From: Centroberyx gerrardi
Lineage: Eukaryota; Chordata; Actinopteri; Beryciformes; Berycidae
NCBI RefSeq assembly: GCF_048128805.1
Contig: NC_136001.1
Span: forward strand, 7,035,001 to 7,099,000
Direction of reading: 5' to 3'
DNA: 64,000 nt
The position numbers were made by a program, and so were the translations under genes. Numbering within the stretch: the first letter of the stretch is position 1; every line of letters begins with the position of its first letter. Below, piece after piece: positions 1 through 64,000 of this stretch. The notes beneath the pieces are model-generated. The model was not told where the DNA came from and searched no databases. It saw only the letters and a list, made by a program, of their open reading frames with translations.

Positions 1-54
1 AGCGAATCAACCATCATCTGGAAATACTCTTTACTTGTAAAAATCAGAATTAGC

Positions 55-130
55 GGGTCCAGTAGCTCAAAGGGCAAAGCAAGGCACTAACATTGCCAGG
101 GTTGGGGGTTCCATTCCCTGTGTCGCTTAA
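55..130 (+). mobile_element. SINE fragment, tRNA-like head
   Basis: A GTAGCTCAAAGGGCAAAGC stretch (A-box-like) is followed by GGGTTCCATTCCC (B-box-like). Spacing and context suit a tRNA-derived SINE head; it does not form a complete functional tRNA. Confidence 0.5.
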
Positions 131-329
131 TGGGTAAAGCATGACACTTTTAATAGCATTATACTACAGTGTTTCATGTTCATGTGTAGGGTGAAGGTAA
201 TTTTTGGCCAAATTCAGGATCGGTTCTGGTAGATGTTGCAGTCAAAAATGTCTCTTACTAGGATATTTATATCATAAAATAGACAGTTAGACAGTTGTGG
301 GCTTTTTAATTCATATCTTAAAGATATTT

Positions 330-492
330 TTTTGGAACTTTATTAGACGGATAAAAGTTTAGAGAGACAGGAAAGACTGGGAGAGAGAGGGGGGGATGAC
401 ATGTGACAAAGGTCCCAGACAGGATTCAAACCCAGGAAGTCTCAGCTACACGTCATGCGGTTTAGACCACTGAGCCAGCAGGACAGCCCTCG
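330..492 (-). mobile_element. tRNA-derived SINE copy
   Basis: Read on the minus strand, the head has GCTGGCTCAGTGGTCTAAAC and a B box GGTTTGAATCC, ending in a TTCCAAAAAAA-type tail. The same family recurs at about 63,770-63,920: both share CTTTATTAGAC...GACAGGAAA and the tRNA-like head. Confidence 0.6.
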
Positions 493-1364
493 ATGACAGG
501 CTTTTTAACACTGAACTGATTTTACTGAGACTTTCTAGTAACAACGGCACATCATGTAAAAGTGCACAGCAAGCATAAACATGAAAATTTCACTGTAGCG
601 CTGTGTTTAACAGATTGTTCTTATGGCTACATGACATGGCCGGTTTAACTATGTGGAAATAAATTGTTTTTATAGTTTTATAGCAGCACAGACTATAACT
701 TCTGTCCAATACAATGAACTGTTTCTAATCATACAGGCTATGAAATTAATAACACATCAGAAATGAATATATGTGAGCTGTCAATGTTAACTAGCTGAAA
801 ATAGTTAATGAATAGAATAATCAATCACTATTAAAATGCGCTGCTCAAAAAGGAGTGAAATGACCAAGCTTCTCTCTGAAAAAAAACCCCACAAGGCCAC
901 TTGAAGAACGGATGGGCCCATTAAGAACAAGACTGTATTCAATTACTGTCAAACGGCACATGAGCATAAATCACCAATGTAGGCCTATGATGTGCAGATC
1001 AGGCAGATGAAACTGATGATACAATTGGTGGCCGATTGATTAGTGCATCCCTAATTGCAAGTGTCATTGTTTTTTTTTCAGGTTTGGCTAAGCAATAAGG
1101 TCAAATAATGCGCTTTCATTTTATCTACATCTACAATTTTCCAGGTGTGGGGGGCCACCACAGCTATTTGAATGTAAAGTAATCATTATACTAGATTATG
1201 TCATATTAATTTAGTGGCTGGTGAATATTGAAACCCTCGTCAGATCCCACATACCCATTAATTTTTGTCCCATTGTCCTCGTCCTGCAAGAAGTCTTGGT
1301 AATCAGCAGGACAGAAATGAGAATTGAGAATCCAAAAAAACGATAAAAAGAAAAAGTACATCCC

Positions 1365-1396
<32 letters not shown>

Positions 1397-1420
1397 CCCT
1401 CTCTCTCTCTCAGCCCCTAC

Positions 1421-16131
<14,711 letters not shown>

Positions 16132-16250
16132 TCGTAAAAACTGAATTACAGTTTCGCCTAGTTTAAAACCCCGAGTTAAATCCAATAAACACGAGACCCC
16201 GTGTCCGGATCGAAACAACAATCAGCCTCCCTACCGACTTCCGCTACCCA

Positions 16251-16299
16251 TTCCCACAATGCAGCGCGTTGGCGCGAAAACTGCTCTGCAGCGACCAAT
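16251..16299 (-). promoter_or_regulatory. rbl1: rbl1 promoter: ZNF143-like site, E2F site and CCAAT box
   Basis: About 120-170 bp upstream of the rbl1 ATG. 16,251-16,268 reads TTCCCACAATGCAGCGCG, fitting the ZNF143/Staf motif with about one mismatch. 16,269-16,279 read on the minus strand is TTTCGCGCCAA, a canonical E2F site. CCAAT lies at 16,295-16,299 on the plus strand. No TATA box is seen. Mammalian p107 promoters are known to be E2F-regulated, so this likely marks the core promoter. Confidence 0.75.
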
Positions 16300-16379
16300 C
16301 AGATGCGAGTAAACCCAGGAAGGCAGGTTCTGCTCACCCAACCCCCTTCTCCCCTCGTGCTGCCTCCAGCCAGCCGTTA

Positions 16380-17660
16380 CTAAGCAACCGCTCTCAATAA
16401 TATTATAATTTCCAAATATATTATATTCTCATTACAGTTTTATAATATATTTCCCATGCTTTGCCTTGTTTGGTCAGGATTTAAACAGGTTTTGGCCTAT
16501 GAGCCTGTTAGTTTGATATTGAATAGTGTTTTAATAGAGGAATTTTACTTCATTTTGCTTCCATGCTATGTTTTACTCAGCTCTTTCCAAATGTGACTTT
16601 GGCTAAATTTTGACTTTTTGTATTGTTGTATGTTGTTGATCTGCAATTTTTATATTTATCAGGATAGATCTACTGCATGGCTAGGTAATAATAACAACAA
16701 CAACAACGATAATAATAATATTAATAATAATTCTAGCCTAATAATAACGATAATAATAATAATGTATTCTCTCTCTCTTTCTGTCTCTCTTTTTTGGCAG
16801 TGAGTGATGGACAACTTTTGTTTTCTCTTTAGGCTACATAATAGCATATAAAAAAACAGCCTATTCTTTTTGAAAATATAATATTCCACAAAATAAAAAT
16901 TTAAAGTTATCAGTAGTAGCCTATGTTTTTCATCCTTATAGGACAATGTGTGCCAGAAACTCGGTTAGCAATATTTTCTCTGACTTTTTTTACTTCATCA
17001 TCCAACTTTGAATGGCATTCAAAATGGCGTGAAATTTCCAAGTTGGAAATTGTTTTTTTGTATGTTAGGCTTGTGACAAATCATCATTCATTCTTTATTT
17101 AAGAAAATAAAGAAAGAATTATTGTTTTGGATGAAGGTGAATAAGCCCTCAGTTTGCCTGTTTGACCCTGTGAGACTGGTTTCCCCTTGTCATGTCAGCT
17201 AGTGTGAAAGTGCCGTCCTGTGGCTGCAGAAACAACCACCAACACCGTATTACTGTATACTCATGATACACTTTATTGAAATGTGTTGATGATACACATT
17301 TTCTTGATTTGAGTTGAATACAACAGTCAAAAGTAAACATACCAAGCCATTACCCTTTAGTTTTTCTCTTTGAAATAAGTTTTAAAGGTATGGTTCATCC
17401 TGTAAACTGATGTTTCTCTTTGTCATTTGAAAACTGAGTCTCCGCTCCATTCATAACACTGACGCATTTATGTATTTACACATGAGAATGTGTAAATAAT
17501 CAAATGTAGGCCTACAGTACTGACTGTTGGTTGTAACTTCATATAGACAGTAGGACACAGTTGTGAGAAAGAAAGACCCTCGATCTCTCTCACCCTCCAC
17601 CTCTCCCCCTGAGTGTCCTTTAATTTTTTATTTCTCCTCCCTCACTCCTTCTTTTCCTGT
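16380..17660. other. Intergenic region between rbl1 and ankrd60
   Basis: AT-rich, with an AAT/AAC simple repeat at about 16,686-16,765. No exon, RNA gene or clear transposon was recognised. Confidence 0.6.
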
Positions 17661-17663
17661 CAA

Positions 17664-18159
17664 TCATCTGTCTATCTCTCCCCTCGCTGCTCTCCTCCTC
17701 TCTGTCCTGAGTGCCGGGTTCAGCGGCGCTCCTCCAAACACCGTAATAATCCTCCTCTTTTTCTCCCTCTCTCTTTCTCCCTTTACTCCCCCACCTCCTC
17801 TTCCTCCTCCTCCACCTCCTCCTCCTCCGTCATCTCCCCCCTCCTCCCCCCAACACTCCCGGAGTCTCCCCCCCTTGTCATCTCTCCCTCCTCCTCCTCC
17901 TCCTCCTCTCCTCAACCCCCATCCTCCGTCCTCCCTCTCCTGCTCCCGCTTTTCTTTCCCTCCCCCTCCTCTGCCCCCCTTCATCCCGTCCCTCCGTCCC
18001 TCGCTCTTCCCCTTGTCCCTCCATCCTCCCTCCCCCCTCACCAGCCCCCCCAGGTGAGCCATGTATCGCTGGCAACGGTTGCCACGGCGCCACGTCTTCA
18101 GGTGGGAGTCGAAGCACTGGTGAGGGAACAGATCTCCATCCTCCAGGTGGGAGTTCAGC
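17664..18159 (-). CDS. ankrd60: ankrd60 last exon (3' limit uncertain)
   Basis: Acceptor CTCTCAG at 18160-18161 keeps the frame. Encodes LNSHLEDGDLFPHQCFDSHL and RRGNRCQRYMAHLGG, non-repetitive sequence. From about 18,030 the frame enters a CCT-rich tract (plus strand) read as Gly/Arg/Glu and stays open to 17,664. A GTGAGG after GGGGGGCTG (about 18,037) could be a donor, so the true end may lie elsewhere. Confidence 0.55.
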
Positions 18160-20015
18160 CTGAGAGACACAGAGAGAAAGAGTTTAGGTTTTAGGGATTT
18201 AGCTGATTACAGTGAGTCAGCAGGTGGGGATTCAGTGTCTTGCTCAAGGGAACTTCAACAAGACACACAGATGTTGCTGGAATTTAACCTAAGACCTTCT
18301 GGTTACGGGACGGTCTCACTAAACAAGACTACTCAGAGCTAGACTACAGCTGAAAGTCACAATGAAACTTAATTTTGAGAGCATCTTGCTTCCTTAATGT
18401 GATGTATTTCCTGTTGAAACAGGATGTTGGAGCGGGACATAATGTGCGGAGGAATCAATCAATAGTGTAAACCAATGGGAGATCAGTTAGGGGCAGAAAG
18501 GCAGTTTTATTTGATGGGAAGGCAGAGGGGCGAGATTGTTCAAAAATCTGTGATGTTTTAATGGTTGGAATGTTTATTTACGCCTCCTGGTACACGATGA
18601 CATCACTACTAAAGATTTTCTGTTTTCCAGGAAGTAAGAGTAATGAGATTTTGATATAAAAATACAATAAAATATTTTTTTAATATATTTTCTATATTAT
18701 GATCATTTTGTGCTGGGGCAGTGAATATCTTACTTATTGCCTCTTTAATCCTGACAGGAATTCATATTCATCCATATTCTCCACTTTCCAGTGTTTTATT
18801 TTCAGTCTTGAGGTCCATTCAAAGCTGTGTGTGTGGTGTCATGTACCAAAAACACTCTCAATCCATTTTTACACGTTCATTTTCCAGCATCTCTCTGAGC
18901 TTTACCAAGAACAGGCTGTTTCTGTCGCTGTGTCTTTAAGGCTCATTAATATTGACATAATAGAGTATCACAAATGTCTCTCTCTCTCACACACACCTGA
19001 CGTGTCCTGCCCTCTCCTGCCAGTGAAACAGGAACAGCTGTCTGGTGGTCTTTCTCAGTCCGAGCCGCTGAGCCAGGCTCAGAGCCGTCGTTCCCTCTCT
19101 GTCCTGGAGGCCCAGGGGGGCGCCGCTGAGCAGCAGGGCCTGCACCACCCGGGCGCGGCCCCGGCTGGCCGCCGCGTGCAGCGCCCCCCGACCCAACGGG
19201 GTCTGGAGACGCACGTTGGCCCCTGGAGGCGGGAGGGGGAACAGCGTTACAATTACAGCTGTCCTGAGGGTAAAAGTTACGTTTTGTTTGTTTGTTTGTC
19301 CATGTGTCACGCACAGTATCTCAAACACCGCTGACTGGATTTTGACGAAATGATGCATCTCACCACTGCATTCTGCGATTTTAAAAGCCTAAAGGGGGCG
19401 CTACAGTTACATGTCTAAACAGGGTGACGTAGCCTATTTGTCACTGATTGGTCGTAAGGCGGACTGCATCATTTGTGGGGAACAAGAAGTAAATTTTTGC
19501 CTTGTTGCTATTAAGAAATTGTTCTATTGTTTATTGACCTGAGCTGTGTTAAATAAGGGACAAAAATAATGAAATGAAAAAATAAAGGCAGCAAAGAAAT
19601 CAAGAGTTAATTTCGAAAAGTTTATAAGTACATTTTGAAGTTCAACAGTATCGTGTCCAGCCTCTAAAACTGTTGTGATTTTGTTAAGGACTCAAGTCAT
19701 CTGCTATCCTTAAAAATACCATAATTATGAATCTTAATTTCATGCTATCAGTGACTATATAAGACTAGGAATCACTTTATTCAGATGTTAGGTGTCTCCT
19801 TCTGGAAGGAAAATCCTCTACTGATACTGTATATACCTTGGCTGATGAGGAAGCGGACAGCCGGAAGGTTTCCTCTGTGAGCGGCGATGAACAGAGCGGA
19901 GAAAAGACGATGAGAAAACCAAGAGGAGGAAGAGGAGGATGGAGAGGAAGATCTGCCCCACACCGGAGAGAGGGGGGGGCAGGGAGGGGCAGGACGAGAT
20001 ACAACACTCTTCAAC

Positions 20016-20051
<36 letters not shown>

Positions 20052-22683
20052 ATGGGTAAAACGAGAATTCGTGGTAAATTCCAATTCAATTCCAGCAGTT
20101 GGAGTTGGAATGTGAGTGTGAATGTCACCCAGCTGTAAGGAAACAGATCTGGAATGAAATTGGAATGACAGGAAACAGAATTGAATTCCATTAAATTCCA
20201 TGAAATTCCACTTAGAGTTTGTCTCGACTTGCTAAACATTATAAATCAAACATTATGAATCAAAACAGTTCAACAAATCAAATTAATTCAATCATAATGT
20301 ATGTATCAATCATAATACGTAATATATAACACTATGTGTAATCTCAGATATGTGATAAGAAAAAACAAAAAAATGGAATTTCACATTATTTCACTGAACA
20401 ACTTCCCGAAATTCCAATTCAATTCCAATTCTGTTTCCTGGAGGTTTTTTCAAATTCCAATTGTTGAACTCAGTTGAACTGGAATTGATGAGTTCATTCG
20501 TGGAATTGACCTCAACATAGACAGATAGATGGATAGATAGATTTTATTATTATTATTTATTATAACGTACCAGACTCAGATCCCCTCTAACAGCAGCTGT
20601 GACCAGTTCAATCCGGCCGTTATAAGGCCAGACGGACAGAGTCAGAGTGCTGCCTGGTATGATGTCATTACTGCCAACAGAGCTGTCATCCAACAGGTCA
20701 GCTGGTGACAATAAATAAATACATAAATAAATAAACAAAATAAGATAAGATAAGATAGGATAAGATAAGATAAAAAAAAAGAATCATCAGACTAATCAGA
20801 ATAGTCATAATAATAATCATAATATTCATAATAATAATAGAAGAAGAAGAGGAAGAAGAGGAAGACAAACATAAAGGAAAAGACAAGAACTACTACTGGT
20901 AGTCCTACTATTACTACTACAACTATTAATAACAATAATCATTATCATCATCATCAGAATAATAATCTTAATAATATTAATAGAAGAAGAAAGGGAGAGA
21001 GAAGTCGAAGAAAAGAACAACATAAGAAGAAGGAGAAGAAGAAAAAGAAGAAGAATATCATCCAAGGTAATGTTTTTCCTAAAGCCCACAGACTCCTACA
21101 GATGTAAAAGGTCCTTGGTGTTTTATATTTGCAGGTTACATATTAGTCATAGCTGACGCTCTGGCAGCAGTGCAGTGACAGTAAAATGAAAGTGATCAGG
21201 CTGGATGTTGGATGTTTCTTCATCCCACCTTGGTCCAGATAGCAGAGTCTGATGAAGTCTAGAGGAAGACCAGCCAGCAGCTCCAGCTCTCTCTTCAGCT
21301 CTCTGATCCTCATACTGCTGCTACAGCTGGGCACTTTAAAGAGGCAATAAGTAACATTTATACTGTCCCACAGCACAAAATGACCATAATATCTGCAGGG
21401 GTTGATCAGGCTGTTGATCAATACCAATGACTCAATGATTACTTCACCAGCTGCTGAGATTTATGTCTATTCAAAAGTCACTTTCTGAACAAAATAGCAA
21501 TTGACAAAGCAGTTTTATTATTATTATTATTCCAGTATTTAGCATCATGATATATTCGCTCTTCACTAGACGTTTCTGTTGGATCTCTGCTCTAATTAGC
21601 TAGCTTACTCCTCTCTATTGTGAAAATGTGACTTCATCGTTTGTGTCGATTACAGGTCATAAGTTCCGTCAATGTTGTTGCAATTCCTACTGCTTCCAAT
21701 AGAGGCAGATATGTCATAGATTACACCTTTAAAGGTTTATTATCCAGAGTTAAGGTTTCCTGGACAGGCGTTGTCACACATATACTGCCTGACAGCAGCC
21801 AAGTACAAATACAGTCTTCTGCTGGAGCAGCTCCACTGGAGCAGTTCCCCTGCAGTTAGATGCCTTGCTCAAGGGCACCTGAGCTGTAGTCATTAAGGGA
21901 GGGGAGTGTTCCTCTTTCACTTTCTCCACCCAGTTATCCATTAGCCTCTAACAGTTTGAACTAAAGACTTATGGAAGAATAACAACAACACTGTGATGCC
22001 TGCCCTATATATTAATCCTATCATAATGCTAAATATATTCACTAATCCTATAATATTCCTATAATAAAATTTAGATGGATACTACATAAATATCATAGTA
22101 GCCTATAGGCCCCTATAGGAGTATTATAGCCTAGTAATATTATAGTGATACCATAGGAGATAAAATGATAAAAAATAAAGAAAATACCATAAGATCACTA
22201 TAAACTCACGATTTAAACTATTGAGTACCACACACACTTTTATTTTTCTTTGGGATCATGGAGTTAATGTTACTTGCTGGTTTGAATTGATTATGGAATA
22301 ACCTGCCAAGTTGTCATAGAGTAATGAAGATCAATTAGTCAGGTGATAATATTGGTGAAACTTCCCTCTGCGTCAAAATTTTCCCTCTGTTCTATAAGAC
22401 TGCAAACCGCGTCAGTCCAGTCGGCCATACCTTTAAACATCTCACCCGTCTCCTGGACTCGGACCCACAGACTGAAGCTGGTCTTGTTGGACTCACAGTG
22501 TATTTCTTTGGATTCTTCTGAAATCTTCACCGGAGAAGAAGAAGATCTGGACTTAGACGCTTGGCCGCAGTTTGGCTCATGAGGAGAAACCACACTGGTC
22601 GCAGATTTCACCTTGGTCAGAACAGACCTCGGCCGCTGGTTTCTGAGTTTAGTGTCTGGAGTAGGTTTCTGGAGGGAAACCAT
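17664..22683 (-). CDS. ankrd60: ankrd60, ankyrin repeat domain protein 60
   Basis: Exons 22431-22683, 21229-21333, 20571-20701, 19837-20014, 18997-19222 and 18159 downward join in one frame with matching phases. Order: basic/serine-rich N-terminus (about 1-70), ubiquitin-like region with ETGEMFKVPSC, RELKRELELLAGLPLDFIRL, NDIIPGSTLTLSVWPY and ELVTAAVRGDLSL (about 75-163), then ankyrin repeats with ALFIAAHRGNLPAVRFLISQ and GRGALHAAASRGRARVVQAL (about 200-275). This matches my recollection of human ANKRD60 (GEMFRV, RELKEELDLM, LQYLDE, DVVPGG); ANKUB1 is a more distant relative. The molecular role is not established. Conserved sequence ends near 18,030 (about residue 340); the frame stays open to a stop at 17,664, adding about 125 low-complexity G/R/E residues that may not be translated. 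Confidence 0.83.
17755..18050. repeat. CCT-rich low-complexity tract
   Basis: Plus strand is almost entirely C and T (CTCCTCCTCC and CCCTCC). It overlaps the open frame that continues ankrd60 on the minus strand. Confidence 0.9.
18195..18330. mobile_element. SINE-like fragment
   Basis: Contains GTGTCTTGCTCAAGGGAACT and an AGACCTTCTGGTTACGGGA end typical of fish tRNA-SINE bodies (reverse orientation). Boundaries unclear. Confidence 0.4.
18997..19222 (-). CDS. ankrd60: ankrd60 exon 5
   Basis: 226 nt, GC-rich. Encodes two ankyrin repeats: TPLGRGALHAAASRGRARVV and APLGLQDREGTTALSLAQRL, followed by QLFLFHWQERAG. Donor CAG|GTGTGT. Confidence 0.88.
19837..20014 (-). CDS. ankrd60: ankrd60 exon 4
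   Basis: 178 nt. Begins after a (CT)n acceptor tract. Encodes a variable P/S-rich linker and then ALFIAAHRGNLPAVRFLISQ, an ankyrin repeat. Donor AAG|GTATAT. Confidence 0.85.
20060..20520. repeat. AATTCC-rich repetitive element
   Basis: Repeated AATTCCAATTCAATTCC motifs at both ends (20,070-20,210 and 20,410-20,510) in both orientations suggest a decayed foldback element inside ankrd60 intron 3. Confidence 0.45.
20571..20701 (-). CDS. ankrd60: ankrd60 exon 3
   Basis: 131 nt encoding ADLLDDSSVGSNDIIPGSTL and NGRIELVTAAVRGDLSL, the end of the ubiquitin-like region and the first ankyrin-type helix. Donor CTG|GTACGT. Confidence 0.87.
20706..21060. repeat. ATAAG, AAT and GAA simple repeats
   Basis: AATAA, (GATAA)n at about 20,739-20,773, then interspersed AAT/GAA triplets, in ankrd60 intron 2. 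Confidence 0.85.
21229..21333 (-). CDS. ankrd60: ankrd60 exon 2
   Basis: 105 nt. The acceptor TTTAAAG|TG is chosen because it alone keeps the frame from exon 1 and restores the V-x-x-C of the family. Encodes RELKRELELLAGLPLDFIRL and ends CYLDQ. Confidence 0.85.
21840..21990. mobile_element. SINE-like fragment
   Basis: GATGCCTTGCTCAAGGGCAC is the conserved core of many fish tRNA-SINEs. The rest has decayed. Confidence 0.4.
22431..22683 (-). CDS. ankrd60: ankrd60 exon 1
   Basis: Start ATG 22683-22681 is the first ATG after an in-frame TGA upstream. Encodes a basic, Ser-rich N-terminus and the start of the ubiquitin-like fold, WVRVQETGEMFK. Donor AAAG|GTATGG, phase 1. Confidence 0.8.
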
Positions 22684-22907
22684 TTCAGCAGTAAAGGACT
22701 TGGGCTTTAATAGTTTGTATTGAGGTGAAATCAAAAGTCTACTGGTTGGAGATTTCTGGTCGCTCTCACTGCGCGCTCAGTTTGCTCATTGAATCTCTTC
22801 CCTCCAGGTTTCACGACTGAAAAATTACCACCCAAACTTCACAGTAAAAAAATGGACTGTCCGTATATTCTTGTCAGTGTGTTGTGTCTGTGTGGCTGTG
22901 TGTGGCC

Positions 22908-22921
22908 GTTACCAAGGTTAC
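22908..22921 (-). promoter_or_regulatory. ankrd60: RFX X-box in the ankrd60 promoter
   Basis: On the minus strand GTAACCTTGGTAAC fits GTNRCC-N2-RGYAAC exactly and is palindromic. It lies about 225 bp upstream of the ankrd60 ATG. X-boxes bind RFX factors that drive ciliary and spermatogenic genes. Confidence 0.6.
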
Positions 22922-22949
22922 AGACGCCGAAAATTAAAGAGGGAAGTTG

Positions 22950-23960
22950 TGATTGCGCAATGATGATGGCGCAGCTTGGAGACAATCAGTGCGCCTACTG
23001 GAGCGTGGTGGAGGCGAGAAAAGTATTTCAGTGATATCAAATGGGCTGAATGCTGCTAAACAATATCTGTCATCATCAAAATCAATATCAATATCATCCC
23101 TATTGTCATCATCATCATCATCATCATCATCTGCCAACCTCATCCTGATATCTTTGTGTAGCATATTTGGCCCATAGAAATAACGAATATAGAACATAAA
23201 ATCAGTGTTGATTTGACTCAAAAACACTGTAAGTGTTAATTTTAACACTTTTACAGTTAAATTAACTTGGCCAATTTACAGTGTAGAATAGTTATATTTG
23301 AAAAAAATATATCATTTTGATATTTTGATTTTGAAGTACATATCAAGAAGTTGTTTTTTTAGCTTATTATCAGCGTCCTCAAACCAGAAAAGAAAAACAC
23401 ACAAAAGCCTGTTGTACTTTTTTTTTTAATTATCTTTGCAGAAGCAACAGTAGAAAGGTAATAGAAAACATAAAACTATGACCACATCTGTGGGTGAAGT
23501 CTACAGTTTTTTTTATGATCGCTTTGACCACATTTTCACAATTACAACGGAGTTTCAGTGTTCCAAACTCTCAATGCCAAAATCCAAACTGAGTTGCCAA
23601 AGTCTAAAGAGACAAAATGCTGTGCCTGGATACAAAGAGCACAACACTAAATCACAAGCTCACCTCTAACAGGATATTCCCAAAACTATCTGCAAGACTA
23701 CAATATTTTTATATTCTCATAATCTCTAAAAATCCCTATATCATGTAAATCTACAGTAGAAACAACAATTCCCAAAAATATTTCCAGTTAATTTTCCTTG
23801 TATAGATATATAGATCAGGATAGTTTAATCTGCTTCATTATTCCATTAAGTAAAGGTTAGTAATTAAATGCCCCACCTGCACCCTGATACACTCTGAGTT
23901 CCCTCTGTTACTAACTGCAAATGCAACAACATGATTTGTCATTATAGATGTGTAGAAGCA
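22950..23960. other. Intergenic region between ankrd60 and the keratin gene
   Basis: AT-rich. A short (CAT)n at about 23,106-23,131 and an inverted AAGTGTTAATTTTAACACTT segment near 23,230 are seen. No exon found. Confidence 0.6.
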
Positions 23961-24334
23961 TGCATGTGTGTGTGTGTGTGTGTGTGTGTGAGCGCGTATG
24001 TACTGTATGCAATTGCGTTTCTGCTTAGCATGTGTGCAAGTTTTACTGTGTATGTGTGTGTGACGAAGAAGATGAAGAAAAAGGCAACAAGAACAATAAT
24101 AGAAGAAGATGGAGTACAAGAATGTGTGTGTGTGTGTGTGTGTGTGTGTTTGTTTGTGCATGTTTTCATTCATGTGTATTTGTTTCTGTGTATGTACTAT
24201 GTCCTTATGTACCTTTAACGCATTAATATGCGCTTGTGTGTGTTTGTGTGTGTGTGTGTGTGTCTGAGTCTGTGTGAGTGAAGCACATGTGTATTTGCAT
24301 GCATGTGACTGCGTGTGCTGATGCGTGTTGGTGT

Positions 24335-24370
<36 letters not shown>

Positions 24371-24450
24371 TGTGTGTGTGAGCGTGTGTATGCATTTGTT
24401 TATGTGTTCACGTGTATGTACATGTGTACATTCATTTGTGTGTCATGTGT

Positions 24451-24480
<30 letters not shown>
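23960..24480. repeat. GT-rich microsatellite region
   Basis: Several (GT)n runs of 15-30 bp separated by TG-rich sequence, immediately beyond the keratin stop codon; likely 3' UTR or flank. No canonical AATAAA was seen close to the stop. Confidence 0.85.
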
Positions 24481-24482
<2 letters not shown>

Positions 24483-24489
24483 TGTCCTC

Positions 24490-24596
24490 TCAGTGAGTGC
24501 TGAATCTGGAGCTGTCTCTGGTCTCAGTTGTCTTGATCAGCAGTTTCGGGGCAGGAGAGCTGCTGCTAGTGTGGTAGCCATTAGTACTTTTAGTAC
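24490..24596 (-). CDS. Keratin exon 9 (tail end, stop)
   Basis: Encodes [20 protein letters not shown] and [14 protein letters not shown] and then TGA at 24492-24490. The KTxETRD motif resembles the VVVKKIETRDG end of keratin 8. Confidence 0.9.
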
Positions 24597-24616
24597 CTGG
24601 AGACAGAGAGAGAGGG

Positions 24617-24655
<39 letters not shown>

Positions 24656-27600
24656 AAGAGAGAGAAAGCAAGTTGGCGTTAGAGGAGAGAGAGAGGGAAG
24701 TAGAGAGAGGGAGAGAGAGAGACAGAGGGGAAGAGAGGGAGAGAGATGGAAGGAGGAGAGACAGGGAGAGAGGGAGAGAGAAAGAGGAGGCAGAGGGAGA
24801 TAGACAAGAGAGGGAGAAATATAAAGACAGCAACAGGAAAGAGGAACAGAGAGACCTTTTATTTACCTTTATGTGTTGTGTATTTGTCAGTTTTACTCAA
24901 TATACTGGACATTATTCATTTTTATTTTTTTATTTTTATTTATTTTTCTATTATTTCATTGTTTATGTTAGTGACTTTCTGATTTGGCAACATGTTTTAT
25001 CAAGATATCATGCTTCTCAAATAAATATGGAATTGAATTGAATTGAATTGAGTTGAGTTGAATTGAATTGAGAGACAGAAAGAGCGTAAGAGAGACAGTG
25101 AGGGACAGGAGATAAACTTTACAGGAATGTTTCTCAGTTTCAGGTTAATACTCTTTGGGTTTGTAGGGAAGTATAGTCAACTACTGCCAGCACATCACAC
25201 CCAGCAGACACTCTCCCTCCCTAATAATGAACAATAACCTTAACTAGTATCATCATAGTCTATTTGTCAGCAGTTTAGGTTTACAAAACAGGTAACAATC
25301 AAGTAAAAAGGCTTAATGTTCTGAGGAAACTTTGCATTGCATTGCTAATTTCAGGTTGTCAAGAAAGGTCAAATTGAGGCAAAAATGGAATCATCTCAGT
25401 GGAGGTCAATGGAGGCCAAAGAACAGCTGATTACATTTTGGTGGCAATCTGGATCCGGGATTTCCACCATTAGACCATTATCGTTTTGAAACTATGAAGC
25501 TATGAAGTCAATTTAACTCAAAGGTTAAGTGACAGGAATGATGTGTTTGGGTTTAACAGCAAGTTGGAGAACTGTTCAGCGCTGGTGGAGGTTTGCGCTC
25601 TTCAAGTTCCTTCTAGTTGAGTTTGTCACTTACTGTAGTTGGAGACGGCCTGGATGTTGAGGATAGACTGCTGTCCAAGTCTGCAGAAGAAGAGATTCTG
25701 GTTACATGCTATACTGGAGACCAGGGGAAGGCAACCGTGAGCGATGGAGGGCCGACAGTCTGCAGGTTTTCATTCCAAACAAACACTACAGCAGCTGATT
25801 TCACAGATTAGTCCCCTCCTGTCTGGTTGAAGGTGTGTTAATCAGTGAATTCAGCTGCTGTAGTGTCTGTTGGAATGAAACCCTGCAGCCTCTCGGCCCT
25901 CCGTGGCGGACGGTTGTCCCTCCCTGCTGTAGACACACTGCAGGCCCAGGGCCACTTCACACAGACACACCTCTTCTTCTTCTTCTCCTCCCCTCCTCTC
26001 ACCTGTCCTCCTCTCCCTCCAGGAGCTTCCTGTAGGTGGCGATCTCAATGTCCAGAGCCAGTTTCAGGTTCATCAGGTCCTGCGGGTGAAGAAGATGATG
26101 ATAGGATGATACTTAACTATTAATGTGACTATGATAAAGTGATCGAAGGATAATACTGGTAGCTTTTTTTTTTCTAAGTTCCCCTCTCCTCTTCCCATTT
26201 TTCTCCTTCAGAAGAAGCCATTTGCTGCCATTCATTCTTGTCCAGTATGAAAAACAACGAGCGAGATAAGCCATCACAGTAAACATGAAGCCAAACTTTC
26301 TGTTTACTCCTTATTTCATTGAGCTGAGTTGAGTGTTTTCATCTCAGCGCTGCATTACGCTCCGCTCTGCTTCCTGTCAATCAGCTGACACCCACAAAGA
26401 AGACATGGAAGTCTCCTCCAGGAGATAATCCCTCAGAAACACACACATCGCCTCTAAAACTTTACTGTCACATCTGTGTCTTTTTATTTAGGCCGTCTTT
26501 GTTAGCGGGGACAGCAGTTCATTTCAAACTAGGCTGGACAGTGTAAAGTTCTGTATTTTGAAAACGACAGTAAACAAGGAAATGTTAAACTGTAAACAAG
26601 ATGTAGGCATAAGTAAATAGGCTGTAACTGTAAATGGCACCGGTATTCCCCTTTAAAATGGGGGTTATGTAAATACAATTATGCAATTATGCTACTCTGA
26701 TTGAGGTCGTAATAACAGTTCAGATGTGTGGTGTACCGTGTTATTAGTCATTTTTGGTGGGATGTTATTTGGAGATCATTTGTAGAAACACCAGGCAGTA
26801 AAAATGTCAATCAAACTGTAAATTAATTTCATTCACTGACAAACTCATCAAGTTTCTCAGAGATGTTGAGCCATGTTTTGCTTCTTTGTATCTTCCTTCT
26901 TTTTGTCTTTTCCTTTCTCTCTTCCTCACTTCCTACTTCCCTCAGTTTGTCCCTTCTTTGCCTCTTTCTTTCCTTCCTCTTGATCTCCTTCACTGCCTTC
27001 CTTCTCTCCCCCCTCCCTTTGCTCCTTGTTCCTTCCTTCCTTCCTTCCATCCTTCCTACCTCCATCCATCCCTCACTCCCTTCCTTCTTCTCTTCCTCCT
27101 TCCCTCTTTTCCTTCCACGCCCTCTCCCTGCATTCCCTCCTCATTTCCTTTGCTCCTTCCTTCCTCCTCCCTACCTTCTTTCCTTCCATCCTTCCTTCCT
27201 TCCTACCTCCATCCATCTCTCACTCCCCTCCTTTTTATCTTCCTCCTCTCCTTTCCTTCCACGCCCCCTCCCTGCCTTCCTTTGCTCCTTCTTCCGTTCT
27301 TCCTTCCTCCATCCCTCCCTCCCCCATTCCCTTCCTTGCTCACTTCCTTTGCTCTTTCTTCCTTCCTCCTCCCTTCCCTCTTTCCTTCCTTCCTTCCTTC
27401 CTCCCTCCCTCCATCTATCCCTCACTCCCTTCCTTCCTTCCTCCCTCCATCTATCCCTCACTCCCTTCCTTTCTTCGTTTGTTCGTTCCTTCCTTCCGAT
27501 CTTCCTACTTCTCTCCTTTCTTTCCATGCCCCCTCCCTCTCTCCTGCCCTCCCTCCCTCCCTTCCTTCCCTCCTCCCTCCCTCCCTCCCTCCCTCCTCCC

Positions 27601-28425
27601 TCACCCACCTGGTATTCTCGGAGCTGTCTGGCCATGTCCTGTTTGGCTCTCTGCAGAGCGTCCTCCAGGTCTCTGGTCCGGGCCTTCGCCTCTTTAACAG
27701 CCAGCTCTCCTCGCTCCTCTGCCTCAGCCAGCTGGTTCTCCAGACCGCCACGCTGGGGGGGGGGGGGACAGGATGAAGATGGGGAGGAGGAAGAGAGGAA
27801 GGAGAGAACAACTACTCTTCAACTTTCTGCTCTCCTTTCAAATTTCCAAGTGGAAGCAGAATTTGTGTTTAAAAACTGTTTTTTAAGTGGCATTTTAACA
27901 TCAATAAATCATTACCAAATTCAATTTGAGACATTAGTATAATTACTGTAAACAAACCAGACCATCAGTGGTCAGCCTGTCAGCCTCTATCAGCCTCTAC
28001 TCTGCATCCTCCATTGTTTCTCCACCTGGTGGATTTGGAGGGAAATCTGCTGGATCGCTTTATGGCACAAAACAGGAAGAGGTTCTGCAAACGGAGCTAA
28101 AGCTTTCAGAGTTTCTGGCAGCAGATGGTGGAAGAAGGGAAAGGAAGATGGAGAAATCACTTCCAACATGTTGATCCTCTTCAGTAAAGACAAAGAGAAA
28201 ACCTTTGACTAAAGAATCAACATTCTCTTTGTGACAAGAAGCAACAGAGTTTATGGGAAATGTGGTCTTAAGTTTGAGAAACACTAACAATGCTATTGGT
28301 GTGAGCTTGAGACTGCCAATCGTTGCCACCATGGTCTCATTTGTTTACGATAATTACACCAAGGTATCATAGTTAATTTGACAGTGATATACTGATGTTG
28401 AAAAATACATGTAGCACTTTTAATG

Positions 28426-28472
<47 letters not shown>

Positions 28473-30223
28473 CTGTGCTTTGACCGCCTCTATCTCGCTC
28501 TGCAGTCGGCTGATCAGCCGGTTGACTTCAGCCACGTCTCCCTTCACAATGCGAAGCTCATCTCCAAACTGGATGGCCTGCACCGACATCTGGTCAAACT
28601 GCACACAGAGAGGGGAATCGATGTGAACCGACAGCTGACTGGTATGCTAGAGACAAATTATATATAGGTCCAAAATCGATGAACATATCCTTTAAGTATT
28701 TTTATTCATTACACAGTGGGAAAGAAACCATGGAAACAGCAGGGGAGACACAGGAGTGAAGTCAGAATTAATCCTCGGCCAGAGGGGGCGGGGCCTACAT
28801 GTGGCTCCAGAGGCAGGGGATGTAATCAGTCGACTGTCTCTGAGCACATAAGCAGGATTTCTACCCGGTCCTGGCTTCCTCCTCACCTTGCTCTTGTACC
28901 AGGCCTCTGCCTCCTCTCGGCTGCGGGCGGCGATCTCCTCGTACTGGGCTTTGACCTCAGCGACGATCTGCTCCATGTTCAGGCTGCGGCTGTTGTCCAT
29001 CTGCACCACCACAGACGTGTCCTTGATGCTCGCCTGCAGCTCGCGCAGCTCCTGCTCAGGGTCGGGGAATAAAATATAACTGACTTGGAAATTTGAGATG
29101 TGCTACCTTTTCATAGTTTTTGGAACATGCTGTGGATTTTGGGTTTAGCACTCCACTAAGAATCCCATTGTTGAAGCGCAACCTCCTTTTCCAATTCAAT
29201 AAAATATAACTGACAGGTGACAGTAGTAGAGGACACACCGTTTTACAAAACATTCCAACAACACATGGTGATTACTTGTTTAGTTTTTGTAAGACAATAA
29301 ATTTGAACTTGAACTTGAACCAGTAGTGATGTCATTTGGAAATTACACTGATACATGTCACTCCGAAACCAAACCCCTTAATTTTATCCCTGAAATGTCC
29401 TTAATTTCTCCATTACATAAACATTAATTATCCATTAAAAATAACATAGCTTTAAAAAAGTATGTTTAGTATCATGGGTTTTTAAAGGATTTATTCATGG
29501 GTTGGTTCGTGAAGACACTAGAAATTAAGGGATTTTTAATGCCTTTTGTGCAGGTTTACAAGGTTATTAATGAGTTCCCGTCTCCCTGAATTTTACATTA
29601 AATTAGAAAGTGAGGAGTCAAACATTAAGAGGTGTTTAAGGAGGTGTTGATGGGGTCTCCTCCATTAATAACTCCCTTAACTCATTTTAAGGGGATTTTG
29701 CATGAATTAAGGGGTGAATCAATGTAAATTTAAGGTTATTTTAAGGGATTATAGGTTCGTAGAGTGTACAATCTGTGTTAGAAATATGTTAAACATAAGT
29801 AGGGCAATGGAGATAATATGACTTTATTTCCTGTGTTTAAGTGGTAGTTTTCCCTATTTGTAGTAATCAGTAAAGGGGACAAAAATCCAGATTCCCGGTA
29901 GAATACACAAAAAACATTCCAGAGACAGCTAATGTTCGAGATCGACTCTCCATGGAGTCGCGTCAAGGTGATGGAAAAATGAAACAATGAACCAAAGGGA
30001 AGTACAAACTTTAATGGTCATGCAAGGAAACAACTTGATGTCAAAGAATCAAATCTATATAGAGAAACAAACACAGGGAAATGGAGAGAAACTGGGGCGT
30101 GTGAAAGCATTTAGGTGTTTCTACCTCCTCATAGACGTTGCGCAGGAAGTTTATCTCATCAGTCATAGCTCCCACTTTATCCTCCAGATCCGCCTTCACT
30201 AGGTAGGCAGAGTCCACATCCTG

Positions 30224-30255
<32 letters not shown>

Positions 30256-30558
30256 GAAACATACAGAAACACACACATATAAACATACACACACAAAAGT
30301 TAGAGAAGACCCGAGAGAGAATATTGCATGTCAGCGTGCATATGAACATCTCTAAAGTCCTGCTGTCGTAGTGTCACAGTGTCCTGTTGGGTGTGACTCA
30401 GTGATGGTAAAGAGACAATAGACTGTAGACAGAGAAAGAGAAAGAGAGAGAGAGAGAGAGAGGGAGAGGAGACAGAGAGAGGAGACAATAAGGACAATAA
30501 AGAGTTTGAGCTAACTCACCACACCTATGAGGGGATGAATGACCGCCAAGGGGAATGA

Positions 30559-30600
<42 letters not shown>

Positions 30601-33600
30601 TGACCTTCTTTAGGATAACAAAGTCATTCTCCAGATTGTTTCTCTTGTTGATCTCGTCCTCATATCTGGGGCAGAGAAGGGAGGGTTACACTTCATTACA
30701 GTGGTAAACAGGGACATTACAGTACTTATGTTTAAGAACAGCTCTCTGAATACACTGGTTTGTAGCAGTGCAAAAGCATGTTAGGTTTCACCTGAAATAT
30801 ATCACAGCAAACATATATGTTACAGTATAATATGACTCAATTTACAGTATGATTGTATTCTGTTTTGTGGTTTTATTTACTTCTATTTGACTTCCTCTGC
30901 TTGACTCTGCATATTCCTCAGCTCTCTTTGACAGAATCTAGTTTGTAGGACAGTTAGACTGATATATTGGGCCGTTGTTGGCTTTTCATTGAAAATCGGA
31001 TATTGGCAAGTCAGTCTTGCCCACTGTCAATAGGATGGAGGTGAGGATGTGATTTTAGCTTCAGGGGCGTCAGGATGTAAAACCTGCAGAGAAACCTGCC
31101 TCACTCTACTCTAAAGAGCTGCTAACCAACCTGAGAATTTCGTTAGTCTGGATTTTCAATGGAGAGTTTTAGTATCACATGATCTAAATGTTGTTTCAGA
31201 GGCTTTTCCTCCCTGCAGCAAATTATTAAATTCTGTGGGAAACAGTGAATCTTTGTAATTTAGCAGAATTTTGGGGTATTTTTTCGGTATGAAAAGTGGT
31301 CAAACAAAATAGCAGCACAAAATCAGTACCCTATATTGGAATCAGTATCAGCTTCAAAAATCGGTCGAATTCTAGTTTGTAGTAGTGCAATTAATTATTT
31401 GAATTCTTTTTTCATTTTTCCAATTCTGATAAACATCAATTATCCTAATCCCTAAGAGTCTTCACTTGAGTTTGAAGTCCTCTACCAATCCCAGCATGCG
31501 TCTGTCTTGTTGTCATTATTTACTGTCTATTCTATTGATTTGTGACATGCAATTGATCCTCATAGTGAGATCAGCTTACTACAGTAATAACATTATTTAC
31601 TTGTGTTTGTAGTCCTCCACCAGACCCTGCATGTTCCTCAGCTCTCCGTCCAGTTTGGTCTTGTCGTTGTTGACCAGGTCCATCTGGCGCCGCAGGCCGG
31701 CCATGTAAGCCTCGAACAGCGGCTCCACGTTGGAGCGGCCGACCGTCTGGCACTGCAGCAGCTCCAGCTTCGTCTCCAGCATCTTATTCTGCTGCTCCAG
31801 GAAACGAACCTGGGCAGGGAGGTGGGAGAGGAGGAGAGAGAAAGAGAGAGAGATGAGTTATAGGTATGGAGAGCTTTCAGGTGAGGTAACGCACCCTCTG
31901 TCGGCCATATTGGAGGTCCTCAGATCTTGGGCAGCAATGGCCGTGAACGGCTGATTGTATTTCTAAATGTACGACTTGTCCGTCTTGACATGGTTGATTG
32001 CTGTGCTTTGACTGGGAACTGATCATTTCTACATTGACAGTGTACATCTGCTTGATTTTGTGTTTAATGTCAGCTTCTTAGCTAACCATAGTATCTGGTC
32101 AGCTAACCATTGCTATTTTGTTGTTAACACATCTGATTTGCAAACTAGCTAACATATCTAGTAAAAGCTAGTGTTAGTAGTGGCTAGTGGTTGCATGTTA
32201 ATATTAACATTGGTTGGTTTACTAAATGCTTGTTTGTTCACTAAGTTTGTTCATGTTAACTGATGACTCTTTGCAAGCCAAACATGTACTATTGTGGTTT
32301 AGAGGCTAGGACACAGTAACCTAAATTTGGAAACAAATCTATCTTATCAGACTATTCACTTAAATAACATTATTGACTAACATTATTGTTTCAGTTTGAG
32401 AAATTAGATTGCACTCTCAAGGGCTTGAAATGTTCTTCCGTTACTAAATTTCATGAAATACAGTTGTTGTCTTGCTACTCCTTCACCAAACAAAGGTTCA
32501 TTTCCAGTCCCTAACAAATCCTCTTGTATACTCGAGTCAGTATTTGTGAACACGAGCAACTCTCTTCTGAAGCCAGAAATCAGACAACTGCAACTCTGTG
32601 ATGTCAACAAGATGTAAAATGTGGAGCTGCTCCGTGGAGAATGAGCTGGGAAAGATGCTGAAAGTGACTGTGAAACAGATTTCTTGAGGAAAAGGATACA
32701 TGTTATGCGACAACATTACTCATTTGGGTATTAAAACTCAATACATGACTCATGCCCTTCCTTTCCTCAACAACTATTGTTGAAGTACCCTTGAGCAATG
32801 CTCTTAAACCCCAGCTCCTGTTGATCTGCTTCAGTGGCAAACAGTAGAAGACTGTGCTTGTACTGGGCAGCTTGCAGGTGTAAAGGTGTTTAAATTAATA
32901 TTAAACAGAGCAGTTTTAAAAATGAGGGTATGTGTTTATCAAAACCCTTCCTTGGATAAACAAAGGTTAAAGAAACAGCATCATTCCAACAGATGACAAA
33001 CTTTAGCTCCTAGCTGTCCCGATGCCTGCACCCCGACTGTATTGAAGCCTGTATTGGTACAGCTAGTGTTTCCTGCCTGCGGCCGGGTGTATCCTCTGTC
33101 TATTATGCCTTCTCCCTCCAACACAAAGCCTGTGTTCTGTTCTGAGGGGACTAATCCCCTCTGAGACATGACCACACCACGTCTGACCTGGTTTATCAGG
33201 TTACAACCCGGCTCAATGGGACGGAAATGGGACAGATAGCTTAAATATCCAATGGCCCAAGACTGGTGATTCAATGTTTAAAAGGCAGTTTAAATCCCAG
33301 ATGTACACACTGAGTTTCTGGTTCTTTTTTTGAGATTTGGCAAGAGAGTTTCTGTATTACAGTGGCGGTTCATCTCTAAATCGGTGTCCATTTCTACAAC
33401 AAGCAGCACCATTGAATAAGATTATATTAACTAGCAATCTTAGGTCACTGACCCTCGTTAAGCATTCATTTTTTTGCAACTTTTATCATGCAGATTGATT
33501 ATCTTCCTGCCACAGATGAAAATTAGTCTGCCTGTTGCATTGGACTAATTACTTCTCTGCATGAGAGAACAAGCTCTTTAATGTTTCAGTCTCATTGAGG

Positions 33601-36600
33601 CCAGGTTGGGGTTGGATTACTCAGTCGGCTGCTTTGAACCAAAGCCTTGGCCTTGCCTTTAATGAATTTGTTCATTTCTTTATGGGTGGCCTTAAAGTTG
33701 GAGAAGGGGTCTTGTGGCCAAAAAGCCAAAATGCCACCAAAATGCCAGTTCAAACGCTTGGACCGGCTGGGGAAATCCAGTAAGTGTGAATGTTAATGAG
33801 AAACAAATTCCCTTCCCTAGACGAATAAATCTGACACAGTGGAGCCCTTGAGCAAGGCACTTAACCCCAACTGCTTTAGTGTGACTGATCAGCGGCCAGG
33901 AGTGGCTGCAGCAGACAGCTCAGTTCAGTGTGTGACTGAATCAGCAGTGCTATCCTGGGTAAATAAAGATACCTGACCTAGATTCAAAAGGAAGAGCCCT
34001 CTTTGAAGTCGTCCCACCTTGAGAAGCACATGCAGTGACTAAAGGCTCTGGAGTTTGGCTCTAGTGACACAAAATGGTGCCAACAAGGACTCTATTGTGT
34101 GTATGTTACTGGCTTTGAAGTCACATCGACCATCTCATTTACAGATTCCTAGATCAGTGATTTCAAACCTTCGCTTGGAGGACAGAGGTTTCAAAATATT
34201 TTGTCTTGTGACCCCAAAACTGATTTCTTGTTATTGTGAAAGCAAGACTTACCTGGTTTTTGGATCAGATACTTTCCTGCCGATGGTGTTTTACTTACCT
34301 TCCATTGCAGAATCTGAGAGTTACTTCAGCAAACCTAAAATAGATGTTGAAACTCTTCCCAACTCAGAAATGTAGACTATATCAGCACTTCCACTCTGGG
34401 AGGCCTAATGACTGTAGCCTAAGGACTTTATCTCTAGCAGCACAAAAACTTTTACCTGTAGTTTTGCAACTTTAGTTTGGTGATACAGTAGGCGAGGCAG
34501 AATGGCAATGCTCGAGGCAACAGACAACAGTGAGAGAAAAAAAGTGAAATATAGCGTCAAGAATGTCATGTTTCCTGACAAGATATTCCTGTGTGATTTA
34601 AACAAAAATACAAACACAACTCCTTTCTGCACTTTGACTATTAGACTTGCAGAAAAACTGGCACTGTCTTATTCTAAACAAGGACTATGGCATGAATATA
34701 TTAATCTTTGGAGACATTGCAGACTTTGGCCAGACTGTTCTGGCTGTTCCAGGTCTTCTTTGTGGTGCGTTTGATTTATGTTACCAGTCAAACAGCTTCA
34801 AAAATGGGCTCATTATATGACGAATCAAAACACTCCTTCATAACGTGAGTGTGAAGTAGGGAAGAAGAAGCAAGTTTTCTCAGGACACCTACCCTGGTTC
34901 AAAAGAGGTTAATTTCTTACATTTTTACAGTGACCTAGATGGAAAAACTGACCCTCAGCCAGCACAGCACTCCTTCTTCTGCAGGTTTTGTGACTGTGGG
35001 CCCTGAAGTGTATCTCTGCTGATGCGAGGAGCCAACAATGACTCTATTGTGAGAGTGTGTTACCTAGTCCGTGAGAAAGCAGAGATGTTCCCTAAGTAGG
35101 GTATCGGTGTCCAGCATTATCACAGAGCCAGTCACTCCATCTGTGGGAAATGTTTACTGACTGAGTTCTTCATAGGAACCTGAACGCACGTAAATACTTC
35201 CCATATTTAAATGCCATTTTCTAATATCCAATGCCAAATTGCAGAATCGTAATTTAATCCCCAAACACAAATACCTCATTTACTAAAATGCTGTATTTAA
35301 TACTGTAATGAGGAGGGAGATTTCAGTCACGGTTGCCTGGATTTTAATGTAGAAAAGAGGTTTGTTTTGGTTTTAGATGGAGGAAATAGGCTGTCTTTCC
35401 TATTTGTAATCAGGGATGAAGAAACAGGCTGGTGGTGAAAGGCGAAAACAATGTGTAGTCATGAGAAAACTCTATCTACCCTGTGAAGAAAACCTATTAT
35501 CTAACTCTGATTCCTCCAGTATCTGAGAGTCGATATTAATCCACGCTCGATTTAAATGATTTGATTGAGTCATGTTTGCATAACATTACATTAAGAAAGT
35601 ATTGGCTCTAGCACTTGCTTAACAATGTACATTTCAAGCCTTGATATAAGTGAGACATTGCTTGTGTAAATGGGAGTGAAACTCAATTTTAGAGATGTTT
35701 TTGATCTTTTGTACATAGCAATGTCTGCTTATTACAGATAGATAGGCTGGTAAAAAGCTTTTGACAAGTTTTTTATGAAGACCATATCGGTTATGCACTG
35801 TATAGGAATTTCTAATCTTATATGGTACTCATAAATAACATAATGCTGTTGTTTACAATTTCCCCTCTGTCAAAGTGATGTTGTAATAATAAGATGTTAG
35901 GAAGCTAGCAGAGCAGTTGCAGTATCTTATCTATGAAGTTAGCTGTTAGTTTCCACATCTTATCAATGGAATTAGGATTGTTAATTGCAAACTAGCGGTA
36001 AGAGAGGTGTCCCATAACCAAAAGGTCGCAGGTTGGATCCCTGCAAAAGCAAATGTGTCCATCAACAGCCATGTGTCACAGCCCTTGAGCAAGACCTTAC
36101 CTGTCCACTCACTGCAAAGTGACTTTAAAGGAGTGACAGTTAAATGCCAAAAACGTAAAAGTAAAATACAAGGTATCTGTGAGGTTAGATAGAGTTGTTA
36201 GTTTCAGTAGCAATAAAGTTAGCTTGTGTTGCTACGTAGTTGCAGTACTTTAGCAGGAGATAGTATCACTATCTTAAGTAATCAATAAAGTTAACTTGTG
36301 TTCCTAATAGCTCCAATAGTTATATTATCTGTGAAGTTGGTGAGAGTCTTTAGTTATTTAGTGAGCTAGCTTAAAGGAAACACAATCATGCTATTTCCAC
36401 TGGTTCTTCTCTCCAAACTTTGGACTTTAACTGCTTCAACATACTTTCAGCTAGAGACTCCATTCCAACTTTAAAATGTTTGTTACTTCAGGAGATATGC
36501 AGCTATATTCAACTTTTCGATATTCTGTACTTTTTTTCTTTTTGACATATCAAAATATTTTATTTATTTCTCCATAGAAATGAATGGCAGACAGTGAATA

Positions 36601-37247
36601 GTGACATCTAGTGGTCAAGCTGTAATTGCTTTTAAAAGATTAACAGACAAATTCAACTTTAAAGCTAAAGCAAGCACACATCCCACTTCTTTCAAGAACA
36701 CCAGCGGTTCTCAATCCTGCTGCTGGTTTTCTATCCCACCAGGTAGTTAACTGCCTCCCAGGTGTGGATCAGTGGCTGACTTGATGAATAAAAACCAGCA
36801 GAGCTCTGGGTGCCGAGGATCAGGATTGAGAACCACTGAACTAGACCACACATTTTTTCCAGGAAATTAACTTTTTCTCATTTCAGTATCTCAGCTCATT
36901 TCAGTATCATCATCTTGTGTTGCTAGTCCCTTTACCTTGTCTATGAAGCTCGCGAAGCGGTTGTTGAGGCTCTTGATCTGCTCCTTCTCGTGGGCTCGGC
37001 TCATGGACAGGTTGGGGTCGATCTCCAGGTTGAGGGGAGCCAGCAGGCTCTTGTTGACGGACAGGGAGGCCAGCGGGGCACCCAGGCCGTGGTGATTCCC
37101 GTTGGTGCCCGCGTACAGAGAGCTGCTGCTCAGGGAGATGCCGCTGAAACCCCCCGGACCCGGGCCGAACCCGCTCAGCCTCCTGGTCCCGCTGCTGCCC
37201 CGGACTGAGCTGCTGGAGCTGATCCGCTTGGTACGACTCAGACTCAT
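24490..37247 (-). CDS. Type II (K8-like) keratin, complete, 10 coding exons
   Basis: Intermediate-filament protein of epithelial cells that pairs with a type I keratin. Exons: 36936-37247, 31601-31809, 30605-30665, 30125-30220, 28887-29051, 28473-28598, 27609-27752, 26003-26079, 25634-25680, 24490-24596; 1,344 nt, 447 aa. Exon sizes 209, 61, 96, 165 and 126 are the standard type II set. Seen: Ser/Gly-rich head (1-85), helix start [20 protein letters not shown], helix end [13 protein letters not shown], and a short tail ending [14 protein letters not shown]. The type II assignment rests on [12 protein letters not shown] and the exon sizes. The expected 221-bp exon is split 144+77 by an extra intron. 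The gene lies outside any keratin cluster visible here. I cannot name the exact paralogue. Confidence 0.95.
24601..24840. repeat. GA-rich low-complexity tract
   Basis: AGAGAGAGA with GGGAGAG variants, beginning 5 bases beyond the keratin last-exon acceptor; in the transcript it is the pyrimidine tract of that intron. Confidence 0.9.
25634..25680 (-). CDS. Keratin exon 8 (tail start)
   Basis: 47 nt (about 35 in mammalian K8). Encodes [15 protein letters not shown]. Acceptor TTCTGCAG, donor GTAAGT. Phase fits both neighbours. Confidence 0.88.
25722..25926. mobile_element. hAT-type MITE with about 85-bp terminal inverted repeats
   Basis: CAGGGGAAGGCAACCGT at the left and its diverged reverse complement ending CCCTG at the right fold back over most of the element (shared AACACTACAGCAGCTGA-type core). 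Flanks CTGGAGAC and CTGTAGAC form an 8-bp target-site duplication with one change, as expected for hAT elements. It lies in the keratin intron between exons 7b and 8. Confidence 0.82.
26003..26079 (-). CDS. Keratin exon 7b (3' part of the canonical 221-bp exon)
   Basis: 77 nt. Encodes [20 protein letters not shown] and EGEED, the helix termination motif. 144+77 equals 221, the size of the uninterrupted family exon. Acceptor CCGCAG, donor ACAG|GTGAGA. Confidence 0.96.
26200..26650. repeat. Dispersed repeat, copy A
   Basis: Shares CATTTGCTGCCATTCATT, CCAG-ATGAAAAACAAC and TTTGTTAGC-GGGACAGCAG with 40,195-40,885. Class unknown. It lies in the extra keratin intron. Confidence 0.7.
26870..27600. 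repeat. CCTT-rich polypyrimidine tract
   Basis: About 730 bp of TTCC/CTCC-rich sequence on the plus strand, filling much of the extra keratin intron. It gives spurious long frames on both strands. Confidence 0.93.
27609..27752 (-). CDS. Keratin exon 7a (5' part of the canonical 221-bp exon)
   Basis: 144 nt. Encodes [20 protein letters not shown] and [14 protein letters not shown]. The acceptor is preceded by a run of about 14 C. Donor CAG|GTGGGT in phase 0, where type II genes normally have no intron. Confidence 0.95.
28428..28470. repeat. (GT)n microsatellite at the keratin exon 6 donor
   Basis: About 21 GT units ending at the donor dinucleotide; (CA)n in the transcript. Confidence 0.95.
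28473..28598 (-). CDS. Keratin exon 6
   Basis: 126 nt. Encodes [20 protein letters not shown] and [19 protein letters not shown] (coil 2). Donor CAG|GTACAC runs straight into a (CA)n in the transcript. Confidence 0.97.
28887..29051 (-). CDS. Keratin exon 5
   Basis: 165 nt. Encodes [40 protein letters not shown] and [11 protein letters not shown] (L12 and coil 2). Confidence 0.97.
30125..30220 (-). CDS. Keratin exon 4
   Basis: 96 nt. Encodes [20 protein letters not shown] and [12 protein letters not shown] (coil 1B end). Donor GAG|GTAGAA. Confidence 0.97.
30556..30599. repeat. (GT)n microsatellite near the keratin exon 3 donor
   Basis: About 20 GT units, 4 bases from the donor; (CA)n in the transcript. 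Confidence 0.95.
30605..30665 (-). CDS. Keratin exon 3
   Basis: 61 nt, the usual type II size. Encodes [20 protein letters not shown] (coil 1B). Donor AAG|GTCAGC. Confidence 0.97.
31601..31809 (-). CDS. Keratin exon 2
   Basis: 209 nt, residues 105-174. Encodes [19 protein letters not shown] and [20 protein letters not shown] (coil 1A, L1, coil 1B). Acceptor GCCCAG, donor AA|GTAAAT. Confidence 0.97.
33835..33985 (+). mobile_element. SINE fragment
   Basis: CCCTTGAGCAAGGCACTTAA followed by a GGTAAATAAAGATACCTGA-type tail is the body and 3' end of a teleost tRNA-derived SINE. Confidence 0.6.
36000..36175 (+). mobile_element. tRNA-derived SINE copy
   Basis: AAGGTCGCAGGTTGGATCCC (B-box-like) and then CAGCCCTTGAGCAAGACCTT, consistent with the same SINE group. 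Confidence 0.6.
36702..36838. mobile_element. Small hAT/Charlie-like foldback element
   Basis: CAGCGGTTCTCAATCCTG at the left and CAGGATTGAGAACCACTG at the right are near-perfect inverted repeats matching the CAGTGGTTCTCAA hAT-Charlie terminus. Flanking 8-mers agree at only 5 of 8 positions. Confidence 0.7.
36936..37247 (-). CDS. Keratin exon 1 (head and coil 1A start)
   Basis: ATG at 37247-37245, residues 1-104. [20 protein letters not shown] head with [12 protein letters not shown], then [19 protein letters not shown], the helix initiation motif. Donor AAG|GTAAAG. Confidence 0.96.
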
Positions 37248-37628
37248 GGTGGATGGAGAGAGATGGAGGGATGGAGGGAGAGTGAGAGGTGCTGAGCGAT
37301 GGGGAGACAAAGGGATGGAGATGTGGACGGATGGATCAATGGATGGATCGATGGGAGACAGAGTGGAGAGACTGAGATGGACGGATTGGGAGATAAGACA
37401 AACCAGTGGAACAGAGACAGATAAGGAAGGAGAGATGAGAGCGAGAGAGACAGAGGGAGGCAAGGGAAGAAGAGGGACAGCTGTCAAGATTAAGGAGAGG
37501 GAAAGAGAGAAGAGTTTCGGCTCAGGACAGAATGAACGAAACAGCAAGTAAACAAGAGAGAGAGTGAAACAGGAGCGTTGGAGAATGAAGTGTCTGCCCA
37601 CAGTGAGCTGTCTCAGGTGACTGGGTGG

Positions 37629-37638
37629 CCTTTTAAAG
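37629..37638 (-). promoter_or_regulatory. TATA-like element of the keratin promoter
   Basis: Minus strand CTTTAAAAGGCC lies about 385 bp upstream of the keratin ATG. It is a plausible TATA box, implying a 5' leader of about 350 nt, if no 5' UTR intron exists. Confidence 0.4.
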
Positions 37639-37649
37639 CTCCCCAGGGT

Positions 37650-39360
37650 GGAGTCAGGAGTCAGGAGAGGAGGGGAAGAGAGGAGGAGGAGAAAACTGAG
37701 GTGTCACATATCAAGGGTTTGGGATTTTTAGGGAGAACTTGGGGAAAATGACTTACCCAGTTGCTGTCCTCCTTAAGTTTACACAAATAAAACATCGGGT
37801 ATCAGTGTGGGCAGCAGATATTTGGTGGTGGTGAATTTATTGGACTGTAACTTTCTGGCCAAGCGGCAAAGCCGGAACTCGCCATAATTTCCCCCCTAAA
37901 AAGTTGAAAATAAATGTAATCCTCACCGTAACCGTGACCTCAAAGCTTTTTGGAGATCTTGAGCCTAAACCAAACCTTGAATAGAGATGAAAAAAGTATT
38001 CATCTCTGTGTTTTTTGGCTTTTTGGCCCGGTCAGAAAGTGAATACCCTCTAAGAGTGGGCGGAGGGAAGTAGGTTGTCTTTGCTTTCTAACTCTCATCC
38101 CTAGTGTACATCGACCGATGGATCAGATGTGGCAGAACCTGTTACACATCCCATAATACTAATAATAGCATTGTTCTCATCTGTCCTGTCTCCTCAGGGG
38201 GAGGACCTTCTCTTCTACACTCTTCTTTTCTTCTCTTGTCTCTCTTCTCTTTCTGCTCTTGTCTTCACTCTTCTCTTCTCTTTTCTCTGTCTGCTCTTCT
38301 CTTTTCTTGTCTTTCTGCTCTTCTCTTTTCTCTTCTTTCTGCTTTTCTCTTCGCTTCTCTTCTCTACCAGTGAAAAATCTTCCACCACTCCACTCCATGT
38401 CTACATAAACCACAAGATCATATGAAGGCTTTCATCCCAAACTGCTGTATATCCAATATATTGTTATTTGAAAAATCTTTAGTTGAAATTCCTCACTCAC
38501 TAGATGAAAAATATTTTGTATATAATCAGTGATGTAGTCCTGAATAAAAAGATGGGTAAACTTTGACCTTCAGTCGGTGATCATCATATGGTAAACAATC
38601 ACCAATATAAATTATATTTCCAAAAAAGTATTATTTTTATATATATATACTTGCTTCTCTATTCTCGTATAACTTTGATATCAGCCTAAAAAGGAGGGTA
38701 AAAGTGTTTATACCTTGTAGACAAAAGGCCTGATCTGCCTGTGTCAGTTGTTCTTATTTTCACTGTAATACCTCAGGCTGGTCAACCAGGGAATTGATCT
38801 GCCTCCACACCCTGTACGTGTGTGTGTGTGTGTGTGTGTTTGTGTGTGGTGCCCTAATCCAGATTTGAAAACCATCCTGATGACATCACAGTTTCACAGT
38901 TTAAAGATACAATCAGGATTTATTTCAACATGTACATTTTGGGCATGTTCATATATGATCATAATGAATATGACTTGCTGATGGAGAATAACCATTTTCA
39001 AACTTTCTTAGCCTGACACAATTCAAAATAAATGTCTGTTTTACACAAAATACATCCATATTACATTCTGCTGTCATGTGCTCAAGTCTTCCAGAGTGGA
39101 AAACATCTTAATTATAATGTACAACTAATTAAAAAATTCAGCAGTGGGTTGTCAGTGTTCTAAATGTTAACTGTCTTTGTCCATAGGCATAATATGAATC
39201 CTTAGATTCATTAGATATTCTGAGTAGCACTGCCCATAAGGAGCAAAACTGTGTTGTTAAGCAATATTAACCAAAACTGTTTAATAATACTGTCTGTCAA
39301 TTAAAATGATTAGTTAATGCAGGATCTTAATCCTCTAAAGTCTCTGTGAGATTTCCCATG
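37650..39360. other. Intergenic region between the keratin gene and dnase1l4
   Basis: A CT-rich tract lies at about 38,190-38,370 and a (GT)n at 38,818-38,848. AATAAA on the minus strand at 38,919-38,924 could end dnase1l4 transcripts. Nothing else recognised. Confidence 0.6.
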
Positions 39361-39362
39361 TG

Positions 39363-39511
39363 TCATTTCTCCAGACGTCTTCTCTTGGCCGGTGTCTGGG
39401 ACGCACAGGAAGACTGCACCCTCTTCCTCTGTGGTGTTACATTCTGCCTGTTCCTCTGCAGTCCTCCTGGGACACCCTTCTTCATCTGCTTCTTCTGCTT
39501 CTTCTGTGGTC
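39363..39511 (-). CDS. dnase1l4: dnase1l4 last coding exon
   Basis: 149 nt. Acceptor CTAACAG keeps the frame. Encodes [17 protein letters not shown] and [10 protein letters not shown] and then TGA at 39365-39363. PAKRRRL resembles a nuclear localisation signal. Confidence 0.88.
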
Positions 39512-42348
39512 CTGTTAGAGTTGAATTTACAATAACAGAAACAAAACAGAAATGTGCAGGTGAGACAGAGGAACCCCTGGCATGCTTGGGTTAGGGGATA
39601 AACCTCCCCTAAAAGAAGAGAAGCAGATACTTGTATAGTGTAATTGATATATGATATCAGTGTCTATAATTAAACACCAGGAAACATTGTGGTGGCTATT
39701 TTGCATCCCTGCTCGTAAGTATTTGGTTTCATCAATTTGTGTATGCAAAATGGAGCCAGTGAAAGCAAAAACGTAAATCATTGATACAATGTCAATGAAA
39801 CAAGAAAGAAAGATACCTTTCTTCTTTGTTGGTCCTGTGACTCCCATCTCAAACGGTCCTGCTAGGGCATTCCTCCTCTCTTGTGGTCCTGGACTCTTCT
39901 TTTTCGTTGGTACTTGAGCGCACTTCTTCTCTGCTCCTGAAACTGCCTTCTTCTTCATTGGTCCAGGGAGTGTCTTCTTCTTTGGTGCTTGGGGCACACC
40001 CAACTTCTTTCGTCCTTTACACCTCAGCCTCACCTCCACAGGGTAATGGTCACTGATGCTGAGAGCCTGGGACACACAATAAAGTCACATCATATCATTT
40101 TTCATTGTGATTGTATGTGTCCTTGTATAAATGATCCATGTTTCCATTCTTGCTCTCTGGTGTCTGCACACAGTCACCATAGTTGGAGATATCAGCGCTC
40201 GTTTTCCTCCTTCAGAAGAAGACATTTGCTGCCATTCATTGTTATCCAGCATGAAAAACAACTTCAACAACTTTTTATTTTATTTATTTATTTTTTCATT
40301 ATTACTACTATTTCCTATTATTTATTGAGGGTGTGGGGGTGGGGTACGTACAGGGGATGTGGGATGTGGGGATGGGTGGGGGCGGGAGGATAATATGGGG
40401 AAAAGTTATGAGGACACAGAGGGTTAGCCATCAGATTACATTTCAGTTGTATTTTCATATATTTATAAATTCTGTGGGTGATGGCGGGGGGGAGGAGGGA
40501 GGGGTAAGGGGGGAAATATGTTTCTCTTTAAGGAAATGTAAAATGCCAATGTAAAATGTCTGAACACCCTTCTATAGAGAAATTCAATAAAAAGTTGATC
40601 ACAAAAAAAAAAATTCCACAGAGCGAGAGAATCAATCAATCAAAGGAAACAAAAAACTTTCTATTTTCTCCTCATTTTATTGTTTAATTCATTAATATTT
40701 CATCTTATTTAGGCAGTCTTTGTTAGCCGGGACAGCAGCCACGACACGACAAAACGACAAAAACAACAAAAAACGAGTAAATGTTAAAAACTCTAATTAT
40801 ATGTGGAATGCATTGCAAAATGATTGTGGGAAATGTAAACTAGACATAGACAAAAGTAAATGGACTTTAACTCTAAATGACATTGTTAAAGAGAGATCAC
40901 ATTTCCCCTGTTCTGGTGTCCCTTCATTGGCTTCCTGTTCGTCAAAGAATTGATTTTAAGGTTTTATTAGTTGTTTTTAAGGCCCTTAATGGTCTTGCCC
41001 TGTCTTTTATCTCCGATCTCCTACACCCCCGTGTTTCCTGCAGGTCTCAGACTGAAGTGTAAAGGGGATCGAGCTTTTGCCGTTGTGGCCCCTGTAAAAC
41101 ACTGTACCCCCCAGTATTAGACTTGCCGCTTCTATTGGCACCTTTAAATTGCATCTTAAAACCCGCCTCATTTCTGTAGCTTTTGATTCTGTAAGATTTG
41201 CTTGTTTTTTTTTTCTTTTTTCATGTTTTGTATATACTTGTACAGCACCTTGGTCGACGAACTTGAACTTAATGTATTTCTAAGACACATGGATGCTGCT
41301 TTAAACTCCACTAGAGCGCAGCATCAGCAGCTGTTTGTTTCAAACAGTCTTACCGTGGCATCAGACAGGCTGAAAGCTTTCTGGAAGTTGAAAGGCTTGG
41401 CTGAGCGGGGGACGATGGCTTTCAACATGGCTTCTCCATACAGAACGATCCTGTCGGCAGAAAATACAATCGCATGCTTCAAAATACAATCAAGAATTTA
41501 TTCGGCCATCTGAATTTATTGATACACTCAAATATACTCTTGAAGACTTTGACATGTAGATGGAGAATGAGCTTTTTAGTGCTTTCTTCGTCAATCATAA
41601 CTCAGATTAAAGGTGTTTTACTGTCGCATTTACAAATATAACAAAATACACATAAAACTCATACTTTTCTATCATGTAAAGTCTGTCCTTGTATCAGCAC
41701 CAATTCACAAAATAAGACATTAAGATGTGTGTGTTACCTGTCATAGGTGTGGTCATTACAGTTGTGAGCCGTGGTGTCGACATCATCACCTATCAGCCAA
41801 TGGTAGTTGAGATTAGAGCGGATGCGGATCTCCCCCATGCTCCTCTTGGAGATGTAACGTCCGTCTGCATTAAAGTCCCCCAAGATCATAATGTTCTGCA
41901 CAGACAACAACACCAATATCTTCACCACCACCATCATCATCATCAACATTAACAGCAAGAGTAACAACCAACCATGTTTAAGTCCTTCAGGGTCATAAAT
42001 AGACACAAAATACTGATAATAAATGTGATTTATATGCATCTTTCTCATGGAGTCAAAGCACCAAACCTACATCAGTTTTCCATTTTCTCCTGACGATGTC
42101 GACCACGTCATGCAGCTCGTCCAGCTCCTTCTCCGAGTCCACCGGCTTAGTGTGGACCGGGACCAGAACCAGGTCCTTCACCACTGTACACACACACACA
42201 AACACACATGCAAACACGCACACACACTTTTGTTTAGGTCACGTAGGCCTGAAAAAGCTCATGGAAGAAACCTAGACCCTCAGTCCAGCCCTACTGTAAC
42301 ATACACAAATGAACAGCATGATTACACACACAGTGATGAATATACAGG

Positions 42349-42387
<39 letters not shown>

Positions 42388-45300
42388 ATTCAGTGCCACA
42401 CCCGACCTCTCTCAGACAGCCTGTCTACTCCCTCTATCTTGCCGTCTATCCTCCCGTCCCATTCCATCCATCATTTTTCTCTTTCCCCCGCTCTCTTTCC
42501 TGTTCCTCCCCTATGTCTCTCTCTAAAATACCAATAAATAAATGGGATTTATCATACATTATCAGTCTCTGTGTGTCTATGATCCTGTGTCTGTGATCCT
42601 GTGCCCTAAACTCTCTGAAATTTGCCTGAAATTGGCTGTGGGTGTGGCCAGTGGTGAGCTGGTTGTGGCTATCAAGGTGTCAGCCACAGAGCAGGGAAGC
42701 CGTAGCAAGAACAACAATGGAGGACAGCAGCAGGAGAAAAAAAGAACAGCGAAGCTAAACGTTCAAAAACACAGTGAACATCAGTGTTGCTTTTATTGCA
42801 GATTGGCTACATTCGCTGTCTGCTTCTTCAGCACCTGTGGCTACATGATGGATGAGTGACAGGGAATGGAGCGGGAACTTGCCCAACTGATGGAGAGGAG
42901 GGAGGGACTAACGATACACTTCCTGCCTCAAGGCGAAAAGTTGCTTATTGTAGCTTTAAGATGCCGTCCTCCATCTAGATGCCCAGATGCCCCTTGTGTC
43001 TCAGACCAGCAGGCTCAGCTGGTCCTTAGGTCCTTTCAGCCGGTTGTTGCTGAGACCAATAGCAAGTTTAGAAATAATGGGTAATGTTGGGAACTAGGTG
43101 TAAGCCTTAATTTAGGTACAGAGTAGAGCAGGTGAATGCAGAAATCTCTGCAGTGCGTGCGCCGAGGCTGTTCACTTTATTTCACTCACTACTATTCAGG
43201 AACCTCTGCTGATATTTACTAGTCATATTATGCTTCAGTAAGGCAGAAATGTGACACATATACCCTTTAATGCCCATGCAAAGTCTAAACCCACCGATGT
43301 ATTTGCCACAGTCAGAAACACCTACTGTCTGTTCTACTGCAGGTTTGTCCGACCTCCCAGAAGTCATAGGCTCCTATTGTTTTTTAAAATCCATTAAAAA
43401 CTGCTCAGAGACATAACGCTGCATTGACGAATGTAATCCATCATTTTAAATAACACGTGTATTTTATTTTTTAACACAACTTAATAAGGCCACAATCATT
43501 GCAGCTGCAATCGTATCAAAAGTAGTTACATTCTACCTGAGAGGAGATTCACCACTTTGTTTACTTTCAATGTTACATCTGGATTATGAGCGTCCCCTGG
43601 CACAGTAAGTGTAAATGAGTAAAAAATGATTAGGTGTGAATGGGGCTACATAGCTGAAGCTTTTTGCAGACTGTGCGATTGTAACCGTCTTTTGCGTTCA
43701 CTTTATGTCAGACGATTGGAGAGAAGTAAAATCTTGATTATCAGCCTGTCAGACTGTAGGCTACATATTAAGGCCGTTCCATGGATTGGCTGATCTTGAC
43801 CTTGTCCCACTGAATGAACAAAGACTGCTAACCATCTTTGAAGACAATTTCCCAGATGTGAAAAATGTGTCTGGGACGGCAATAAGATGGACAAAATGGC
43901 ACAGTCTGCAAACACCTTAAGCCTGTTCATGTGAATATGCAGCTGTTGTTTTGAAATGAATTCAGCTCCAGCATCTCCTAATACCATAGCTTGCATGACC
44001 ACTTACTGACCATTTTCAGAGATTTTTTTTTCGCTTATTGGCCAAGCGGTCTCAAATTAAAAAATCAACATGGAAGTGTTGTTGTGACGGTATTGCGGTT
44101 CCAGTAGCACCTTTGGCCGACCGGGCCAATCTGAAAGCGGTTTTCCTTCTGCTGCACCCGCTCTGATTCTGCCTTGTCACTGCCACCAGTGTGCAGTAAT
44201 GGAAAAAGTTAAATAGTCCCCCCCATTAAATGTAATAATTAGCTGCTGATGATAAAAATAATCAAACAAAGCTTTTGAACAGAATAAATATAGAATACAT
44301 GTATACATGTAATAATACATGTATATAATATACTTTTGAAACACTCAATATTATATTATATAATATTTTAAAATGATGTCTCATTGATGCACCATCATAG
44401 TGCACTAGGCTGTAAATTCAGCATATTAAAAAGCAATGAACAAAATAATATATAACCAACAAAGTAATATGTAGATTAATTTTTTTTATTTTATTTTGAA
44501 GAGGGAAACAGATGGAGGTAGATGGTTATATGATGTTAATCTCCACTGTAGTTGTTATCATCCTCTTCTTGTTCTTGCCAGGCGTGCAGGACAGAAGTTT
44601 CCGGAGTCCTCCGAAAATCTTCTGATACCATTCTGTTTTTTTAATTTCTCTGGCTGTGGGTTTGAACAGTGACTTCAGCTTAGTGGTCTTACTGTTCAGG
44701 GTCAGGCATGAAGGATAGAAATTTCCAGAAGAATCTCCTGAAGCATCGTCCTCTTCCGTCTGTTTTCTCCCTCTGGCTGGGAGCTTGAACAGTGACGTCC
44801 CAAGCAAAGTCCTCAGCAAAGTAAACTTCAGCATGGTGGTCGTCCTGTTTGATGTCAGGTGTGCAGGTGAGAGATTTCCAGAGGCCTCTGAAAAATCTCC
44901 TGACACCCTTCTTCTTCTTTGCCCTCTTGGTTTTATCACTGAAGGCCGAAGCATCGTCCTCTTCCATCTGTTTTCTCCCTCTGGCTAGGAGCTTGAACAG
45001 TGACATCCCAAGCGAAGTCCTCAGCAAAGTAAACTTCAGCATGGCGGTCGTCCTGTTTGATGTCAGGTGTGCAGGTGAGAGATTTCCAGAGGCCTCTGAA
45101 AAATCTCCTGACACCCTTCTTCTTCTTTGCCCTCTTGCCGTGGGCTTCATCACTGATGTCTGAAGCATCGTCCTCCTCCTGTTCGATGCACGTCTTTTTT
45201 TTCTCCCTCTGGCTGGGAGCTTGAACAGTGACGTCCCAAGCGAAGTCCTCAGCAAAGTAAACGTCAGCATGGTCGTCTTCAATATCAGGCGTGAAGGTCA

Positions 45301-48300
45301 GAAATTTCCAGAGTCCTCTGAAAAATCTTGTGCTACCCTTCTCTTTTTTTGCCCTTGGCTTTTTCACTTGGCTGTCATCCGACTCAACTGCCTTGCTGTT
45401 GGTTTTGCCCAGGCAGTTTGTGGCCAAGTTGCTTGGAGGAAGGTCAGGGGTATCAGACACACTGCAGTCCATAGTGGCATCTGCCGCCTTCTCAGTTGGA
45501 GCCAAGTTGTCTGAGGCCATAAGAGACTTCTTCTCCATCAAATCCATGCTGGCCTCGGCTCTTTCAGTGGCAGCCCTGAGTTTGTTTGCCAACTCAGTGA
45601 GGGCTGACTCGGAGTCCTTATCCAGAATGTCCTCATTAACAGTTGTTACAGCGGACGTCGAGGCAGCCTCATGCTCATGCTCAGGGGTCAGATCATCTTC
45701 AACTGTAACAATGTCAGCCCGGTACCGGAGGACTGAGAGGGACGGGAGACCTGGGTGGTACTGGTGGCCTGAGAGGTACGGGAGACCTGGGTGGTACGCG
45801 GGGCCTGGGTGGTACGCTGGGCCTGGGCGGTACACGGGGCCTGGGTGGTACGCGAGGCCTGGGTGGTACGCTGGGTCTGGGTGGTACACGGGGCCTGGGT
45901 GGTACACGGGGCCTGGGTGGTACACGAGGCCTGGGTGGTACCGGTGGCCTGGGTGGTACCGGTGGCCTGAGAGGTACGGGAGAAGTGGGAGGTACACGGG
46001 GCCTGGGAGGTACACGAGGCCTGGGTGGTACCGGTGGCCTGAGAGGTACGGGAGAAGTGGGAGGTACACGAGGCCTGGGTGGTACCGGTGGCCTGAGAGG
46101 TACGGGAGAAGTGGGAGGTACACGGGGCCTGGGTGGTACATGAGGCCTGGGTGGTAGGCCTGGGTAGTACCGGAGGCCTGGGTGGTACGCGGGGCCTGGG
46201 TGGTACCGGAGGCCTGGGTGGTACGCGGGGCCTGGGTGGTACGCGAGGCCTGGGTGGTACGCGGGGCCTGGGTGGTACGCGGGGCCTGGGTGGTACGCGG
46301 GGCCTGGGTGGTACGCGAGGCCTGGGTGGTACGCGGGGCCTGGGTGGTACGCGGGGCCTGGGTGGTACGCGAGGCCTGGGTGGTACGCGAGGCCTGGGTG
46401 GTACCGGAGGCCCGGGAGGTACGGGATGGCTGGGGTGCACGGGAAGGTACATCAACAAACAACTTATCCCAAAGTGCCGATCCGGAGTTGGATGGATTTG
46501 CGTATTCCAGCATATCCAGTACTGTCATGTAGTTAGTGGACAACATCCAGAGTGCATTCTCAACATTGAGATGCAGCGTGGCCTCTTTTGGATTGTCGGT
46601 GAAGCGCAGGTCTGGATTGGTGACCTTGACCTTATTGATCAAATTGATCAGCCGACTCCAGACTAGCCTGCGTTCTGCTCGACAGCTGTATCGCTGGCCG
46701 TCTTCCTGTAAGAGTGCCCCCTTGAGGACCCTCCTGACGGAGTCCTTGCTCAGTATGAGCGTCTGGAAGAAGAGAAGAGAAGAGTAGAAGAAGAATAATG
46801 GTTAATTGTCATTTCATTTCATCTCCATGTCTCACAAACACAACCTACATCCCAATATAGTGCAGGGAATGCTTATGAAGGTATTTATGTTGCAAAACCC
46901 GAGAGCTTGTAGACTTGATCTGAGAACTTGTAGAATGCGATCTGAGAACTTGTAGAATGAATGTGAACTTGTATGTTGAAATTTTCACTCACAAAAAAAT
47001 AGTTGATAGTTAGATAAAAACAATGACAGCTGAAAACTTATAAGGCAACATTTACTCATATTTATTTTTTAGTTTAGTTAATTTCCCAGTACAACCACAA
47101 GTCGGTGATTACAACCTCTCAAACTGCTAGCTAACTGTGACCAAATATCTCAAGTAATCTGAAATAAGTTTGTCCCGGTTGATCATCTTGATTAAAAGTA
47201 CTTGGTGTTCCACTGACGAGTTGGAAATGTCCAATCAAGTAACATTAACTCTGATTTAGTTGTTTATAGGCACTTTATTAAGTTACAGCCACAGTATTAC
47301 ACTCTTCAGTACGACTCAACGGCAGTCAGCTGGCGGTGTATTGAGCGGAACGACTGGTAAAGCGAAGCATTATGGGAAGGGCTAAAAAGGCCTATACCTA
47401 GCTAAAAATGACCAGTGACAAGTAAGTCTATTAGAAATTGAGTCAATCTGCAAATACACAGACTTAGGAATGATGGCTGTGTGTGTGTGTGTGTGTATGT
47501 TTGTGTGTGCCTGTGCGTGTGTGTGTGTGTGTGAAGTCGGGGGCAGGGTAGATCACTCAAATCTTTGTTTTTACTGAAACTACATTATATCTACTCAAGT
47601 TCTGTGTTAACACTATGACTGACATGCATCATGGGACATGTAGTGCAGTTCAACCTGAGAATCAAGGTGGCTTATAGATTGGATAACCCATACTGGGCCA
47701 ACACGCACTAAAATGGGTACCAAGCATGCACTTGTACACTAAATCACCCTGAACAGTCTGGGTTAGTTTGGACAGATAATTAAAATATATATATATTACA
47801 TAATTTCCCATTTTTCTCCCATTTTCTCCAATTCAATTCAGTTATTAGAGAGCTAGAGAACAGGTGCCCCTTTACCTTCCCCACATTTCGCCACATTTCT
47901 AATATTTTACATTGATAATATTTCCTAATATTAATTTGAGAAAGTTAAAGTCTTTACTTACCGTCATCAAACTTGTAAGTCAGATTCAGATTCCTTGTAG
48001 GTTGTGTCGAAAAAAGTCCTGAGGTTACGATTTCCGCTGTGTTGAGGTTCGCTGTGAGTCTCAGTCGCCTTATGACGGGCTGAAGCCTCAACACTGGTAT
48101 TTATTGTCCATGGAATGTTCGGCTTCATCACCTCAGCCATTGTGACTTAAGGTTCACCTCTGCAGTCTGCCTATGCAGATGAGCGCCTGTGTGTTCCTGT
48201 GCATAGCAGCTCATTGTGTGGACACAGGAGAACCTCAGCTCTCTTGCTGTTGCCATAAACTGTCACAATTATGCATCACTGTTGTGTGGGAATGTCAAAT

Positions 48301-48749
48301 CGACTAAGAAATGAAAAAAACAAACAAACAAAAAAAAACAGTGTGTTTAGTTGGATGAAGCCAAAATGAAGTGACATACAGGTGTTTCCCAGTGAGCTGT
48401 AACCATTTATTTAGCCTCTGTCCCTGAGTGTTTTTTAAGGGACGATGAATAGTTTTCAACACTCACACATATCACCTCATGCTAGACCCAACCGTTCCTA
48501 ATTTGTCACATGTGGTATATTTTCAACCCAGAATTATCTGGCCTTTGTCATATGAATTGCATGGGTGTTATTATACTATAAATGAAAAAGAAACAGCCAT
48601 ACAACTTCCGAAATTCTATGCTTAATAAATTGCTCACATAACATAAAAAAATGAAGTATAGGAACAGTGATAATTGAATTGCATGGGTATTATTATACTA
48701 TAAAAAGAGAGTGTAAGGGGAAATAAACATGAATGAATGAATCAAGAAA

Positions 48750-48783
<34 letters not shown>

Positions 48784-51700
48784 AAAAAGAAAGAAAGCAA
48801 AAAAGCAAGCTTCATGGTGTGAAGTCTCTCCCCCCCCCTCAAACACACGCACACACACAGGTACCTGCAGTCGGACAGGAGAATCGCAGGATGTACGGTT
48901 CTCTGGCGAAGGCGTCTTCATCTCCAACTTGATTATCTTCATATTGGTAGGAGTCAATCAGCTTCACCTCGTCCTCTCTGACACACACACACGCACACAT
49001 GTATCAGAAACAATACAGACAAATATACTATCCTGTGTTTAGATGACACACTAACTTAAAACTTCATTTCTATTATTGGACGAAAACTCCTCCACTCTTG
49101 GGGGTTCGGTGCCTTGCTCAAGGGAAGCTCAGTAGCGGATATTACAGTAAAGGAGGGCAGAGTGTGACCTTCAGTCTGCTACCTGTAGAGGAAGACAAAC
49201 TGCTCCTTGTAGGAGTCTCTTCCCAGTCTGCTGCTCAGCGTCATGGAGAACGGACGCTTCTTGTTCGCTCTGAGGAAACACAAACAACTCAGTACAAAGT
49301 ATAGATTGTTACATGCAAAAAGAAGAATACATGGTACCTGAAAACATATTTTTATCAGAGGGCGTTTTTATAATCACTCTACTCTCTTGTATTTGTATTT
49401 TATTTATTTATTTTAATGTAAACTTGTTTTATCTGACATTTTATTCAATGAACTTGGTGCGACTTTGGTTTTGTGTTTTGTCTTCACTTTGCTTTTATCA
49501 TCTTTTGTTTTGTTTGTGTGAAATACTTTCTAACATTTGCTTTGAAAAGTGCTATTGAAATAAATTATCATTATTAGTACTAGTAGTAGTAGTAGTAGTA
49601 GTACTAATACAATATATTTTCATGTTATAATATAGTGGTGATATCAAACACACAGCAACTTTTTCATGCTAGGATTACTTGTATTAATCTGTGTTAAAGG
49701 ATGAATGAATGGCCCTTGTTTAAATGATTTTCCTAGTGTTGGAACCAATATTCAACAATAGGAATCTATCCAAATAGGTTTTCAGGGGAACATTTACGCA
49801 TATATAGCAGAGAATCCACCTGGTGTTGTTGAGTTTCTGGAGGAAGCTTTCCATGGCCGCACCGTTCTTATCCACCACCTCCAGGATCAACACCACACTG
49901 TACCGAGACACAATCTGACACACACACACCCACACACACCCACACCCACACACACAGACACACACACACCCACACACACCCACACACACACACACACCCA
50001 CACCCCCCCCACACACACACACACAGAGTGACTGATGTGATGAAACACTATCTGATCAAAAACAGCATCGACACAGAGATGAGAAGAGGAGGGCAGAACA
50101 CGATAGAATAGAATAGAATAGAATAGAATAGAATAGAATAGAATAGAATAGAATAGGACAGAACAGAACAGTACAGAATAGAACAGGACAGGACAGAATA
50201 GAATGGCATAGAATAGAATGAACTAGAACAGAACAGAACAGGACAGGACAGGACAGGACAGGACAGGACAGGACAGGACAGAACAGAATATATGTATATA
50301 TATCAGCAGCTTAAAGGAGCTTTGTGTAACATTTTAAACATCAATATATCATTTTTAAAGCAATCTAAGAAATCCAGCAGACTTCCTATCAAATCTGACC
50401 AGGTGACACACAGTGTAAAACAGAGTAGAGGCCAGTAATAATAATAATAATAATACTACATTTTATTTGAGGGCACCTTTCAGGACACCCAAGGTCGCCT
50501 TACAATGCATAAAAAGAAACATACATACATACAACAGGTAAAAACTGCGAAACATGGCAAAGACACCAGTATAGACAAAACAAGTGACATAGGGTGGGCA
50601 GACACGTATAGGAGGGGGAATAAAAACAGTAACAGTGTAAGGATAAAAGGGAAACGCACAGTACGATGAGGATTACAGTGAGTAGGCCAGTTTGAACAGG
50701 TGAGTTTTGAGGTGGGATTTGAATGCTGTTATGGTATCAGACTGTCGAATGTGTGGGGGCAGGGAGTTCCAAAGCCTGGGAGCAGTGCAGCTGAAAGCCC
50801 TAGCACCCATGGTGCTGAGGCGTGAGGTGGGGATGGTCAGGAGACCAGCTGAGGATGAGCGCAGGGAGCGGGAGGGGATGTAATCCTGGAGGAAGTCAGA
50901 GAGATAAGTGGGGGCTAGGTTGTGGAGGGCTTTGAAGGTGAGCAGAAGGTTTTTATAGTCAATCCGGTATTGAACAGGGAGCCAGTGTAGTTGGATGAGA
51001 ATGGGGGTGATGTGGTCGGATGATTTGGTGCGAGTAATGATCCGGGCAGCCGAGTTCTGAATGATTTGAAGCCTGTTAAGCAGTTTGGTGGGAAGGCCAG
51101 AGAGAACAGCATTACAGTAGTCAATCCGGGATGTGACGAATGCGTGGACCAAGACTTCAGTGCTGGATTGAGACAGGGATGGGCGGAGTCTGGAAATGTT
51201 GCGAAGGTGGAAGAAAGCAGTCCGGGTGATGTTTTTTATGTGAGGTGCAAAGGAAAGGGTGCTATCCAGAATGACACCGAGGCTCTTGACTTGGCTGGAG
51301 AGGGGTACAGGGAAGCCATCAATGATGATGTTTAGGGCTTTGGTGTTTTGGGCTTTGGAAAGGGTGGTTTTGGAACCAATGAGCAGGGCCTCAGTTTTGC
51401 TGCCATTGAGCTTCAGAAAGGGCAGTGGTGGGTTTAGTGGAGATGTAGACCTGTGTATCATCAGCGTAGCAGTGAAAGTGGACACCATGGTGACGGAAGA
51501 TTGTGCCCAGGGGAAGGAGGTAGATGATGAATAGGAGTGGACCCAGTACTGACCCCTGGGGGACACCCAGTGGAACAGCAGAACACCTTGACCTGTGGTT
51601 CCTCAGTTGGACATACTGTTGTCTGTCAGTGAGATATGACGAGAACCAGGAGAGTGCAACACCAGTAATCCCAATGTAACACCAGTAAGCCCCAATCAAG

Positions 51701-52380
51701 CGTGCGTGACGAGGCACACCAGATCAGAGTATCCAGCCACAGAGAGCACAGAGGAGACCCAACAGTCCCATACAGGTGAGGCCTTACCGGCGAGGTTAGC
51801 TCCAGGCTACCGAGCGTCAACACAGTAGCGCCGAGCACACATAGAGACAACCAGACTGTTAAACTGCTATTTCGGCGTCACAAGGTGTCAGACCGGACAG
51901 GCTAAGCAGTTTATAACAGACGGATTTAAACAAATCAAACAAAACACAATAAATCACGGTGGAGGCGCGGCAGCAACTTGCCAGCGGTCCCTCCCCGGAA
52001 GCACTTTTTCCAATTCAGTAGAGACTGACAGGCTTCTCAGCAATAGTCTCATGATAAACACAGGATCTTAACTAGGGGAGTGATTACATTTTTACACTTT
52101 GAGATTGCATGAACACCAGATTACCATGGATACCAAACAAATGAAAGAATCATCAAAGATTAGTTTCATTCATTTTTTTCTCCCAACCCAGTAATTTTTG
52201 GAGTTTACGGAAATTGTGCTAATGTCTGAAAATTACTGATATTTTATTGGTGTTCAAATCCTCCTTTAATGATCAGACCTCTGAAAATCTGTGGGTTACC
52301 TTGATGAGGTAGGGGAGGACAGACTTGTTGCTGACTTTTCTCCATCCCAGCTTCCTGATGTTGAAGGCTGCTATCCTCAT
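39363..52380 (-). CDS. dnase1l4: dnase1l4, DNase I-like endonuclease with basic C-terminal tail
   Basis: Divalent-cation-dependent endonuclease of the DNase I family. Exons: 52300-52380, 49820-49914, 49183-49269, 48865-48977, 42071-42183, 41738-41895, 41354-41450, 39817-40066, 39363-39511; 1,143 nt, 380 aa, all phases consistent. Catalytic and metal residues are present: N in AAFNI, E39 (LILEVVD), H136 (VPVHTKP), D170/N172 (GDFNA), D203/T205 (DTT), D215 (YDRIV) and D254/H255 (SDHYPVEV). No signal peptide precedes MRIAAFNI, and the Cys pair of the structural disulfide in secreted DNases is missing, so the enzyme is probably intracellular, as in the fish dnase1l4 group. After residue 260 comes a Lys-rich tail of about 120 residues, absent from the usual 270-285-aa proteins. 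Intron 4 hosts another gene; intron 1 hosts an L2 copy. Which fish dnase1l4 paralogue this is cannot be told. Confidence 0.92.
39817..40066 (-). CDS. dnase1l4: dnase1l4 coding exon 8 (active-site His and start of Lys-rich tail)
   Basis: 250 nt. Begins [14 protein letters not shown], then Lys-rich imperfect repeats ([35 protein letters not shown]). Donor AAAG|GTATCT. Confidence 0.92.
40195..40885. repeat. Dispersed repeat, copy B (interrupted)
   Basis: Same repeat as 26,200-26,650. It is interrupted at 40,270-40,613 by a LINE 3' end. It lies in dnase1l4 intron 7. Confidence 0.7.
40270..40613 (+). mobile_element. LINE (L1-type) 3' fragment inserted into a repeat
   Basis: Ends ATTCAATAAAAAGTTGATCA and poly(A). 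Flanked by TTCAACA (40,263-40,269) and TTCCACA (40,614-40,620), a near-perfect 7-bp target duplication. Severely 5'-truncated and non-coding. Confidence 0.7.
40886..41275 (+). mobile_element. L2/CR1-type LINE 3' fragment
   Basis: Plus-strand frames give [20 protein letters not shown] and [15 protein letters not shown], the C-terminal end of an L2-like ORF2, then broken sequence and a TTGTACAGCACCTTGGTCGA-type tail. Non-functional. Confidence 0.8.
41354..41450 (-). CDS. dnase1l4: dnase1l4 coding exon 7
   Basis: 97 nt. Encodes [20 protein letters not shown] and [12 protein letters not shown]. Donor ACG|GTAAGA. Confidence 0.94.
41738..41895 (-). CDS. dnase1l4: dnase1l4 coding exon 6
   Basis: 158 nt. 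Encodes [34 protein letters not shown] and DHTYD. It has the metal-binding GDFNA and DTT and the catalytic Asp. Secreted relatives have Cys in GCSYV and in HCAYDR; here the residues are GRYI and DHTYDR. Confidence 0.96.
42071..42183 (-). CDS. dnase1l4: dnase1l4 coding exon 5
   Basis: 113 nt. Encodes [20 protein letters not shown] with catalytic His136, then [17 protein letters not shown]. Donor GAT|GTAGGT. Confidence 0.95.
42352..42386. repeat. (GT)n microsatellite
   Basis: About 17 GT units in dnase1l4 intron 4. Confidence 0.95.
42390..44480. other. dnase1l4 intron 4, 3' part
   Basis: 2.1 kb with no exon recognised. The segment at 42,600-42,970 looks like a decayed dispersed repeat, but I could not assign a class. 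Confidence 0.5.
44485..44490 (-). terminator. Polyadenylation signal of the nested gene
   Basis: Minus-strand AAAATAAAATAAAA holds overlapping AATAAA hexamers just beyond the last degenerate module copy. Confidence 0.5.
44580..45345 (-). repeat. Tandem module copies in the nested gene
   Basis: Copies around 45,302, 45,083, 44,877, 44,725 and 44,591 (position of the RFFRGLWK segment) share AGTCCTCAGCAAAGTAAAC and GATTTCCAGAGGCCTCTGA blocks. Copies 2 and 3 are nearly identical; the last two are degenerate. Spacers of differing length break the frame after copies 2 and 3. Confidence 0.88.
44936..46762 (-). CDS. Nested gene, main coding exon
   Basis: 1,827 nt, open throughout, ending GRGRCFGLQ and a stop. 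Starts [15 protein letters not shown] after the acceptor. Downstream of the stop, further module copies continue in other frames until 44,526, so the present C-terminus probably results from a frameshift. Confidence 0.6.
   Translation of the reverse strand, partial: TLILSKDSVRRVLKGALLQEDGQRYSCRAERRLVWSRLINLINKVKVTNPDLRFTDNPKEATLHLNVENALWMLSTNYMTVLDMLEYANPSNSGSALWDKLFVDVPSRAPQPSRTSRASGTTQASRTTQASRTTQAPRTTQAPRTTQASRTTQAPRTTQAPRTTQAPRTTQASRTTQAPRTTQASGTTQAPRTTQASGTTQAYHPGLMYHPGPVYLPLLPYLSGHRYHPGLVYLPLLPYLSGHRYHPGLVYLPGPVYLPLLPYLSGHRYHPGHRYHPGLVYHPGPVYHPGPVYHPDPAYHPGLAYHPGPVYRPGPAYHPGPAYHPGLPYLSGHQYHPGLPSLSVLRYRADIVTVEDDLTPEHEHEAASTSAVTTVNEDILDKDSESALTELANKLRAATERAEASMDLMEKKSLMASDNLAPTEKAADATMDCSVSDTPDLPPSNLATNCLGKTNSKAVESDDSQVKKPRAKKEKGSTRFFRGLWKFLTFTPDIEDDHADVYFAEDFAWDVTVQAPSQREKKKTCIEQEEDDASDISDEAHGKRAKKKKGVRRFFRGLWKSLTCTPDIKQDDRHAEVYFAEDFAWDVTVQAPSQREKTDGRGRCFGLQ
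44936..47967 (-). CDS. Unrecognised two-exon gene nested in dnase1l4 intron 4, repeat-bearing protein (about 610 aa)
   Basis: Exon 1 ends in ATG ACG followed by GTAAGT (47967-47962). Exon 2 begins at 46762 after TCTTCTTCCAG and stays open to a stop at 44936: 610 residues in all. A TATA-like AATAAATA (48,098-48,105) and AATAAA (44,485-44,490) bracket it. Regions: 1-106 unique and probably helical ([50 protein letters not shown]); 117-350 from a 15-bp minisatellite read first as (RTTQA[S/P]) and then as (YHPG); 351-470 an acidic/Ala-rich linker ([13 protein letters not shown]); 471-610 two copies of a basic/aromatic module (RFFRGLWK...[16 protein letters not shown]). I know no family like it. 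Promoter, splice sites and polyA signal favour a real gene; the repeats make pseudogenisation possible. Confidence 0.6.
45720..46432. repeat. 15-bp GC-rich coding minisatellite
   Basis: About 45 units of GGCCTGGGTGGTACG and variants on the plus strand. Units are multiples of 3, so the nested frame stays open. One 13-bp unit near 46,148-46,160 shifts the frame between two repeat peptides. No stop codon occurs in most frames on either strand, so the opposite-strand frames are shadows. Confidence 0.95.
47962..48070 (-). other. First exon (5' UTR plus Met-Thr) of the nested gene
   Basis: A consensus donor GTAAGT at 47,956-47,961 follows ATGACG. A TATA-like AATAAATA about 30 bp upstream of 48,070 gives the approximate 5' end. 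Only two codons are coding. Confidence 0.5.
48098..48105 (-). promoter_or_regulatory. TATA-like box of the nested gene
   Basis: Minus-strand ACAATAAATACC lies about 130 bp upstream of the predicted ATG, in the right place for a TATA element. Confidence 0.4.
48748..48799. repeat. (GAAA)n microsatellite
   Basis: About 12 GAAA units, intronic in dnase1l4. Confidence 0.95.
48865..48977 (-). CDS. dnase1l4: dnase1l4 coding exon 4
   Basis: 113 nt. Encodes [20 protein letters not shown] and [16 protein letters not shown]. Donor GCAG|GTACCT opens the 6.7-kb intron that contains the nested gene. Confidence 0.95.
49183..49269 (-). CDS. dnase1l4: dnase1l4 coding exon 3
   Basis: 87 nt. Encodes [20 protein letters not shown] and QFVFLY, matching the SxxLGRxxYKEQ motif of the family. 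Confidence 0.95.
49820..49914 (-). CDS. dnase1l4: dnase1l4 coding exon 2
   Basis: 95 nt. Encodes [20 protein letters not shown] with catalytic Glu39, then [10 protein letters not shown]. The acceptor TCAG is preceded in the transcript by (GT)n-rich sequence. Confidence 0.93.
49917..50026. repeat. (CA)n with CCC interruptions
   Basis: CACACACCCACACA-type repeat next to the exon 2 acceptor; read as GT-rich in the transcript. Confidence 0.93.
50102..50285. repeat. (AGAAT)n and (GGACA)n microsatellites
   Basis: Two pentanucleotide arrays, AGAAT at about 50,104-50,155 and GGACA at about 50,233-50,281, separated by related variants. Confidence 0.95.
50437..52010 (-). mobile_element. L2-type LINE, degenerate and 5'-truncated or rearranged
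   Basis: Minus-strand frames at 51,717-51,391 ([34 protein letters not shown]) and 51,566-50,673 ([57 protein letters not shown]) are the reverse transcriptase core and C-terminus, offset by a frameshift near 51,420. The (ATT)n tail at 50,433-50,456 suits L2. 51,720-52,010 may be its 5' UTR joined after an internal deletion. Confidence 0.85.
52300..52380 (-). CDS. dnase1l4: dnase1l4 exon with start codon
   Basis: The acceptor TTCACAG at 52,386-52,387 leaves only TCAAC before ATG (52380-52378), so an untranslated exon lies upstream. Encodes [16 protein letters not shown] and VLPYLIK. Donor AAG|GTAACC. Confidence 0.93.
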
Positions 52381-52389
52381 GTTGACTGT

Positions 52390-53660
52390 GAAGAGAGAAT
52401 TCACAGAGTTTCAGGGGAAGAAAAATTGGGGACAAAGGCAGAAAAAAGGGGACAAAGGTAAGAAGAAGGCCCCCGCTGATGAATGAACAGTGACAAAACA
52501 GCATCAGGAGGCGGAGAATGCAGCTGATTGTTTTATCTTGTGTCTTAAAGGGATTTGCAGGATAAAACATCAGATGACAAACACACAGCCAGCTGTCCTC
52601 TGCGCCTCCTGACCTGTTCTTCATTATTCATCACTCTCTCTGCATTACCAGGTTCAGCCTGAGATAACAGTGACGAGCTAATGGTGTTGTTTAATAATGG
52701 ATGACTACTAAAGTCTCCCCAAAGAAAAGTAAAGCGGTTTGGAAAATACATCATATTCAAAACAGATAGAACTATTGTCATTAACGCTTTTCTTAAACAT
52801 CACTGTGCACAATTGCTTCTAGAGAAATTCACCAGGAAAAATTTGCTTTTAATATTACTAATTTATTGTGCTTAATGAGTTGGATACAAGCAAGATATTA
52901 AAATTAATTTGCAGAGAAAATGAAGTTACAAGAATACTTTATAATGCCACATTTCTTCTTTTTTGTCTGATAGTCTGTTTTTGTTTGTTTTGTATGTTTT
53001 TGTGTGTTTATGGTATATTATTGTAAACTCTTTCTGTCTTAATTAAACAAAAAAAACAAAAAAAACAAAAAAACAGGACAAGCAGTTAATACCTTATTTA
53101 TACCCTAAGTTAATAGTTAATAAAAGGTAATAGAGGAATTGTGTAGAAAATGTTCCATCAAATATTCTGAAAAGACTGTAACATCAGCTGTGCAGTCAAC
53201 CTAAATATTGTAGAGGAAATGCTATAGATGATGTGAAAGTACAAGTAAACCTCCAGTGAATTTAACGGGGAATTTCCACATCACTTCATCTGAAAAATTT
53301 AAATGTAAAAGACTCTTGTGATGCTTTGTCTGATGGATTCAGTTCAATATTAATACATTATTACTGAGCTGCTGTGCTGAGAGACACTATAATGTTTTCA
53401 GTCAAGCACAGAGAGTGATTGGAATAAGTAGATAGAATGCTAAAACATATAATCAATACAATAATCAATATCCTGACATAAACAGCAGCTAAAAAGCTTC
53501 CAGCAGGGATCATTTCTATAGGTAAAACCTTCCAGTAAGCCACTATATTGTAGGGCAGACAATAGATATAAGTTACTTAATTAACCAAACTTTCAGTGCT
53601 GCAGAGTAGTTTTTAGTCCAGAAAGTAGAGAAATATTAATAAGAAAAAATAGAAAAGAAG
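52390..53660. other. dnase1l4 upstream intron
   Basis: AT-rich, with an A-rich run at 53,046-53,074. No element was confidently recognised. Confidence 0.5.
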
Positions 53661-53670
53661 AATGACTCAC

Positions 53671-53800
53671 CAGCCTGGTTCAGATAAATGAAATCAAATA
53701 GTTGAATAGTGAGCAGAAGTCAGCAGCATGTCAGCAGACTGTGAGAAAACAGAACAACTTCCTAACCTCAAACAGACAGGAAGTCTGAAAAAGACCTGAC
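53671..53800 (-). other. dnase1l4: Probable 5' untranslated exon of dnase1l4
   Basis: On the minus strand, AACCAGGCTG is followed by GTGAGT at 53,665-53,670, a strong donor upstream of the exon that carries the ATG just after its acceptor. The 5' limit is not visible; (CA)n begins at about 53,799. Confidence 0.45.
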
Positions 53801-53805
53801 ACACA

Positions 53806-53868
<63 letters not shown>
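53799..53868. repeat. (CA)n microsatellite
   Basis: About 30 CA units upstream of the putative dnase1l4 5' UTR exon. Confidence 0.95.
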
Positions 53869-53869
<1 letters not shown>

Positions 53870-53899
53870 AATGTATGCTGCAGATGCATGCATGCACAC

Positions 53900-54213
53900 C
53901 CTATAACACACACTCTTATCAGGGATATTACCATTTCACATACTGTCAGCCTACACCCAAAACATTACAGTGCCTTGTCACAAGTTAGTTGCATGGCATA
54001 TAGAACAAAAACCTATCCAATAAGAGTCAAACATTCACATTCACTCCTTCACTATTTTACCAGCCAACTAGATCTTTACAACAGAAGGATTTGAGTTGAT
54101 TACCTGCCAAAGTGGCCGGTAGAAAATGGCCAAAATTTACCAGCAGTAGGCCAACGGCTGGTGTTCATCTCCCATCCTGCGGTCCTCACAGGGATGGAAA
54201 TACAAGCATATGT

Positions 54214-54245
<32 letters not shown>

Positions 54246-56080
54246 ACGCACACACACGCTAGGCTGCCGTTACAGTATCAGACCCCTTCCATGGAAAGGA
54301 AGCTCCTTCCTGTTTGATTGTTTGTTTGGACTTTATGGATTTTTATGCTTTATGCTTCAACTATTTATGCTATTTTTTATTATTTGATGTTTTTAGTCTT
54401 TATATTGTTCTATGTTGTGTATCTGTAACCTTTATGTCTGTCAATGATGCTGCTTTTCCTAGCCAGGTCCCTCTGGTGAAAGAGATCTTGTATCTCAGTG
54501 AGGCTTTCCTGGTTAAATAAGGGTTAAATAAATAAATAGATAATTGGGAAACAATGTGAGGCTGTGATAAAAGTTTCTCTCTTTGCTCTCGTCATGTTAA
54601 AGTCCAGCTGCCACTCTCCATTAGTATGGCAAACCTTTTTCTCCACTTGTCTCTGCCTTGTTAAAAGTCTTGTAAAATAGTCTTGTAAAACAAAGAGGAC
54701 CGAGACACTGGATACTCTTAGATAAAACTTCCTTCATTGAGTCTATATTATAAATTTAATAATCCAAACATCCCCACACACCTCTATCAGACAGTCTTAA
54801 TTCTTCTTATAAAGTGTTGCTGATGCATGTTTGCACTGCCAAAACAAAAAAGAAACTTTTTATTACCTTATTTCCGGATGAATGATGAGGCGTTTCTGGA
54901 AGGGCTTGATGGATGTTTGATGGAGTCATGAAGCTTACTCAGCACATAACGATCACTCAGAGCCTGACAGTTACTGTTTCTCAGAGGGAATTTGCATATT
55001 TCTCCACAGTAACATCTGCACTCTTATCTATTACTGAGATAAAGTATGGTCTCTCTCTCTCTGAAACACACACACATACACACACATCAGTCTCCCTCTA
55101 ACAGGACTCACAAAAACCCTCGGTGTATGAATTGCATGAAGACTCTGCATCTGGCATTAGTACTGCAGCAGCCACTTTAGACAGCTCTTTCTAAATGTTA
55201 TATATAGGAGAATAGAGCAGCAATATGGCAACACAAAATAAGTGAATCACACAACTGGTTGGCAAACCACTTGTGCCTTCAGACTGTTAAAAAGAACAAA
55301 AATTTACCAAACAATTGCTTTGGCGGTAGAGCAGAAGTAATCTTGCAGCATTAATGCAACTTAAAGTGAGACTTTTACAATGTTTTTATTGTTGTCATTG
55401 TTACAATGACTTTACAATTTAGCCTTAGTACCTTGTACTATAATTGGAATATTCTGAATGAGTGCAAAAGCGTGAGTGCAAAACAGGAAACAGGACAACT
55501 TTGTTACATTGTAGTTATTTAATTACATCCATTATGAAAAACATAGTATATCCATGTTTTCTAACATTTAAACTGGAAAAAAAACAAAACTCACAAAAAC
55601 AGTTGAGCATTTGACAACCAATTTCCATTTATGGTTACCTTGGCAACATGTTGATTTATTAACTTCTGGTTGCCACAGCAGTAAATTGGTTCATTAGTTA
55701 AGGCAGGTTCTCAATTTACAAACACCTGTTTATTTGCTATTCGTTGACAACCGACCTCTTCCACAATTTGCATTTGTCAGCCAACTTTCTTCTCAATAGT
55801 TTTCTAATAAAATCACATCATCATTGATAATTTAGCATTAGGAGCTGGAGCTGGAGAACCGGACAGTCGAGCAGTCCAGTCCCCATTTGCTCAGGTTTGT
55901 TCCTCCCTCTGTGAAAACACCTGGATTTGTTTTGAGCCTGGGTCTGTACAGGGTGACGCTGTTTCCCACCCAATGGATTCCATATAAAAAACCAGACACC
56001 TTCGGTTTGATGAGGAAGCTTTTCATTTTTCACTACTATCCCATCTGGGCCTGCTGACTAAAAAGCCCTGTTTAGCAGTT
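53900..56080. other. Intergenic region upstream of dnase1l4
   Basis: Contains a LINE-like 3' tail at 54,310-54,543 (TCTCAGTGAGGCTTTCCTGG then GTTAAATAAATAAATAG) and a (CA)n at 54,215-54,257. No gene seen. Confidence 0.55.
54310..54543 (+). mobile_element. LINE-like 3' end
   Basis: CCAGGTCCCTCTGGTGAAAG and CTTTCCTGGTTAAATAAGGG followed by TAAATAAATA is a very common 3' terminus of fish non-LTR elements. No coding part. Confidence 0.55.
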
Positions 56081-56084
56081 TATG

Positions 56085-56357
56085 TAAATGGTAAATGGAC
56101 TGCATTTATATAGCGCTTTTATCCAAAGCGCTTTACAATATGCCTACATTCACCCATTCACACACACACACACACACATCCATACACCGATGGCGGCAAG
56201 CTACCACGCAGGGTGCTGGCGCAACCATCGGGAGCAATTTGGGGTTCAGTATCTTGCCCAAGGACACTTCGACATGCGGACTGGAGGAGCTGGGATCGAA
56301 CCACCGACCTTCTGATTAGTGGACGACCCGCTCTACTTCCTGAGCCACAGCCGCCCC
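56085..56357 (-). mobile_element. tRNA-derived SINE, near full length
   Basis: On the minus strand: TGGCTCAGGAAGTAGAGCGG (A box), GGTTCGATCCC (B box), the core GTCCTTGGGCAAGATACTGA, and the tail TTGTAAAGCGCTTTGGATAA followed by ATATAAATGCAGTCC. This family is abundant in teleosts. Confidence 0.8.
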
Positions 56358-56929
56358 TATGTTACCCAGTAATTGCCAGTTTGGCTTTTGCCTGGTAAAT
56401 ATAACTGAAGTCCAGAAAATGGAAGCTTGGGGCATCTGATCAAAACCAGCTTACAGATAAGACAGGTGATGCAGAGCAGTGGAGGTGCTGCAGAGGATGA
56501 TGGGACAGTCCGGAGTGACAGAGTCTGGTTCTCCACTGGTGGAGGTGGAATGTTTCAGGAGCCGAGCATCATAGGATTCAAGGGTTTGGGGCTGGGTTGG
56601 GTGTAGAGCTGTGCACTAAGAGTCATGTTTGGATCAGCGTTAACGTGCATGTGCAAAGTCTGAACTGGGAAGAAAGTAACACGAGAAATAGTGGAGTGCA
56701 TCTATGCTCTTAAAAAAAAGAAAATCAAGATAATTATCAGTCATCTGTGCATTTCCAAGCAAACAAGAAGAGGGGAACCCAAACACAGTCTGGACATTCA
56801 CCATCTTTCCACTATGTGTGTTCCTTTCCTCTTCTGATACATTCAAGCAATCATTCTAAGTTTAAAGTCTGAGTTTAAGCCCAAACAAACTGTTCTGAAA
56901 AATCAGTGTGGATCAGTTGGTTTCTTCCG

Positions 56930-58968
56930 AGTTCTGACTTCCCACAAGAAAGTGTGCTTTCAAACCCCGCAGACAGGGCTGCCCCATTAGCCCGGCCCTC
57001 TTTAATCTCTTTATTGAACCTTTGGCTCAAACTATTAGACAGGAAAGAGGTTTGGAGGGTATAACTATAAAGGGAGTAGAATACAAAATCGACCTGTATG
57101 CAGATGATGTATTGGTGACACTACAAAATCCAGGTTCAGGGGTACCGCTGCTGATGAATATCTTAAAGATGTAAGGGAGTTACTCTGGATATGCACTTAA
57201 TGTTCACAAAACACAGGCCTTGACATTTAACTACGCCCCCGCCCAAGAACTGGTAAACAAGTATAATTTTAACTGGCATTTACCATATATCCAGTAACTT
57301 GGGGTCTACTTACCGAAAGATATGTCCTCCCTGTATGCCATAAATTATAATCGGATTAACAAAAAAATATGTAACAATATGGACAGGTGGGCCTTGCTTC
57401 CCCTCGATATAGGCAGCAGAGTAAGATCAATCAAGATGAATATCCTTCCCAAATTACTGTACCTATTCACAGCCCTGCCAGTGGAGGTCCCTTTTAGACA
57501 GTTTAGGGAATGGGATAAACACATTTCTAGGTTTATATGGAACAAAAAGAGACCTCGAGTAAAATACTCAACCCTGCAGCTGCCAAGGGAGAGGGGAGGT
57601 ATGGCATTACCATGTTTGAGGGATTATTATTTATCTGCTCAGTTGAGATCACTAGTACTTTGGTGTAACTCAAGCTATGAAGCTAAATGGAAAGACATAG
57701 AATTTTCCTTGATGGATACACCAATTCAGTCGGTTCTGGGTTGTCTCGACGGGGTGAAAGAAATATTTCAATTACAGAACCAATGTGTCAGTCTTTCTAT
57801 TAAGATATGGCTAGAGGTGGTTAAGCGATTCCAGCTTCATAGAGAGGTAAAAGTACTAAGTTGGCCGGCCTACAATCCATACTTCACACCAGCAGTGTAC
57901 GATCATAGATACAGGCAATGGACCCAACATGGCATTACTGCTCTCTGTAGAATTATATCAAATGGGGAACTTGATAGTTTTCAGAACCTATGCCAATTAT
58001 TTGAACTCAATAGACAGGATTTTTTTTTAGGTATTTACAGGTCCGCCACTTCTTTCTGAAGGAGATCAAAAATGATTCAGATTTTCATAGAAGCTTATAA
58101 GGGTGAAAATAACAAAAGGGTTATAGGCAAACTATACACTGCTATCACCTCAATGAACAAAAATTCAATTGACTATGTCAGACAGCGTTGGGAAAGGGAC
58201 GTGAGGCTGGAAATACCTGAGGAGGTGTGGTTACATGCCTGGGAAACTCAGTGCTCCGTCACTAACTCACTGACCTGGAGGGATTTTAGTTGGAAGAGCC
58301 TGATTCGGTTTTTTATAACACCAAAGCAGAAATCCAAATTCACTGGGTCCCAGCACCCTTGCTGGAGGGAGTGTGGATCAATGCAAGTGGACCATGCCAC
58401 ATATTTTGGCTGTGTCCACGCATTCAATCTTTTTGAGAAGATGTGGAACGTTTAATGTCTAGGATTCTGGGTCTTAACCTCGATGTGTCTTTTTTCTCTC
58501 TGTACCTTGGAGTTATGCCTGAAGGGATATGTAAAAGTGATGCCTACCTCCTGAAAATTCTCTTGGTTGCATGTAAAAAAGCTGTCACCAAATGTTGGCT
58601 TCAGAGAGATCCCCCTACTGTGGACCTTTTTACAGGAATTGTCAATCATATACGCCCTTCGTCTACAGAAAGACAAAGGAGAAAAATACTGGAGGAAATG
58701 GGACTGTTACTCACAGGAAATGGATACTGATAAGGGTTTTTTATTTTTATTTTATTTATTTTTTTATTAATTCATTTATTTACTTTCTTTTTCCCTTTCT
58801 TACATTAGGCATCAATGCCGAAAACCTTGTGTAATGAACTGTACCTGCCTACCCGTCTCTGACGATTACTGATACCCAAACATGACCTCATGTTCTCTGC
58901 CCCACGTTTGTTTGTACACTAAATTTGAAATATTGTCAAAAATAAAAAAAAAATAAAAAAAAAAAAAG
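56930..58968 (+). mobile_element. 5'-truncated L1-type LINE, inactive
   Basis: Plus-strand frames carry [28 protein letters not shown] (reverse transcriptase), then SIKMNILPKLLYLFTALPVE, RFIWNKKRPRVKYSTLQLPR and a long C-terminal part, broken by stops at about 57,173 and 57,296 and shifts near 58,050 and 58,450. It ends in an A-rich tail at 58,939-58,968. It lies 45 bp beyond the sec13 stop, in the opposite orientation. Confidence 0.92.
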
Positions 58969-59012
58969 AGTCAGGGGTCACTGCTGTGTGTGTGTATGTA
59001 TGTGTGTGTGTG

Positions 59013-59123
59013 TCACTGCTCGGTCTGCTGTGTGTCTGTGATGGAGGTGACGGCTCCCTGGCCCTTGCTGACATCGCTGATACACGCCCACTGGCCATCC
59101 ATCGACTCCTTCCACAGGGTTAC
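59013..59123 (-). CDS. sec13: sec13 last exon with stop
   Basis: 111 nt. Encodes [20 protein letters not shown] and [16 protein letters not shown], then TGA at 59015-59013. Confidence 0.96.
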   Translation of the reverse strand, partial: VTLWKESMDGQWACISDVSKGQGAVTSITDTQQTEQ

Positions 59124-62100
59124 CTACAGAATACACACACACACACGTATTAATGGAAGTGTGTATGTGTGTTCATTTACAGAAGAAGTGAGACACAAGT
59201 CAGAAATGTGTGCATGTGTACAAGCATGTACATCCTTAGAAATAGCAAGTAGCCTATTGCTGTTGTCAGGTGAAAATCTCTCATCTCCAAAATATTAACT
59301 TTTCAGGAACTAAGAAAAACAGCCATGTTTTCAGATTGACTACCATTCATTTTTGAGTTTCTCCAATGGGTTTTGAAAAGGTTTCAGAAGACCACAGGCT
59401 GTAGATTTTCTCAACCTATAGAGGAGCATGTAATCCTTCAACTGAAGTGAAAACAAGAAAATCACCAAAATTGGAGAGACAAGCTAATATGCCTGTCTGT
59501 ATGTGTATTTAGTATATTTCCAGTAACAGACCAACTACAAAGCCTGTGTGTTAGTATGTAGAAGTGTATATACTCTACCTTGTTGTCGCCTCCAGAAACA
59601 GCCAGTATATTTCCAGTGATCGACCAGCTGACGTGCCAAACCACATCGTTGAACTTATGGAGCAGTTTGGCCGTCCAGGTGTTTCCTGCAGGGTCGTCGC
59701 ACGTCCAGATGAACACACGCCCGTCCTGGAGGAGATGGGAGAAAATGAGAGCTATTTTTGAATGATTTTCTTTTTTTTTTAGATTTCCTTATTGTAAAGC
59801 GCTTTGAGCAACAGTTGCTGTATGAATATTAATGATAATGGGGCAGCCTAGAGGTTTAGGAAGGTTGTCAGTTTGAATCCCCAGACCAGCTGGGAAAATG
59901 TGGTTGGGGAAGGCAGATGACTAACACTCTACCCCCCCACAATGACCACAATAATGTTGCCCTTGAGCAAGGCACTTAACGTTAAAGTTACATATCCACT
60001 CGTTCCCATAACTGTAAAAGTGGATCTGTGTGTTAAAGTGAGGCAGGAAAAGCTGCTGCTGGAAAAAAGCAAACATTATCAGTCAACTTTCCCTGGATAA
60101 ATTAAGGCATAAAATAATCTTATATTAGAGACAGAATGGACACAGAAAATGTTTTGAGTTTTAACATCACTCCTTTGCAGGGCTTCTTGCACATTTTCAG
60201 CCTGTGACCTGATAAACAGACTCAACGTCTCACATGAGTCCTCTGTCCTGGGACTCAGGCTCATTTACACATAATTACTGTTGTCCTGTAAGGATCCACC
60301 AGCAACAAGTCTGTGACCCATTTTAGCGCCAGTCAGGCTACAGGTAACGCAACCCCTTCATAATGAGTGGTGTCTCATTAGCTGTGTGGGCTTGGTGAAT
60401 GAGGCTTTGGCATCCCACCAAGTGAATGTACCAGGTTACTGGTGAAACTACTGGACTCACATGCTCTCTGGCTCCACCTGGGGGAGTCCATCAACAAATA
60501 CACACTGTCCCAAACAGCTGCCAGAGTATTCTCAATGAGACTTTTAATTTCATTGCTTACATATAAACTGCTTATAAGGGAGTGCAACATGAGGTGAGAC
60601 AGTGTTTAGCTACCTTGGCCCTAAACTGTGGAAATCCCTCCCAGATAACCCAAGAGCCACTGATACACTCAGCACTTCTAAGAAGCATCTGAAAACACAT
60701 CTTTAACGTCACTGTATTTAGGTGCTGGTTAATTGGTTTAAACGTATTTAGTGCTTTTCTTTTACTTCTGTGTATTTAAATTTTATCCTTCATTGTCCTT
60801 TTCATTATTGTTTTTATTCATTTTTATTTCTTTGTTTTTATCCCTTTTTATTATTATTCTGTAAAGCAATTTGTAAACAGTCTGTTGAAAAGGTGCTATA
60901 CAAATAAAGGTTATTATTATGAGCAACTGGCCAATAAACAGTCTGTTGATAGGCTATAAAATGGAGTTTGCTTAAATAAAGACAAATGTTATGATAATTT
61001 AAGTGACAATTTCATGAACCACTGAAATATTTTGGGTACTGCTATGATATTTGACACCCGTCATACCCAGATGATATCAGGGTTTTGGCGCATTTGTCTG
61101 TCTTGCTAAAGTGATTTGGACTACATGTGTGTATATTGGAAGTGTCTAATGTAAGTGCCACATGTAACATCCCTTTAAATCCTTTAAGTCTCACCTGGGA
61201 GCAGCTGGCGATGGTGCTGGTGGGAAGACCGATAGAAGGAGCCCAGCCAACGTCTCTCACCCAATCGCTGTGCGCCTCCAGCTTCTGGTCCTCCTTCCAT
61301 TGGCCGTCTTCCTCTCTGGAGATGGGAAGTGACAGTGAGTGACAGTTAGACCAAAGGGCCATCAGTCTCTTAAGCTGGTGAAATGTGAAATATAATTAAT
61401 TTTGTCTGTTTCCTCACATAATGCATTTAAATGACTTCCAAAAGTGCCTCTCCCTTGCCTATAGTTTCTGAATGTTATAAAGTTAACATCCTTAGGTTTG
61501 TTCCTCAAAACTTTGTGCTCTTAATAGTCTTCAACACCCACTCTCATCACACTAGTGATGCTGCCAGCTAAGCTTCTTTAAAAGCCAGGAAAACCTTGTA
61601 AGTATACTTTTTCACCAGCTCTACAATACATAAACACACCAACTGTACATCAGTCAAAATGCCATTCGTCTCACTGCTGATTGGGCATCCTGGCCTGTTC
61701 ATGAAACATTGTGGGGGTGATTTTCATATGTCCTCATTTCTCTGCCCCATCTTCCCTGTCTCTCTTCTCTGAACACTACGCAGAAATGCATTAAAATGCC
61801 ATAGAAAAGCAATTAGAAAGTAACTTACTTCCAGAGTTTGACCAGGTTGTCGCAGCCTCCAGAGACGAAGCGCTTGACGTAGTTTGGTTTCTGTCCGGAC
61901 GGCTGGTCGATCAGACTGCCTGGAACTACAGCAGGAGCCCAACTCACCGCATTACAGCCGATCTACAGCAGAATTACAGCAGAGTGAATTAACGGCGGAA
62001 GAGAGCAGAAAACAATAGCAGCAGCCCAGCTCACTGTGTTACAGCCAATCCACATTAGACTCTCAAAGGAAATGAATAAAATAAGATCATACAATAGAGG

Positions 62101-62267
62101 AGAGTGTAGATAAATAGCGTAATAATAGAGTAAAGATGATAAGAGTTATAGAGGAAAGAAAAATAGATAAATAGCGTAATATAGAGTATCAAAAAATAAT
62201 AGACTGCATTTCATTTGAGATGAGGGAAATGAAATATAAAAGATTATACATCATCAGTCAATTGTAG

Positions 62268-62304
<37 letters not shown>

Positions 62305-64000
62305 AAACTCACGGTGTGTGCGTTGCTGATCTTCTTGACGTCCCACTGCTGATCCCCAGTGAAAGTGAGCAGGGAAATGGCTCCGTCTGAGCTGCCGCAG
62401 GCCAGAATCAGACCGAAGTCATAGGGACCCCAGCAGACCGAGTTCACTGTGGATGGACACAGAGAGAGGAGGACAGTGTGAAACCAAAGTCAGTGGGACT
62501 CCAACACACTGAGGTCACTGTTGACACCAAAAATGGATGACGAATCGGGTGTCAGGAGCAAAATATGGAACTACTTTGATTACAGATTCAAAAAAGACAG
62601 ACACCAGAAATCAAAACCCCTGTGAAAAAGCTGCTACAAAGCTTTCTAAGTCATGTGTGGTAACAGAAATAACTTAACAAAGCATCTCAGACATCATTTC
62701 GCAGTTTTATTCATATTCATTTTGTTATTTCTTCTCAAGTTATTGATACTGATGTTGAAGTTATGGAGCTTCCCATTGTGTTTTTGGTTAAAATAAACAC
62801 AGTGGCTGTTCTATGGCACTGCTTGATAGTTTTTCTTGTTTGCCGAGGTATCGTAGTAGCATTGAATTTTTAGATATTGAACTTAGTATTGGTATTTAAG
62901 TCAAAATTCTGGTATCCTGATAACATTAAATCACACCGAGTTCACTGTTGATAGAAGACACGGACAGAGGAGTACAGTGCTAGAGAGTAGCGTTAAACCA
63001 AAGTCATTAGGACCTCGACACATCAAATATACTGGAGGGAGAGATGGACAGAGGGAGAGAAACAACCAAAAGAGAGAGAAGGAGAAAAGTACTAAACCAA
63101 AGTCACAGAGAAAAAACCCATCTACGAGTTCATTTCACAGCGAGGTACCGACCTGACGACTCGTGTCCGGTGTATTCGTACATTTTGTCCCAGGCACCGT
63201 TCTCCTCCTTCCAAATGATGACTTTACGGTCGTAGGAACAGGAGGCCAGGATGTTGCCGTACATGGGGTGAGCCCACGCTACCTGCCACACCGGGCCCTC
63301 GTGGCTGGAGAGGGAGACAGACACACACACCTTTAGTACAGAGTATATGGTGTGAAACCGTACAGAAATTGCATGACAAAAAAAAAAAATGCTACCCGCT
63401 TCAGTCACAATGCGTCCTGAGGACTAGACACACACACACACACACACACTTTGTCAATACTAGTAGGGCCAGGTTTCTGAAGCCAAGATCAATGGCCAGA
63501 AGTGTCATATTTTGTACATTCAGTCTAACACTAGAGCAAAAAACGAACCTTTTAACCACCAGCTAAAGTGGATTATGGACTCTAAAATACACCAGCAACT
63601 TATCCACTCTTTCACTTTTTACAAGTCAAATATGTTTTTTTCAAATACCTGGTAACCTACCAAAATAGCTTGTATAGTGCAGTTACAGCATATAAACTTA
63701 CCAGCTACAGTCATAATTTACCACTCTTGAGCTGGTGACTGGGGTTAATTTCCAATCTTTTTTTCAAGATTATTTTTTTGGCATCTTTTGCCTTTATTAG
63801 ACAGATCAAAGTGAAGACAGACAGGAAATATTGGGGTGGAGACCTAGGCCGGATTCGAACCCTGGACGACGCGTTTACACGGTACGCGCCTTAGCCCACT
63901 GATCCACCAGAATGCCCCATACACACCCTTTTTAAGCAACACCCTGCTTTACATTCATACACTTCACTTCCATACATTCGCACCTGGGAGATGCCCAGTA
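59013..64000 (-). CDS. sec13: sec13, WD40 protein of COPII, nuclear pore and GATOR2 (3' six coding exons)
   Basis: A beta-propeller that pairs with SEC31 in the COPII outer coat, with the NUP107 subcomplex at nuclear pores, and in GATOR2. Exons: 63153-63304, 62313-62446, 61829-61962, 61195-61315, 59579-59725, 59013-59123; 799 nt with matching phases, covering about residue 56 to the end of a protein of about 322 aa. Very close to the human sequence: [97 protein letters not shown], with the end [17 protein letters not shown]. The first exons, including the start codon, lie beyond 64,000. The 3' UTR runs into an antisense L1. Confidence 0.97.
59579..59725 (-). CDS. sec13: sec13 exon
   Basis: 147 nt. 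Encodes [40 protein letters not shown] and LAVSGGDNK. Donor AAG|GTAGAG. Confidence 0.97.
59840..60115 (+). mobile_element. tRNA-derived SINE, decayed
   Basis: GGTTGTCAGTTTGAATCCCC (B-box-like), then TGCCCTTGAGCAAGGCACTT and a TCCCTGGATAAATTAAGGC-type tail. In a sec13 intron. Confidence 0.6.
60590..60925 (+). mobile_element. L2-type LINE 3' fragment
   Basis: Translates in part as [24 protein letters not shown] sequence, followed by a GCTATACAAATAAAGG(TTATT)n tail. Non-coding remnant in a sec13 intron. Confidence 0.7.
61195..61315 (-). CDS. sec13: sec13 exon
   Basis: 121 nt. Encodes [20 protein letters not shown] and [16 protein letters not shown]. Donor CAG|GTGAGA. Confidence 0.97.
61829..61962 (-). 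CDS. sec13: sec13 exon
   Basis: 134 nt. Encodes [40 protein letters not shown] and KLW. Donor AA|GTAAGT. Confidence 0.96.
62272..62303. repeat. (GT)n microsatellite
   Basis: About 16 GT units just beyond a sec13 donor; (CA)n in the transcript. Confidence 0.95.
62313..62446 (-). CDS. sec13: sec13 exon
   Basis: 134 nt. Encodes [20 protein letters not shown] and [13 protein letters not shown]. Donor ACC|GTGAGT; a (CA)n lies about 10 bases beyond it in the transcript. Confidence 0.97.
63153..63304 (-). CDS. sec13: sec13 exon (first in window)
   Basis: 152 nt. Encodes [40 protein letters not shown] and YTGHESS; WD blades 2-3. Acceptor CTCCAG, donor TCAG|GTCGGT. Confidence 0.97.
63770..63920 (-). 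mobile_element. tRNA-derived SINE copy
   Basis: On the minus strand: GGTGGATCAGTGGGCTAAGG (A-box-like) and GGGTTCGAATCCGG (B box). Same family as 330-492, with the shared CCTTTATTAGACAGAT end. Confidence 0.65.

Follow-up and report, generated by a model that had tools for sequence, protein, structure and literature searches.

A probable protein-coding gene nested in a dnase1l4-type intron of Centroberyx gerrardi, with a repeated end once under selection and now partly broken

Complete genes can lie within the introns of other vertebrate genes, and the LRRTM and alpha-catenin genes are one example (PMC3933685). Among proteins, the Cementoin repeats (PF10511) of trappins are transglutaminase substrates with the consensus GQDPVK (PMC3110255). 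XopAI carries arom-R, STS and ARTT motifs at residues about 201-265 (PMC6829252). The fish oogenesis-related gene, org, has six exons, encodes 221 residues and is reported as highly conserved in fish (PMC9369028).

The locus described here lies in a 64,000-nt stretch of Centroberyx gerrardi DNA (the window, whose positions give all coordinates below). A sequence-only reading had placed a unit of two exons, on the minus strand, in dnase1l4 intron 4, and the signals read in the sequence bear this out at the same position. The host is a DNase1L4-type gene, and its protein is 94% identical to a DNase-1-like protein of Centroberyx affinis. Matched pieces of host exons flank the unit, which therefore sits after the fourth coding exon and wholly within another gene's intron:

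48866..48976, minus strand: host DNase1L4-type coding exon 4, matched piece (protein match)
42071..42181, minus strand: host DNase1L4-type coding exon 5, matched piece (protein match)
48098..48105, minus strand: TATA-like box AATAAATA (read directly)
47962..48075, minus strand: exon 1, a leader and then ATG ACG at 47967-47962 (5' end estimated, transcription start putative)
46763..47961, minus strand: intron, with a GTAAGT donor at 47961 and a pyrimidine-rich CAG acceptor at 46765-46763 (splicing predicted)
44485..44495, minus strand: overlapping AATAAA polyadenylation signals (read directly)

The unit probably represents a second, small, protein-coding gene. Like the LRRTM/alpha-catenin arrangement, it would be a complete gene within another gene. 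The unit itself lies on the host strand, has its own predicted intron, has no homologue among the proteins searched and ends in decaying C-terminal repeats.

The signals that the sequence-only reading had named are present. The TATA-like box stands at 48105-48098, the GTAAGT donor directly abuts ATG ACG, the acceptor is a good one (...CTCTTCTCTTCTCTTCTTCCAG, ending at 46763), and the AATAAA occurs as overlapping signals at 44495-44485. The minus strand of the window holds 37 TATA-like matches and 12 copies of GTAAGT, so neither signal is special alone. Of the 25 bases preceding the acceptor CAG, 24 are pyrimidines; the window has eight CAGs with 23 or more pyrimidines in 25 on its minus strand and five on its plus strand. 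From 48107 on, the leader contains a single ATG, that of ATG ACG. The CpG observed/expected ratio is 0.98 in 47901-48100 vs 0.39 for the whole window, and it is likewise elevated, at 0.55-0.90, in windows from 46800 to 46001 (coding exon and array), so CpG singles out no promoter.

Joined across the predicted intron, the two exons give an open reading frame of 610 codons that ends with TGA at 44938-44936. Exon 2 and the sequence after the stop are made up as follows:

46439..46762, minus strand: N-terminal unique region of exon 2, 108 codons (open reading frame, shuffles, codon score)
45722..46438, minus strand: 18-bp minisatellite, 239 codons within these limits (sequence and frame analysis)
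45359..45721, minus strand: acidic middle region, in which a helix is predicted at residues 37-68 of a 261-residue piece (low-confidence model)
45200..45355, minus strand: module copy 1, in frame (repeat comparison)
44972..45133, minus strand: module copy 2, in frame (repeat comparison)
44936..44938, minus strand: TGA stop of the 610-codon frame, with TAA directly after (translation)
44764..44925, minus strand: module copy 3, intact, one base out of the main frame (repeat comparison and translation)
44640..44746, minus strand: module copy 4, decayed by deletions and stops (repeat comparison)
44526..44639, minus strand: module copy 5, decayed by a frame change (repeat comparison)

The earlier count of 609 open codons holds in that the frame is open (610 with the ATG), but it overstates the case, because the minisatellite has no stop in any of its three sense frames and its 239 of the 608 exon-2 codons thus give no support for coding. 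Outside the repeats, the frame is open beyond chance: none of 2000 dinucleotide shuffles leaves the 261-codon middle and module part open in any of the three frames, and for the 108-codon N-terminal part, 23 of 2000 shuffles are open in frame 0 and 86 in any frame. A single frame runs open through the 369 non-repetitive codons of exon 2. Of the six frames, frame 0 gives the highest codon score in the N-terminal region (-0.025), the middle (0.098) and the modules (0.116); the corresponding levels for random 324-nt windows are -0.141 at 95% and 0.024 at 99%. Ranked by best 324-nt window, the nested frame comes fourth among the 89 open reading frames of 108 or more codons in the window. Compared with known exon pieces, the N-terminal score is lower than 15 of 16, and the middle and module scores are lower than 13 of 16.

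The minisatellite contains one phase jump, a 13-nt spacing between 46165 and 46152, at which the reading of the array switches from TTQA(P/S)R to YHPG(L/P)x. Neither this jump nor the stop-free sense frames appear in the sequence-only reading. Frame-0 codon scores of the array fall far below those of its flanks. Cementoin matches a 199-residue piece of the array at E 5.6e-12 and 45.5 bits, above the cut-off of 27, and the whole protein at E 4.2e-07 and 29.9 bits. Array and Cementoin share a six-residue period with one Gln per unit. Unlike Cementoin, the units read TTQA(P/S)R rather than GQDPVK and contain no Lys, only the first part of the array matches, Pfam finds no further trappin domain, and the codon scores of the array are poor. 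The match probably arises from convergent periodicity.

Residues 10-96 of the N-terminal region align with positions 54-132 of 251 in NF041404, the NCBIfam model of the XopAI family (ADP-ribosyltransferase-like fold), at E 0.0002 and 20.6 bits, a weak match far below the cut-off of 300. None of ten control sequences (one reversed, nine shuffled) matches this model, and one of the ten matches another, at E 0.068. The match spans only the earlier part of the model, whereas arom-R, STS and ARTT lie at residues about 201-265 of the protein, whose numbering may differ from that of the model, and the host is a fish; the PDB matches of the N-terminal region include no XopAI chain. On sequence grounds, the possible likeness to XopAI is a lead only.

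A homologue in related fish, which the sequence-only reading had named as a test, did not appear in searches among proteins of about 336-1067 residues, where the N-terminal region drew 126 candidates and the middle and module region 1755, none at E 1 or less. A control search with the host protein shows that the database holds many fish and at least one Centroberyx affinis protein (best 120 of 1971 hits). The best PDB sequence reaches E 1.1 for the N-terminal region, and none matches the middle and module piece; in viral contigs, 24 pattern matches to the N-terminal region yielded 0 confirmed. The earlier statement that the architecture fits no recognised family stands in Pfam, where nothing matched except the periodic array match and one match below its cut-off. 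The latter is DUF6468, matched in the middle region at E 0.13 and 0.056; it and three NCBIfam matches on the middle and module piece (E 0.029 to 0.17, under their cut-offs) were judged to be chance. A transposable element was rejected: the open reading frame has no Pfam enzyme domain, and among the 25 longest of the intron's 71 inverted pairs there are no terminal inverted repeats, the unit being straddled only by simple repeats of TG/CA. To our knowledge, org is a fish-only gene; identity with it was dropped on gene structure only (six exons, 221 residues). In the window as a whole, Rfam at its gathering threshold and a tRNA scan gave no matches. In the open-licence literature on dnase1l4, nested genes and coding minisatellites, no title on the locus stands among the matches listed, and no paper on the Centroberyx affinis genome was found there.

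The repeated end of the nested gene has been under natural selection in the past and is now partly broken. Over blocks of 48 codons, without a 12-18 nt gapped stretch and the linkers, dN/dS is 0.16 between module copies 1 and 2 and 0.19 between copies 1 and 3, two comparisons that are not independent and rest on 16 and 15 changes. Between the first two copies there are nine synonymous changes over 29.3 sites and seven replacement changes over 114.7 (Fisher p 0.0007, rounded sites), and third positions hold 10 of the 16 changes. Shifted-frame controls give 1.31-2.59 where computable, an imperfect control because the shifted frames contain 2-4 stops per copy; copies 1-2 give no ratio in shifted frame 2 (block B, A+B), nor do cells where dS is zero. 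Read from these repeats, the module frame was under purifying selection in the past, a statement that does not extend to the present. Copies 4 and 5 precede the AATAAA. The out-of-frame copy 3 and these two decayed copies are absent from the sequence-only reading.

The C-terminus of the protein is eroding. With a third intact copy out of frame and two decayed copies, the gene may be losing its C-terminus or may be a recent pseudogene, that is, a once-functional nested gene whose product has ceased to be made or needed and whose remaining frame is a relic that no stop has interrupted so far. We consider such a pseudogene possible but doubtful. The frame change after module 2, the decay of copies 4 and 5, the phase jump in the array, codon scores under those of most known exon pieces and the lack of a protein of comparable length in the searches all speak for it. 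It sits less well with 369 non-repetitive codons open in one frame and with copies 2 and 3, which differ at five sites in a 190-nt tract, four of them synonymous in the module frame.

An extra splice, which would put the minisatellite into a second intron and make separate exons of the regions on either side (N-terminal and module), is improbable. It would render the phase jump harmless and fits the low frame-0 scores of the array relative to its flanks, as well as the polypyrimidine-CAG stretches seen by eye at the array end. However, no GTAAG or GTGAG occurs from 46560 to 45722, the GTs towards the end of the N-terminal region belong to the GTACC/GTTG type, and the frame runs open across the unspliced array. 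More improbable still is a chance open frame beside a non-coding minisatellite in an ordinary intron with coincidental signals. TATA-like and GTAAGT matches are indeed common in the window, and no homologue was found among proteins of about 336-1067 residues, but the shuffle result for the 261-codon part and the synonymous bias between module copies, seen in one frame only, already make this reading unlikely.

Two sites in the nested intron bear on how the unit might be transcribed:

47626..47644, minus strand: ZNF143/THAP11-type composite site ACTACATGTCCCATGATGC (exact match to ACTACANNTCCCANNATGC)
47367..47377, minus strand: second ZNF143 core site TCCCATAATGC, the one proposed earlier (sequence match)

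The core site is real, as the sequence-only reading had suggested, and falls in a local CpG-richer patch. The stronger composite site, about 250 bases upstream in the same intron, had been missed; it agrees with the SBS2/ACTACA description in PMC7154149, and 0.12 matches are expected per window when up to 2 mismatches are allowed. Four donor-like GT[AG]A[AG] sites lie between the second site and the acceptor, and no ATG in that interval joins exon 2 in frame through them, so a start at the ZNF143-type sites would not provide a new ATG exon for the N-terminal region. That these sites belong to an unrelated promoter or regulatory element (such as that of an antisense or non-coding RNA), with the open reading frame a passenger, is scarcely credible: the exact composite site, the core site some 250 bases off in its CpG-richer patch and the missing in-frame ATG favour it, but past selection on the module frame argues that the frame is no mere passenger, and an ATG exon with its own signals lies upstream.

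The nested-gene reading survives as a same-strand two-exon unit with a coding signature (repeat dN/dS, codon scores and open frames), but its frame is not simply intact. The explanation we favour, with some confidence, is a protein-coding gene that evolves fast, is restricted to its lineage and lies on the host strand within intron 4 of a berycid-like dnase1l4. Exon 1 would supply the leader and ATG ACG, and exon 2 the unique N-terminal region, a minisatellite linker, the acidic middle with its predicted helix and the tandem modules, which are basic/aromatic-acidic with nuclear-signal-like KKKK clusters. The nested transcript would be spliced and would have its own promoter, at the TATA-like box and/or the ZNF143/THAP11-type intron sites. 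Its product may be a nuclear, largely disordered scaffold protein; single-sequence AlphaFold models have a mean pLDDT of 42.3 and 43.6, a very low confidence. Both flanks share one frame across a minisatellite without stops in any sense frame. A one-base frame change, apparently common to the homogenised copies 2 and 3, leaves copy 3 untranslated, with copies 4 and 5 decayed. The end sequence is identical in copies 2 and 3, which makes an assembly error over 44936-44972 seem unlikely as the source of this change.

More tentatively, the gene may belong to an orphan teleost family that is restricted to berycid-like fish or too fast-evolving to be seen elsewhere. In such a family, a frame-neutral minisatellite would tether a helical N-terminal domain to a basic/aromatic module array that is shrinking and homogenised by gene conversion, one conversion having spread the frame change, under a ZNF143/THAP11-type promoter nested inside dnase1l4.

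If real, the unit would be a vertebrate gene confined to its lineage, for which proteins of matching length offered no relative, and in the midst of losing part of its coding sequence. It would offer a concrete test of whether a stop-free minisatellite lets a protein absorb insertions and deletions while both flanks stay in frame, and a test of the coexistence between same-strand nested genes and their host.

The nested unit, a two-exon candidate gene, lies on the minus strand between coding exons 4 and 5 of a DNase1L4-type host gene. The host's strung exons match 'deoxyribonuclease-1-like [Centroberyx affinis]' in a protein search with 94% identity over the whole query. An earlier sequence-only reading had described the unit's position in the host intron, its TATA-like box, the donor after ATG ACG, the acceptor, the AATAAA and a ZNF143-like site, and each of these was located:

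48866-48976, minus strand: host DNase1L4-type coding exon 4 piece, by exon matching
48105-48098, minus strand: TATA-like box, from the sequence
47967-47962, minus strand: ATG ACG with GTAAGT directly after, from the sequence
47644-47626, minus strand: ZNF143/THAP11-type site ACTACATGTCCCATGATGC, an exact match to ACTACANNTCCCANNATGC
47377-47367, minus strand: ZNF143-type core within the CCCATAATGC site, by sequence match
ending at 46763, minus strand: pyrimidine-rich acceptor, from the sequence
45355-45200, minus strand: module copy 1, in frame
45133-44972, minus strand: module copy 2, in frame
44938-44936, minus strand: TGA ending the joined frame, from the sequence
44495-44485, minus strand: overlapping AATAAA signals, from the sequence
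42071-42181, minus strand: host DNase1L4-type coding exon 5 piece, by exon matching

One sign of coding comes from the tandem basic/aromatic modules. Compared within one genome across 48 aligned codons, copies 1 and 2 differ by 9 synonymous changes (29.3 sites) and 7 replacement changes (114.7 sites), a dN/dS of 0.16 (Fisher's test on rounded sites, p 0.0007), and 10 of the 16 changes fall at third positions (p 0.016). Copies 1 and 3 give a dN/dS of 0.19 over 15 changes (third-position excess, p 0.031), a comparison that is not independent because copies 2 and 3 are near-identical. Shifted frames give 1.31 to 2.59 where computable, a rough control only, since they contain stops. Given this synonymous bias, translation of the module frame under selection is very probable for some past period; the evidence speaks to the past, not to present-day selection.

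The C-terminal end is eroding. Directly after copy 2 the main frame meets TGA TAA, and copy 3 is intact and offset by one base. The end sequence is identical in copies 2 and 3, so the frame change is apparently common to both, and an assembly error would have had to occur twice. These copies share a 190-nt tract (45137-44948 versus 44929-44740) in which they differ at 5 sites, and in the module frame 4 of these differences are synonymous. The flanks immediately beyond the tract are more divergent, a pattern suggestive of gene conversion or unequal exchange. Further downstream, copies 4 and 5 have decayed through deletions, stops and frame changes, ending just before the AATAAA. The out-of-frame and decayed modules, new to this analysis, suggest that the ancestral protein probably carried more modules than the present frame encodes.

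The open frame described earlier holds in length, reading through 610 codons, but not all of it bears on coding. Exon 2 comprises 108 unique codons, 239 minisatellite-region codons and 261 middle and module codons. The 18-bp minisatellite region is stop-free in all three sense frames, so it is uninformative on coding and could tolerate indels. Its unit cores keep one phase from 46399 to 46165 (14 of 14) and another from 46152 to 45738 (26 of 26), with a single jump where the spacing is 13 rather than 18 nt; the peptide reads TTQA(P/S)R ahead of the jump and YHPG(L/P)x beyond it. Both flanks now share one frame, which implies a compensating event somewhere. A Pfam cementoin match on a piece of the array (45.5 bits, cut-off 27) reflects one Gln recurring every six residues; the units do not fit the cementoin consensus GQDPVK (PMC3110255).

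Dinucleotide shuffling shows that the middle and module part stays open, in any of three frames, in 0 of 2000 shuffles, and the N-terminal part in 23 of 2000 (frame 0) or 86 of 2000 (any frame). By a codon score whose training set was 688 codons in 16 exon pieces from the window's other genes, frame 0 ranks first among the six frames in all three parts: N-terminal -0.025, middle 0.098 and module 0.116. Random 324-nt windows stand at -0.141 (95%) and 0.024 (99%). Ranked by best 324-nt window, the nested ORF is fourth among 89 window ORFs of at least 108 codons; the fifth is a shifted frame at the same locus, containing module copy 3. In leave-one-out comparison, just one of the 16 known exon pieces scores lower than the N-terminal part, and three score lower than the middle part and three than the module part, which counts against coding. 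A nested gene coding now or until very recently is rather probable, and a settled pseudogene is unlikely.

Homologues in related fish, proposed earlier as a check, did not appear: neither the N-terminal region nor the middle and module region has a match at E ≤1 among proteins of about 336-1067 residues in a database containing many fish. The search covered annotated proteins of that length, with shorter proteins, unannotated loci and fish genome DNA outside its scope. In NCBIfam, the N-terminal region matches XopAI weakly (E 0.0002; 20.6 bits against a cut-off of 300), over model positions 54-132 only. Of ten controls (nine shuffled, one reversed), none hit that model, and a single one hit a different model at E 0.068. 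A PDB search found no XopAI chain, and the match may serve as a lead, not a family assignment.

Two candidate regulatory sites lie in the unit's intron. ACTACATGTCCCATGATGC is a better site than CCCATAATGC, the one described earlier, and 0.12 matches to ACTACANNTCCCANNATGC with up to two mismatches are expected per window. Exact TCCCANNATGC cores number 4 in the window against 0.63 expected, two of them inside this 1.2-kb intron. According to PMC7154149, SBS2 is AAACTACAATTCCCATTATGCACCGCG and ACTACA is a joint ZNF143/THAP11 submotif. PMC6977252 puts such sites typically no more than a couple of hundred base pairs from transcription starts, and reports that zebrafish znf143a activates a reporter. 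CpG observed/expected reaches 0.98 at exon 1 and lies at 0.66-0.76 near the 47377-47367 core, against 0.39 for the window, and is likewise elevated across the coding exon and array. Between that core and the acceptor, no ATG connects in frame to exon 2 by way of any of four donor-like sites. The sites may drive the nested gene, mark an alternative start or have another role. Further ZNF143-like sites occur at 31481-31499 and 16252-16262 (both plus strand).

The host's C-terminal tail (39530-40066, minus strand) is lysine-rich and repetitive (KKK...GP units), as is that of the Centroberyx affinis protein. The host intron holding the nested unit contains an inverted pair of 39 nt at 43653-43922, 79% complementary and with 192 nt between its arms, which may be a hairpin or a small mobile element, and an earlier host intron carries, on the host strand, reverse-transcriptase-like ORF remnants of a non-LTR retroelement (50676-51723, minus strand). 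Open frames at 57298-58727 (plus strand) resemble an L1-type fragment. At 8080-9605, a large tandem array of a 109-bp unit (8143-8740; 5.5 copies, 98% matches) sits within a wider array of 16-bp period. By eye, as for both retroelements, the minus-strand gene order is RBL-like (about 4-7 kb), keratin-like (about 37 kb), dnase1l4-type and SEC13-like (about 59-63 kb).

Inspection by eye finds no signal-peptide-like start in the nested protein. It would have KKKK basic clusters and aromatic stretches alternating with acidic ones, with 26 K+R and 27 D+E in residues 473-610, and a helix is predicted in the middle region, which alone has ten-residue blocks with a pLDDT over 60 (73 and 66). Most likely, then, this small nested gene would encode a largely disordered, probably nuclear scaffold.
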